Origin: Obelidium mucronatum
Lineage: Eukaryota; Chytridiomycota; Chytridiomycetes; Chytridiales; Chytriomycetaceae
DNA: 64,000 bases
Direction: 5' to 3'
Assembly: GCA_025765595.1 (NCBI GenBank)
Contig: JAIVFH010000031.1
Coordinates: forward strand, 186,001-250,000
Shown: positions 1 to 64,000 of the stretch, piece by piece
Numbering within the stretch: position 1 is the stretch's first letter
How the letters are laid out: the number at the start of each line of letters is the position of its first letter
Position numbers and translations under genes: made by a program
The notes under the pieces: generated by a model
What the model was told of the DNA's origin: nothing
Databases searched by the model: none
Seen by the model: the letters and a program-made list of their open reading frames with translations, nothing else

Positions 1-173
1 TAGTTCATCGTGCGCACATCGGCGATGCGCAGCCCGTAGAGGCCCGTCAGCAGCGAGGCGATGTCGATCTTGTTGTACTTGGGCGGGAACCGGAACACCT
101 GCTGGTGCGGCGGCAGACTCGACCGCACAAGTCGGAAGGACACGGACGGGAAGTAGAGCGACGTGGTCTTCAT
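1..173 (-). CDS. Mitochondrial ribosomal protein uL23m, N-terminal part (runs off the window)
   Basis: The reverse strand opens with an ATG at 173 and stays open to the window edge, giving 57 residues. They contain the uL23m-type segments VFRFPPKYNKIDI and LTGLYGLRIADVRTMNY. The family sits at the exit tunnel of the mitochondrial large subunit and contacts nascent chains and the membrane insertion machinery. The lysine-rich, tyrosine-rich block followed by DVRTMNY is typical of the fungal mitochondrial branch rather than cytosolic uL23. The 3' end lies outside the window. It is divergent from UTP15, with about 108 bp between start codons, so the two probably share a promoter region. Confidence 0.8.
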   Translation of the reverse strand, partial: MKTTSLYFPSVSFRLVRSSLPPHQQVFRFPPKYNKIDIASLLTGLYGLRIADVRTMN

Positions 174-281
174 TGCTTGCTGTGCTTGTTGTTTGTTTTT
201 TTTTTCTTTTCTTTTTTTCTTTCTTTCTTTTTTGTTTTTTTGTTTTTTACTTGAATAAAAACCAACTCCAAGAAGGCGCAA

Positions 282-2144
282 ATGGACAGCTACGAACCGG
301 TTGCGGAGAAGCGCTTCCCCGCAGGTCCAACGCTCTTGTCGGTTGGATCGGATCAGGCCGAAAAGAAGTATTGGGCAAAGTTCAAAGTAGTGTATCTCTT
401 TTGAAAGAATTCTTGCCAAACAAGTCTCCTCAAACGGTTCAACCAATCCTTGCTTGATTTAGAGGCCCATTGTCGTGAAAGAATATGCCTCGGTTTCGCA
501 TGTTGAATTCTGTCCCGTCAAACCACATGATTTCGCCGTCACTTCTTCAACTCGTGTTCAAATATACTCCTGCTCTACTCATACTGTCAAAAAAACCATG
601 TCCCGATTCAAGGACGTTGCTTATTCAGGCTCATTTCGACCAGACGGGAAAATGATGGTGGCTGGTGACGCTCAAGGAACTGTTCAAGTTAGTGATTAAT
701 TCTTTTTTTTTTTTTTGTGGTTCCCTTCAAATGTTTTTTCAGTTTATTTATTTAAGTCATATTCTTTTCACTTTGTAGATTTTCGATCTGGCTAGTCGTG
801 CGATCCTCCGTACGTTTTCAGGTCACAAAGATACTGTTCGTGTTACAGGATTCAGTCCAAACTTGACCCAAGTCATGAGTGCGTCAGACGATAGAACGGT
901 TCGGATATGGGATATTCCATCTCAAACTGCTTTATTTGTACTGGACGAGCACCAGGCAAGAAAAGAGAAACTCTTTCTTTTTTTTTTTTTCCTGTTGTTA
1001 ACTCACAACAACACATTTTTTTTTTTTTGCCCCTTACAGGATCACGTCCGCAGCGCCACAATCTCCCGCGACAACCCCAACATCATCCTCACCGGATCCT
1101 ACGACCACACCGTAAAACTCTGGGACACCCGATCCCCGACCCCTTGCATCAACACCATGCACCACAACAACCCTCTAGAATCCGTAATCTTCCTTCCAGG
1201 CTCTTCCCTGATTGCCTCCGCCGGCGGCAACAAGATCAAACTCTGGAACGTTCTCACAGGATGCACACACTTCCAAACCCTCTCGAACCATCAAAAGAAC
1301 ATCACCGCCATGACTGTCGATGGAAGCGGGAAACGGCTCCTAAGCGGCGGTCTCGATAACCTCGTCAAGGTGTACAATATGGAGGATTACCAGGTCGTGC
1401 ATAGCTTAAAGTATCCTGCCCCGATTCTGAGTATGGCTGTGAGCCCGGATGACACGCATCTGGTTGTTGGAATGAGTACAGGGCTCTTGTCGATACGGCA
1501 ACGGGTCATCAAGACGGAAGATGTTGCCGGGTTCATCAAGAGACGTGCTAAAGTCAATGGTGGTACGTTGAAGCACTTTCGAAGAGGTGGTGCGCATAAG
1601 GGTGAGACTGGGGATATTGTGGTTGAAAAAAAGAAGGCCAAGAGGTTGCAAAAGTGGGATTCCCTGTTGCGCAAGTTTAACCATGGGAAAGCGTTGGATG
1701 TTGTTTTGGGTGGTGGGAATGGGGAGAAACCTGCGGCTCCTGTGATGGTTGTGAGTGTTTTGGAAGAGTTGATTCATCGTGGGCAGTTGGTTGTGGCGTT
1801 GGGTGCGAGGGATGATGTTGCGTTGGAGCCGGTTACAAAGTTTATTTTGCAGTGGATTGGGAATCCAAAGTTTACTAGTACTTTGGTTCATGTGGCGGAA
1901 GTTATTATGGGTATGTGTTGTTTTTTTTTTAACTTCTTTTTTCTTTGACCTAATCTACATTTTTTTTTTTCGCATCTGTTAAATAGACATGTATGCTCCA
2001 GTGATTGGTCAATCCGTTTTAATTGATGAATTGTTCATCAAACTACGATTCCATATTGAAAGAGAGCTCTCATTACAGGAAGATTTGATCAAGACGTTGG
2101 GTCTTTTGGAGTCGTTGATGTTGGCATCTCAACGAATGGTTTGA
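282..2144 (+). CDS. UTP15: U3 snoRNA-associated protein 15 (UTP15), WD40 subunit of the SSU processome
   Basis: Five exons join cleanly: 282-386, 463-687, 779-955, 1040-1910 and 1987-2144. They give 511 residues, close to yeast Utp15 (513). The N-terminal half holds WD40 repeats, with DDRTVRIWD, GSYDHTVKLWDTR and NKIKLWN as clear blades. The C-terminal half is the UTP15 C-terminal helical domain, running from the ARRL-like segment LVVALGARDD to the final helices. Family members act in the t-UTP/UTPA complex, which binds nascent pre-rRNA and helps Pol I transcription and 18S processing in the nucleolus. The start is the first ATG in a conserved context and precedes TLLSVGS and YWAKFK. Intron 3 (956-1039) has a GC donor, is 84 nt, and is stop-free in frame, so retention would insert 28 residues. 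Confidence 0.93.
956..1039 (+). other. GC-AG intron of UTP15, stop-free and a multiple of three
   Basis: The donor is CAG|GCAAGA and the acceptor CCCTTACAG|GA. Removing it joins DEHQ to DHVRSA, which matches the spacing between WD40 blades. The interior has two T tracts, and its 84 nt keep the frame open. Splicing is inferred from conservation. Confidence 0.75.
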
Positions 2145-2307
2145 AAAAAAAAGAAAGCCTTTTTTTTTTGTTTTATGAAATAAATAAAACAATTACAAAT
2201 GGGATTCTCTCTCCTTTTTTTTTGTTCGATATATTTTTTTTTATTTCCTCTTCATCTGACACTAGCTGGCCAAAAAAAAAAAACAAAAACAAAAAAAAAC
2301 CTAAAAC

Positions 2308-5300
2308 TCAGTTTGACATCTCCATCTGAATGTTTCGATGAATGAAACACAAAAAGTCCACATAAGTCATTTCTTCGTGGTTCTGGTCCTCCACCAAATA
2401 ACTTGCAAATTCCGTTTCCAAAGGAGGGTCTAGTTGCTGCCTGACAACTTGTACTTGCATGAAGCGCGGGCGTTCCAGTTGACATAGGGAATGCACTAAA
2501 CGAATATTGGCATTCAACTTATTGTCAAGAACTGGAAGAATTCTCTAATTACGTGAAAGAGCGGGGGGGTCGCTCGATTAGTTTGTACTCCACATAAATG
2601 TATAGACACACAAACCATTTTGATATCAATCTCTTCGACACGCTGGACGCCAAAAACTTGATTGATGAGTTCAGGCGGACACTGGCGACCTACCCAGAGG
2701 AACATTTGAACACCGTTTTCTTTTATTTGGGAAAGAAGAGTTAGTTTTGAAACACACACATACACACAAAAAAAAACAAGGAAGAAGTGCTCACCCATCA
2801 GGAAAATGCCTTCCGGATCCAACCTCTCATAAGAAATACGAACGCATGGCGGTAATCTGATGTTGTTTCTATGATCCAGAGCACCAAACTAGCACCGAAC
2901 CCTCGTAAGTAACTTTCTTCAAAAAAAAACAAAAAAAAAAAACTCACATCATGATCGAGATTGTGGAGCGCAAACATTCGTGGATAAAAGAATACAACGC
3001 TCTCTGGGACACCAAAGTTTCTAAAGTTCCTCATTGCAGTCACTCGTGCATCGCTCGAAAGCATGCCTTTACGGAACGCCCTGCATTTCAACAGGCACAA
3101 AGTGTAAAGGGGGTAAAGCTTGAAAGACTCTGGAAGAATTAACTATGGAAAAAAAAAAGGAAATCAAGGGTGAATATTTGAACATCCTTAACTCATGACA
3201 AAAAATACCTGTCCCGGCGATGTGTTTGAGGCGCTATGTTTACGATATGCTGCCAAGATTTTGACACATCGATCTGTCAATTGTTCACGAACAGCCTTCA
3301 GTGAAGAGGCAGCAGCTTGTGCACAGCTTGCCTTGGCCAAATAGTTGATGGTTGTGTCCATTTCTGCATATCTGAACACATTTCCAAGGGTTCCCGTGTT
3401 GGGCAGTGCCATATTAAGTACACGGATACGACGATCTCCTTGGAAGTTGGTGTACAACAGTGCGACTTGGAATGATGATGTTCCATTTTCATCCAATTTG
3501 CGTTCGTGCTTAAACGCAACACCAATCGCTTTTTGTGAGTCAATTCCAGCCAGTTCAACGTCCGTGGGGTTGCCGGAACGAATGCAGAAGTTTCCAAAGT
3601 GATGAGAAACTCCCAGGCCTAAAAGGCCAAAACACAGATGAGACACCTTCCAAAAGTAAAACCAAATAAAATGAAACTCACCATCAGAACATCTCACTCT
3701 CAACAATCCTTCGAAACCAAAGTTTCTTCTCCCAATCTTCTTTAAATCCTCCATAAACCTTAATCCGTCTCTGCCAGCGTCAAAGTTGGTGTAAACGTAC
3801 AAGTCACCTCCAGTTATGGAGCTTAAACTACCCACAGTCGCCACATCAATATATGCACTTGGGAACAAAAACAAATCCACGCAGATTCCGTGCTTCGAAT
3901 AGTCTTCACCCATCTTTCGCCAAAAGTATTCTTGTGGTTCGTAAAGCTTCTTTTCATTGTCTGTTCCAAGAAGTTTAACATCTTCTCGGTTCTTGAGAGC
4001 CCCAGGACCGTGTGTCGGCAGAGTGGTTTGGAACATGAACAGTTTGCCTCCAACGTCCTTCTGCAAAAACAAATCAAAAAAAAAAGAGTCAGTGTGCTGG
4101 TTACTCTGCCAATCATGACTTGAAACATACCAAAGCAAGCATGGCTGCTTGAGCGGCGGCACCCAAAATTGACTCGCTTACTCTATTGCCTTCAAACAAG
4201 GAGGGAAGGCTATTCAACAAGTTCTCAATCACTGTACGAGACTCCCATGGATCAACCAAAAATCCTTCGTTCAATGGAACAAACATGTCATTCACATCAG
4301 GAACAACAAGCATGTGCGGCTGTTCCAAAGTGGCCTACAAGATGAAAAGAACAACGATTAATAATTGAAAACTCAAAAACCACGAACGAACCTTCAAGTT
4401 ATAAAAGTGAACGCTTTTATCAAACGTGAAGATTCCGACTTTGCATCCTTTGGGCAAACCACCAGTTTCTCCTTCATACAAAAGTCCCTTAATCGCTTGA
4501 ACAGCATTCCTCAAGATTCCAAATTGCACGCTATTCCAGCTCACATCAATGGCAAAAACATAAGACGGAGGTTTAGCAGCCCGGATGCTGTACTCCTTGG
4601 AAGCACGGAACTCAATTGCTCCATACAACAGCTCTGGGCGAGAAGCCAAATCCATTCTACGACCAGCCATATCCAAGTTACAAAAGTACTCAGGTGGAAC
4701 TTAAAAAAAAATTGAAAATTAAGATTTCCTTCCTCAGCAAAAAAAAGGTGTTGGGATTTCACCTTCAGTATCACATCCACACAAGTTACAAATCATCTTC
4801 CGACCACCGTCCGTAAAGTTGAACCATGGGTTAATGTAAGCTCTGCAACGTCTGCATCTCAATGGCCCACCCTCCCCAAAGTCAACAACAGGCACGGGCA
4901 TTTCGTCTGGAGCCAAATCCGCAAGTGGCTGAACAATTGCTCCCAACGGCAACATTGATGTTGTCAAAACATCTTCAGTACACGGGACCTGGTATGTTGT
5001 AAAGCGCATAAAACGAGGATTACAGTTTCCTAATCAGAAGAGAAGAAGAAAAAAGGAGCCATCAAAGTTAGACCCAAAACTTTCTTGTGTCTCACTCCAG
5101 TTTCTCACCTTCATCGGCAGCCCTGAAACGCGTAGCTGCAAGCGGTGGTACATTCCGACTCGAAGTACTGTACACAAGATCTTCATAATTCGACTGGTCC
5201 AAATCGTGAACAACCAATGGACTTGGAATCTGGTTTGGATCAATCTTTGATTTGGGCGGTTGCGGTTGCTGTGGGTGGTGTTGCTGTTGTCCACCCATCA

Positions 5301-6817
5301 TTTGCTGGTTCTGCATTCCTGGAGTTTGTGGCCGCCCATTGTAACCATTTGGTTGTCCAGCTGGGTTTTGATACGGTTGAGTTCCAGGTGCAAATCGGTT
5401 AAACGACGGAGGAGCTTGCTGCTGCTGTTGATCAAATTGAGGTTGACCGCCTCCATATTGTTGTTGTGGTTGGTTTGGATATTGTTGCGGTGGTTGGCCT
5501 GGAAATTGGCCCTGCGGAGACGGTTGCCCAGAGTATCCCGGAGCAGGAGCGTTTGGCATTCCTGGTGATGGTGCAACACTTCCAGGAACTGACGCCGGCG
5601 CATAAACACGCTTTGAGCGATTCGTTACAGGAGTTGATCCAGGCCTCAGAATACCCGCTGCAGGCGCTCCTGGTTGACCAGGAGGTGATGCAACATTAAA
5701 AGGAGATCCAGCATCATGCTGCCCTGGTGATTGCGCCTGCTGCTGTGGCATTGGTTGCGCCTGTTGCTGTGGCATAGGTTGATTGGAGAGAGCGAGATTT
5801 CCCATTGGTCCAGCAAGGTTATTGGGATTCGAGCCTGGAGGCATCACGCCTACGAAACACATTATATTAATTCCAACAATGCGAGTTGAGCAAGTATCAT
5901 CGTACCAACAGGTGGTCTACCCAATCCGTTTTGACCGCCCACAACTCCGCGACCAGGAATCTGAGAATAAGGAGCTCCAGATCCAGGAGTTACAATAGGC
6001 GCTCCGGATTGCTGGATCTGCTGATGCGGTTGACTTTGAAGATTCTGCAACGGATTATGTTGGCCTGGTGGACCTTGCATCGGGGGTCGAGCACCAGGAG
6101 GACCCATGCCTACCGAAAACAACACAAAAAAACATCAGTGACAGTGCAGCGAGGCATCATCCGCCCACGCCAAAGGCGTGATGTTTATGACATCAAATTT
6201 TTGGGGGACGTGAGTGTTGGGATTTTTTTTTTGACAACGTGTAATTCCCCAGAGATCGCTTTCCCAAACGTCCTCCTTTACGATTTCATGCGGTTCCCAG
6301 CTCCCAGCTCCATCATGAAAGGTTGGAAGTTCCGTTCCTGACAATCACTACTGCCACGTGCAACCACAAAAGGTATTGATCGCGACTCAAAACAATAAAC
6401 TCAACGCACCTAGTGGCCGTTGTGGATTCACTTGGCCCGGTCCTTGGAACTGCGGGCGAGACCCCACACCTCCACTATTAATAGGACCGTTGGGGCCTTG
6501 TTGACTTTGCGGGCCCGTTGGAGGACGCATGAAAGGTTGACCTGGAGCCTGCATTGGCATCATTGGCCGTGGAGCCCCTGGCTGTTGTTGAAACTGTTGA
6601 GGCTGCTGATGCGGTTGTTGTTGCTGTTGTTGCAAAGGCTGAGGCTGTCCGAGTGGTCTAAATTGCTGCTGACCTGGAGGTTGTCCACCAGGCTGGCCCT
6701 CTAGCAGACGCGATGGGTTAATTCGCGCACTGACAAATTCATGAGCGCTTTTTAAGACATACGGGGCGCAAATGGCGGACGCGGCTGTTGCTGCTGACTC
6801 TGCGGATGTTGATGCAT
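2308..6817 (-). CDS. SEC24: SEC24, COPII coat cargo-binding subunit
   Basis: Thirteen exons can be joined on the reverse strand: 6817-6763, 6700-6410, 6109-5906, 5849-5109, 5029-4763, 4699-4392, 4334-4131, 4061-3682, 3618-3209, 3142-2948, 2888-2795, 2719-2616 and 2544-2308. Exons 1-4 encode a long Gln/Pro/Gly-rich N-terminus. Next come the zinc finger (CNPRFMR, then CRRC and CNLCG), the trunk ([20 protein letters not shown]), the beta-sandwich and helical domains ([15 protein letters not shown]), and the gelsolin repeat ([11 protein letters not shown]). Sec24 pairs with Sec23 in the inner COPII coat at ER exit sites and selects cargo signals. The ATG at 6817 is the first codon of the Gln-rich tract; no better start is visible. 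It is divergent from the uL13m gene, with 79 bp between starts. Confidence 0.93.
6110..6409 (-). other. Unusually long (300 nt) SEC24 intron 2
   Basis: The donor is CTAG|GTGCGTTG and the acceptor CGGTAG|GCATGG in the sense direction. At 300 nt it is several times the local norm of 46-90 nt. It reads through Gln/Pro-rich coding on both sides. No other gene or RNA is evident inside it. Confidence 0.7.
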
Positions 6818-6896
6818 TAAAACTCGATTCAATTATCGAATTATTTTGTTGGGGTTGATTTTTATAAAAATCGTTTTCTTTTTTCCCAAAGTCAAG

Positions 6897-7528
6897 ATGA
6901 GCACAACAACATCAATCCGTGGCCGCATCTGGCATTTGGTCGATGCCCGCGATAGAACCCTCGGAACTTTGGCTCAGCGCATCAGCATTGCCCTGAGGGG
7001 AAAGTACAAGCCAACTTGGCATCCGTCAGGTTAGAGTTGAATGTTTCGTCGATGGCGGTCTCTCAAACCCACTTCCACTCTCGATAATTACGATTCGACA
7101 ATGGCTTTAATCAGATGATATCGGAGATTATGTTGTTGTCATCAATGCCAGGCACATCAAACTCAGCGGAAAGAAGGATACGGACAAGAAGTACTTCTGG
7201 CACTCGCGATGGGTTGGCCACCTCACCGAGCTCACTCACGATGAATTCAAAGCGGATCATCCAAACGGGGTACGATGTTTTTGCGAGTTCATGTTTGGTG
7301 AATCGAAAAACACTAACCCAATGATATCTACAGCCGTTGAAAAAAGCGATTTACGGAATGTTACCCAAGAACAACCTACGACGAGTTCATTTTAACCGCT
7401 TGAAAGTTTTTTCTGACGATGACCATCCATACGCGCAGAATATTATGCGTGATTACGAACGCGAAGCAGCAATTGCCGCCCTTGCGGCCGCAGAAAACCC
7501 ACCATCATCAACGTCAGGAGAAAAATAA
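6897..7528 (+). CDS. Mitochondrial ribosomal protein uL13m
   Basis: Three exons (6897-7029, 7115-7269, 7334-7528) encode a uL13-family protein of about 160 residues. Diagnostic segments are [19 protein letters not shown], the DYVVVINA block, the Y-F-W-H-S-R-W region, and the [10 protein letters not shown] motif. The family is a structural large-subunit protein. The short length, fungal-type start and C-terminal tail fit the mitochondrial rather than the cytosolic form, although no clear presequence is seen. The ATG at 6897 was chosen because an upstream in-frame extension begins only with a TTG and is Phe/Ile-rich. The tail after [14 protein letters not shown] is alanine- and serine-rich. Confidence 0.88.
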
Positions 7529-7592
7529 AATATCAAGTACAATATGATTCGAAGAATGTGCAATATCAACTTTTAATGTTATCCCCCCATAA

Positions 7593-8474
7593 TCACGCAA
7601 GCACGTTATCATAAACAACCGATCCAATCTGCCCACCACGCATACTCTTGTTGACATTGGACACAAAGACGCTACGGTTTGTACTCAACACTTGAGCAGC
7701 TTCTTTGTTTAGTGGATCATCTGGGTTGGGCTCCAAGAAAATGTACTGCAATCCAATCAAGACCGCATTGATGTTCAAAACAGGCTTCCAGTCTTCACGC
7801 AAAATATTTAAGCAGACATTTCCTTCAAGATCAATGTTTGGGTGGTAAATCTATGGATTGAAAAGGTTGTAAATGCACTGAGGGCCGCCATAAAAAGTTC
7901 AATTGAAATACGGGAAACGGTCTTGAATTTCAAGTCGGAATTCTTGTGGACTTCAAGCAAAGGGGTTCAGGGTATTGTTTTCCAATGCAAACAGAATCAA
8001 TCCAAAGCCACCTCCTCGCCCAATACGCTTCTAATTTCGCTTGTTGCATAGGCAAGAGCTGTTTACCTTTTGTGTGCATAGGACTTTTGGAGCCTCATGG
8101 GGATACCCTTCCTTGATTTTGAAACTAAATCGAAACACTCCACCCTTATAGAATCCTACCCACACAACAACAACAAGAAACTGTGAGCAAATCGCAACGA
8201 CAATCGCCAAAAATGATTTTCCACGTCATTCTACGAACCATCGTCGGGGGTAATCGTCAAATTGAAGTTGAACAGGTCATTTGGGTCGGGAAAGGACACA
8301 GCCAACGTCTTTGGAATGTTCTCCAAATCCTCCATATCTTTTTTGAAGCTTGAGAATGAGCGGGATGTCAATTGCACGATATCTACCTTTCTGCAGCCGG
8401 ATCTTTGCGGCGGATGTTTTGGCCTTCTTTCCTCCGCTGGCCGCATCGGCTGCGGCCTTCTTCTTCAGTGTCAT
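7593..8474 (-). CDS. UBC12: NEDD8-conjugating E2 enzyme UBC12
   Basis: Four exons (8474-8387, 8337-8239, 8155-8067, 7850-7593) join into an E2 fold. It contains the active-site segment [19 protein letters not shown], with the catalytic Cys in VCLNIL, followed by [19 protein letters not shown] and DPLNKEAA. The N-terminal extension [14 protein letters not shown] is the Lys/Ala-rich tail that UBC12 uses to dock the NEDD8 E1 (UBA3) and DCN1. The enzyme transfers NEDD8/Rub1 to cullins and so activates SCF-type ligases. Intron 3 (7851-8066, 216 nt) is long for this region. The start at 8474 is the first ATG of the basic tail. The gene is tail-to-tail with uL13m, with about 65 bp between stop codons. 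Confidence 0.93.
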
Positions 8475-8631
8475 GATGTTGATCACTAAAAGTGCATTCG
8501 TAATCGTAAATAGTGAATTGTTAGCGCTATGGGTCTGCTAAGCAACAAGTCCATACTTTTGGGGGGTTTTTCTTTATAAAAAAAACTTCTCCACACATTC
8601 ACCAATTCAATAAGAAAACATATCTCACAAT

Positions 8632-9854
8632 CTACTTCGTAAAAGTAGATAAACCAGCAGATGAAGCACCGCCAGCAATTTGCTGATATTCTTCGCCGTC
8701 ATCTTTAATTCGAAATATCGTGATCTGAACATATTGATTAAATGGAGTGGATGGTAGAAATCACGATAGCAGTACCTCTTGTTGTTTGAAATATCTGCGA
8801 TTTTCTTCGTCCACGAGAACTAAATTCAAATAATAACGAGTTGAAAACTTTTTGTTGACGTCACGGTATGTTGGAGTCAATTCGAATCCACTCAAAAACA
8901 ACCGGATTGGAATTGTTTCGCCTAATGTAACGTTTAGCAAGTAATCAAGTAATAAAAGTATTTGAATTCCAAACCTCTAACAGGGGCGCCGTCCATGATT
9001 TCAAACTTGGTTATAGTTTCACTCTCATTATACTGGTTTGGTGGTACACCTGTCGTTTCACGTCGTATAATTGAGAGTTCCATGTGCTTAATTTTGATGC
9101 GGACAAGGAGAAAATAGATTTTCCCCACAATAACGTCTCTCAGATGGTATCTGTGTGATTGTCGTCAATTTAAGGTGGACTTCAGGGGGTGATTCATTCA
9201 AGACTCACTTTGATTTGTTGTATTCGAATTCAATATGGAGAGCATCTTCAATTCCGACTTCCATCTTGATCGAGTTGTTGATGTCGGGCGGCATGCGGTA
9301 GGAATAAACCCAGATGTCGCGTTCCTTCACGATGTCTGAGATGCGGCGCGCAATAGTGACGCGCACAAAGTATCTCAGCTTCACGTTGATGCCGTAGTAC
9401 GACTCGAACTGCTTCTCGACGTTCTTGAATTCAAAGTCGTAGGTTGCCTGTGTGCGCAGCTCGCCCGGCGCGGCCAGCTCCTGCGACAGCGACACGAACT
9501 CCGTGTGGGCGCCCTTGTCGCTGAACAGCTCGATGCAGCCGACAAACTCGATCTTGATGCCCTGGTGGTCCAGCTTCTTGGCGTCGCGCACGCGCACGAG
9601 CACCTTGCCGCCGACGCCTTCGCCGTCAAAGTACAGCGGCAGCCGCAGCCGCTTTTCTCTGTCTTTTTCCTTGTCTTTTTCCTTTTCCTTGTCCGCCGTC
9701 GCCGCCGCCGCCCGCGTCTCCACCGCCTTGCGCTCAGCCTCGCCCGCAAACACAACCTCGACGTCCGCGAACGTGCCCAGCCCAAACAGCGATGTCTAGC
9801 GAACAGTGTCAGTGTCAGTGTTGCTTGGCCGTGTGTCTAGTGGTTAGTTACCAT
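8632..9854 (-). CDS. VPS26: VPS26, retromer arrestin-like subunit
   Basis: Five exons (9854-9852, 9795-9209, 9150-8975, 8921-8776, 8724-8632) give a Vps26 protein. Family landmarks are HQGIKIEFVGCIELF, NNSIKMEVGIEDALHIEFEYNKSK, VGKIYFLLVRIKIKHMELS, and DVNKKFSTRYYLNLVLVDEE. Vps26 bridges Vps35 to sorting nexins and cargo on endosomes for retrieval to the Golgi. The first exon is only the ATG, followed at once by GTAACTAACC; splicing to CTAG|ACATCG gives M-T-S-L-F-G-L-G-T-F. The GC-rich second exon carries an unusual Lys/Glu/Asp insertion (about residues 26-48). The C-terminus is short. The stop codon is TAG. Confidence 0.93.
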
Positions 9855-9902
9855 TCGTGTTTATCGATTTATTTTTCTTAAAATTAAAATAATAATAATA
9901 GA

Positions 9903-12468
9903 ATGGGAAAGAGACCACATCCAACTCAACAGACAGCAAGCGACACCGCCGGGGTTCAGGTACCCGTGTGTTCTTTCTCTGGTTAGTCTCGAACGCCAAA
10001 CACACTCACGCTAAAGACAGGACGCTGCCGATATTCTGAGAGTTACTCCTCTTGGTGCAGGCCAGGAAGTCGGTCGCAGCTGTCTCCTGCTTGAATACAA
10101 AAACAAAACCGTCATGGTGAGATTGAATTCAATGTTTTTCATCGTTCCTTGGCCTGTAATAACCCTGACATCCATCCATGCAGCTCGACTGCGGTCTTCA
10201 TCCAGCCTATTCGGGTCTTGCTGCGTTGCCTTTCTTTGACAATATCGATCCTTCCACGATCGATGTCTTATTATTAACTCAGTAAGTGGCAACGCTTGTT
10301 TTTATTTCTATGTGTTCTGCTTATTGTGTACTCCCAAGCTTCCACATTGACCATGCTGCCGCACTTCCGTATTTTATGGAAAAGGTGGGTCTAGTAATCC
10401 ACCCATTCTTTTGGTCATTCTCAAGCTATTGCCCGCAAAACAACTAGACAACGTTCAAAGGTCGCGTTTTCATGACACACCCAACAAAAGCCATCTTCAA
10501 GTGGCTTCTTGCGGATTATGTTAAAGTATCCAATTTGGCTGTTGATGATATGCTATACGATGAAAAGGATCTTTTACGCGCGTACGACAAGATTGAGACT
10601 ATTGACTTTCATCAGCAAGTGGATGTTGAAGGAATCAAGTTTACTCCGTATAATGCAGGTCACGTCTTGGGAGCTGCAATGTATTTAATTGAAATAGCCG
10701 GTGTCCGCGTCTTGTATACTGGAGATTACTCGGTATGTGTTTAAACAAATAGTAACTCAATACTGGAAGAGTACCTGAGGCTGCGATGTTGATCAAACGT
10801 AATTCTGGAGGAGGTGACTTTAATTGAGGCTCTTTCTGAAACACCCCTCTCAACTTCATCCTTGCCAATCCCTCTCTCTCTTTCCTGTTTTTTTGTGTCT
10901 GCCAAAACTGGTGACAACTTGGAGAATGACTTTCCTATATGTTTATCGTCATTTCCTATGTGTTTATGTTCCTAATAAAGTCTATTGCTTTATAGCGTGA
11001 AGAAGATCGACACTTGATGGCCGCTGAACGTCCACCGAACGTGATTCCAGAAGTCCTCATTGCCGAAAGTACATATGGAGTTCAACACCACCGATCTCGA
11101 GTCGAAAGAGAAACTATTTTCACTCAAACAATCCATCAAATTGTCGCGCGTGGAGGTCGCTGTTTAATCCCTGTATTTGCATTGGGTCGTGCTCAAGAAT
11201 TATTGCTCATTTTGGACGAATACTGGCAGGCCCACCCAGAGCTGCATAATGTCCCAATCTATTATGCGAGTGCTTTGGCGAAAAAGTGTATGACAGTGTT
11301 CCAAACATATTCAAATATGATGAATGCGAGGATTCGGCAGCAAACAAAGAGTGGACAAAATCCGTTTCAGTTCAAACATATCAGTAACTTGAAGAGCATG
11401 AATTATTTCGATGACGTAGGGCCATGTGTAATGATGGCAAGTCCTGGGATGTTGCAGGTATCCGTCGGTCTGTGTGTGTGTTTATTTCTTGGTTACTGAA
11501 AAAATTACTATCTTTCTTTTAAGAACGGTCAATCGAGAGAACTATTGGAACTTTGGTGCCCAGATAAACGAAATGGAGTCATTATTCCAGGTTACGTTGT
11601 CGAAGGCACGCTGGGGAAACAAATTCTCTCACAGCCAGAAGAAATCATGTCGCTAAATGGGAGTCGACTTCCACTAAGACTCACTGTTGAATACGTGTCC
11701 TTCAGTGCACACGTTGATTTCCCCCAAAACAGCCAGTTTATTGAGGAAGTTGGCGCCCAGAATTTGATTCTTGTACATGGAGAACAGAATCAAATGGGAA
11801 GATTGAAAAGTGCACTTGTGAGCAAGTATCAAGACAGTGAAAGCGTCTTGAATATATTCACTCCAAAGAATTGTGAGCCTGTGGAACTGTATTTCAAGGG
11901 AGAGAAGATGGCCAAGGTGAAAATCTCCGCCTTGACTGTCCCCCCAACTATGTCTCAACCAGTTTTTATCAGGCCATGGGTACTCTTGCCAAGAATCCAT
12001 TGAAGCAAAACGCCCGTGTCGAAGGGGTCTTGGTTTCCAAAGATTTTACCTACAGATTGATTGATCCACAAGACTTGCCTGAATTCACAGACCTGGTTAG
12101 CGCCACATTATCACAACGACTTGTGATTTCTTCAAGAGCACCATTGTCTCTTGTAAAATGGCATTTGGAAGCAATGTATGGAGGTTGCAAGAGTGTGGAG
12201 GATGACGATGATGCTTTCATGGTTTGTTTATGATTGCTGCTTAAAAAATCCCAGTGGGGATATTAGTAGAGAGTGCTGGATTAATTTTTTCGACATGCAA
12301 CGACAGGTGTTCAATACGGTCCGAGTCAAGAATTTGGATAACAACAGGTTGCTGTTGGAATGGGATGGAAATAATGTGAACGATATGGTCGCGGATTCAG
12401 TGTTGGCGATTGTATTGCAGGCTGAAAGCAGTCCAGCCAGTGTTAAAGGTACTTTTGTAAAAACTTTT

Positions 12469-12512
<44 letters not shown>

Positions 12513-13105
12513 AAAATTGATTCTCTTTTCCAGCAACCCGATCGACGCATAAGCACAGTCACGACCATGATCATCATCATGGTGAGGAAGAACATTCTCA
12601 TGATCGCGATGACATCAAAAAGGAAGATGTGAAGGAAGAGGGAGGTGTTCAAGGCGAGAGTGAGAGTGGTGTTAGTGGTGGGGGCGGTCACACTGCTGAC
12701 GACGGAGGCAGTGACACCGAGTTCGAAGAGGTTGTGACTGAATTCTTTAAACAGCAGTTTGGAGAACAAGGGGTTGTGTTGGAGAGTGAACGTAAACCCG
12801 ATTGCATGGATGAATCATCATCAGACGCTGCGGCATCTTTTGGACAAAAACGAAGGTCGTGGAAAGTCAAGATTGATAATGATGTTGCTGGGATTGTGTT
12901 GGAGCGCGGGAAAGCTCCTGTAAGTGTTTCTTCCGCTATTTTTTTTTTCTTCATTTATTTATCTTGTTTATCATATTGCCCACTACTCTTTTAGGTTATT
13001 GAATCAACTTCTGATGAATTGCAACGTCGTGTATCTGGTATTGCAAGCAGAATCAAAAAGACAATGGACCCCATTTCTAAAACTTGGGCGCCACCCACAG
13101 ATTGA
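9903..13105 (+). CDS. YSH1: CPSF73/Ysh1, pre-mRNA 3'-end endonuclease
   Basis: Eleven exons (9903-9959, 10021-10116, 10184-10281, 10339-10384, 10448-10732, 10996-11457, 11524-11916, 11973-12221, 12307-12448, 12534-12919, 12995-13105) total 774 residues. The metallo-beta-lactamase core has [10 protein letters not shown], the HFHIDH zinc motif, GDYSREEDRH and ESTYG. The beta-CASP domain has [13 protein letters not shown] and MASPGMLQ. The later motif [12 protein letters not shown] gives further metal ligands. The protein cuts pre-mRNA at the poly(A) site within CPF/CPSF. A His/Asp/Glu-rich linker (from 12534, with HDHDHHH) precedes the C-terminal domain. Intron 9 carries 40 consecutive T. The gene is divergent from VPS26, with 48 bp between starts. 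Confidence 0.94.
12471..12510 (+). repeat. T40 homopolymer in YSH1 intron 9
   Basis: Forty consecutive T lie just upstream of the acceptor TTTTCCAG. It is on the sense strand, so it can serve as an exaggerated polypyrimidine tract. Length may vary by assembly error or by strain. Confidence 0.9.
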
Positions 13106-13384
13106 TGGCAGTGAAAATAAAAATATTATCTAGCTTATGTGTTTTGCTATTCGGCAGTTCCTTCAACAAAGACTTGTACTATTGTTTGTTCTTGATGAAT
13201 GAATCGTTGTTTGAGATTTACATACCAACAAGAATGTTGAACAATCGACTATTCTTCATCCAAAAAAGACATCACAAAGAAAGCATTTTACAAAATAGCT
13301 CTAAATCTCTTGCTCAATTCTTTATAATTCTGATAATTCTAAGCCCACATCGACAGTTTTACAATTCAAGAACCAGAAAGCTAT

Positions 13385-16230
13385 ATGATTGCAATTGCCA
13401 TGTTTCTCATGTTAATAAGCGCAGTAGTTCTCGCGTATACAATTGGAAAGGTTGTCAACTTTATCATCAATTCATCAGCTATTGATGAAAGAATGAAACC
13501 AAGTGGCAAGCATGCCAAGAAATCTGTTACTGAATGGACTAATACCGCGACCATTGCCACCGCTGCACACGATCAAGACAATGAAAATAATTTTGGCGAA
13601 GAGGACTTTGCTGATGATGAAGAAGTTGGTGGTTTCGTCCATGAAGATGAGGAGGAAGAGGAAAACAATCACAATGTCCACAATGAGCCACAACAAGCTA
13701 TTCCACCGCTTATCGCCTTGGCTCAGCCTCCAGCTCCTGCACCATTACTGAGACGCGATTCTGGGCAAAGCGATGACCATGACATGAACTGCTTGCATTT
13801 CTTCGCGTATGCTTCATTTAATTATATTTTCCCTGCCCGACACCACTAATTTTTCGCGATATAAATCAGGTTAAACAACGAACATATTGAACATATTACG
13901 CAACTGATTGAAACGGAGCACGCCACCAAACGCCAATTTGACCAGCGCCGAACATCGCACCGCCTGCACTTGCAAAACATGAGTATGGGTATGCATTCTA
14001 GCTCGATCATTCCAGGAAAAGTCAGTTATCCATTAGCGAGAAAGCAGTTTACACACACACATACAGAGGTTACCACCAGCAGCTCATCAACAACAGGTTC
14101 CATAGATACTACCACTGTATCAACTGTCACAAGATCCCTACTTGCTCCAATGATTCAATCCCCACTAACACCACCAGTAAGGTCCTCGCAGTTGGATATT
14201 AATGCCCGTGTCAAGTTCCATTGTTTGTCGCCACTTCATTTTGCCGCCATGAACTCATCCCCTGATTTTATTTCCACCTTGATTCGAAATGGAGCCAATA
14301 TTAACTCTACGGATATGCATTGCCGTACACCACTTCGGGTAAATATTTTCCCTACAAGCCAGTAATTTTTGGAAAATACCCGATTGAAACCAATATATTA
14401 TTTTTTTAAGCTTGCAACAAACACCCGACGAGCTGAAATCGTCCGCCATCTTCTGAGCTATTCTGAATGTGTTGACCTACCAGATTCCGAAGGAACCACT
14501 GCACTTCGAAGCGCTGTATTCCGCAGTGACGTGGAAATGGTCCGTGTGTTTCTCCAAACGCGGTCTCGACTCGCTCATATGCCTTTGGAAGGCGGTAGTG
14601 ATGGTTCCGATGGCGACAAAAGCAGTGGTATTCATGCTTTGCATGTTTGTGCAAGCTTTGGAAATTTGGAGATGATAAATATGCTTGTACATGAGATTGG
14701 AGTGGATGTGGATGCAAGAGACACGCTTGGACGAACTCCATTGATGTATGCTGCTACAAAAGGAAAGTGGCAGGCAGTACAGTATTTGTTGAGTATTTCG
14801 AATAGCGATACATCGGTCGTGGATCATTTGGCCGCCCCAGCTTTAAATTCTGTGTTTGAACGTAGCGACGAAAGTATCGTTACACTGGTCGGGGAAGATG
14901 AACTCAATGGAGCCGTGTCAGGAGATAAATTGCGTAAATCCAAATTAAAGGATTCTGATCCAAATGCCCAAGACGGTCACGGAGTATGTATTTTTTTTTG
15001 AAGTGGATCATTTCCTCATCTAAGAGTTATCAAAAACAGTGGACTGCTTTGCATTACGCTGCAGTGGCTACAAAAGCCGAACCGCTCAAAACAATTGAGG
15101 TTCTGATATCTCGAGGAGCCATTGTTGATGCCAAAGAATTTCGTTACGCTTTGACTCCACTGCATATGGCAGCCAAATCCGGCCATGTTCAAATTTTGAA
15201 GTTGTTGATTGAAAAGGGTGCCAACCCAAATCACCGAACCACTGATAACAGAACTTGCTTATGTTTTGCTGCGTATGGATCACATTTGGATTGCATAAGG
15301 GCGCTTATATCAAGCAATCCTGATGTCATCAGACCTACAATTTCACGCAAGAAACGAGACATGGGATTCATTGAGACGGTTGCGCGGATACTGTTAGATG
15401 TACCATTTATGATTGCCAGATTTGTTTGGTCTATCACATTTGGATTCAGGCCATCGATTCAATTTGACGCCGCCCTTTACGAGTTTACTCCTGCCTCAAA
15501 CACATTATCTCCTCTTCATCTTGCAATTCGCGCCAAGGAACAATCACAAGAGGTCATTGATATGTGTAAGTTGAATTGTTTTTAACCTTCTTGAATATTG
15601 AATGTGCATTTATTTTGTAGTGCTGGACGCTGGAGCTGATATCAACGCAGGCATTCCAATTGAAGTCGGATCTGAATGGTTTTCACTTTCCAAGCGCCTT
15701 CTCAAGAAAATAATATTTACTGGCCAAAGTAGCTGCAACATAGAAACAGAAGACGACGATGATAAAATCTTTTATGTAAATCCGGTTTGCTTTGCCCTTG
15801 CTTTTGGAAATCCAGATGTCGCCGTGAAACTCTTGAAACACCGCACGCAGACTTGTTTGGCTAGTATTCTGCAAGGAATGACAATTTTGATTTTATCAGT
15901 CTTTCAAATGCGATTCGACTGTGTTTGGAGAATTCTGTTCAAAACCCCTTCCGGAATTTTCTTGGTTATGCTGTTTAGTGCGCTGTCGGTATTCAGTGTG
16001 TTTCATATCTTGACACCACGGGTCGATATGAACTTGCTGAAAAGCGTTTGGAGCTCTTGTGGGGGGCCACAGAATTGCACCCTCTCATGCAAACAGCACT
16101 TGCTTTCGAGAGAATGCTGTGCTGTTTCAACGAGTCTGCCGTTCTCAGACCCTTTCAGCTCAGGAGCTGGAAAGTGTTGGAGTGGGTTCTTGGGAAGGTG
16201 GTCGGAGAAGTGATGTTTCAAATTGATTGA
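13385..16230 (+). CDS. Ankyrin-repeat protein with N-terminal membrane anchor; 3' reading frame disturbed
   Basis: Exons 13385-13806, 13870-14338, 14411-14983, 15040-15565 and 15621 onward join in frame. The protein starts with one hydrophobic segment (IAMFLMLISAVVLAY), then an acidic stretch (DEEEEEENN), then at least seven ankyrin repeats. Examples are SPLHFAAMNS, LHVCASFGNLEMINML, TPLMYAATKGK, TALHYAAVA, TPLHMAAKSGHVQILKLL and SPLHLAIRAK. Around 15840-15870 the frame carrying FALAFGNPDVAVKLLKH ends. Downstream coding character moves to another frame (ADLFG, then GRYELAEKRLELLWG, to a TGA at 16228) containing two TAG codons. Very short introns, assembly errors or gene decay could each explain this. 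The function is unknown. The end of the CDS is uncertain. Confidence 0.65.
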
Positions 16231-16267
16231 ACAACTTGACAAAATAAACTTTCAAAAATTGATTTGG

Positions 16268-17766
<1,499 letters not shown>

Positions 17767-17847
17767 TATTATCTTCTTAAACTTTTTTTCCAGTTGCAAT
17801 AAAACGGCTTTATTGTAGTTAAATATGCGAGAATTAGAAGTTTCTTT

Positions 17848-20800
17848 TTATGCCTTTTTGTTTAATACTGTCAGATCACTAAAGATCACTTCTCGATATC
17901 GCCCCTCTAATTCCTTCATGTATTCCAGAACTTTAACATCCACTCGGAATCCCTTCAAAGCATCGCCAACTTTAGCCCCATCATTCAAGAACATAATCAA
18001 TCCTCCCATTCTTGTTGAATTCAAAATTTGCCGCTCCAAATGTCGCAGTACAGAGATACAATAGTATACTTGGTAATCTACCCCAAATGCTATTGTGTTG
18101 AAAATGTAATTCGCAATTTCGGGGAAATCAAGAACGTTCCAGAAGCACTCCCTAATCCATCGATTTGACAACTAATCATTGTTAGCAATAATATGTGCAT
18201 GGAGGTCAACATACCTGCGAAGGTGTACACCCAGAAAGTGTGAATGCTGAAAATATATGCGGAAGCTCTTCTTCAAGCATTAGTTCTACAAAATAGCTGG
18301 AGCATGAATATGATAGAGGAATGGTGTTGTTGAAGTCCATTGAAATTTGTTTTGATTGCAAACAGCGATGAAGACCCCGAACAGGCCACAACAGGCAGGA
18401 TGCTGAAAAGCATTTGAATTGTTGCAAAAATGATAAGGTGTTTTCGATGGAGCACTCATTCATAATAAACATCGTTGCAGTGAACCTTCAAAATAAAAAC
18501 TCAGTTCGCAATGAACTATGAATGCCCAAGAAACAAACCAATCAAAGCCTGTGAATCGCATTGAGTTCGAAACGGAGGGTTTGGATTGCTTCCCAACCTT
18601 TCCGGAGTGCTGATGTATTGTTGGGTCCAACAGAAAGTTTACACGACGAAGCAAGTCAATGATGTCCCGTTTAGAATTCAACGTTCTATCGGCGGGTAAA
18701 AGTCTCTTCGCATATCTAACAACCATGGAGATGCCAAGATCCACAGCTGCGGAAGCCTAAAATATTCTCCTGTTATTTCAATTTCCTTTCACTTGAAGGG
18801 GATGTGTACATTCAGATCCAGGTGTTTCGGGAAATCAGGTAATTCGTCAGAGTAATCCATTATTAGAGTCCATCCCAACTTTCCGGCTTTCTCCAGCGGC
18901 AAACTTGAGTACATTGAAAGTAGCTTTTGTATTGTTTGGTTCATGATGCGAAGCGGCATCATTGGCATGGATTTGTTAATGGACAAAATGTGTTTCTGAA
19001 CAAACATCATCAGCTTTTGTTACACAGTGGGAAGGCAATCCAACCTGTACAGACTGATAAAACGTTTCTTGGCTCATTGATGAATCCAGTAATGTTTGGC
19101 GCAGCATCAAAACATCCCTGTAAGAGGCTTGTAAGGTATTTTTGGATTAAGAAACTTATTCCCTACTTATTCTCCACATCAATGCAAATTCCATTAAACG
19201 AGGTTGTGTAGCAACTGGGTGCTGGAAATTGAGAGAACATTGTCATTTTTTGACTGACGTATAGTTGTGCATCAATTTGAGGCAGTAAGCGTTCACGTGG
19301 ACCTCCAATAATGTAAGTCGTAGCCAATATCTTGTTTCGCATCATTGAATTTTCGTCAATTACAAACTCTTCGTTTGTATCATGGTCTTCCTCTATTGAT
19401 TGTATTGAATTAAATACAACAAATCGAAGACAAGACACCAACGATTTTCTACGAGCGCTTCTTCTTGCTGTTTTAAAAGAGATTCTTGAAAACGGAATCT
19501 TGACTGAAGCAAAATACAAGAGTCTAAAGATGCGGTGACAAGAGACAACATTCGAAGGCCAATCTTGACTTATTGTTTCAACAAATGATGATCGATCGGA
19601 AAACTACACACCTGTTTACTTTCGTCAAATGTAACCAAAGGATCATTCGTAATCGGTCGATCAGTCAAGAGTAGTTTGTGCATTACATGAATAAACGAGT
19701 TATTCCCTTGCGTGGGTTGACCTTCTTCAAATTCCAAGATAGCTGAAAGTCCCGAAAACGATGACAATGACTTCAGCATACTAGAAACCATTTTACGTGA
19801 ATGATAATCGTCAATTTCGACTTCTGGCTCTCCGAGTGGATTATCTAACAGGAAAGGAACAGCATATTTCAACAAAAACAAACAGAATTGGCAAAGCAAA
19901 TTATGCATACCAAACTCCAGAAGGTCCCACAAATTCTTCAAGTAAGATCCAATAAGTCCAGTTTTGCATAAGGCTTTCATCCCAGGTCCCGTCACAGAAA
20001 CTTGGGACACTAGGACACCATACCCAAACTTTTCACAAGCGCTCACTTGCATCTTTTTCTGGTAACTAAATGATAATAAATGAGACACATCAAAACAAAG
20101 CAAATTCTCACACCGGTGAAACATATGTGCAACACATTGCTCCATGGCTCCAGATTCGTGCAGCAGCAGAACACCTTTCGGAGTACCTGCAAAATTGAGC
20201 AAATTGTCGATTGTCATTGTCTCCCACTCTCGTCGTGAAATCTCAATACTGCCAACTTGGTTCCATTTGTGAAACCACTTTGAATCACCCATATTCTTTG
20301 TCAGCGCTCTATGGAGAGTGTACTTCTGTAGCAGTTGCACACCCTCGCAAGTTCGATAGAGTTGCCGAAGGAAGAAGATAAACGCTCCAAGAACTTGCAA
20401 AGATAGCGTTGGCGATGGTTGAAGAACGCCTTCCAAAGAGTCCACTACGAATTTAATAAGCGTCTGAAGTACTTTTGACTCATTTTTTCTGCTGATTGAA
20501 TCAGAATGTGATTTGGCATTTTCACCGCGCAATATCAGTTTTCGACCCGATTCGGACGATGCAATAGTAGACAGCAAATGAGCAATATTGATTAAGATTC
20601 TTTCATTCACGTTAGCTTGTGTTTGATTTTCAACAACTCTCTTGACTGGATTGATAAGTTCAGAAACTATCTTGTTCTGTAACCTCGATGAATAGCTGCC
20701 ACCAAAAATAAAAAGAGCTGATTTTACCGTGTGAACAAGTTTTGAACTTTCCTCAGTCAAGGTTAAGTCTTGGAGAAGATGGCAGATTATGGTAGATAAA

Positions 20801-23034
20801 TGAAGTGCACCGTACTTTTCGTCTGAGACTGTTTTTGGATCGTCAAAGTTGATTTTGCTTGGTCCTATTCGCCGACATTTGCACATGAGAATAACTTGGA
20901 TTTGTAGAAACATCTCCACGGTGAAGACCACTTTGTCTTTACTATCCCCTGAAATAAATTTCAACACAAAAACAGTACCATTTAAGAAAAACAAACCAAA
21001 TATCTCGGACAGCGCTCCTTCCTTCCATTTTAATCCACCAATATCAAGCGTAACAGGAAAGCAAAGCCGTCCCGCCCTTCCTCGAATGAGTTTCCCCAAC
21101 ACAACCAACACTTGGCAGAAATGCATATATTCCAAATCCCAAGACGAAATAAATCTATCAGCATCCTCTGCAGAATCATCCGATTCGCCCTTGTCTGCAT
21201 CCTCGTTTGCTTCCACATCCATCACGAGAACTTCATCGTTTCCTCCAAGCTTACCCACATTCGAACTCATTGGAAACTTTTCTCCGCTTTCCAGTGGAAT
21301 CGTGCTCAGATACGTCAAGAACGAAGTAACAAGATCGACCGCCAAGTCCGCTTTTCCAATTGAAGCTACACTTTGTGCTCTACCCACACAACTTAACGTC
21401 CATTTTTCGAACCACCCAGCAATCGGATCGAGAACTGATATGATGTGTAAAGCGCCTATCGAGGAAGGGGCTCGTTTGGGTTTTCGAAGTAATCTGTAGG
21501 TTGCATTCAGGCAATTACAAAACATCTGATCAGGAAAGCGAAGCCAACAAGATGGCAACTCCAATTGAAATTGGAGAAGGAGGCGGAACTAAAAGTTTGT
21601 CAGCGTTTCTAGTTTACTCGTTTGTTAAAAAATACAGAGAGAGCACCTTTCGTAAAAGCAGATCAATTCGAGGCTCTGATAGGTTTAATCCGTCGCCCAG
21701 CTTTGGGGCGTTGCCACTCTCGAAAACATTTATCAAGTGTTGGACAAGAATTAGAAATAGCTCCCCTGTCTGAAGGAAATGGTAAATCTATTAGCTTAAC
21801 TATGTTTCAGGAAGCCATCGATTGTGATACCATTGGAGGCGGTGACGATTTGAAAACCTTTGAACACACTCGAAGGCCAATCCCAGATACTCTGTAGATA
21901 AAAAGAGCAGCGTTGTAAAGAAAGAAATGAATGACTTGACGATTTAATTTATACCTGACATCGTGATCTGCCAAACTCAACTCAATTCCCAACTTTGTAT
22001 CAGCCCAAAACTCAGAAGACAGCAAATCCGCAATTGAGAGCAAATTAAATTTCTTCCCAAAAAAAAACATGTATAAGTTGAGATCCGTTTTTGGAAAAGG
22101 TGTTGTATCAAACCTGGGCAGCCGCAACTCGGACATCCAGAGCGTTCTTGCTTTGGAGGTTTGAAATAATAAGTTTTACTTCTTCGACAGGCGGAGACAT
22201 GAATGAAGACGATGTAAGCGATCCCGAACTACTGTCATTGGTTGCATTTGAATGCGTTGAGAACGAATGGTGGTAGTTTTCGTTGAATCCTCCATGAGAC
22301 GAGATTGAATTGTTAAATGGCCGCAAAACCAGATTATGATGTGGATGCTGCTGTTGCTGATGCTGGTGGATATTGGAATGTGGGTGGTGTGAATGCTTGG
22401 GTGGACTATTGGAGTTAGTTGGTTGTGGGGAAGATTCCGTCGTGTTCAAGTTGGCCACGCTTTTCCGAACTTGATCCGCCACCATAGCAACAAGATTCAG
22501 ATACTCTGGTGATGTCATTATGCGGTCAACAATCAAGGGAACTGTGGAATCTGCAGGGTTTTGTTTTGACGTGTTTAGTACCCCACAATATCTTGATCAA
22601 TGCCTGTTCTTACCATGTGAATCCGATGTCAAGCGAGATATTTGATCATCAAGTAGATGGCCCACAGACGCGTCGATCAGCTTTCGAAGGTGTTTGATGA
22701 GGGAATGTTTCTGGCAGAATATGCAAATTTAAACAAAAAGAACAGGCAATCATCTCAAGACATATTAAGATACATGGAAATTCTCGTCTGACTTTTCAAT
22801 TCCCAGGAGAGCTTCGAATTTGTTCAAATCAGACGATGGGTTTGGCTTGGTGTCCCCACCACCATTTGAGATGGACCCGCCCGCAGCTTGGAGAAAATGT
22901 AATATGTCTTCGCAGCTGATTCCTGATAAATTCGGCCTAGAAATTATTGGATCTGGAGGGACTGAATGCGAGGCGGTATCGGTTGGAGTTGGGGTCGGAG
23001 TTGAGGATGGATGGTTCCATTGTTGGTGTAACAT
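17848..23034 (-). CDS. TBC1D32: TBC1D32 / broad-minded orthologue
   Basis: A long multi-exon reverse-strand gene runs from ATG 23034 (MLHQQWNHPS) to TAA 17848. The N-terminal exon ends with SDENFH and continues with helical SLIKHLRKLIDASVGHLL, then a His/Gln-rich insertion near 22330-22400. The largest block (19570-21564) contains FAGTPKGVLLLHESGAMEQC. After a 46 nt intron, YQKKMQVSACEKFGYGVLV and VTGPGMKALCKTGL follow, a signature I recall for broad-minded. The C-terminus is a degenerate TBC fold (WIRECFWNVLDFPEI and FGVDYQVYYCISVLRHL). In animals the protein acts in cilium assembly and Hedgehog signalling with CDK20. A role at the zoospore flagellum is inference. There are about a dozen or more introns, and not every junction was fixed. 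Confidence 0.75.
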
Positions 23035-23107
23035 CAGTTTCTCCTTTTAATAAACAAAAACTTGAAAAGATCAGCTAAGAATAGGAGTTTCATTGTTGAA
23101 AAAGACA

Positions 23108-23809
23108 ATGTCGTCCCTCAACCTCTTGTCTGCAAATGCGTCCGCAGTTTGGTCCACTGATGACGTTCAACAACAATTACCACATGCTGGCACCAGCAGT
23201 CAAACTTTAAAGCGCACCCATTTTCGGCTTTATGTATCTCAATTCAATTTCGCGCACAATGAAACTTGTATCTCTCTGCGACGCGATGCACCTATTTCTC
23301 GGTTACAGCGCGAAATCGCCCAACGACTGCACAACAATTCAATTCTTCCAGAACATGTTGTCGTATTCCTTGAACAAGCACATTGTAGTTTACAGCCCAC
23401 ATTAACGGACCCATCGATTCCTTCTCCGACTTTCGACAGTATCATAGCCAACCCTGAATGGACCCTGGATCAATGCTTCCAAGAGTCTCAAATTGTTGCT
23501 TCTCCATTGCGAGCTGCGAAAAAAATTAAGAGTGGCAGCATGATGATGCTGACTACTACAAGTTCAAAAATTCGATCTAAAAGTACGAGTTTATTCCTGT
23601 CGGAATCCACAACAAAACTATCCATGTCCTCAAACATGGCTTTAAATAACCCCAAAGTGGATGAAAGCGGTATTGAAGTTCTCTATGATGTATGGCCGTA
23701 TTCACAAGTTGTCGATTTGTCAAAATATGTTCAAAAGTTTTATCCAAGGGCTACAAGAGGATACACTGTCGATCGTTCTTGTTCAATTTTAATGATGGAC
23801 AAATCATGA
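23108..23809 (+). CDS. Uncharacterised 233-residue protein
   Basis: A single-exon ORF from ATG 23108 to TGA 23809, divergent from TBC1D32 with 73 bp between starts. I do not recognise the family. The N-terminal third (TLKRTHFRLYVSQFNF, ETCISLRRDAPISRLQREIA) could be a small ubiquitin-like or RBD-like fold. The middle is Ser/Thr/Lys-rich, and the end has LYDVWPYSQVVDLSKYVQKFYPR. No signal peptide or membrane segment is visible. Codon use resembles its neighbours. The shared upstream region with TBC1D32 leaves a flagellar role open, but nothing in the protein shows it. Confidence 0.7.
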   Translation: MSSLNLLSANASAVWSTDDVQQQLPHAGTSSQTLKRTHFRLYVSQFNFAHNETCISLRRDAPISRLQREIAQRLHNNSILPEHVVVFLEQAHCSLQPTLTDPSIPSPTFDSIIANPEWTLDQCFQESQIVASPLRAAKKIKSGSMMMLTTTSSKIRSKSTSLFLSESTTKLSMSSNMALNNPKVDESGIEVLYDVWPYSQVVDLSKYVQKFYPRATRGYTVDRSCSILMMDKS

Positions 23810-23850
23810 TTATTTCTCGGTTTACTCTCTTTTTTTATTTTTAAAAATCG

Positions 23851-25831
23851 CTACAAACTCTTCCCAAAAAACCAATCCAACACGACTTGGTGAGCCTTGA
23901 TTGACCCAAGAAAATAGCAAACAATCGCAAAGAAAATGACAAGGTAATGATCCGTCCCCAAACCGTAAACGAATCGTTCCAAAAAGTGCGTTTTCCTGCA
24001 CAAGACCTCATAGTCTCCAACCCTGGTGACTTCTTTCCCATTAACAACAAACTTGGCACCACCCAACGACGGAGAAACAGGTCCAACAACCAAATTTCCC
24101 AAACTAGCAGCGTTTCCAGGTTCCACGATCCGGCATCGTGCAATATAATGGGGTCGGCCTTCCACATCGCAACCACCAACAAGCGCTTTCGTTGGAACAG
24201 CACCCATAAGTAGTTTCCCACTTTGAACCCATTCAAAGTCGGTGGTTTCGTTTGTACTCAGTGATAGGATTTCGTGATCATAGGAGATGGAAAGACCTAT
24301 GCCTTCCCACCCGACCTTCATCACGCCGGATCCATCAGTATACCCGATTTGCAACGCTTTTCCGACAAGCGCTCTTGAAATGTAAATCGGTTTCCCATCA
24401 TGAGTGTGCCCACTGGGTGATGCAGATGGAGGGATCGTTCCATTCTGAATTCGTTCCCAGTGTTCGCTTGTGATTTTGAGGTAAGGAAATGCAGTTTTTT
24501 GGAGCTCTGGCCTTTTTTTTTACAGACAAAAGTAAGGGGGAGGGGGATGAGGTGAGTGCGGATTGAGAAAGAGTGTGATTGATTGCAAGAAAAAAAAAAA
24601 AAAAAAGAGAGAAAATTTTTCTAGAACAATTTTTCACTGTGGGGGAGGGCCGGAAAACACTCAACTCAACTTCTCGAACCAACCGCCCATTGCCATCCTT
24701 TTCCAAGTCAAATAGGATTTTTCCAGAAAGCTTAATATAGACAACGTGACTTGAATCTCCCTTCAATACGTCCATTACTTCCAAATCGAGAGGAGTGAAT
24801 TCAGTGAAATGCATTAACCGCCTGTTGTTTTTCGGTGGTCTTGATTCGCAAAATCCTTGGACGCCCAGTTGCATATATATTTTGGCAACCATTTCTGAAC
24901 AAAATATTTCCTGTTGGGGGTACATTTTAAAAATCGAAAGTCCCTGCCAAAACAAGACAAAAACAAAGAAAAAAGAAATTGGAAGTAAACCTTGCTCGGT
25001 GCCAAAAGTCCACTGGTCCCAGGAATCGATTTCAACAAAGTCTCTACTCTCTGTCGGAAACTAGTCAAGGCGGCATACAAATCCACACTGGCAGCTGCAA
25101 ACTGCGGTAACGGATTCAACGGATAACTCCAATCCTGATGCGATTTGTAAAAGGAAAGCATCCATTCTCTCGTTTTTTCAATTCCTTCGGGGCTCAAGAG
25201 ACGCGATTGCTCTTTGGGATCAAGCTTGAATACTGCCACATCAGCTGCAACCTGTAAATAAGGAATAGAAAGAGGAAGGAGTGGGGGGGGGGGGGGGGGG
25301 GTATTTGTGTGAGGATTAAACAAGGATGCGACGAAAATTCTTGGCACCTCTTCAATCACAGGCAAAAGCTCTCGAATTTGAGGACCGATATGAAATCCAC
25401 GTTTCGGATCAATCTCATGATCCACACACATGACGCTACTATATTGATAACCCAGAATTCTCCCACACAAGATTGATTCGAAAATGTATAGTTTGCCTTC
25501 TTCCAAGCACGGAAGAGGTAGAACATTCTTGTCGACAAGGATTCCTAAAGTACTTTTAAAGCCAGTTTTTTTTTTTGACATGATCTTTTTTTTTACCAGC
25601 ATGAGTCCACGTTTCGCGAAATCTCTGATCTGGTTTGAGAACAGGAACGACAAATACACTTTCGACTTTTGAAATGAAGGCGGAGACTGGTTCACGCCCG
25701 TTGAAACTGTTTCCAATGTTTCAGTGACATCAGATACTGATTGGGTGTGCCGTCCGAAGCAATAGATGGCGGCTGGATGCTTACAGGATCGTATCGAGTG
25801 CTTCAATACGAGTTGATTGCGTTTGAGCCAT
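23851..25831 (-). CDS. Permuted papain-like amidase domain fused to a DM9-type domain, with C-terminal membrane anchor
   Basis: Exons 25831-25785, 25706-25597, 25544-25348, 25251-24991, 24943 to about 24653, and about 24508-23851 join in frame. The first half resembles the YiiX/C92 group of NlpC/P60-like hydrolases. WTHAGILVDK gives the His, the middle has LYIFES, and the late FCSEMVAKIY gives a Cys typical of permuted enzymes. The second half has DM9-like segments: GKPIYISRALVGKALQIGY, then PTKALVGGCDVEGRPHYIARCR. A hydrophobic segment (HYLVIFFAIVCYFLG) near the end suggests tail anchoring. Substrate and role are unknown; family members cut amide bonds in lipids, proteins or peptidoglycan. 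Intron 3 carries a run of 19 G on the plus strand (C on the sense strand). The junction between the last two exons is approximate. Confidence 0.65.
25283..25301 (-). repeat. G19 run (C19 on the sense strand) in intron 3 of the amidase/DM9 gene
   Basis: Nineteen G on the plus strand lie within intron 25252-25347, upstream of its acceptor on the minus strand. A pyrimidine run on the sense strand fits a polypyrimidine tract. Confidence 0.85.
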
Positions 25832-25947
25832 TTCTGCTGTTTGGTTGGTGGTTTTGGTTGTGTTCTGTTTTTGATTTGTCAAATAATTTATTTATAGAAA
25901 TAATATTATTTTTGTTATTACAAAACAACAACAAATCCAAAAAAAAA

Positions 25948-26880
25948 ATGTCGTCTTGGGAAGAATTCAGATCCGGAAACGTGAGTATTCAACGGCTTTC
26001 GAGTTGTTTTTTCTTGAGATATTGAGAACGCTTTTTTTAATTGTGGGGTTGACGCCGGCATTCCCTTGTTAATTGCTCATACAATACGCGTTCTAAACCT
26101 TCTCATATTCCCAACAGTTCAACGTATATGGAAGATACTCGGCCTTGATCTCTGGTGCACTTCTTATCGCGCTTGGGTAAAAACGAATCATCACAATCCT
26201 AACACGACCCCAAAATTAACGATCCATCCCATCCCCACCAAACCCCCCCCCCCCCCCCCCCCCCCCCCCCGATAGAATCAATTGCTTCATCTCCGTTTTT
26301 CCTTTCGCGCTCGCAGGATTCGGAATCACGTTCTTGAGTTGAGTTTCGCATTTTATCAATATTTTGAAAAGAAACATGACTGACACTCACTGAAATCCCA
26401 AACAAAAAACCACTACCAGTCGTCATTCTTGAGATCCCGTTTATTACAAAATGGTGTCCGACTGGTCCTCGAACGTGAGCATACACTGGGCCATATATTG
26501 TAGGACGATGTCACTAATGATTTCCGCATTTCAGTCAAAGAATCAGCGAATTCTTCAGCAACCCAGTTTTCAAGACCCTTCTTTACGCGTCTTGCAGTGC
26601 AGTCATGTGGCTTTCTATTCTCATGGCTTCTACTTTGATTATTGTCCCGGCCATTTCCCTGTCTGTGACAACAGTTGCTTATGGTGTGTAAAAGTAGCCA
26701 AAGAATACACTGTAAAAATATCCAAAGAATATACACTGATCGTTATTTATTTCAGGGATTGCAATTATCAGAAAGGATGCACCAGCAACACCATTGAAAG
26801 AGCCAAATGTTGGCAAACTCGCAGCAAAAGCAGCCATGTCGAATGCTACAACGGTTAAGAGTGCTCAGGCTGCAGTTTAG
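25948..26880 (+). CDS. TVP18: Golgi membrane protein TVP18
   Basis: Six exons (25948-25980, 26118-26176, 26276-26337, 26420-26474, 26535-26683, 26756-26880) encode 160 residues with four predicted membrane segments. The start MSSWEEFRSGNFNVYGRYS, the stretch ISGALLIALG, and ILEIPFITKWCPTGP match the Tvp18/Cg6151-P family (yeast Tvp18 is 167 residues). Tvp18 is a small Golgi vesicle protein found with Tvp23, Yip4 and Yip5 in yeast. Its function is poorly defined. Intron 2 (26177-26275) has 28 consecutive C before the acceptor GATAG. The stop is TAG. Confidence 0.85.
26243..26270 (+). repeat. C28 homopolymer in TVP18 intron 2
   Basis: Twenty-eight C end at 26270, immediately before GATAG|AATC. 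With the G19 run at 25283-25301 (C on the sense strand of the neighbouring gene), it is the second poly-C intron within 1 kb. Confidence 0.9.
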
Positions 26881-27177
26881 AATTCAAGAAATCAACTTCC
26901 AATCTCGTCATTTATTCATAAACGAGTCTAATACAACATGGTCGAAAACACAGAACCAAATAAAAATGAAACAAAAGGAACTCAATTTCAAAACAAGAAC
27001 CAAGAAGAACAAAACAGTAACACTACAAAATAATACCATCTGGCAAAATCCGAGAAAACCAAATAAAAACCATGATAGAGGAGACATGAATTTAAAGAGA
27101 AACAGACAGGCACCCAAGGCAATAAAGACAAGGGTAGCCTTCTGAATCGATATCACCACCACCGAATATATTGATGT

Positions 27178-28177
27178 TCAAGCAGCAACAGCCTTCAACC
27201 TCTCGCCAGCAATAGCCAAGAGTTTCTTGGCCTTGTCGAGCTCGGCTTGAAGGGCCTTGACCTGCTCCAGCGCAGTCTTTTCACCTTCCCTGGCATTGGC
27301 CAGATCCTGGTGCAACATGTCGAGTTCGGCCATACGCTTGACACGCGAGCGACGGGCCGACTCAGTATTCCGCTGGCGCTTCAGGTCGAGCTCCTGCAGC
27401 AGCTGGACGGGGTCATTTGGCCGTTCTTTGCGCTTGCGGCCGGCCTTGGACTTTGGCTTCTCGTCGGGCGGCGGCGCCGAAGTAGCGGCCGCCGATGCGG
27501 AGTTCGCCGGCAGCGCCCACGGCACGGCAAAGGCGTCGAGCAGCGGCGACGACGCCGGCTGCGACTGCGGCGAAAAGTCAAGCGCGGCGTCGAAGCCCAG
27601 GAACGGCGTCGCGAGCGCGGCGGACGCCGGCGACAGCGACGACAGCGACGTCAGCGCCGGCGACACCATCGTCTGCGCCGCAACCAGCGACTGGCGCAGC
27701 CGCGCGACGGCCGGCGCGAGCCCGGGGTTGCCCGCGAGCGCCGCCTCCGTCGAGGCCAGCAGCTGCGCCGCCTGCGCCGCGTCGAGCGACGCTGTTGGCG
27801 CGGATGCGGCGGCGGCGGGCGGCGCCGCGTCGGGGAACAGCGACGAGAACATGAGCGAGGACTCGGCGTCAAACAAGGACACAACCGACGGATCGGCGTT
27901 GTCAATGATCTGCGAGACCAGGCATTGCGAAAAGTCGAACGACGAGTAGTCGATCGCTGGTGTGCTTGGGGAGTGCTTGTGGATGGTGGGGCTTGTGTTG
28001 TTGTTTGGGGTTGGGATGAGAGAGGTGCCTGTTGTGGTGATGTTGATGGTGGATAAGTAACAGTGATATCATGGAAAAAAAAATTAATTTTGGACACTCA
28101 CCAAAGGCAAAAAGGTCGTCCTCAAGGAGCGACGAACCAAAGAAGGAGTCAGAGGTGTTGAACTGGGGGGATGTCAT
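27178..28177 (-). CDS. GCN4/CPC1-type bZIP transcription activator
   Basis: Two exons (28177-28102, 28028-27178) give 308 residues. The C-terminal basic region KRQRNTESARRSRVKR has the N-x-(T/A)-(E)-S-A-R-R-S-R pattern of Gcn4, followed by a leucine zipper of about four heptads to the stop. The N-terminal part has acidic/aromatic clusters (SFFGSSLLEDDLFAF; DYSSFDFSQCLVSQ) typical of activation domains. A long Ala/Ser/Pro linker has GC-rich codons. Gcn4 proteins activate amino-acid biosynthesis genes during starvation. The 5' leader contains exactly two upstream ORFs, as in GCN4-type translational control (see their entries). The strong GC3 bias also creates long antisense ORFs, which I treat as shadows. 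Confidence 0.85.
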
Positions 28178-28276
28178 GGTTGTTTTGGTAGGCTAAGATT
28201 GGGACAAGTAGTAGTAGTAGTAGTAGCAGTAAAGTGATAATCACTCTTGATTTCAATTAGAAATTGGGGGTCTGGT

Positions 28277-28342
28277 TTAGGCTATAGGCAGTAAATTCGG
28301 GGTTGCGCTCAGAGCGGAGGGGGATTCGTTAGGGAAGACCAT
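28277..28342 (-). promoter_or_regulatory. uORF2 (21 codons) in the bZIP leader
   Basis: The ATG at 28342-28340 opens a 21-codon frame (MVFPNESPSALSATP...) ending at TAA 28279-28277. The stop lies 99 nt upstream of the bZIP start. It is the second and last ATG between 28680 and the main start, in the position of the inhibitory uORF of cpc-1/GCN4 systems. Confidence 0.6.
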
Positions 28343-28459
28343 CTTGAAGAAGGGACTTGGGTTAGAATGAGATCCAAAAAGGATTCAGTAGACAGTTGGG
28401 ACAGGGCAAAGATATTTAAAAGGTGTAAGAAGATTCACTGGAGAGTGAAAGGGGGCAGT

Positions 28460-28471
28460 TTAGGCAGACAT
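28460..28471 (-). promoter_or_regulatory. uORF1 (Met-Ser-Ala-stop) in the bZIP leader
   Basis: A three-codon frame, ATG TCT GCC TAA, 117 nt upstream of uORF2. A very short first uORF followed by a longer one is the arrangement that permits reinitiation in GCN4, cpc-1 and ATF4 leaders. The transcription start is not known, so inclusion in the mRNA is inference. Confidence 0.55.
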
Positions 28472-28699
28472 GATGAAACCCAGAGGGATATCAGTAGCTG
28501 GAAGAAGTGCGCAAGAGTGTGTGAAGGGCTGCGATGAGCTGAAGGTTTCGATTCGTTATTAGCGAAGCGAAACTACTTTTTTGATTTTTGAAGAAAAAAA
28601 AGGGAAAAGAGCGAAAAACGAAGAAAAATGTGGATGAAGAAAATTTGCAATGGTGATTTCGAATCCACTTTTTATTGACAAAAAAGACTGAAAGTGCTT

Positions 28700-31600
28700 T
28701 TAGCGACGTCCTTTGCCTTTTGCCTTCACCTTTTTGGACGGACGTCCGTTCTTGGCCTTTCGTTGCTCCTTCTTCTTGCGTTCCTTCTTGATCTGATCCA
28801 CATTCTTCAACTCGCTCTTGACTCCCTTCACCTTCCTTCCATCTGTACGCGTTGCCATTGGTGCTCGAGATGCATTCTGCTGCAAAAGCGCTGCACGAGC
28901 ATCCTCAGGATTCTTTCCATCCTTCCTAGCTTGTCGTTCAGCTGCAGCAGCCTTGCGCTGAAAGTTCTTGGAGTTGGGGTTGGCCGCATGCACTTCATTG
29001 TATCGATACTTTTTGGCAAAGGGGTTTGCAACTGCTCCTGCTGCATCCACAGCAAGTTCTTGCTCACCCGTACGTGGGAACTCGATTCGAGTCTTCTTTT
29101 GCCATTGTTCAAATCTGAAGAGAGGAGAAATAGGAGTTTAGTGAAAGGCGTAAGATTGCTTGAAGTAAGTGGGCAAGAGAGTGAAGGTAGGAGAGAAAGA
29201 AGAAATGTGCAATCAGACTGGCTTTTTGCCATGAAACAAAAACAGCTTCATGGCGGTTTTTTTTTTGCCAATCACAAGATCACAAAAGCAATATTCCGCA
29301 GTTAGAGTGACGTTGCACCTCCATTGATAGAAATAGGAGGGAATGCTAAATGTCTGCGGGAACTCAAGGAGGAACAACGGGAACACATGAAAAAAAAAAG
29401 CAAACAAACAACATACCGGTCACTTTTGTAACTAGCAAGAACAGAAGCACCACTTTCAGTCTTGAATCGCTTTTTGTTATCGCTACCCACAGTTGGCCGA
29501 ATAAACTGCTTCTTCTTTTTGTCCCACACCAAGTTGCCCTTCTTCTTCTTCAACGTGTCGTCATCATCTCCATCCATGTCAACAGTGACATCGTTGGCTC
29601 GTTCAGCAAAGTTGTTTGCAAGACCCGTTGTTTGTGATACTGTTTCGCGGACAGCATAACCCTTTTCTGTTGCGGCATCCTTCTGGAAGTGGGACATGTA
29701 GAACTCTTCATCACGGTAACTTGCAGGTTTCGCTTCCCGCTTACGCTTCTTGCTTTCACTCAAGTTCTTGAATGTGGACTGACAAAGAAAATGAGTTGGT
29801 TAAATTTCATTTTTTCCAAAAAGAGAACAAAAAAGAAGGAAAAAAAAAGAAAACAGAAAAACCAACGAGAGTCCAATGTTCGGGTCATTTTCAAAGGAAA
29901 AAAAAAGATGCTTTACCTGAAGTTCGAGTTCACTCGCCTGTTCTTCCATCCCGGAATTCTTCAATATCGAGCGTTTCTGAACCTCCAAACTCTTGTTGGC
30001 AACATCAGACCGCTGTGCACGGTTCAACAAAATCGTTTTTCCAAGCTGTGCTCGTCGGGTATGCATCAAAACCGCTTCTGGAGAACTAACTCCTCGCTTT
30101 CCTGCCTCAAAGATGGTCTACATGAAGAATTTGTTTGTGAAAAGGGAACTCTTTACACAAGCATATAAATAAAAATATATCTTACCTCCATGGGCCTAAA
30201 CCGTGCAATTTCATCCAAAATACTAGCTCTTTTAACCTCCCCTTGTCCCGCAAGTTTCGCCAGATACGGATGCACACCCAAGGTATCATTACCAATCACT
30301 TTTGCCCGCGCGTAACTCTCTTTACTCGCGTTCCCTCGCGTCCGATAGTACATTTTGTATCCATTTACTACACTGTGCTTCAGCGTTTGAAGTGATACAT
30401 TCTCCTTGATTCGAGTAATCACGAGCTCACGGTCCATCTCAAGCGCCGACGGAGGCAAGTTTCCCAAAATAATGTCGTTGGTGAAGTTTGGTTGCAATTG
30501 GCTTTTGGAATCGAAAATAGAGCTGTACAAGAGTGGACGTCCTGTAAAGAGTTGGAAGTCCAAAAGGTATGGCAGCTTTTTTTTTTCGTTGTGAAGGGAA
30601 ATCGGATGAGAACAGCATACACAAAGTAAACGGGGCGGATTCCATTACCTCGTCCGTTGCGATTAAGGAGAAGGCCATACCCTTTCTTCCTGCTCTTCCA
30701 ACACGACCAACACGATGGATTAAAACTTTACTGGAACCAGGGAAATCGTAGTTCACGACATTATCCAGTAATGGAATATCGATACCACGTGCGGCAACGT
30801 CAGTTCTACAAAGAGAGAATGTGAGACCGTTTACAAAAAATTGGTGCATAGTTTTCGGGCCTTACACAATCAAGACCTTGACCAATCCATTTCGGAACTT
30901 ATTAATATGCATTGTACGAGCGACTTGATCTAAAGCACCGAAGATATATGTGCTCTGGATTCCAGATACACTCAATAATTCATGCACATATTCGACAACG
31001 TGTTTGGTGGCAACAAAAATAATGGTTTGTTGGTCCTTTGGAATAACAGTCTCCAATAGATACAAGAGTGCCGCATCTTTTTCTTCGGTCTTCAGACTAA
31101 AGAACAAAAGTTGAAGATCTGAACTGATTTTTGTGTCCACGTCCAATCGGATAAGCGCGGGGTCAGTCAATCCGGCTTTTGCAAAATCAACCAAGAGCTT
31201 TGGAAGTGTAGCAGAAAAAAGCAGCGTTTGGCGGTTTTCGGGAAGCTTGAAGAGAATTTCACGCAACTGTTCAGCAAATCCCATTTCGAACAATCTAGTA
31301 ACGATTAAATGTTTTTTTTTAGTTTGGGTTTACAAGTGAATGGGTTTTACGAACCTATCGGCTTCATCGAAAACGACGTATTCAATTGTTCGCAAATCCA
31401 AGTTCATTTCAATAATCAAGTGCATCAAACGTCCCGGAGTTGCAATAATGATATCAGGATTATTGGCCAAAGCAGCGAAATGGTCGTCCATGGTTCCACC
31501 ACCAACAAGCATGCAGTATCGCAAATCGGTATGTTTTCCCATTTCCTTCACGAATTTCAGAGTTTGCAGAGCCAATTCACGCGATGGCGTCAACACAAGA

Positions 31601-32653
31601 CCTCTGGCTCCAACCTTTGCCGAGTGAGTCTTGAGGCGTTCCATCAGAGGAATCAGGAAAGCAGCAGTTTTACCGGAACCGGTTCTGGCCATGGCAACAA
31701 CATCTCTGTTTTCGAGAATAATTGGAATCGCTTTACGTTGAATTGGAGTTGGGACTTTGTAACCCTTTTGGATGATCGCTGAGTAGATTGGATAACTGAG
31801 ACCTGTCAAGGAGGAAGCAAAAGACTTCGATTAGATGACGCGACGCGAACTGCAGTTTCAATTTTAGAATTCAGTTACCCATTGACTGAAAACCTCCAGA
31901 CTTTTTGTGTTTCTTGTTGGCCATCTGAACCGACTTTGCAATCTTTTGGGACGCAATATCGTCATCTTCATCATCTGTATCAAGATCGATTTCATCCTCG
32001 TCGTCTGCTCCAAGGTTTTCCTGGTTTTCATCACCATTCTCTTCGTTTCCATCGTCGCTGCCCTCATTCCAGCCTTCTTCACCTTGATCTTCATCACCCA
32101 TTTCTTCATCGGACGCGCTCCCTTCCTCGTCGTCCTCCTCATCAGCTTCATCAACATCAGATGCCCACCCATCGTCGTCTGCTGGAACGGTTTCAAACTC
32201 TGTATCTTCTTCCTTCTTGGCACCCTTCTTCTTTTCAGTCTTGTTTTTACCAAACTTGTTCTTTTTCTGGGTCTTGTCGTTGTTCTCGCCATCTTTAGAT
32301 CCCTTGCCGCCGTCCTTGCCGCCCTTCTTTTTCAGGTCAGTTCCAGTTCCAGTGCCCAACCGTTTCAACGGCTTCCCACGTTTGGCTGCATTCTGTTGCT
32401 TCGTGGCAGCTTTCTGAGCCTTCTTGGCCTCAAAGTCTTCAAATCTGGGTCGATCACCTTTTGTTGGTTTGCAGTTGGTTAGGTTCCGTTAAAGGCCACG
32501 GTTGTTTTTGTTTTTGTGGTTGCTCTCCTTACCTTTTCGTTTCAGCTTATCAAAGGCTTTCGGCGGTGCTGCACCCTTTCCTCCTTTTCCTTTCCCGCCA
32601 GGCTTGGATCCGCTGCCGCCGCGTGCTTTTGGTTTCGGTTTCTGAGCACACAT
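28700..32653 (-). CDS. DBP10: DBP10/DDX54 DEAD-box RNA helicase
   Basis: Nine exons: 32653-32533, 32458-31879, 31802-31355, 31294-30866, 30805-30649, 30575-30186, 30117-29917, 29778-29417 and 29114-28700. A Lys-rich then strongly acidic N-terminus (AEDEEDDEE-type runs, 31900-32300) precedes the core. Core motifs include Q-motif [18 protein letters not shown] (I), TPSRELALQ (Ia), [12 protein letters not shown] as DEADR (II), LLFSATLP (III), ARGIDIP (V) and [13 protein letters not shown] (VI). The C-terminal DBP10CT domain has [10 protein letters not shown], and the tail is Lys/Arg-rich. The protein acts in the nucleolus on the 25S rRNA peptidyl-transferase region during 60S maturation. The start [12 protein letters not shown] is the only ATG before the basic tract. 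Confidence 0.93.
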
Positions 32654-32837
32654 TTATAAAATCTTGCAAGCGAGAAAAAAAAAAGAAAGAAAGAAAGCTC
32701 TTCATCACAGAACCCCTTTCCTTATTTTTTTTTAGGTGACTCGAAGAGCAGCCTTGCTAGCCCTTTTTATGTGTATCGGCATGGAAGGTAAAATCCGAAG
32801 AATCAAAAAAACGGGGTTCTTTTTATGAATACGAGAC

Positions 32838-33851
32838 TTAAACAAAAAAGGCACTGGGAACGATATGCGCATGCGACGGGAAGCTTGATCCCAGGGATTC
32901 GAGAGCTGTTGAATCACTGATCGCAAGGCTGTCTGTGAAAAATAGATTTAACTTGATTGCATTGCGAGGCGCAATTTAGCAAACATACCATTTCTGACAT
33001 TGATTCCAAACAACACGTTAGATACTCGCGAAAAACAGCCAGCTCCGAAATCTCCAGGATTAGAACCTAAACTTCGAAAAATAGGCATTCTATTTACTAT
33101 TTATATTTTAATCAAAAAAAAAAACCTTGCCTAAGATGTGGTGAGTCTTTGCCATGTACGCATTGGAAATGAACACTCCCACCGTAAGCGCGAGAGGCGT
33201 AATGCTCCGAGCTGGCGCAGAAAACCCAAACTGAATATAGTCTTGTCCATAACTGGGAAAAGCGAGAGTTGGTGGAAAATCGCAGGCATCCTCAACTGTT
33301 TCGAGAATCATGAAATCCTTGACATCGTCGCGGAAGGACACGATAGCTTTATATTCCTTGCCATCCAAACTGCTGTAAACAGATATATTGTCGCCAAGTT
33401 GAAGTCCCAGGTGCATGCCGTGACCAAACGTAACGAGTCGCCTCTTCTCGAAAGCAGTTACGCAGCCTCTTACATTGTCATATGACGTAAAAAAAACAAG
33501 ATTCTTCAAGTCCTCAATGTGAGCCTTTCGACGTGGAGAGGTGTCTTGGCTGTCTGGGTTTCTCACGCATTATGTAATAAACATCACACAAACGATTAAA
33601 ACAGGTTCTTTACCTGGAATAGTAAGTGCAGTCAAGTTTTCTGCTTTCTTGAGGTCTTCTTTGAGAGACTCTTCCTTCTTTGACACGCGATTGAGTTCGG
33701 CTATTGCACATTCAAGCAAAACTTCAAAAGGACGAGTGTTCTCCTTGCTCTTTATAGCATTCTCCAGCTGCTCCTTTGCAATGGTGCGCTCAATTTCAAG
33801 AACTTTGATTTTATGGCCAACTGTGGAGAGCTGCTGAATGAGTGCCTCCAT
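32838..33851 (-). CDS. Coiled-coil protein with trypsin-like fold lacking the catalytic serine
   Basis: Exons 33851-33614, 33553-33131, 33066-32989 and 32932-32838 give 277 residues. The first 80 form a charged coiled coil (LEIERTIAKEQLENAI; VSKKEESLKEDLKKAE). The rest looks like a trypsin-type double barrel. VRGCVTAFEKRRLVTFGHG places a His, DDVKDFMILE places an Asp, and NPGDFGAGCF occupies the GDSG motif with Phe where the nucleophile should be. If this reading is right it is a pseudo-protease or scaffold. No orthologue is recalled. Intron 2 uses a GC donor (TTAG|GCAAGG). The gene ends 184 bp before DBP10 on the same strand. Confidence 0.6.
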
Positions 33852-33928
33852 TCCAGTTCTGTCCAGAGGTAAACAGACTTCAAAATATGGTGGGAAATAA
33901 TCGACGTGCCGTTTTTTTTTATTTAGCG

Positions 33929-33960
33929 ATGATCATCGATATTCGACTATCGATGATCAT
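33929..33960. repeat. Perfect 12 bp inverted repeat (hairpin), 8 nt loop
   Basis: ATGATCATCGAT at 33929-33940 and its exact complement at 33949-33960 flank ATTCGACT. It lies 78 bp upstream of the ATG at 33851. It could be an operator-like palindrome, a cruciform or a small transposon terminus. Confidence 0.85.
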
Positions 33961-34248
33961 TGGATGTTTACAATAATTATCTCTAAACCACGGTATTCCC
34001 ATCGATATTTTTTGAGTTTTATAGCAATATGAAATTATCATAATTCTCTTTATTTGACAATAACCACACAATAAATTATCGACAATGCGATAACTCTTGA
34101 TTGAAAAAAAAACCTTCAAATCAACAACCACACCAGCCCCCAGCATCCGTAGCTATGATTTCAGTAAGTTTCCCTCCCCGTTTGGTCCTCCTCTTCCTCC
34201 TCTTCCTCATTTCGTCATCCTTCTTCCTCTTCATTCAAATTCAACTTT

Positions 34249-34292
34249 CCTTTCTTGATGATTCCTTAGCCCTTTCTTGATGATTCCTTAGC
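34249..34292. repeat. 22 bp perfect tandem duplication
   Basis: The unit CCTTTCTTGATGATTCCTTAGC occurs twice back to back. Each copy ends like a splice acceptor (CCTTAG). No flanking exon is convincing. Confidence 0.8.
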
Positions 34293-34791
34293 AGTCGAAA
34301 ATCTGGACCAAACCTAGTGGTGGCAAATAAAAATGTATCAGACGGTGACATGCACAGCCACTTGAGAACCAGCAATGCAGCTGTAACTTCCACCTGGTAA
34401 GTGTGAGGTTAGGGATTTGGGGTTGGGTCACTTCTCCAACTAAATTTTTATTTTGAGCAAAGACTTAAAATAAAAGCCGAAGTTAAAGCTTTCCTGTATA
34501 TTCCATTTATTTTGGAAGGTTGTTGTTGTTACTCTCAAAAATATTGGAAAATGTCAATATTTATTTATTTTGTCAAGAAATAAAGGGGCGCAATTAGCTG
34601 ACTTTGTTGAAGCGTCAAAAGCAAGCAGGCAAGGAAAGGCATGTGTTCAAGCCTCCATTGTTCCTTTTTTTTTTTTGGGTTGACTGACATTGATGTTTTA
34701 GCCAAAAAGCGCATTGCGCTAAAACATGCAATAAAGAAACTGTTTTTTATCGTTTATTATCGATCTATCACTCACCAGTAAAATCAGGCAC

Positions 34792-34995
34792 ATGTCTAAT
34801 GTATTAGCTGCTATTAGCTGCGTTTTGTTCTGTATCCCAGCCTTGGGCATTGTACACAAGAAACAAAAGATAACTGATGTGATGTTTAGCTTCATAATTG
34901 AGTATTTCTTAACAGTTTTTGTATGTATTTTGGGTGGATGTCTTTCTTTGGAATGTCAAATGGGAATTCTGGATAATAAAGTTCATCAGAGTTAA
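34792..34995 (+). CDS. Small hydrophobic protein, 67 residues, unknown
   Basis: ATG 34792 to TAA 34995 encodes two hydrophobic stretches (VLAAISCVLFCIPALGIV and FIIEYFLTVFVCILGGCL). The size and two-helix layout recall PMP3/UPF0057 proteolipids, but the conserved Pro-Pro-Leu-Gly and Gly-rich second helix are not convincing. It could be a chance ORF in AT-rich DNA. Confidence 0.3.
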   Translation: MSNVLAAISCVLFCIPALGIVHKKQKITDVMFSFIIEYFLTVFVCILGGCLSLECQMGILDNKVHQS

Positions 34996-35394
34996 TTAGT
35001 AATAAAATGTTCCAAAATCATCCGGCCTGCCATAATCATAACATATCCTTGAGTTGTCCGTGATTGTAACAGCTGTACTATCAGGAGAGCAAACAGTCTT
35101 GGTTGTATTTAAAAATTATCAAATACTCAGGGTTAATAGTTGGAAGCGTTGCAAGGATTGGAAGCATTGGAAGTGTGTGAGTTGGAGCTAGAAGACCTGG
35201 AGCCATTACTAGAAGAATTGAAGCTGAAGCTGGAAGCTGCTGGTTGTAGAGATTCAAGGGAGTTGTTCTCTTTTTCAGATTCCTTTGCCAGCAGCGTGTC
35301 CAGACCCACTTTTGGTTTGAGCTGCTGCAGAACTCAATGCTAGTGCCCCAGTGGCCATCTTTTTTTTTTGTAGAGTTCCGAGAGAGCAGAAAGT
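34996..35394. other. Low-complexity flank left of the Plavaka element
   Basis: The minus strand holds a Ser/Asn-rich frame near 35140-35270 (SSSNGSRSSSSNSH) and an Ala/Ser start (MATGALALSS) near 35360, in frames that do not join. This looks like a decayed ORF. No other feature is seen. Confidence 0.4.
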
Positions 35395-36304
35395 CATGGC
35401 AGCCCTGCGTAGTTACTTTGCGAGCTGATGTTTGATGTTCCTTTTTCAGAGTCTGAAAGAAAAAAAACTGTTTGGGCGTTTGCTCCAGGGGGGTGGGACT
35501 CACTTTGGTGGATTGGAGAATTTCCATATCCAACAATACAAAAGTTACCCACAAGGACCTTCAAATCCTTCCCAACATTTGATCAAAACCTTCCAATGCG
35601 GCTGTCTAGAGAGCGGGTAGGGCGTGCACTCCCAAACCCAGGACTGTCGAGGGAACACATTGGTGTGGTCAGAGCCCATGGCAGGCTATTTGCAACATCT
35701 GAGTGATATCTGATGATATCTGAAATTCTGAAACGATTTCAATTTGAAAACTTGCAAAATGAAAAATTGCAAAAATCAAAAGAAAGATAACAATCAATGA
35801 CCAACACCGTCAGACCTCTCCCCCCCCGTGCTCACCAGAGAGCAGCGAAATCGAGGAGTTCTGCACTGGCTGCAAAGGTTTCAAGAAGCGAATGTGAGAA
35901 GGTCCCAACAATGGGCCAACAAATATCAAAGACGGCAGCAAGCATGGAATAATGCCCAAGTACAGCCTCGCAACAGACAGGCCGCTCTACACCCTGAAGC
36001 GGGAGCAGAACTCCAGTTTGATGGAGCTGACGATATAGGACTGGAGGCATCTGTCTCAGCTACAGAACAGCGAAGACGTAGAGTAAGGTTGCACCCCAAC
36101 CCATGCTCAATACTGCAAGTATTAATGGATTCCATTTGAAAGATGGGGCAATATGTCAAAAGCCAAGTTCAAACTGTGATTTGTGCTATTGAAAACGGAA
36201 GTTATGTTGTTGTGCACATGGGGGATACATCGGCAGCAGAAGTTGCATCAATTTGGATGCATGCAGAAGTTGTGCTCCTGTTCTACGAGCGTGAGCTGGT
36301 TGGG
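35395..36304 (+). repeat. Left inverted arm
   Basis: Matches 40581-41493 in reverse complement. It includes a copy of the promoter, exon 1 and part of exon 2 of the dioxygenase gene. The copied ORF (from ATG 35799) is frameshifted by a 2 nt shorter C/T tract near 35819-35827. Homology stops after GAGCTGGTTGGG. Confidence 0.85.
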
Positions 36305-36380
36305 CAATATTACAGTTGGGGAAATGATGGTCTGCCGTAGCCATTATTATTGAAATAGCACAAAAACACAGAAGACCCAC

Positions 36381-36763
36381 CTCTCTTGGTGGTTGTACTG
36401 GCCAGAAGATCCCATAAAAGGACCAAGAGAACGGCCAAGGGAAGGGCCAAGAGAGGAGCCAAGAGAGGAGCCACCAACTCTGGTCAATATTTAAGGGAAT
36501 TATAGATAAGAGAAAAGACTAACAATTCTGGACGCAAGAATGCATTGCGGCTTTGCAATGATGGCCCTTGGTGATCACCTAATGGTGATGGCATGCTTCG
36601 ATTGAGTGGCCAGTCGCTGATGGTTTTACGTTGGTGATCGGCAGCACAATAAAGAATAAACAGACACATACCTCCCTTGAGGATCCTGGGATCCTAGACT
36701 CTGGTAATGGTATTGGTATTGGAAGTTGCTGTTGGATGAACTTGAGTTTGATCCACTTGCCAT
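36381..36763 (-). CDS. Ser/Gly/Gln-rich protein divergent from the transposase
   Basis: Exons 36763-36672, 36616-36524 and 36479-36381 join in frame from MASGSNSSSSNSN through QYQYHYQSLGSQDPQG to a Gly-Ser-Leu repeat (GSSLGSSLGPSLGRSLG). The frame then reaches a GTGGG donor and no next exon is clear. Low-complexity composition suggests a prion-like or scaffold protein. I do not recognise a family. Its start is 40 bp from the transposase ATG, so one bidirectional promoter probably serves both. Confidence 0.45.
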
Positions 36764-36802
36764 GATGTGTGATTTTAGGATATTTCCTTTAAAATATTTA
36801 AC

Positions 36803-39578
36803 ATGAACACAAACCATCAATGGCAATGCCAAAACTGTGGAAAAGTACTCAGCCGTAAACGTATACGTGATATGCATCAATCCAGGTGCATAATGGGAAA
36901 TGACATGGACTCAGATGATGAATCGGCAGATGGGATTGTCACCACAAATACAACTGATCCTCCAACATATCCAATCACAAACAATCCTAATGTATCCAGC
37001 CATACAGGATTAGGGGATTTCGATAATGATGATTTGGAAATGACTGGATCTCCTGGTTTGGGTGATGGTGAAGGGGAAGGTGCTGACAGTGCTGCCGAGA
37101 GCACAGGAAGAGACACGGAAAGCAAGGACAGTGATGAAAGAACTGACACTGAAAACCACAGTGATTATTCAAACAGTGATGATTCAAACAGTGATGAATC
37201 CAACAGTGACAAATCTGATGACGACCAGGGACTTGACAGCGACTTTAAGCCATTCAAATCAAAGGTGCTTGCTGCATTGTTCATCCTTCTATTTGGATGC
37301 AGACGAAGAATGAGCATTGAAAAGATGAAAGTTCTTTGGGTCATCTTCAAAGTCCTTGACATTGGCGTCCCAAGTTTAAAAACTGTATTGACGTGGAGGA
37401 AAAAGATTGGAGCAATAGAGCCAAAACAGCGAGATGTAAGACCTGGTGTCTCAATTTACGTGAGGTCTCTTCAGGATTTGGTTCGGATGGTGTTCCAAAA
37501 TCCCGAGCTTGCCGCTGCTGTTCAAAGAGCCCCCAAGCAGTCCTCAAACCCCAAGGAAATGTATGAAAGTGCAGCTTTCTCTAGACTGGCTCCGCAACTG
37601 TATGGTGATTGGAATGGGACGCGTTTGTATAAAGGGTAGGGCAGAGTTGTGCACTCAGAAAAAACAATAACAGTTCACAAACAGAGACAAACTCAGAATT
37701 GGTTGCTATATTGCTGAAATACACAGTTTTTCTGCTCCGGCAACTGTGGTAGTTTTTTGGCAATACCATTTTCACAGTGTCAGCATGACTGGTGTCGCTC
37801 CTCCAATTGTTTCTCGGGGATCTCTATCTGTCAGAGGTGAGGCTTTTTGGCATTATGGTTTGATTATAACATTTTTTTTAGCCAACGGCCTTGCCGTTGT
37901 GAACTTTCCCATTGTTCTCTCATCTGATGAAACTTCTGGAAATAAAACAAAGCGCTACAATCGATTCGAATCAGTGTTTGCATTTTATGCAGCTCTTCCT
38001 AAAGCCTATCACACATCGTCTTTCATCAACTTTGTTGCCACTACTCATGCGATGTGGCCCAGGCTGTTCTGGAAGACTTGACCCCAGGTACTGAAAAATA
38101 CTGTAATATTGCAAATATTTTTTAACTTTTATTAGATTCTGATTTGTCAATGGGACTGAGAGTGTGGGACTGTCATACAAAGCAACAGGTGATCATTGTG
38201 TCAAACTTGTTTGCAATTGTTGGAGACAATCCCAGACATTATCAAGTCTGTAATCTAGCTGGTTCAAGGGCTAATTTTAATTGCCGCATGTGCCATTCTG
38301 AGCGGGGGGTGTTATCTGCCTCGGCTCCAAGGACAATGTCGATAGGAGTCTGCTGATGGGGATCGAAGTTGGGAAGGGTCAAATATGGGTTCGGCAGCTC
38401 ATCTGCACTGAAGGCGATGCCAGTGGCCCTCTGTAGCACCTTCTTTTCTTCAGCAGTTCTGGATTGAGCCATTTGCTGCAGGACTTGTAATGTTGTTGAC
38501 CTATTGCATACCAGCTCTCTGGGAGTTATTAAATATGCAGCTCGAAAAGCCAAGTTAATCTATCAAAAGAAGGCCCCCACTGTTGCGTCAAAAAAGCTAC
38601 AGTCGGCTGTGGGGCTCTTGTTTGCTGCTGTTTCTCGGTACAAAGGCCACCACGCCGTCACATCCTATCAGTTCATGTGGCATATAGGCAGCATGAATGC
38701 AAAAGATTTCAAATCAGTTGCACAGATTTCTCCGTTCCTGTATCCATGGTTTGACCCAGAGCATGGTGCCTTGTGGATCTCAATTGCTGCATTGAACAAA
38801 GTGACCTAAACACACTATAAGAATCAGTCACAACAAGCACTCTTAATTGGAACAGCTGCAACCACTGTTCAAAAACTGCTGACCAAGCATTATCCTGACG
38901 TGGCAAAAACGTCAAAAATACATTTGCTCAGCCATATGGAGACTCAATTCAAAGAATTTAGCCCACTCCCTCTTTACGACGTTGAAGTACCAGAGCATAA
39001 GAATGGGGATGTTCGGGAATTCCTAGTGAACTCTAATCGCAAGGAAAGCTCCCGCGATACAGCCAATAACTTTTCTGTCTCCGAACGTGTTTTTGATTTG
39101 CTGAGGGGGGGTGGTTCGGGTGGCTGTGGGCTGCAACAATTAAGTCAGGATTCCAGCGAGACTCTGAAGCTTGATTCTCCCAAAAGCCCAAATCGCCGAG
39201 TGACCAAAGACGAATTTGTCTTCTTCCAGAACTGGACAATGATTGGATTGGTTGGTTGTTCCTTCCAAGGACAAGATGAAACTATTGCCGTTGACACCTG
39301 TTTCATGGAATCGCTGGGGTATAACAACATACTCACTGGGAACACAAGAATGTGAGGTGATGCGAGAAAATGTGAATGGTCATGCAGATGTATTTCACGA
39401 CTGCTGGGGGGACAGTTCCTGTTGCCGATGGGACCGAGAGAGTGAGGGTGACTTAGAACATGACCGTCGGAACTTATACATTCTGAATCCATTTCGGCTA
39501 GAGGAACATCATACTGCAGATAACCAGGAAATGTATACAGTGCTTCAGTACTGTCTTAGCATAGTTTCTAGTCAATAA
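36803..39578 (+). pseudogene. Plavaka-type transposase, disrupted
   Basis: ATG 36803 opens with a zinc-finger-like CQNCGKVLSRKRIRDMHQSRC, then an acidic Asp/Ser-rich linker. The transposase body follows (MSIEKMKVLWVIFKVLDIG; YESAAFSRLAPQLYGDW). After a probable intron at about 37636-37687 the frame continues to SSDETSGNKTKRYNRFESVFAF, CRMCHSE, then HTSSLGVIKYAARKAK, KTSKIHLLSHMETQFKEFSP and NSNRKESSRDTANNF. The stretch 38313-38502 is inverted: its coding sense (FSADELPNPYLTLPNFDPH) is on the minus strand. A possible 24 nt intron lies at 37859-37882. It is a catalytic DNA transposase by family. Confidence 0.65.
38313..38502 (-). other. Small internal inversion in the transposase
   Basis: On the minus strand this segment encodes QRATGIAFSADELPNPYLTL and NFDPHQQTPIDI, the piece that should precede LHTSSLGVIKYAA on the plus strand. 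Breakpoints are estimated from where coding sense changes strand. Confidence 0.6.
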
Positions 39579-39610
39579 AAATATAATTAACACAAGCAAA
39601 AAAGGGCCTT

Positions 39611-41091
39611 TTATTTCTTTCTTTTACAGGGCTGCTCTGGAGTCACAGTATTGGCACTGTCTCTTCCTTTTAAATTGTGGAATAGAGGTTCAAATGACCC
39701 AAACACTTCCACAAACCGCTCATCGAAAACTCCAGTAAATCCTGGTCGAATATCTACCTGATGGTTGAATTTCCAAGCAAAAAATGAAATAATTGTCCCA
39801 GGATGGATCTGGCTTGCAATCGTGAGATACTACAGATGTTAAGTTGTTCAAAAACTCACAGGAATACTGAAATTGAAGTCAGGAAATGTAAGCATGCTAT
39901 CACCCCCCCTAAAGTTCCCACTATAAAGAAGTGTGCTTGGAATTTCATGGTCATCATTGACATCGGCATGGTTTGGGTTTAGAATTCCAGATCCAATGTA
40001 TCGAAGTGGGTACAGTCCATTCTCCTTCAACCTCCACAGAACACTTGGATCGTGCTTTGAAATCAGATGATGGACATCTTTTTTTCTCTGCATTGAATTT
40101 GGAAAGAACAAACTGTTGAGATGATCAACAAGCATAACAATCTGTTGTGGACATTCAGCATTTTCCAACACCATACTTTACATACATGTTGTGTATCATT
40201 GGAGTACTTGAAAGTGTTTCCCAAACTTTCACTTGTTAAATTCGTTGTGGTACAGTCCGTCTGGACTATAGCAGATCTGAAAGACGAAACGGAAATTGAC
40301 AAACGGGTTTTCTGGCAACCCCAGTGGCCAGCGCAATACCGAACAGAGAAATTAAACATCCCTGACTTCTGAATGTTCACCCGATCAGGGTAACTATTGC
40401 TGTGCCCTTCTCCTTCAGGTTCGGGCAACTTTCTGGCAAATGCAAGAGTAAATTTCCAAGGTTATATAACAAATCAATAATAAAAGCATACTTATAAGAG
40501 AAACAAAAGTTTCTGATTATCTGATAATAGTCCTCCAACGTATGCTTCTCGATTCGGGTGTTCTTGTGATTCAGAGTGTACCCAACCAGCTCACGCTCGT
40601 AGAACAGCAGCACAACTTCTGCATGCTTCCAAATTGATGCAACTTCTGCTGCCGATGTATCCCCCATGTGCACAACAACATAACTTCCGTTTTCAATAGC
40701 ACAAATCACAGTTTGAACTTGGCTTTTGACATATTGCCCCATCCTTCAATTGGAATCCATTAATACTTGCAGTATTGAGCATAGGTTGGGGTGCAAACCT
40801 TACTCTACGCCTGCGCTGTTCTGTAGCCGAGACGGATGCCTCCTGTACTATATCGTCAGCTCCATCAAACTGGAGTTCTGCTCCCGCTTCAGGTTGTAAA
40901 GCGGCCTGTCTGTTGCAAGGCTGTACTTGGGCGTTATTCCATGCTTGCTGCCGTCTTTGATATTCGTTGGCCCATTGTTGGGACCCTCTCGCATTCGCTT
41001 CTTGAAACCTTTGCAGCCAGTGAAGAACTCCTCGATTTCGCTGCTCTCTGGTGAGCACGGGGGGAGGGAGAGGTCTGACGGTGTTGGTCAT
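39611..41091 (-). CDS. Transposon-borne 2-oxoglutarate/Fe(II) dioxygenase-like protein
   Basis: ATG 41091 starts MTNTVRPLPPPVLTREQ, a Gln/Arg-rich N-terminus. Probable introns lie near 40748-40802 and 40438-40494. A helical region (HAEVVLLFYERELVG; LEDYYQIIRNFCFSY) follows, then a double-stranded beta-helix pattern. NPNHADVNDD has the H-x-D pair, SGNFRGGDSMLTFPD the Gly-Gly strand, and PGTIISFFAWKFNHQVDIRPG the distal His plus Arg. Family members hydroxylate proteins or oxidise nucleic-acid bases. A role on DNA, as for TET/JBP, is inference. The tail ends QPCKRKK before TAA 39611. Two junctions need introns of only 32 and 30 nt, so partial decay is possible. Confidence 0.55.
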
Positions 41092-41493
41092 TGATTGTTA
41101 TCTTTCTTTTGAATTTTGCAATTTTTCATTTTGCAAGTTTTCATTTTGAAATCATTTCAGAATTTCAGATATCATCAGATATCACTCAGATGTTGCAAAT
41201 AGCCTGCCATGGGCTCTGACCACACCAATGCGTTCCCTCGACAGTCCTGGGTTTGGGAGTGCACGCCCTACCCGCTCTCTAGACAGCCGCATTGGAAGGT
41301 TTTGATCAAATGTTGGGAAGGATTTGAAGGTCCTTGTGGGTAACTTTTGTATTGTTGGATATGGAAATCTTCCAATCCACCAAAGTGAGTCCCACCCCCC
41401 TGGAGCAAACGCCCAAACAGTTTTTTTTCTTTCAGACTCTGAAAAAGGAACATCAAACATCAGCTCGCAAAGTAACTACGCAGGGCTGCCATG
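40581..41493 (-). repeat. Right inverted arm
   Basis: Reverse complement of the left arm. It contains the intact start of the dioxygenase-like gene (ATG 41091) and about 400 bp upstream of it. Confidence 0.85.
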
Positions 41494-41733
41494 TTGGAGA
41501 CATTTCTCACTCCGTAATAGGGGTGTGTGAGCCATCTTATGAGTTTAACTTGATAGACGGTTGGCCCTCATGAAAAACTTGATTTATCTCCACCATACAG
41601 ACATATTGCTGTTTGATTCAACAACATTTTTTGACATTTTCTGTGGAGCTTGTGTTTGTTTAAATACAAGATCCACAGCTGTTGATTGCTGAAGTACAGC
41701 ACGTATATGGAGCTATATCGTAGCATCATTCAA

Positions 41734-41818
41734 GGAGAATAAATGCCTATCTAGTGCAGTTGCGTAATGCTCTGAATTGCTTAGGGGTAGGTTCCTGGTT
41801 CGAATCCATTCTCCACCA
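41734..41818 (+). ncRNA. tRNA-like relic (85 nt)
   Basis: GGAGAAT (41734-41740) pairs perfectly with ATTCTCC (41808-41814), which is followed by ACCA. A B-box GGTTCGAATCC lies at 41798-41806 and around. The D and anticodon arms do not fold convincingly and no A box is clear, so I call a tRNA-derived relic or SINE head rather than a functional tRNA. Confidence 0.35.
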
Positions 41819-41874
41819 TTTTGGTGAATTATGCTGGAATTATGCAAATATTCTGTGGCATTTTTAACAAGAAG

Positions 41875-41967
41875 TTCTGTAGGTACGATTTTTCTACAGA
41901 ATACCTACAGAACCGGGTTCTGAAGCAATCCTGTCACTAGAACCGGTGTTCTGCAGGTATTCTGCAG
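41875..41967. repeat. Nested imperfect palindromes
   Basis: TTCTGTAGGTA (41875-41885) is complementary to TACCTACAGAA (41902-41912). A second pairing links CTACAGAATACCTACAG with CTGCAGGTATTCTGCAG (41951-41967, with changes). This resembles a miniature inverted-repeat element or its terminus. Confidence 0.5.
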
Positions 41968-43219
41968 GAAAATGGTTTAGCGGTGTAGTGAGGGATCCAG
42001 CCACCACCAGCCTAACATGTGACATGCCACCAACTGCTTCCAGATGCACCAGAGTTAAAGATTCATATCTGCAATACAATCACAACATACTCTGTGTCAA
42101 TGAGGAGCCTGTTTTTGCTATTTACAAGTAGGAGCCTTCTAAATAACCACACCACCTTCCCTAACACATTCCAGTATCAATAGTGAGAAACTGTATTAGA
42201 GTCCAAATAGCAAAGTTTATTGGTGTATTGAATATCAGCAGTATTGACAAGGATCCTGTTTACAAAGATCTCAAACAGTCCATGATCAAATGGCAGGGAC
42301 TCATACCCACTAGATCCCAGCTAAATCAGAAATAATTTTTCACAGCAGTGGGTTTATTACTGGTATGTGTTGTCTTGTTTATTACTTGTGACTTTTTTTG
42401 CTTTGGTCAACATCCTTTTTTTTTCTAAATCCATTTCCATCAGTTTGGCAACTTCTAAATCCCCCCTGATATTTTCCTGATTTTTAGCTATTTTATTTGA
42501 TGCTCGGATTTTTTTGTTTTGCTAACAACCTAGAACTTCAAAATATGAGACCCACTCTTGGTTTGCATCCCATTCTTAATTCCCCACCAACCAACACCCA
42601 CCATCACCTATTTTTTTTGAATGCATTTCCATCAGTTTCAAAACTTTTAAAAACACATTTATTTTTCTCTGATTTTTCTCTATTATATTTGATGTTGTGA
42701 CTTTTTTCTGTTTTCTAACATCAAAAAAAATATCCAACAGGTGTCTCACCCAGTCACAACACCACACCATTGGGTAATAATCTTCTAAACATGAGATCAA
42801 TTCATGGTATGCATGCCAGTTCTCCAGTCCCTCTAGCTACGGCTTTTTTTTGTTTTTTTTGTTGCACCATCACAGGTTTAAGTCCTAGTTAGCAAAGTGC
42901 AGTGAATGCCAGACATCTACAGAGGAGTTTAGGGTTCAGTCCCCACTTTGACCACACATTGATGTTGCAGCAAGTCTCCACTCTATTTTCCACTCTATTC
43001 TTCCAGAAATAAGGTAACAGACTTGTGGCTATCCATTCATTTTGTAAAGTTTCCGTAACGCCTGCCTTGACGTAAAGTCACATCCGCAGCCTTCACTGTA
43101 ACATTACAACTAACAAATTTTTCACGGGCTTTTTTCAGAAACAAGACAAGTGTCTGAGTCCCACCCCCTTGCGTTGTTTGCTCTGCACAGTTTTGCAATA
43201 ATCACCAGAATATGCTTCA

Positions 43220-43908
43220 TCAAAGAGACAGTCTCCATTGGCATTGAACTATACTGCATACCACTCCTTGATATGTTATACCATCAATGGCTTGATGAAC
43301 TTGTTTGCCCGATTCAAACCACGGGATATGTTCAGCAAGAAGTTGTGGTTTATCGAATACAAGCCTCTTGCCAATGAAATCAGTAAAACAATAGCTGATA
43401 ACAGTAACTAGGAATGCATATTCAGTAATTCACCTTGTAATTGCAAATTGCACCATTGGATTTTCAAGAATTATATGTTGGATGAAATCAATGTCAGCCT
43501 TCAAAAACTGCTGACGCAAATCAGAAGCAATATGCTGCTCTTTTTTTCGTAGCAAGGAGCCATTAACATTGATAGGTACACCTGAAAACCCAGACAAGTC
43601 ACTTTTACTTGTCAACATGGTAGAATCCAGAACGTTCTCAATGTTTTCTTCTGGGTTGGGATCTTCATTTGGCCCAAGAACTGGACCACTGTCTCTATTA
43701 TCTTCTGGGAAGGTTCCAAGTGATTTGTCTCCATTATCTTCTGGGAAGGTTTCAATTCCTACTGCTGCTTTCGGCAGGCTGACTTGGAAAAAATCCTGTG
43801 GCAGCCGCAGTCCGCAGTGCATTTTGTACATGTTTTACGTTCATATGCCTTGTAAGATCTGAAGCTCTTTTGAATGTTACAACGGCAGCCAGGCACATAA
43901 CAACGCAT
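43220..43908 (-). pseudogene. Broken zinc-finger gene, probably transposon-derived
   Basis: ATG 43908 starts MRCYVPGCRCN, a C-x4-C start of a C2H2 finger. Its His pair (HMNVKH) lies in another frame, so a frameshift or tiny intron falls near 43846. The next frame holds an acidic Pro/Glu/Asp-rich linker (FPEDNGDKS; NPEENIENVLD) and then QQFLKADIDFIQHIILENP. An intron-like GTGAATT...AAG leads to RLVFDKPQLLAEHIPWF and a stop at 43220. The finger-acidic linker-helix order resembles N-termini of the Plavaka transposases here. Confidence 0.4.
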
Positions 43909-44040
43909 TTTTGAATTTCAAATGAATAAAGTTTTATGTGTAAGCATTTTTGAATTTCAAATGAATTAAGTTTTACCCTATAAAAGACACTTTCAACACG
44001 TGTTTTACCATTTCAAATTGTTGGAAACTTTGCCAAAACA

Positions 44041-46363
44041 ATGATGGTTGCCCAGATTTTACGCAGAGTTGATACAGCTGGTACACTCAAAAAGAAAGTC
44101 CAAAGAGGTTAGCGTTCCTTGTTTGGAGTAGTGTTTTAATAACAGTTTGAAGCAATAGTATACCCCAACTTGTTCCACCAAGGGTTCCGACTCTGATGAG
44201 AATGATGAGAATGCAGACATTACAGACGATAGTGCGGAAGCTGTTCCTTTGAGCAAGGGCAATTCTCAAAATCAATTGCAAGAACAATCTACTGGTGATC
44301 AGCTTTGGAACAAGTAGGGGATCGGGTACATAGTTCATTCAGTTTTATTATATCTTCTCATTCAGTCTTATTATATCTTCTCACCTCTTCGATTGTACAG
44401 GGAATGGACAAAACTAAGAGTCATAAGCCAATGGCACACTCTCCAATTGAAGCTGTTTGTACCTGACTTTTGTATTGACAACCCAAAGACAATGAAAAAT
44501 TTGTGGCTAAGGCTGAATTAACTTTTTAGTGTTTTGGAATCCTGTGGAAATCAAGGTGGTTGTATCAAGTCCTCAAGTATGCATCACACTGTTTCTTAAA
44601 ATTTAACACTTAAGTAATAAAAGTACAAGGAGATGGTGCAGCAATACCACAGTGCTGTTCTTAACAAATTCAAAGATGTCTTCAAACACAATCTGTAAAA
44701 ACATATCTCTGTTTTGGTTAGTCTCTTTAAAGTCATCCCTCAAATATTTACTTAAAGTTCTAAAAGAAAGCAACATTAGAATATGTCAACCAACGCTGAG
44801 ATCCCAACTAATGCTGTTGTGCAACAAGTTGTTCCGCCTAAAGATGCGTCCATGGGAGCTCATGGTTTGTCTGCATAACCTGTTTCAACACTCACTGTGC
44901 TAAAGCCTTTCTAGGATCAACTAAAACTCTAACGCATTCCACAGTATCCAAAGTCGTTGGTCAGCAAGAGGTTCTCCTTGATGCTCTTGATTTGGAAGCG
45001 GAGTTGGAGGAAGATGAGCAGCCGCTCGTTCCAACTTCGGTTGATGCCCTGAAGGTAGTAGGTCTCCTTTCATAAAGCAAAAATTGACGCTTTGTTAGAA
45101 TCCTTTTGCTGGAGAGGCTGAAGATGAGGCCAATGAGGGTTTCTTTCATCAGATGTTGCGCCTACGGCATTCATGAAGCTGATATTTGGATCCATTGGCA
45201 CCGTCTGAATATTGCTTTCGCCTGCAGCTATTACCTGTAGTACTTAATTCTGTTTGAAGCAGGAACGTTTAATATCAGCTAATCCCAATACTTGCAGCGT
45301 CAAGTACCCCAAAAAGTACGACTACTCAGCAGGAAGCACTTCTAAAACGCCCAGCGCATTGGCTTACAGGAGCATGACTGAAGATGCTTTTAGATTCCTC
45401 ACTGAATTGAATGGTTAAACAATCTCTTCATTTCGTCTCGTGACCACAGCTGCAGCAGAACTTGCCAAAATTGGTTCAGAACCACACACTTGCAAGGAAA
45501 AGACATTGATGGAGGGCACTCATCTCAGCTTCTCCTTCCTTTACGACGCTTAGAAAAATGGGCATGCCCCTCAAAGACCTGTGCAAAAACAATCAGGTTA
45601 GAGAGCAATCTTTGAAGTCTCTTGGTGTTGCGGTATTTGCCAAGAAGAAACTCCCAGGCATGCAATTTTAGCAATTTTAGTTTTTCTAGCATTCTCCTGA
45701 ACTTCATTACCAACAGTTGAAGAGAAAGAGAAAGCATCCGGTGGAACTTCTTCATCAACAAATGCGGGCTCTCTGGATAATTCCTCATTGGCAGAAGCTA
45801 CTCCTGGATTCTCCGCTCACCCTTTCGAAGAATCAAGTACAGTTGGGAACTCTACACATGCACATACTCCAGCAACTTTTTCAAAGGCATTGACAACAGC
45901 TGATCTTGCATCTGCAACAGCCAGTAGTGCCACACAAGCCTCTACTCAGAATGTCCCTGAATTTCCCGCTTCTCTGAGTAGCACACACACTCCAGATGGT
46001 CCTCTCACATCATCCACCACAGCTGGCGGTCCGGGAAGCCTTACACAAGCCTCTATTCAAGAAGTTGCAGCTGACTCAACAGCTTTTGATACTTTGTCGC
46101 TTCAAGTTCCTGCTCCTCTGGGTGCCACACAAGCTACAGATGATCCCCTCTCAGCATCAATCTTGGTGGGCAGTTTTGATAGCTTGAGAGAGGCCTCTAC
46201 TCAAGAAGTTGTGGACTCAATGACGCCGCCCCTTGAAGTTATTGCTCCTCTGAGTGGCCAACAAGCTCCAGCATCAACAACAGCCGGCAGTCTTGAAAGC
46301 GCTGCACAAACCTCCACTCAATGTTGTAGAGGGACTGGAAGCGGTGCTGGTTCTGTAGACAGG
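44041..46363 (+). CDS. Ser/Thr/Ala-rich gene, 5' part, interrupted downstream by a retrotransposon
   Basis: Exon-like blocks on the plus strand read in series. They are MMVAQILRRVDTAGTLKKK (44041), GSDSDENDENADITDD (44187), EWTKLRVISQWHTLQLKLF (44403), LDALDLEAELEEDEQPLVP (44973), NPFAGEAEDEANE (45100), a Tyr/Ser block (45298), RKMGMPLKDLCKNNQ (45553), and from 45720 a long Ser/Thr/Ala/Pro-rich repeat-like region. The last has recurring (A/T)TQAST and PLS.T motifs. Introns between blocks show GT/GC-AG ends but were not all fixed. I do not recognise the family. A similar style of sequence resumes at 52131, so the gypsy element probably split one gene. Confidence 0.4.
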
Positions 46364-46483
46364 TGAGCTGATCGTTGTGGGCACTAGAGGGATTTTGGAG
46401 AGAATTCTTAAACTTTATTTCCAAACATGGAGCTTGCAACATGAGTTTCATGTGCCTCCAACACTCAAGAAGCTAACTATACA

Positions 46484-46488
46484 GACCA
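46484..46488. repeat. Target-site duplication GACCA, left copy
   Basis: GACCA directly precedes the left gypsy LTR. The same five bases follow the TRIM-like element at 52126-52130, not the gypsy LTR itself. Confidence 0.65.
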
Positions 46489-46953
46489 TGTTAGGAATCA
46501 CCCGTCTTATAGGGATATTTCTCTATAGTTCCGTAGCTTAGTGGTCATTACGCGCGACTCTCACGATGGAAACCCGGGTTCGATCCCCGCTAGTATCATT
46601 TTACTTTAAGTTTCTATTTTTGTATTTGTCATCTTTGATTTGTCACTTTACTAAGTTTTTCTGTTTCATTTTGTGATATCATTCTTGATTTCACATATTA
46701 TTGTGCTATCACTCTTGCTATCACAATTTCTGTTTGATTTTCAGTTTTGAAATTCCAGAACTTGCATAAATAGCAAGCTTTCTGCTCTGAGTTTTAGTTC
46801 AGTTTCAATACATTCTGTGTTAGTTTTACAGTTTTGTAACTCTTTGTTCCGTCTCTCGTGACCTCAAGCCGTTATTGGACAAGCCCTCGTGCCCCCTAAG
46901 CCCTCGTGCCTTCAAGAACCCTTAAGTCTTTTATTGACTATCTGGTCCTAACA
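46489..46953 (+). repeat. 5' LTR
   Basis: 465 bp, TG...CA ends. It includes a tRNA-like block near its 5' end and a TATA-like CATAAATAG near 46765 (a candidate for the Pol II promoter). Confidence 0.92.
46528..46597 (+). ncRNA. tRNA-like Pol III A/B-box block inside the LTR
   Basis: A box TAGCTTAGTGG (46534-46544) and B box GGTTCGATCCC (46577-46587) match the Pol III consensus at tRNA-like spacing. The T arm can pair 4 of 5 positions. The anticodon and acceptor stems do not pair, so it is tRNA-derived rather than an intact tRNA. The same block is at 51262-51331 in the other LTR. Confidence 0.55.
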
Positions 46954-46977
46954 TAGTATTGAAACTAAAATACAATA

Positions 46978-48255
46978 ATGGCTGATACTCCTCCTGCTAC
47001 CGCTCCTCGGAAATCTGTCGGTTTTGCCGCTACTTCTTCGGCCGCTGGTCCTTCAAACCCCGCCGCTGACCAATCTTTGCTCACTCGTCGCTCCGTTGCT
47101 CCCGACCTTGTCTCTCTCAAGAATGATTTTGATGAAGATAATGGATCTGAACAACAAACCAACAATGTCCTGGATGGAATTGACGAGGCCAGTCGCTACA
47201 TGGAAGCCAACACGGATAATGAATTTGATGTGGCCACATCCATGGATGCTTTCCGTACGGATCTTTTGGCTCTTTCTCGTCTTGTCCGCAATCAATCTAG
47301 TCGTCTTGATAAAGTCATTGAAGCATTTGCTGCGTCATCAAAAGCCGATCGCAAAGTTCACCGTCAACGTTCAGTTAGCCCGGTTGGTAGTGCCTCGGAC
47401 TCTGACGATCAGTCTGACTCGGGTTCCCGGTTCGAATCCTCGAAGTCTGACAAAATTTCTCTTCGTGTTGCCAAGCCTCCTGTTTTCAAGGGCCTTGCTA
47501 CCGATGATTTTGATGATTTTATGCTCAAAGTCTATCTCAATTTTGACAATTCTGGACCCAAGGGTATCCTTTCCACCAAGTCCAAAATTGCTTTTGTGGT
47601 TTCCTACCTTGGTGGTAATGCTGCCAAGTGGTACATCAACCACGTTGCCAAGCCTGAGCTCCAGTTCAAAAGCTTTCAGGAATTTGCTGATGTCTTTGCC
47701 GCCTTCTTCGGCGAAGACCCACGTGTCGCTGAAGCAATTGCCAACGACAAAGCCAAGACCTTGACCCAGACTACTTCTTGTCAAGCCTACGCCCGTGATT
47801 TTCTACGTTGGATTGCTGGTACTCAACACAACGATTACACCAAGATGTTGATGTTCAAGCAAGGTCTCAAGCTTCACGTGATGAACTATATTGATGGTCT
47901 GGAACCTCAACCAACCAACCTCTCCATGCTCATGCGCAAGGCCATTGTCTTCGATGAGCGCGTGTTTGCTAACAACAAACGTTCTGGATCCTCCAAGGGT
48001 AACCAAGGTTCTGGTTCCAGCTCCCGTTCCAATAACCCAGGTGCTGCTTCCAAGCCCTCTGGGTCTGCTGATGTTGCCGCCGCTGATGTCAAGTCTGGCA
48101 AGCCTACTCACGAGGAACGTCAGCGCCGCAAGGATAAAGGTCTTTGCGCTTACTGTGGTCAAGACGGTTGCAAGGGTGCTTCTGACACCAAAGCTTGCCC
48201 CCTCTTGGTTGCAAAAAATGCTCGGAGCGCCCAGGGAAGGGGTGCTCAGGCGTAA
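46978..48255 (+). CDS. gag: gag polyprotein of the gypsy element
   Basis: 425 residues from ATG 46978, 24 bp after the LTR. The N-terminus is Ala/Pro/Ser-rich and disordered. The central capsid-like region (PPVFKGLATDDFDDFMLKVY; WYINHV; FAAFFGED) matches gypsy Gag. The C-terminus has a Cys cluster (CAYCGQDGCKG...ACP) as a variant zinc knuckle. Gag forms the virus-like particle that packages the RNA. The frame ends at TAA 48253-48255, overlapping pol by about 60 nt in the -1 frame. Confidence 0.9.
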   Translation: MADTPPATAPRKSVGFAATSSAAGPSNPAADQSLLTRRSVAPDLVSLKNDFDEDNGSEQQTNNVLDGIDEASRYMEANTDNEFDVATSMDAFRTDLLALSRLVRNQSSRLDKVIEAFAASSKADRKVHRQRSVSPVGSASDSDDQSDSGSRFESSKSDKISLRVAKPPVFKGLATDDFDDFMLKVYLNFDNSGPKGILSTKSKIAFVVSYLGGNAAKWYINHVAKPELQFKSFQEFADVFAAFFGEDPRVAEAIANDKAKTLTQTTSCQAYARDFLRWIAGTQHNDYTKMLMFKQGLKLHVMNYIDGLEPQPTNLSMLMRKAIVFDERVFANNKRSGSSKGNQGSGSSSRSNNPGAASKPSGSADVAAADVKSGKPTHEERQRRKDKGLCAYCGQDGCKGASDTKACPLLVAKNARSAQGRGAQA

Positions 48256-50246
48256 ATTCCCCGCCCAGTTTGGCGATGCAAACTGTCAACCTTTCCGTTC
48301 CCTCATCATCGGATTCCAAGATTGTGCTTCCATGTACACTTGTTGTCGGGGAAAAATTTTCTTCTTCTTCATCTCCAAACCTTACCAAGCCCCTTTCTTT
48401 GGGTGCCTTTGTGGATAGTGGGTGTTCGGCTTTCGGCCTTATTTCCTTAGATTTCGCTCTAAGAAATAAAATACCTGTTGTTCCTTCCTCCACTCTGTAC
48501 AATGTTAATTTAGCAGATGGTTCGCGTTCTCGCTCCATTACTAAACAAACAGTACCTTTAATCTGTCAAATTGGTTCTCATACCGAAACGATGTCTCTTC
48601 TTGTCGCGGATATTTCTTGTCCGCTTATTTTAGGTCTTCCATGGCTTCGCCTTCACAACCCTCGCGTTAATTGGCGTCACATGTTGGTCACATTCTCCGA
48701 TGGGGCTTGCCTGTCAGCTGACCACGTTCCCTCTGAGGCTTTTACCGCCTTGCCTTATTCCCCTCCAGACGATCCAGCTGTCAAGGATCTGGAGGTTTCT
48801 ACCGCTTCTGTTTCAATCCCGACGGAAAATCCGCCAGCGAGTTCTACACCGGACGTTGAGTTGCTTAATACCACTGCGTTTTTTGGCATTGCCAAGAAAC
48901 ATGGGCTTACTATCTTTGCCGCTCGAATGGATGTCACTTCTTCTAAAGATGATGACACTCCCACCGTGTCAATTTCAGCTGTGATTAATACAAAGGACTA
49001 TCAGGAGTCTGCTATCGTTTCTGACGATAGAGGAGTGCCTTTACGCTACAAGCAGTACTCGGACGTGTTTGCACCCAAGTCTGAGACTCCTCGGCCGCTT
49101 CCACCTCATCGCCCTTACGACTTGCCTATCGAGATCGTTAAGAATGAAGATGGAACTTCGGCAAAATTACCGCCGGCTGGGAAAATTTATCCACTGAGCC
49201 CAGCCGAAGAAAAAGTTCTCCAGGAATATCTTACTAATGCCTTGGCTAGAGGCTGGATATCTCCCTCTACCTCTCCGGTCGCCGCCCCTTGCTTCTTTGT
49301 CAAGAAACCAAATGGTGGTTTCCGTCTTTGCATTGACTATCGTGCCATCAACAACATTGTAGTCAAGAACAAGTTTCCGCTACCGCTGTTCACGGATCTT
49401 GCGGGAAAATTATCCAAGGCTAAAATTTTCACTCACTTGGATCTCCCAGACGCGTACCACTTACTAAGAATACGCTCTGGCGATGAATGGAAAACTGCAT
49501 TTCGCTGCAAGTTTGGCCATTTCCAGTATAATGTGGTTAGTTTCGGTCTAACCAACGCCCCAGCTGCCTTCCAGTACTTCATGAATGACATTTTTTCGGA
49601 TTTACTGGGCGTGTTTGTCATCGTTTATTTGGATGACATTCTAATCTTTTCCGAAGATGAAGAATTACACGAACGTCACGTCAAGGAAGTCTTGGAGCGC
49701 TTGCGGAAACACAACTTGGTAGTCAACCCTGCCAAATGTGCCTTCCATACCAGTTCTACGGAATTCCTGGGCCACATCTTCTCTGCCGATGGTGTCAAGA
49801 TGGATCCTGCCAAGGTTGCTACCGTTTCCAGTTGGCCGGTACCTCAGTCTGTCAAAGACGTGCAAATTTTTCTAGGATTTGCAAATTTTTACCGCCAATT
49901 TATCACCGGCTACTCCGATATTGTGTTACCGCTTACCAGCCTAACGCGTAAGGAAGCCAAAATTGGACCCTTTCCATGGTCCGAAGCCGCGGCATCGGCT
50001 TTTGAAAAACTTAAACATGCCTTCTCCACCGCTCCGGTCCTGATTCACTTCGATCCCAGTCGCACCGTGTATGTGGAAACTGATTGCTCAGATTTTGCAC
50101 TGGGCGCAATTTTATCCCAGTTCGGTTCGGATGGAAGGTTACATCCTGTTGCCTTTCACTCCCGCAAGTTAATTCCAGCGGAAATCAACTACGATACTCA
50201 CGACAAGGAACTGCTTGCCATCGTAGACGCGTTCTACTGGTGCTGA
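48195..50246 (+). CDS. pol: pol: protease, reverse transcriptase and N-terminal RNase H
   Basis: The open frame has no ATG of its own near the start, consistent with frameshift expression. It shows protease FVDSGCSAFG (Asp-Ser-Gly), LGLPWL, then RT motifs: FRLCIDYRAINN, a catalytic Asp in FTHLDLPDAYH, FGLTNAPAAFQ and VYLDDILIFS. RNase H begins with VETDCSDFALGAIL and DKELLAIVDAF, then stops at TGA 50244. Thus RNase H is cut roughly in half. RT and RNase H would normally copy the genomic RNA into DNA inside the particle. Confidence 0.92.
   Translation: MPPLGCKKCSERPGKGCSGVNSPPSLAMQTVNLSVPSSSDSKIVLPCTLVVGEKFSSSSSPNLTKPLSLGAFVDSGCSAFGLISLDFALRNKIPVVPSSTLYNVNLADGSRSRSITKQTVPLICQIGSHTETMSLLVADISCPLILGLPWLRLHNPRVNWRHMLVTFSDGACLSADHVPSEAFTALPYSPPDDPAVKDLEVSTASVSIPTENPPASSTPDVELLNTTAFFGIAKKHGLTIFAARMDVTSSKDDDTPTVSISAVINTKDYQESAIVSDDRGVPLRYKQYSDVFAPKSETPRPLPPHRPYDLPIEIVKNEDGTSAKLPPAGKIYPLSPAEEKVLQEYLTNALARGWISPSTSPVAAPCFFVKKPNGGFRLCIDYRAINNIVVKNKFPLPLFTDLAGKLSKAKIFTHLDLPDAYHLLRIRSGDEWKTAFRCKFGHFQYNVVSFGLTNAPAAFQYFMNDIFSDLLGVFVIVYLDDILIFSEDEELHERHVKEVLERLRKHNLVVNPAKCAFHTSSTEFLGHIFSADGVKMDPAKVATVSSWPVPQSVKDVQIFLGFANFYRQFITGYSDIVLPLTSLTRKEAKIGPFPWSEAAASAFEKLKHAFSTAPVLIHFDPSRTVYVETDCSDFALGAILSQFGSDGRLHPVAFHSRKLIPAEINYDTHDKELLAIVDAFYWC
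48213..48219 (+). promoter_or_regulatory. Candidate -1 ribosomal frameshift site A_AAA_AAT
   Basis: In the gag frame the codons are GCA AAA AAT. Slipping by -1 re-pairs on AAA AAA and enters the pol frame, which is open from 48195. The heptamer lies within the gag/pol overlap. I did not fold the downstream RNA. Confidence 0.55.
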
Positions 50247-51222
50247 TACCGCAGACATCTACATTCGGGAAGTTTTTAGACTTCACGGTGCTTCCAGATC
50301 CATTGTATCCGATCGCGACCCGCGTTTTACTGGTGGTTTCTGGCAACGTTTTATGGAACTCCTAAACGTTAAACTTAACATTTCTACCGCTTTTCACCCT
50401 CAAACTGATGGATCTACTGAGGTCCTCAACCAAGTCATTGAGCAATACCTACGCGTTTACTGTAACTACCAGCAAGACGATTGGGTTTCCAAGTTACCGC
50501 TTTGCGAATTTGCCTACAACGATTCTTTGGTAACCACTACTGGTCATACACCATTCTTCGCAAACTCTGGTCACAATCCAATTTTTGACCCCTCTATCAT
50601 TCGTGAATCCTCTGTTCCTGACGCTGAAGATCGCCTCGCGTCTATGAAAACTATTCTTGAAGACCTTCGTGCGAACTTAAAGTTTGCCCAGGAGGGTTAC
50701 ACCACACAAGCCAACAAATCTCGGTTACCAGTTCCGGAAATTAAACCCGGGGACTTGGTTTTCTTGGATCGCCGCAATATCAAGACTAATCGTCCTTCTC
50801 AAAAGATTGATGATAAGAAACTTGGTCCTTTTAAAGTCAAGCGCGTCATCAACCCAGTCGCTTTTGAGCTTGCCTTACCTTTAACCATGCGTATTCACCC
50901 AGTATTCCACGCGTCTTTGCTACATCCCAAAACTAAGAATATTGTCGCCGCGTTTACCCAACCTCCGCCTCCGCCAGTTATCGTGGACAACACTGAAGAA
51001 TGGGAAGTTCAAGAAATCTTGGATTCTCGCGTTTTCTACAACAAACTTCAATATTTAGTCCACTGGATGGGTTATTCTAACTCTGACCGCTCTTGGGAGC
51101 CTGCTGCCAATGTTTCGGGTTCTGCTGAGTTGGTTTCTGAATTCCACGCCAAATATCCCGATAAGCCTGGTCCTGGTGCGATTGCTGCAAGTGTTCGCAA
51201 TCGCAAGAAAAGAAGGGGATGA
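50247..51222 (+). pseudogene. Integrase C-terminal part plus chromodomain, N-terminus deleted
   Basis: Reading resumes, in a different frame from the RT block, with VFRLHGASRSIVSDRDPRF, FHPQTDGSTEVLNQ (the Glu of the DDE triad), the GPY-type region KLGPFKVKRV and a chromodomain (VQEILDSRVFYNKLQYLVHW, WEPAAN). The zinc-binding HHCC domain and first catalytic Asp are missing. The chromodomain in this group directs insertion to particular chromatin. An internal ATG gives a 289-residue frame, but no integrase activity is expected. Confidence 0.88.
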
Positions 51223-51687
51223 TGTTAGGAATCACCCGTCTTATAGGGATATTTCTCTATAGTTCCGTAGCTTAGTGGTCATTACGCGCGACTCTCACGA
51301 TGGAAACCCGGGTTCGATCCCCGCTAGTATCATTTTACTTTAAGTTTCTATTTTTGTATTTGTCATCTTTGATTTGTCACTTTACTAAGTTTTTCTGTTT
51401 CATTTTGTGATATCATTCTTGATTTCACATATTATTGTGCTATCACTCTTGCTATCACAATTTCTGTTTGATTTTCAGTTTTGAAATTCCAGAACTTGCA
51501 TAAATAGCAAGCTTTCTGCTCTGAGTTTTAGTTCAGTTTCAATACATTCTGTGTTAGTTTTACAGTTTTGTAACTCTTTGTTCCGTCTCTCGTGACCTCA
51601 AGCCGTTATTGGACAAGCCCTCGTGCCCCCTAAGCCCTCGTGCCTTCAAGAACCCTTAAGTCTTTTATTGACTATCTGGTCCTAACA
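51223..51687 (+). repeat. 3' LTR
   Basis: 465 bp, offset by 4734 bp from the 5' LTR; every base compared matched. It ends at CCTAACA, followed by TAAA and then the TRIM-like element rather than by GACCA. Confidence 0.92.
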
Positions 51688-51691
51688 TAAA

Positions 51692-52125
51692 TGTTAGAAA
51701 CTGATAAGGCCTCCAGTGAAACTCAACAAATAACATGAGTCGCATAGCCTATTGGCAATGTTGGGGCCTAGTAATCTGGAGGCACTAGGTTCGATCCCCG
51801 GTTTCGTCCGGTTTCATGACTCTTCAGGTTCGATTCCTAACAGTCGACTCATGTTAAACCTGCTGGCTGAGGACCCTGGGAAAGTCCTTGGTAAACAGTG
51901 GGGAACTCGTTCGAGGGTTCTAGGCGACTTATCAGTCTTCAACTAACACTTCCGGCCTGGGAAGGAAAGGCGAATGTTAGAAACTGATAAGGCCTCCAGT
52001 GAAACTCAACAAATAACATGAGTCGCATAGCCTATTGGCAATGTTGGGGCCTAGTAATCTGGAGGCACTAGGTTCGATCCCCGGTTTCGTCCGGTTTCAT
52101 GACTCTTCAGGTTCGATTCCTAACA
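51692..52125 (+). mobile_element. TRIM-like miniature LTR element
   Basis: Two identical 151 bp repeats (51692-51842, 51975-52125), starting TGTTAGAAAC and ending TTCCTAACA, flank a 132 bp non-coding interior. TG...CA ends, tiny size and no ORF fit terminal-repeat retrotransposons in miniature. Each repeat has B box GGTTCGATCCC and an A-box-like TAGCCTATTGG, plus a second GGTTCGATTCC near its end. It directly abuts the gypsy 3' LTR (4 bp gap) and is followed by GACCA. Confidence 0.75.
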
Positions 52126-52130
52126 GACCA
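52126..52130. repeat. Target-site duplication GACCA, right copy
   Basis: Matches 46484-46488. It follows the outer end of the TRIM-like element, so the duplication brackets gypsy plus TRIM together. Confidence 0.65.
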
Positions 52131-53679
52131 TAATACATTGCCACTTGAAGATACCACTCCTTTGATTGGCACACAAGCTTCCACTCTGTCTTTCAATATA
52201 CCCTCCGGTCCTCCAGTTGATCCACCAACTGCTGTTCACGTGTCCATTCCAGCAAAATCAGCAAAAATTCCCAAAGCTGCCACAGGCAGTGTTCTTGGCC
52301 CAAGTTCTGGAAGTTCTCTTGGTGAGAAACGGAAACATGCTGCGCCTGCTGGCAAAAACCAATTGTTAGACAAAAAAGCCAAACAGACCCAGTTTTGAGA
52401 TGCTGCTGTTCACCCTGGCAAAAACCAATTGTTAGACCAAAAATCCGAACAAACCCAAGCAAAGTTTTGAGATGCTGCTGTTCTGAAAACATGGACTCTG
52501 CGCACTATGGAGACCATCTTTATCCATGACAGGACAGTGAAGATGATGTTGTCATTGTTGAGTCTGTGTCAACCCGCATTGTTGGGGAGCAAGTACCAGC
52601 CGCTTGTTGAGCATATTATTCTTACTTCTGATTTCTGGCGCTCTCTGATTTGACCAAAGAGGAATCACGGGAAATAAGGCGCATCATCAAAGAATGAGAG
52701 ACATGGATGAAAGAAATTCTCAATGAATTACTGAAGCTTGTTCTTGGTGCTGACCATTGTTTGAAGTTTCAATGCTCTGGCAAAGCCATTCTCATTGGAC
52801 TGCCTGGCTCAACCACTGACCAATCCCTCCACTGTGATTCCACAAATACCTTGGTAATTTCTATGCTGCAATCCTTAACGCCATCAGAGCTTGGAACTCG
52901 ACATTTGTTGGTTGGGTATCCAATTGTGAATGGATAAGACTGGCGTTTCTTTGTTTTGGGGACTCATAGAATTCAAACTCCAGACAAGAAGTCTCGCTTA
53001 TGGCACAGAATCACATTCTTGAAGACAATAATGGAGGAGGTATTGCTTATGGATCTGATGATACTGTATTACCTGAATACAGAGACTGTGTGTTTCCATT
53101 TTTGGCGCTCTTGGGCCTTTTGCACAAGAAGCCTGAAAAAATTTAAGGATCCTTGTTTGGTATGGAGTTCACACTGAGTGCCAGAAGTAATCAGCTTTCT
53201 ATTCAGAAAACCAGCTCTTAGGTGTGGATCTCATTACTCTGTTTTTGGGGAGTCACATCCATGGTGGACGAGGAGTTCCTCCGGAATGGACCTCTGTTCC
53301 AAAGCCTGAACACATGAAATTGCCTGCTGGTCTAAATAGTGCTGAATTGACCAATGATACGGACGTTAAAGTTGTCAAGATTGTAGAAAAAATCTTTATT
53401 AAAGTGGCCCCTGTTTCAAAGTTGCAAAAGATGGATTTTGAAGACCAAGTGCGCAACATTCATGTGGCTCAACTCCTGTTTGGTTTTCACAGTCATATGT
53501 ACTTGTACTGTCATGCAGTTTTATTCTGCCACAAAGATTCACCACGAAATATGCATCACTTGAGCACTGACATGATGGAGAAAGCGGTGGTTAAGTTTAT
53601 AGATGAGGCCAAAAGCGTGGTCTGGAGGTTCCATCTGCTGCTGCATACGAGTTTCTGGCTGGTCAATTTGTTGAAATAG
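52131..53679 (+). pseudogene. Continuation of the split gene: Ser/Pro-rich tail and 2OG-dioxygenase-like exons
   Basis: Starts with PLIGTQASTLSFNI, in the style of the sequence before the gypsy insertion, and KAATGSVLGPSSGSSLGEKR. A near-duplicate of about 65 bp at 52340-52475 follows. Later blocks resemble a phytanoyl-CoA-hydroxylase-type fold. LIGLPGSTTDQSLHCDS (52789-52843) gives H-x-D, GTHRIQTPD (52957 on) resembles the usual G-(S/T)-H, and DLITLFLGSHIHGGRG (53224-53275) gives the distal His. Introns between blocks are plausible. Because the gene holds a retroelement and a degenerate frame around 52400-52680, I call it a probable pseudogene. The substrate is unknown. Confidence 0.4.
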
Positions 53680-53923
53680 TTGGAAATCTCGAAGAGTAGA
53701 GGAAAGCTGTTTGTGAAGAGTCGGGGACACACTTCTTTGGCAGTGGAGGCAAAGCTAAATGAGCTAGCTGATTTTCTTTTTTGCCAAAAGACTTCCATGC
53801 AGCATTTTTTTCACTATAAAGATTTGGCAAGATACATGACATCTCATTTTTTTTAAAGGTCAGAGATTTAAATGCCCTTTGGCAATTCTTTTTTTTATTT
53901 TTTCAAAAACACCAAAAGTAAAA

Positions 53924-55134
53924 ATGAGCCACCAGTCACACGTAACTGTCGTCAGAGAAAACGGCCAGCCCACTGCAATCACTCTGGAAACAAATGGGCG
54001 CAAAACCAAATACTCCTTCTATCCAGTGAGTTTTGCTGATCGATAGATGTAGCACACACTGACCATGCGCAGTGCGAACATGGCGTCTTCCGAAGGACAT
54101 TTGACAGTGGCTCAGTTATGGGATTTAAGCCGTGACAACTGGAGCGCAGGCATGTACGGAGCTTGAGGAGTTTAAGGATCAGTTGTTGCCAGATATTGGT
54201 CATCTCCATTTTGGGATCTCAAAAACGTCCAGAATGAAATATTGCTCAACAGCCTGCAAGAACAAGAAATCATATCTTCAAAGTTTGTTGGCCTGTTTTG
54301 TATAAGTTCATCTGACTGTCAGGTTAAGAAAAGCAAGGAAAAATCTGATGAAACTGCCGTTGTTGCTTCAACTCCCTCAAATGCACCTGCCATCAGAAAC
54401 AGCCCATGCTCAACAAAGTGCAGAAATAGTGAATGGTATGCAACAGAGAGTAGGAGCTGTGAATGGTATGCTGCCACCAACTGTATTTTCAACATATCCA
54501 ACATTTATAACTGACAATTGAAAGAAACTGCTGTTATTACTTCAACTCTCTCAAATGCACCACCACAAGAAACAGCACATTCTCAACAAATTCCAGAAGC
54601 AGTTAATGGTATGATGCTCCTGTATTTCAACATATCCAGTACTAGCCATATAGAATCTCCTCAGCAAAATACATCATCACTGGAGTCCCAAACACAACAG
54701 CTCGTCCATGTTCCAGAAGCATCCATTGATTCTGCCCTTGTCATGCCTACCTCAGATCAGTCACTCAAAAAAAATGAGATAATTATGGCAACAGAGCCTC
54801 TGTTGGCAGTGACGCCACCTGATCAGAGTTCTGCTGCACCACACAAATCTGCTGGGCCACACAACTTTAGTGAATTTAAAAACATTATCCTGGACCGCTT
54901 CAAAAGACAAGATCTGGCCATGGAAGATAAATGGGCACTGAATAGTGCAAATTCAGAAGTTGCACGTTTGACTGAAGAACTGGCAAAGGTTCAAAGTGAA
55001 CTATTGCAAAGTCACTTCAAGTTGAAAAGAGACACTGATTCTGCGTTCATACGATTTGCTAGTGGTGTTGAAAGCAGGTTGGCTGAAGTGGAAAAGACTT
55101 ACAAAGGTTTGACTCCGAGAATTTATTTACTGTA
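53924..55134 (+). CDS. Coiled-coil protein of unknown function, exon blocks
   Basis: ATG 53924 opens MSHQSHVTVVRENGQPT, followed by a GTGAGT donor at about 54026. Later blocks are LEEFKDQLLPDIGHLHFG (54166), a Thr/Ser/Pro region containing two diverged copies of one about 100 bp unit (54337-54440, 54524-54610), and a last block (54602-55134). That block ends with a charged coiled coil (VARLTEELAKVQSELLQ; VESRLAEVEKTYKG). Intron junctions are only partly resolved. The family is not recognised. The internal duplication and AT-rich introns resemble the other accessory genes nearby. Confidence 0.4.
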
Positions 55135-57326
55135 AATATAATTGCATAACATGAAAGCAGAAGATGGACTATGACTTTGGTAAGATGTCAAGGGTTGCCA
55201 AAGGTCGACCAATCTTATTCCTGGTCCTTGCTATCTTTGCAGTGTGGAAACTGTAGATACATGTGTTTGCGGGAGATTTTATGCATACATTTTGTTGACA
55301 TGGGGAAGAAGGAAAAAAAACTGGGTAGCACTTGGGTTTTTAGTAGAGCAAAGGGGCGGGATGTGTAGGTGTGCAGAGCTCTGATTAAGATTCAAGAATT
55401 GTCAGCGGGGTTTGAAATAAATTAAAAAATAAAAACAAGAAAAGCTGCGCATCTAAAGCCAACAACTAGCAAATCCAAACAGCAGCCCCTAACTAGAAAA
55501 CCAAAAAATTCAAATAAGATGAATGGCAGTATCCTCAACAATCTTAGAGATTTGGACGGTGAGCCAAAATTTGGGGTTAGAAACACTACTAACTTGGAAT
55601 CAGGTTTTGACAGCCACGTGGATTTTGATCCAGAGTCGAATGGTAGTACCTCATAGAGGTGAGCCAAAAGGCATATCTATGAAATACTAACAAGTAATCA
55701 GATTTTGGCAGTTACATGGATATTGATTCAGACCCTGGTGAGTCAAACTTGTGTGACTTCAAATAAATGCTGAATAACTACAGATATGCTGGACAGTCTC
55801 GTGGTAAGTACCTAAAATCAGTTGCAAGCAGCCAACCAACAACAAAACAATGCAGTTGTAAGTGGCGATGTTGCAAACTCAGGCAGCTATTCCCCAAACA
55901 GAAACAGACATACAGGGTCACCCAGTCCATCAATTGAAGAAGGATACACTTACAACGCTGGAGACAACATGACCGGTATGCACTATCGCATCTTTCCAAT
56001 ATCCTAAGACATTGTTTCCAGACTATACGTTAGCTGCAACTTCTGGGCCTCCAAGTGTCTTGTTCATAAATCATCAGTATTATCAAAGTCAAAGTGACAG
56101 ATTTCAAGACTTGGCTGTGTCACTTGGCTGTGTCATTGCCTGATAATGGGACCATTTAAAAACCACAACTGTTGGAACACTGTTAGCAGAACTCTATGAT
56201 TCCGATTGGAGAGATCAAGAAATTAGTGAATTAGTGGACACAGCATCAACAGTAAACCCCACACAATCCTTTGAAACCAGTGTTGAGATTTAGGAATTGT
56301 ACCAACTGCCAACAATAAATACTTATCAAATTTGGCCATGGAGCACCCTCAACATAAGATGAAAACATTCGCCATGGAGCACCCTCAACATAAGATGAAA
56401 ACATTCGCCATGGAGCACCCTCAACATAAGATGAAAACATTCTTTGCTATCCTCATCAAGAAAGTACCATGTTTGCTCAAGTTTACAACTGCAGAGAGCA
56501 TAAGAATGGATATGGAACATCAGGCTGATATCGATTCCTGTTTTTCTTACCACACAGATTTTAAAAAAGTGACTGGCAAGGGTACAATCAATATTCTGCC
56601 AAAATCAGACTTCAAGTTTCAAATGCAAAAGCAGGTGTGGATCTCATTTATTTATACAAGGAGTTCATTTTAGTTGGATGTCCCTGTTTCTGCAGTACAA
56701 AATAGATTATCTACCACATGGGATCTAGGATCATTCTGTAATATTCAAATTGCTCAATCTGAGAGATCCAGGACATATGTATGTTTCTCCAACAACATGA
56801 CTGAATATCATGCCGATCAAGAGTACATATACAACAACTTTGTATATGAGCCTCTCAAACATGTGATGCCTGCGGCCAATTTGCAAAGAGTCACCCATGA
56901 TGCAAGGGGTTATTTCCTTCATTTCCAGTTGACACCTCACTTTTGGAGGGTTGCTAATGACCCAACTGGACGTGGACTCTTGGGCAAGGAGTTTTTTTTG
57001 CAACCATCTATCAAGGTGTGAAGGACAGCTATTCAAGCAATTGTGGCCCAGATTTGAATTGCATTCAAAGAAATCCTATGTATAAGAGAAAACACTCTGA
57101 ACTTGGTATTTCCACTATACCACAAATTGGTTTCCACATTGTAGATGGGGGATTCACTTTTGTATGTGAAAATGCAGTCAGTGGAAAGGGATTGGTACTA
57201 TTTGCCAATTTAAATAACCTTGCCAGGGTCCTTGGACCATTCTTCAACTTGCTTTCATTGTTTAATCCAAGAAAAAAGTTAGTGTTGTTCATGATAATAG
57301 CACTTCGGAAGGTTTTTGCTTGGTAA
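55135..57326 (+). other. Series of plus-strand ORF blocks without recognised family
   Basis: Readable blocks include a Lys/Ser-rich start (MNGSILNNLRDLDG at 55518), acidic FDSHVDFDPESNG, NAGDNMTGM, then the repeat-bearing frame at 56332 (MEHPQHKMKTFA x3) with MDMEHQADIDSCFSYHTDF. From 56674 comes a 115-residue frame (DLGSFCNIQIAQSE; HVMPAANLQRVTHDARGYF; PTGRGLLGKEFF). A further frame at 57018 has PQIGFHIVDGGFTFVCENA. Short GT-AG gaps suggest one multi-exon gene. No catalytic motif is evident. Confidence 0.35.
56335..56442. repeat. Three tandem copies of a 36 bp unit
   Basis: GCCATGGAGCACCCTCAACA... repeats exactly three times. It is in frame with an ORF, giving a 12-residue unit (MEHPQHKMKTFA). 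Perfect identity means recent expansion. Confidence 0.9.
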
Positions 57327-57356
57327 TAGCTGAGTTTGATTGAATCAACATCGGCT

Positions 57357-58406
57357 TTACCTGCCCGTCCTGCGATACCAGTTGTATTTCAACGGCAAGT
57401 GTTTTAATAAAGTACTATTGTATGTGGGTATTATTACTGGAGAAATAAAAAGAATTGGCCACACCTGTTCAACGAAGTTGTTCCCAAACACTGCACGACC
57501 AATAAACAAAACAACAGACATATCATCACTTTCAGAAGCAAGCTCATCATAAAGTGTCAGAAAGTTTTGACATACGATCAATAGGTCCAGCACAGATGTA
57601 TATGAAAGACCATCAAAATGAGAGTTCCGGCATGGCCAAACCTATCTAAAATCTGCTTCTCCATACCCTTTACAAATTGTATGTGCTCCAAGTTTGAGAT
57701 ACCACATTCATCAATAGCTCTATACAAGCTGCTAACATCCTCCAGAAACTCGGCTCCTGTAACATTTCCCTCTGTAGCAAGATATTGACAGGTTGTCTCA
57801 CTAAATGCTTTCTTTCCCAGTTCCGCATTCTGCGTATCTTGTCAAAACCACAATGCATCAAGGATATCCTCAAAGGAAGAGCCAATTCCTTTGTATTTAC
57901 TGGCACATATTCCCTTTGCAAGGTTCTTTGGAATCAAGTGATCATAATCTGAATTGATGAGGAGAGTCTTGGAATCATCAAGAGGGTGGGGTAATGGGTG
58001 GTAGATGTCAACGTTCAAGGATGTTTGAGACTTGAGGTGTTGACAGTTGATAGCCAAATGGCATGTCGTACATGAAAGAGAACAGATGACAAGACTTTCG
58101 ACATAGGTGCCATGGTCAAATGGGACAACTTTGGTGTATAGCAGATTGAAGAACTCTCCACAGCCCAACCAATTCCTGATCTTCAGAGTAATGAGAGTCC
58201 CTTGGTTGTTGCTCTTCTTGTTTGCAGTTATAAAACTCAATTGTGACTTCGACCAATGATTGACAATCCTCGGAATATTTCTCCCAGAGTTTCACAATAG
58301 TTGGTAACAACTTAGGCTGATTATTTTCAGAAAAGAAGAGAGAAGGTTCCAAGTGCAATACAATAGATTCAGCCAAAATATAAAGATCTGATGAATGATA
58401 ATTCAA
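57357..58406 (-). CDS. Unrecognised minus-strand gene, exon blocks
   Basis: From about 58406 the frame reads YILAESIVLHLEPSLFFS, LPTIVKLWEKYSEDCQSL, then after a probable intron RNWLGCGEFFNLLYTKVVPF, CSLSCTTCHLAINCQHL, DSKTLLINSDYDHLIPKN and GIGSSFEDILDALWF. It continues as GKKAFSETTCQYLATEGN and FGNNFVEQVWPILF to about 57357. A Cys cluster may bind metal. Frames shift at two or three places that could be introns. No family is recognised. Confidence 0.35.
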
Positions 58407-58551
58407 ATTACTTGAATGAGCAAATTACTTGAATGAGCCTGGGCAAGAAGCTGGCGGACAAATTCCACCGCAATGGATGGTAACAACACAAACGCTTTTG
58501 GCCCATCAATAAGTGATCAAGATTGACGAAGCCAAACAATTGCTTCAGCAT

Positions 58552-59307
58552 TTAAAACTGGAGGAGGTAGTTGATGAACAAGTTGTCATGTTGACAGGTA
58601 CTCCGCCATAGTGACTGTAATGGCATTGGCTTGACAGAGGGATTGGGCAATTCCCTTTTCCCCTCCAGCAAATCAGAGATTTTGAGCTTTGTAACTTGAT
58701 GCAAAGAGTGGTACAGAGTATATTGGCTGTCTCTAAAAGGGTTCCCAATCAAGCTGAAGAATTCATCATCGGTTGTGAAAGAAGGAACAAGCAATTTTGG
58801 CTCCTTCTCGTGAATTTGCTGCCCAAGACTGCAAGCATGTTGAAATATAGGACCTTTGGGACCTGAGCCGGAAATGGCACAAATTGATGCGGTGGAGTTC
58901 TTGCCAGACATTGAATCTCCAACAACAAAAGCAGCAACTTGATCAGCAGCACAAATATTGATTGTCTTCCAATTGAGTTCAAGAAGGCTGACTTGATTCA
59001 CAACAAAAATGAGTAGCTCTCGCCAAACAGGCTCTTGGAACCCATGCTTTCATCTGGCCACATCATCGATAAAGTAGGAATTGTCCCGACAAACATATCC
59101 GCAAAGTATAATTTCCTCAAGAGACTCTTCCAATAAAACCAAAAGAACAACAACAAGACCAAGCAACTGCGTTGTTTTCTTGTGCAAATTGAATAGAGTT
59201 GTGTGCCTGAATTCCAAAGGTTTCAAGGACTGCAATTTTGATGCATTGACAACTCCATTTGCAGTGCAAGAAGTACCTCTTCTTAGCCTGAAGCCAACCA
59301 AAAACAA
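58552..59307 (-). CDS. Unrecognised minus-strand gene with P-loop-like segment
   Basis: An upstream block (59307-59050) has CTANGVVNASKLQSLKPLEF and a Leu/Val/Ile-rich stretch (LLGLVVVLLVLLEESLEE). The main frame (59001-58552) has FVVGDSMSGKNSTA, which resembles a Walker A loop except that Asn replaces the usual Ser/Thr. FTTDDEFFSLIGNPFRDSQY and TKLKISDLLEG follow. It lies just upstream of the 57.4-58.4 kb gene on the same strand and the two may be one gene. Fungal crinkler-type proteins have P-loops in similar places, but no header domain is visible. Confidence 0.35.
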
Positions 59308-59640
59308 AATTCAGGCCTGCATTTGAATTTGGCACATTGAGAGGATTCTACACGTCATTGATTCTTGAGGCCTGAAGCCTTTGAATATGCTCTCAGATCG
59401 AAGCCGCCTGAAGCTCGAATCAATTCAGTGTACTTGGGAAGCAGACTTGTGTATTTTGAGAAATTGTGGGTATTTGGTAAACTTCCAAAAACCTGTAATC
59501 AATATTTATTCACATGGTTTAATGCATTGGGCAATTCAATCAGAGGAAAGAAGGGCACGTTGGGTGAGCAAAGAAAAATAGCACAATTGCTGAGACCCTC
59601 GCGAAATAAAGCAAAATGAGTCTAATAAAGCTTATGTGCA

Positions 59641-60350
59641 CTAACCAGGTCCAGGTTCACATTGCCTAGCTTCAGCAACAAACACCTTGCAAACTGCACC
59701 TCCTCTTGACAACTCCCACCCCCCAAGAACAGTGATAACAGCTTCCCAGAGATCCAATTTATTGCATATGCTCTTTACTCCTGCTCTGGTTGCAACAAGA
59801 CAGTCTGTATGATGGACCTCAACACTCATCAGATCCTTGACTGCAGGCTCCCTGCCCAGTTGTTTGCATTCAAAGAAAGCTCCAAACTTGTTGAGACTGA
59901 AAACTAGTTCATCGGTTGCATTCAGTCTATAGCTGGTGAGTTTTTCCAATGATTGAATATTTAATCATCCTGGAGGCGTTGTGCTTGGGAGATTGAGGAT
60001 GCCTTTTGGAGGGACTGTGATGGTGGTATTGTGAATCCCTTTTCCAAGATATCTTGAAGGACCTGTCCATCATGAGCAGAGCCCTCCCATCTCTCATGAA
60101 TATGCTGGTACATCATATCAAATCGGCAGGCTCCAATCACGTTTTTAGAGAGTCCTCCACCATTTTGATCTCTGTAAGGGGCACTCTCAGTTTCACCAAC
60201 AATGGCATGGATGTGGGTTCCATCAAATGCCCCAACACATCCATCAAAATAACGGGAAAATTCACTATCACTTGAGATCTCTTCTGGAATAGAGCATCCT
60301 TCTTGCAGTACCTTCATAAAGCGTGGTGCTAACTCCAACAATGCAGCCAA
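59641..60350 (-). pseudogene. PIF/Harbinger-type transposase remnant
   Basis: The frame from 60350 holds LELAPRFMKVLQEG, CVGAFDGTHIHAIV (first catalytic Asp), SAPYRDQNGGGLSKNVIGAC, FDMMYQHIHERWEGSAHDGQVL (second Asp region) and stops at 59961. A second frame (59949-59641) has ATDELVFSLNKFGAFFECK and VEVHHTDCLVATRAGVK, possibly a separate ORF. The upstream coding part is cut at an AT-rich stretch. The family moves by cut-and-paste with TWA target preference. The remnant lacks its start and the last acidic residue. Confidence 0.65.
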
Positions 60351-60360
60351 GCACTACACC

Positions 60361-60765
60361 CCCAGAGGAAAAAAATGTTTTAAAATATTTTTGAAACATT
60401 TTAAAATAATTAGGGTGGAATTTTGTAAAATGACGCCAACAAGCGCATTTTGGGAGATTTTTGGGAAATATTTCAAAATATTTTCAAAATAATTTAAAAG
60501 AAATAAAAAAATATTTTAAAATGTTACAAAAAATAATTTAAAATAATTCGAGGGAATATATTTAATTATTTCCAAAAAAATCACAACAAATATTTAGAGT
60601 AAAGTAAATTGAAAGATTATTAAAAAAATCTCAACAAAGATTCAGAGTAAAATAAAGGGAAAGATTTATCTAAGAATCTTTCAAAACAAAAAAACCAAAA
60701 CATTCTAGAATATTGGTTGGTAAAATATTTTAAAGAGTGCAAGAGATATTAAAAAAAAAATTATT
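60361..60765. other. AT-rich non-coding stretch
   Basis: About 400 bp of AAATATTTTAAAATA-like sequence with many short imperfect palindromes. No gene. Similar phrases (AAATATTTCAAAATATTTT) recur at 60466 and 61329, the latter in an intron of the next gene. Confidence 0.7.
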
Positions 60766-62006
60766 TTATTCAACATCTTCATCATTCAGTTCCGCAACAA
60801 CATGAGATGAATCTTGCAATTCCTCGGGATCGTTTCCAGTCTCATCGCCGCCTTCTTGTTGGCTTTGAGAGGCTTGATCTTCAGCAGGTGTCGAATGAGC
60901 GGCATCAGCTTGACGGAATCCAAGGGTCTTGTACCAGTCATTCAGCATCTCCTCTTGCTCAGTTTTGTCCAGGGATCGAGAATAATCAAAGAAAATAGTG
61001 GCATAGCTCCAGAAGTCTCCTTCAAACTTCTTTCCAGTCACCGGATTTCCGTTTTTGAAGTATTTTGTGAAAAAAAACCTAGAAACATGTAAATTAACAA
61101 CATAAACAACAAATACTCACCAAAGACACAACTTGTTTCTCCAGAGTCTCCTCAGAACTCAAGAATTGAGATCCAAATTTGTGTCTTGGATCATCTTCAA
61201 AGAGTTCCTTCTTCGCTTCGTCAAGGTCGAACGTTCTTCCAGCAAGAGATTGTAACTATTTAATCCTCAGCCGGGCAGGAACAGGAATAAGCAACTCTTC
61301 TTTGTTTGACTAAAAATAAATTAAGTGGGGTTAGAAAATATTTCAAAATATTTTTGAGCCAAAAAAGAAAAAAACCAAGTACTTTACCTCAAGCCAGTCA
61401 ATGCACAGCTCCACGATGTTCTGGACAGGCACTTGTGGAACATCCAAATCTTTGAAGATTTTCTCGCTCGGCTTTGTGGAGATGAATGAGATTTCACTGA
61501 GGTGCATGTAAACAAAGACGCTGATCCATTTTGAAGCTTTTTCCTAATTAATGGGGTTAGCGCCAGTGTATCAATTTTGAAAATTAACAAACAAAAACAA
61601 AAACAAACTGTCCAGAGAGCTTCAAAATTGGCTTGTGATGAATTGTCGCTCTGGAGCATGGCTAGGGACAGGATGGCAGTTGATTTCTGGCTGTCTGTCA
61701 ACTGTGCGAGATGAGAGAAAAGAGCAAAAATAAAAATAAAAATAAACAAAGAGAAGAGTGGTACCTTATGGAGCTTCTGGACCATCGCTTTCTTGGATGA
61801 CTGAAGGCCAGTGCTTGGATGATGGCATCCACATCCTGTTCCGTTGAAGCTGGTGTCTTCCTCTTTTCACCCTGAGTGGGGACACCCAAAGAGCGCACTG
61901 ATGTAGCAGGAGATAAGGGAAGACTGTTGGAGGAGGAGGAAGGCGCTGGAGTTGTTGGAGTGTTGGTGATGGATGGGAGGGAGGAGAGGGAGAACTTCGG
62001 TGGCAT
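60766..62006 (-). CDS. Unrecognised minus-strand gene next to the Harbinger remnant
   Basis: ATG 62006 starts MPPKFSLSSLPSITNTPTT, followed by a Ser/Pro-rich part, GEKRKTPASTEQDVDAIIQAL and, after introns, AILSLAMLQSDNSSQANFEA. Further blocks are EKASKWISVFVYMHLSEISF, DVPQVPVQNIVELCIDWLE, AGRTFDLDEAKKELFEDDP, and a final block FEGDFWSYATIFFDYSRSL to an acidic tail ending NDEDVE. It could be the DNA-binding companion protein often paired with Harbinger transposases, but no clear Myb/trihelix signature is seen. Introns are AT-rich. Confidence 0.45.
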
Positions 62007-62128
62007 TTTGGTGAAAAAATATTTAAGTGAAAAAAAACGCAAGCAAAAAATAAAAAAAAAAGCCGAAGCTAAAACACAACCATAAAGCACCCTCATAAAG
62101 CACCTTGGTAAGCCCTTTTGGAGCACCT

Positions 62129-62148
62129 GTTACACGGTGTTCTAACAT
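62129..62148. repeat. 20 bp imperfect palindrome before the second Plavaka gene
   Basis: TGTTACACGGTGTTCTAACA nearly equals its own reverse complement. It sits about 20 bp upstream of the second transposase start region and may belong to the element's terminus. Confidence 0.4.
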
Positions 62149-62168
62149 CAGTGTCACACAAGAAGAAA

Positions 62169-64000
62169 ATGCAGGTTTGGGGTGAAATCAAAGGTGGATG
62201 GAGATGCAATGTTTGTCAAGTGATCTTGGCCAATCTTCCACCTTCCATGCAACAAAGACATGAAGCTTCGCAAAAACATACAAGTCAACTTCCAAGTTTT
62301 CTCCGTGCCAACGTCATCCACAAAACGGAAAAAGGTATATTATTAATTTATTAATTTAATCAATTTTTTACCAGTTCGAGCAACATCAATATTCTAAGAC
62401 GATGCCGTACTAGAGAGCCGTGATAGTGTTGAGCAAGATGATAGTCCTGATCCAGATTATTCAGACAAACCCGATTTTTCCATCACTGAGAACAGACAAC
62501 GTGCCGAGTCCCACGCTGCATGTGCAGAATCACATGCCAATTCAAAAACTGATACACATGCTAATTCCCACGAGGACTCTCTAGCTGGTTCACAGGCTGA
62601 TTCAAGTGATGATTCACATATTGGTTCCCTGACTGCTTCAGAACCTGATTTAAATGCAGATACAGATGACGAATTTAGCTCAGATTCAGAGTTCAGTGTC
62701 AATCATAATAGTCAGCGTCAATCAGAAGATGAGGAGGAAGAATTGGAAGATGCTGATTTCATTCTCGAGACTCGAGATTCCGCATATTCAGGCTGGAATC
62801 ATCTGAACACTGAAAATTGGTCGCGCGGAAAATTTTTTCCATTCGGATCACTTCACGAATTTAAACTTTCAAAGCTTTTTTCACGCACAAGATCTGTCAT
62901 GTACTCTAGGGATCAGGAAACTGAAATTCTTGACGTGTTTCGTACAGTTGTGCCTGATTTACCTCCCCACAACCGCATTCTGAGTCTTCGATCCACTGTG
63001 CGGGAATTATTAAATGTCCATCCTAGAGAGTGGAAATTGTCGCCGACTGTTTCTGTCTTCTATATTCCTATTGCTACGTCTATTCGATTGGTTTTCGGCA
63101 ATCCTCGAATTCGTGCAAAATTGAACGTTATTCTGGTTGAAAAGGAAACTCAATCTGAACTTTGGGAAAGCTCTCGTTGGAAGGAAAGTATTCAAACGCC
63201 CATGGTTCAAATCATTCAAAACAATGAACCACTTCATATATTCATTGACGAAGTCTATTTTATCAAAGAAATAGAAGGATTTTTACCTTTCACATTTGTA
63301 AAAGATGAAAATGGCAGTTTATTTGCTATTGGATTTTCTGTTTTATTTGATTTAGATTCGGAATTTTGGTTAATTTCTGCTGATGTTAAAAAAGCTCCTG
63401 TGGAAGAATTAAAACACTGGTTCATGTGTCCCATAGGGACAAAAATATTGTGGGAGACAGAAAATGGTAAAGACGCTGAATTGGAAACATCCATAAGGAA
63501 CGGTTCCAAACTTCGAGAAAAGGCTGCTGGAAAACGAGTATTTGTAGCTCCGATTTGTTTATTCAATGATGACACAAGTGGAAACGTTTCAAAGAAGTGG
63601 AACAAATATGAGTTGCTGGAGTTTACACTCGCTGGACTGCCTTTTCATGATATTCAGCAGCTGAATAATATCAACTGGATTTTCGTGAATTTGTTCAGGT
63701 TGCTCCATTTGTGCTTGCAAACCTTGTTAATCGTGCAGAACTTGAAATGTGGAGATGGATGTCCTTTTTCACATCAACTTTGTATTGCTCTCATGTTGAT
63801 AAGAATTCTGCGGCCAGTGTCAATGCCGTCTTGGATCAATTTATTCTTGCAGCGGCAAAGACAAAGCACTTTGAAGGCCTAGTTCGCCCAAAACTTCATT
63901 TATTGCGACATGCCCCATACTTCATTGAACGATATGGACCATTACGAAATGTAGCAAGTGAAAATTTTGAAGGAAACAACAAAGTAGTTCGTAATGCTGT
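62169..64000 (+). CDS. Second Plavaka-type transposase, 5' part (runs off the window)
   Basis: ATG 62169 starts MQVWGEIKGGWRCNVCQVIL, a C-x2-C...H...H finger (CNVC, HEASQKH). An intron (62334-62373) follows. Then comes a Ser/Asp/His-rich acidic repeat region (SHANSKTDTHANSHEDS) and the transposase body: VRELLNVHPREWKLS, then FVAPICLFNDDTSGNVSKKWN and FTLAGLPFHDIQQLN. The coding frame changes once near 63665-63680; downstream FREFVQVAPFVLANLVNRAEL and RPKLHLLRHAPYFIERYGPL continue to the window end. The N-C order equals the element at 36.8 kb but the sequence is clearly diverged. No dioxygenase gene is visible before the window ends. Confidence 0.65.

Follow-up and report, generated by a model that had tools for sequence, protein, structure and literature searches.

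The stretch of DNA analyzed here (the window, 64,000 nucleotides) comes from Obelidium mucronatum (Chytridiomycota), a chytrid, in agreement with the zoosporic fungal host supposed in the preliminary description. It contains a decayed CMCT-type DNA transposon of the EnSpm/Plavaka/ESTA side, in which a dioxygenase cargo gene lies tail to tail with a transposase gene. The inserted block spans 35539 to 41985 (6447 bp, no strand assigned), runs from CAAAAG at the left end to GCGGTG at the right end, and is flanked by a TA target duplication (35537-35538 and 41986-41987). These boundaries follow from empty sites: in the uninterrupted dispersed-repeat copies C78, C312, and C36, alignment joins window position 35538 to 41986 at TA; the same junction was found by reading at C89, and C94, C179, C225, and C647 carry adjoining matches that share the 2-base overlap of the TA junction. 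No terminal inverted repeats are seen in the window element, as the left end CAAAAGTTACC is not mirrored by the right end CACCGCTAAACC; a long inverted arm may have taken the place of the original left end. Likewise, no convincing pair of terminal repeats was found in the stretches of its relatives at C225, C2, C79, C42, and C71, whose ends were possibly not reached. Two short, chance-like repeat pairs occur among these stretches.

Two long inverted arms of about 0.91 kb are present, as the preliminary description had it. In the left arm (35395 to 36304, plus strand), 144 bp of flanking repeats precede a copy of the dioxygenase 5' region in inverted orientation; the right arm (40581 to 41493, minus strand) holds exon 1 of the dioxygenase gene, a portion of exon 2, and upstream DNA, after which the left flank is copied over 144 bp. 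The arms are identical at 884 of 913 aligned positions, and an inverted repeat of this length and 97% identity is not a product of chance. The proposal that they form the ends of the element did not hold, because the empty sites place the insertion at 35539-41985. As terminal inverted repeats they were rejected on further grounds as well: the sequence beyond 35395 runs on into a dispersed repeat, the bases adjoining one arm are not repeated at the other, and C42 has no match to the left arm. The outer 144 bp are mostly pieces of two dispersed repeats, and the dioxygenase 5' copy in the left arm is frame shifted relative to that in the right arm. The presence of a left-flank copy within the right arm suggests that a local inverted duplication followed the insertion. 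The left arm also cuts off a divergent gene, described earlier as rich in Ser, Gly, and Gln, of which a 31-residue, Ser/Gln-rich first-exon stub (MASGSNSSSSNSNFQYQYHYQSLGSQDPQGR, about 36671 to 36763, minus strand, by eye) is present and nothing beyond it, the remainder having been lost; at C2, C79, and C225, the position in the element that corresponds to the stub is occupied by divergent ORFs.

The plus-strand transposase gene with the DETSGN segment was recovered by tblastn at 36803 to 39578, in six pieces (36803-37639, 37671-38081, 38126-38356, 38468-38809, 38810-39355, and 39243-39578) that are, piece by piece, 43 to 71% identical to three C292 ORFs; its full-length relatives are P0005-P0008. 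Residues 74 to 131 of the C292 ORF match the minus strand at 38332 to 38505 (E 3.6e-11) and the residues flanking them match the plus strand, so that the gene contains an inverted block and the window copy does not encode a whole transposase. The pieces follow the CMCT order D, D, C(2)C, H(3-4)H, E (SSDETSGN, VWD, CRMC, HLLSH, and EVPEHKNGD), with counterparts in P0005-P0008 and the D residues assigned by eye. The TA duplication and the ends CAAAAG...GCGGTG agree with the 2- to 5-bp duplication and CA..TG ends of CMCT elements, and TA is also the target duplication of the EnSpm-like ESTA elements. The Plavaka membership assigned earlier is not supported: PF18759, the Plavaka family of Pfam, has no match in the window, on its exons, in P0005-P0008, or in the C292 ORFs. 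A comparison of the transposase profile with Plavaka gave a score of 29.9, against a maximum of 25.5 for shuffles (187 of 200 gave a score), with an hhalign probability of only 3%. The window transposase represents a related CMCT-type lineage that is not Plavaka in the Pfam sense. Outside the chytrids, it has a single match, to a protein of Puccinia coronata (E 4e-10). KDZ transposons of mushrooms (Coprinopsis, Laccaria) carry TET/JBP dioxygenases, and the idea of a transposon-borne base oxidase is common to both systems; however, no KDZ family is found among the Pfam matches of the window exons, P0005-P0008, or the C292 ORFs.

The gene noticed on the minus strand in the preliminary description, which contains NHADV, FRGGDS, and FNHQVDIRPG, is real. 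It runs from 41091 to 39611 in five exons (exon 1, 40799 to 41091; exon 2, 40492 to 40743; exon 3, 40186 to 40432; exon 4, 39860 to 40141; exon 5 with the stop, 39611 to 39808), whose splicing gives an open frame of 423 codons, the last acceptor being picked among AG sites for an open frame and agreement with P0002. Exon 4 encodes the H-x-D motif (NHADV) and the GNFRGG strand, and exon 5 the distal His (FNHQV) and the Arg (DERFVEV). The NCBI model of the gene (P0001, BDR26DRAFT_918614) supports exon 1 and ends differently at exon 5. The family comprises four proteins from Obelidium and Chytriomyces, and only chytrid proteins were found near it. The cargo at C2 is 57.6% identical to that of the window over 401 residues; the evidence for selection is that the two genes differ at codon positions 1, 2, and 3 by 0.315, 0.256, and 0.600, respectively (340 codons). 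H-x-D is present in the four family proteins and at C51, C60, C79, and C71 (the copy at 101 kb, a second one lying at 48 kb), and its codons are lost in the C42 copy.

Genes of the family occur at eight places in the genome (E up to 0.01), all of which adjoin a transposase, and the dioxygenase gene is therefore regarded as transposon cargo; the expected co-occurrence of both genes in other genome copies was confirmed. At five of the eight places, a PF18759 match lies no more than 3 kb away (chance P about 2e-10; if two pairs are alleles, three of six places and P about 3e-6). That the dioxygenase belongs to a host gene family merely sitting in transposon-rich DNA is very improbable: just four proteins are known, and the surroundings of the two Chytriomyces genes are not visible, which would leave room for such a family, but besides the transposase at every place, the coding ends of cargo and transposase point toward each other at C31, C2, and C79, no more than about 60 bp apart, the gene accompanies two transposase lineages, and the window copy lies inside the block bounded by the TA duplication. 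The second lineage is that of the Plavaka elements C2, C51, C60, C79, C71, and C225, whose transposases match PF18759, unlike that of the window; those of C2, C225, and C79 have no blastp similarity to the window pieces at E 0.01. In the elements at C2, C79, and C225, the cargo is placed tail to tail with the transposase as in the window element. At C225, the same slot is filled by a different ORF, which matches PF12851, the Tet_JBP family of Pfam; this is the only one of the eight PF12851 places near a PF18759 match (PF18759 alone was scanned for all eight). The cargo is not a fixed part of the element, an idea that was rejected: a DETSGN transposase piece has 12 matching places in the genome, two with cargo, and the cargo is therefore optional.

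By its sequence, the cargo is a 2-oxoglutarate/Fe(II) dioxygenase on the TET/JBP rather than the prolyl hydroxylase side, as had been anticipated. When the four family proteins were combined into a profile and compared with 177,635 distinct PDB sequences, only Naegleria TET was found at E < 1 (E 0.004 and 0.005). Prolyl hydroxylase and AlkB were rejected, as the profile has no such PDB chain at E up to 10 and there is no such Pfam match. Within the genome, the best five ORFs for the profile outside the family loci (2010 distinct ORFs from the loci examined) are all PF12851 places (C240, E 5e-4; C204, C39, C41, and C21, E 0.06 to 0.23); among seven distinct PF12851 ORFs, C225 and C23 are absent from that ranking and C240 alone falls under E 0.05. 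A profile of four PF12851-matching genome ORFs reached NgTET at 6.5e-6 and CcTET at 2.2e-4 in the PDB, and the C225 ORF searched alone found only NgTET (E 0.31 and 0.46). The two profiles align with a score of 38.1 (hhalign E 2e-4, probability 44%), compared with 25.0 for the best of 200 column shuffles; the genome profile matches both NgTET and CcTET, and the family profile itself does not match CcTET. In a MAFFT alignment of the four family proteins and the four PF12851-matching ORFs, H307, D309, H359, and R374 are invariant and G324, F326, and G347 are also kept (P0002 numbering), and NgTET is in register with the family at the Asp of H-x-D, at G-x-F, and at the distal His. The likeness to NgTET1 is confined to a core of 54 aligned residues, with an unrelated N-terminal half. 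There are further differences in detail: the spacing from distal His to Arg is 15 to 17 residues in the family versus 9 in the C225 ORF, and Gly-Gly is missing in two Chytriomyces members, as it is in NgTET. The AlphaFold model of the family, built from four sequences, has a mean pLDDT of 34.8 and a pTM of 0.25, values that speak neither for nor against a double-stranded beta-helix. Taken singly, each score is modest; the minus-strand gene looks like a divergent TET/JBP-type dioxygenase.

Pfam lists PF12851 for none of the four proteins of the family up to E 10, a range in which HMMER filters drop most matches, and the window is absent from the eight PF12851 places of the genome. These places are themselves marginal for comparison, as only C240 exceeds the curated cut-off (C225 ORF, 31.2 versus 34.9). 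The divergence of the family from known TETs would suit a relative of TET/JBP whose product is a new base (a hypermodification, base J or 5gmC-like) and which so shields or marks the element instead of erasing 5-methylcytosine, and CMD1 and JBP do make other products in the same superfamily, according to Kojima 2025 (PMC12730594). We hold this to be unlikely, since a non-systematic look beside the transposase, the cargo, and the divergent unnamed gene noticed no partner such as a glycosyltransferase. A dioxygenase with a non-DNA substrate (a hydroxylase or demethylase of protein or RNA) that aids the element by another route is somewhat less probable still: sequence alone cannot fix a substrate, and the N-terminal half of the cargo protein has no known domain, but the PDB matches at E < 1 are TET-like chains only, the nearest ORFs among the examined loci are PF12851 places, and one Plavaka element has a PF12851-matching ORF in this slot.

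TET cargo in Plavaka elements is already published, from Dikarya, and a first report of it is not supported; Kojima 2025 (PMC12730594) has Plavaka examples from Agaricus bisporus and Gymnopus confluens. The TET-positive DNA transposons of Dikarya listed there are Plavaka, EnSpm, ESTA, Kyakuja, Zisupton, Dileera, hAT, IS3EU, Harbinger, and Helitron, in Pucciniomycetes, Agaricomycetes, and Pezizomycetes, and mushrooms, rusts, and truffles are the hosts known so far for such cargo; a June 2026 review names, where consulted, Basidiomycota and Pezizomycetes (PMC13297926). Neither source, in the sections consulted, reports transposon-borne TETs from chytrids. The Dikarya elements resemble that of the window in being DNA transposons with a TET/JBP dioxygenase, in having related cargo across several transposase lineages, and in their CMCT-type transposase motifs, CA..TG ends, and 2-bp duplication, whereas the Obelidium elements differ in their chytrid host and, in the window, in a transposase that is not PF18759. 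The PE type of TET/JBP is marked there by H-x-E replacing H-x-D; the Obelidium cargo has H-x-D and lacks this hallmark. New are the chytrid host, a further cargo lineage common to two lineages of transposase, and the strong decay of CpG sites from copy to copy. The known range of transposon-borne TET/JBP-type enzymes is thereby widened beyond Dikarya to include Chytridiomycota, with two kinds of TET-like cargo in one slot and one kind accompanying two transposase lineages within a single genome.

Between the window and the C42 copy, C/T differences affect 52 of 80 CpG sites versus 99 of 945 other C sites, and between the two arms they affect 8 of 52 versus 6 of 358. Such decay suggests 5-methylcytosine on the elements; it shows methylation or a RIP-like process and is no sign of demethylation as such, and the C42 copy decayed despite its cargo. 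TET-like cargo may help the elements escape silencing. In the proposed sequence of events, the transposase would have moved the element, and the dioxygenase would be made from it, binding Fe(II) through H-x-D...H and 2-oxoglutarate through the Arg; it would oxidize 5-methylcytosine, or possibly N6-methyladenine, on element DNA, and silencing, once lifted or weakened by this oxidation, would allow the element to be expressed and moved. Because its transposase is broken and its dioxygenase frame is open, the window copy could at most act in trans. Anti-silencing by oxidation of 5-methylcytosine would be the likeliest role of the cargo, and we consider it probable that the window copy is a decayed CMCT-type transposon whose TET/JBP-type cargo oxidized element 5-methylcytosine against silencing. 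More tentatively, the family could be an old, further TET/JBP-type lineage in chytrids, distinguished by an N-terminal domain of its own and a long spacing from His to Arg, swapped as a module into one fixed slot beside unrelated CMCT transposases and competing there with PF12851-type TETs, its oxidized or new base shielding the elements from CpG silencing. In that case, TET cargo either dates back at least to the chytrid-Dikarya split or has crossed it. As CpG decay is measurable between copies, the role of transposon-borne TETs becomes testable in a single organism. Low CpG also extends across 32 to 64 kb of the window, beyond the element alone, and C5-DNA-methyltransferase matches lie at 22 places in the genome.

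The dioxygenase gene of the window (C31:186001-250000; C-numbers denote contigs of this 48.3-Mb genome) is BDR26DRAFT_918614 of the chytrid Obelidium mucronatum, order Chytridiales. A database of 5.8 billion proteins contains only four members of its family, the window's own included; Obelidium and Chytriomyces contribute two each. The minus-strand exons (41091-40799, 40743-40492, 40432-40186, 40141-39860, and 39808-39611) form an open frame of 423 aa; in the last exon the NCBI model (P0001) differs from our reading FDERFVEVFGSFE, which agrees with P0002, another protein of the family (FDDRFVEVFGSFE). In the genome the gene is found at eight places (C31, C42, C2, C51, C60, C79, and twice on C71, at 48 kb and 101 kb), and a transposase adjoins it at all eight, which bears out the proposed co-occurrence of the two genes in other genome copies. 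At five of them the Pfam Plavaka domain (PF18759) is no more than 3 kb away (C2, C51, C60, C79, and C71 at 101 kb, the last match being weak at 25.8 bits), C71 at 48 kb retains part of a C2-type transposase, and at C31 and C42 the companion is a transposase of the DETSGN type, the lineage seen in the window. The dioxygenase is thus almost certainly transposon cargo. C2 and C51 (98-99% at the DNA level), as well as C60 and C79, may be allelic pairs, in which case six independent loci would be left. The orientation is exceptional at C71 (101 kb), where both genes are on the same strand. The C42 cargo is decayed, its H-x-D codons having been lost through a small deletion, and the pieces at C60, C79, and C71 contain stops or frame breaks, which may reflect introns or decay. 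Across 340 codons compared between the window and C2 genes, positions 1, 2, and 3 differ with frequencies of 0.315, 0.256, and 0.600 (a raw, model-free count), consistent with purifying selection since the two split. An insertion of 0.73 kb, bounded by inverted ends of 39 bp, lies upstream of the C2 dioxygenase (locus L060, 6387-7098); it is absent from C51 and partially matched on C42 and C12.

The cargo family has no named domain in Pfam. When the four-protein profile (A2) was compared with the PDB, the top two matches were Naegleria TET (NgTET; E values of 0.004 and 0.005), followed by the remaining two at 1.1 and 1.7; the NgTET match begins near the Asp of H-x-D and stops shortly past the distal His, two positions that serve as iron ligands in NgTET. 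A second profile (A3) was built from four ORFs of the same genome matching PF12851 (Tet_JBP), one each from C225, C240, C21, and C39; the PF12851 places on C23 and C204 and the pair of identical ORFs on C41 were left out. Only C240 passes the Pfam cut-off; A3 is supported as TET by its own matches to NgTET (6.5e-6) and CcTET (2.2e-4). The alignment of A2 with A3 scores 38.1 (E of 2e-4, probability 44%) and brings H-x-D, G-x-F, and the distal His into register; the best of 200 column shuffles reaches 25.0. When 2010 distinct ORFs, taken from the window and from 74 loci, were searched with HMMER without filters, ORFs of the family's own loci ranked on top, and the next five, all PF12851 places, were C240 (E of 5e-4) and then C204, C39, C41, and C21 (0.06 to 0.23); beyond the family's own loci C240 alone fell under the inclusion threshold, and C225 and C23 were absent from the list. 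The C2 and C240 proteins share 34% identity over 56 residues (E of 1.3e-6 when 8 sequences were compared). AlphaFold, given the four family sequences, returned a low-confidence model (pLDDT of 34.8). Judged from these sequence comparisons, the cargo is very probably a TET/JBP-type dioxygenase.

Cargo and transposase have separate histories, and this holds in both directions. The window and C2 cargo proteins are 57.6% identical over 401 aa, whereas their transposases give no match in pairwise comparison; conversely, the transposases of C2 and C225 share 66% identity over 408 aa, whereas the cargo of these two gives no pairwise match. The C225 cargo is a PF12851-matching ORF (L030, 2341-3333, plus strand; 31.2 bits against a cut-off of 34.9) convergent with a PF18759 transposase and 11 bp from its end. 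This exchange is similar to that described for Dikarya in Kojima 2025 (PMC12730594), where TET-positive transposons as a kind are already published. Neither a chytrid host of TET-like cargo nor the present cargo lineage was found in print among the open-licence literature searched, including passages of a review (PMC13297926), and these two are what we regard as new. Seven more PF12851 places (L031 to L037; C240, C41, C21, C39, C23, and C204) form a multicopy TET-like family; several are near-identical, and the two on C41 are 9.5 kb apart. Plavaka elements on C2 (L060, 208-1547, minus strand), C79 (L061, 21-1056, minus strand), and C225 (right part of L030) contain further ORFs divergent from the transposase, and the Ser/Gln-rich stub of the window occupies the matching place.

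The preliminary description had called the element Plavaka-like; PF18759, however, occurs at 42 genome places, none of them within the window. The window transposase represents another lineage: among the 7994 candidates sharing most words that were scored, its members come from Obelidium, Podochytrium, and Chytriomyces, with a distant match in Puccinia coronata, and none bears a Pfam name. The motif order of the CMCT clade, which includes EnSpm, Plavaka, and ESTA, is visible in it by eye. Aligned to a profile of the genome's Plavaka transposases, the profile of this lineage matches at K-x-H-x-x-x-H and at the E region, with a score of 29.9 and an hhalign probability of only 3% (maximum of 25.5 among the 187 of 200 shuffles yielding a score). 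Residues 74 to 131 of a C292 ORF match the minus strand at 38332-38505, whereas those on either side match the plus strand, indicating an internal inversion, so that the window copy encodes no whole transposase. A second transposase relic, of the DDTSGN type (FNDDTSGNVSKKWNKY), lies at 62398-63882 (plus strand); its middle is missing, and by eye it closely resembles the ORF at C58.

The 0.91-kb inverted arms (35395-36304, 40581-41493), previously taken as the termini, do not delimit the element. At C78, C312, and C36 (by alignment) and at C89 (by reading), a dispersed repeat runs through without a break and joins 35538 to 41986 at TA, so the inserted block is 35539-41985; the arms start 144 bp outside it and end within the dioxygenase gene. 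The right 492 bp (41494-41985) have no other copy among the matches listed in a genome search that skips very common words. Dense short palindromes (ACAGAACCGGGTTCT, AGAACCGGTGTTCTGCAGG), perhaps transposase sites, occupy 41840-41985, just within the right end.

Within the element the CpG observed/expected ratio is 0.50, compared with 0.24 for C42 and 0.73 for the whole window; it is 0.78 to 0.98 in the first 32 kb and 0.46 to 0.67 across the last 32 kb, showing that depletion extends beyond the element. When the window is compared with C42, C/T differences affect 52 of 80 sites within CpG versus 99 of 945 outside it (Fisher P of 1e-27), and those between the arms affect 8 of 52 versus 6 of 358 (P of 7e-5), both counts being unpolarised. 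Such a bias is expected from deamination of 5-methylcytosine or from a RIP-like process directed at CpG. Domain matches to PF00145 (22 places) and MT-A70 (10 places) make both 5mC and 6mA possible substrates in this genome; a role of the cargo in anti-silencing by 5mC oxidation is slightly more likely than not. The stretch 46969-51222 (plus strand) contains ORFs that by eye resemble a Ty3/gypsy retroelement, with a gag-like part, YLDDILIF, and a chromodomain-like end.
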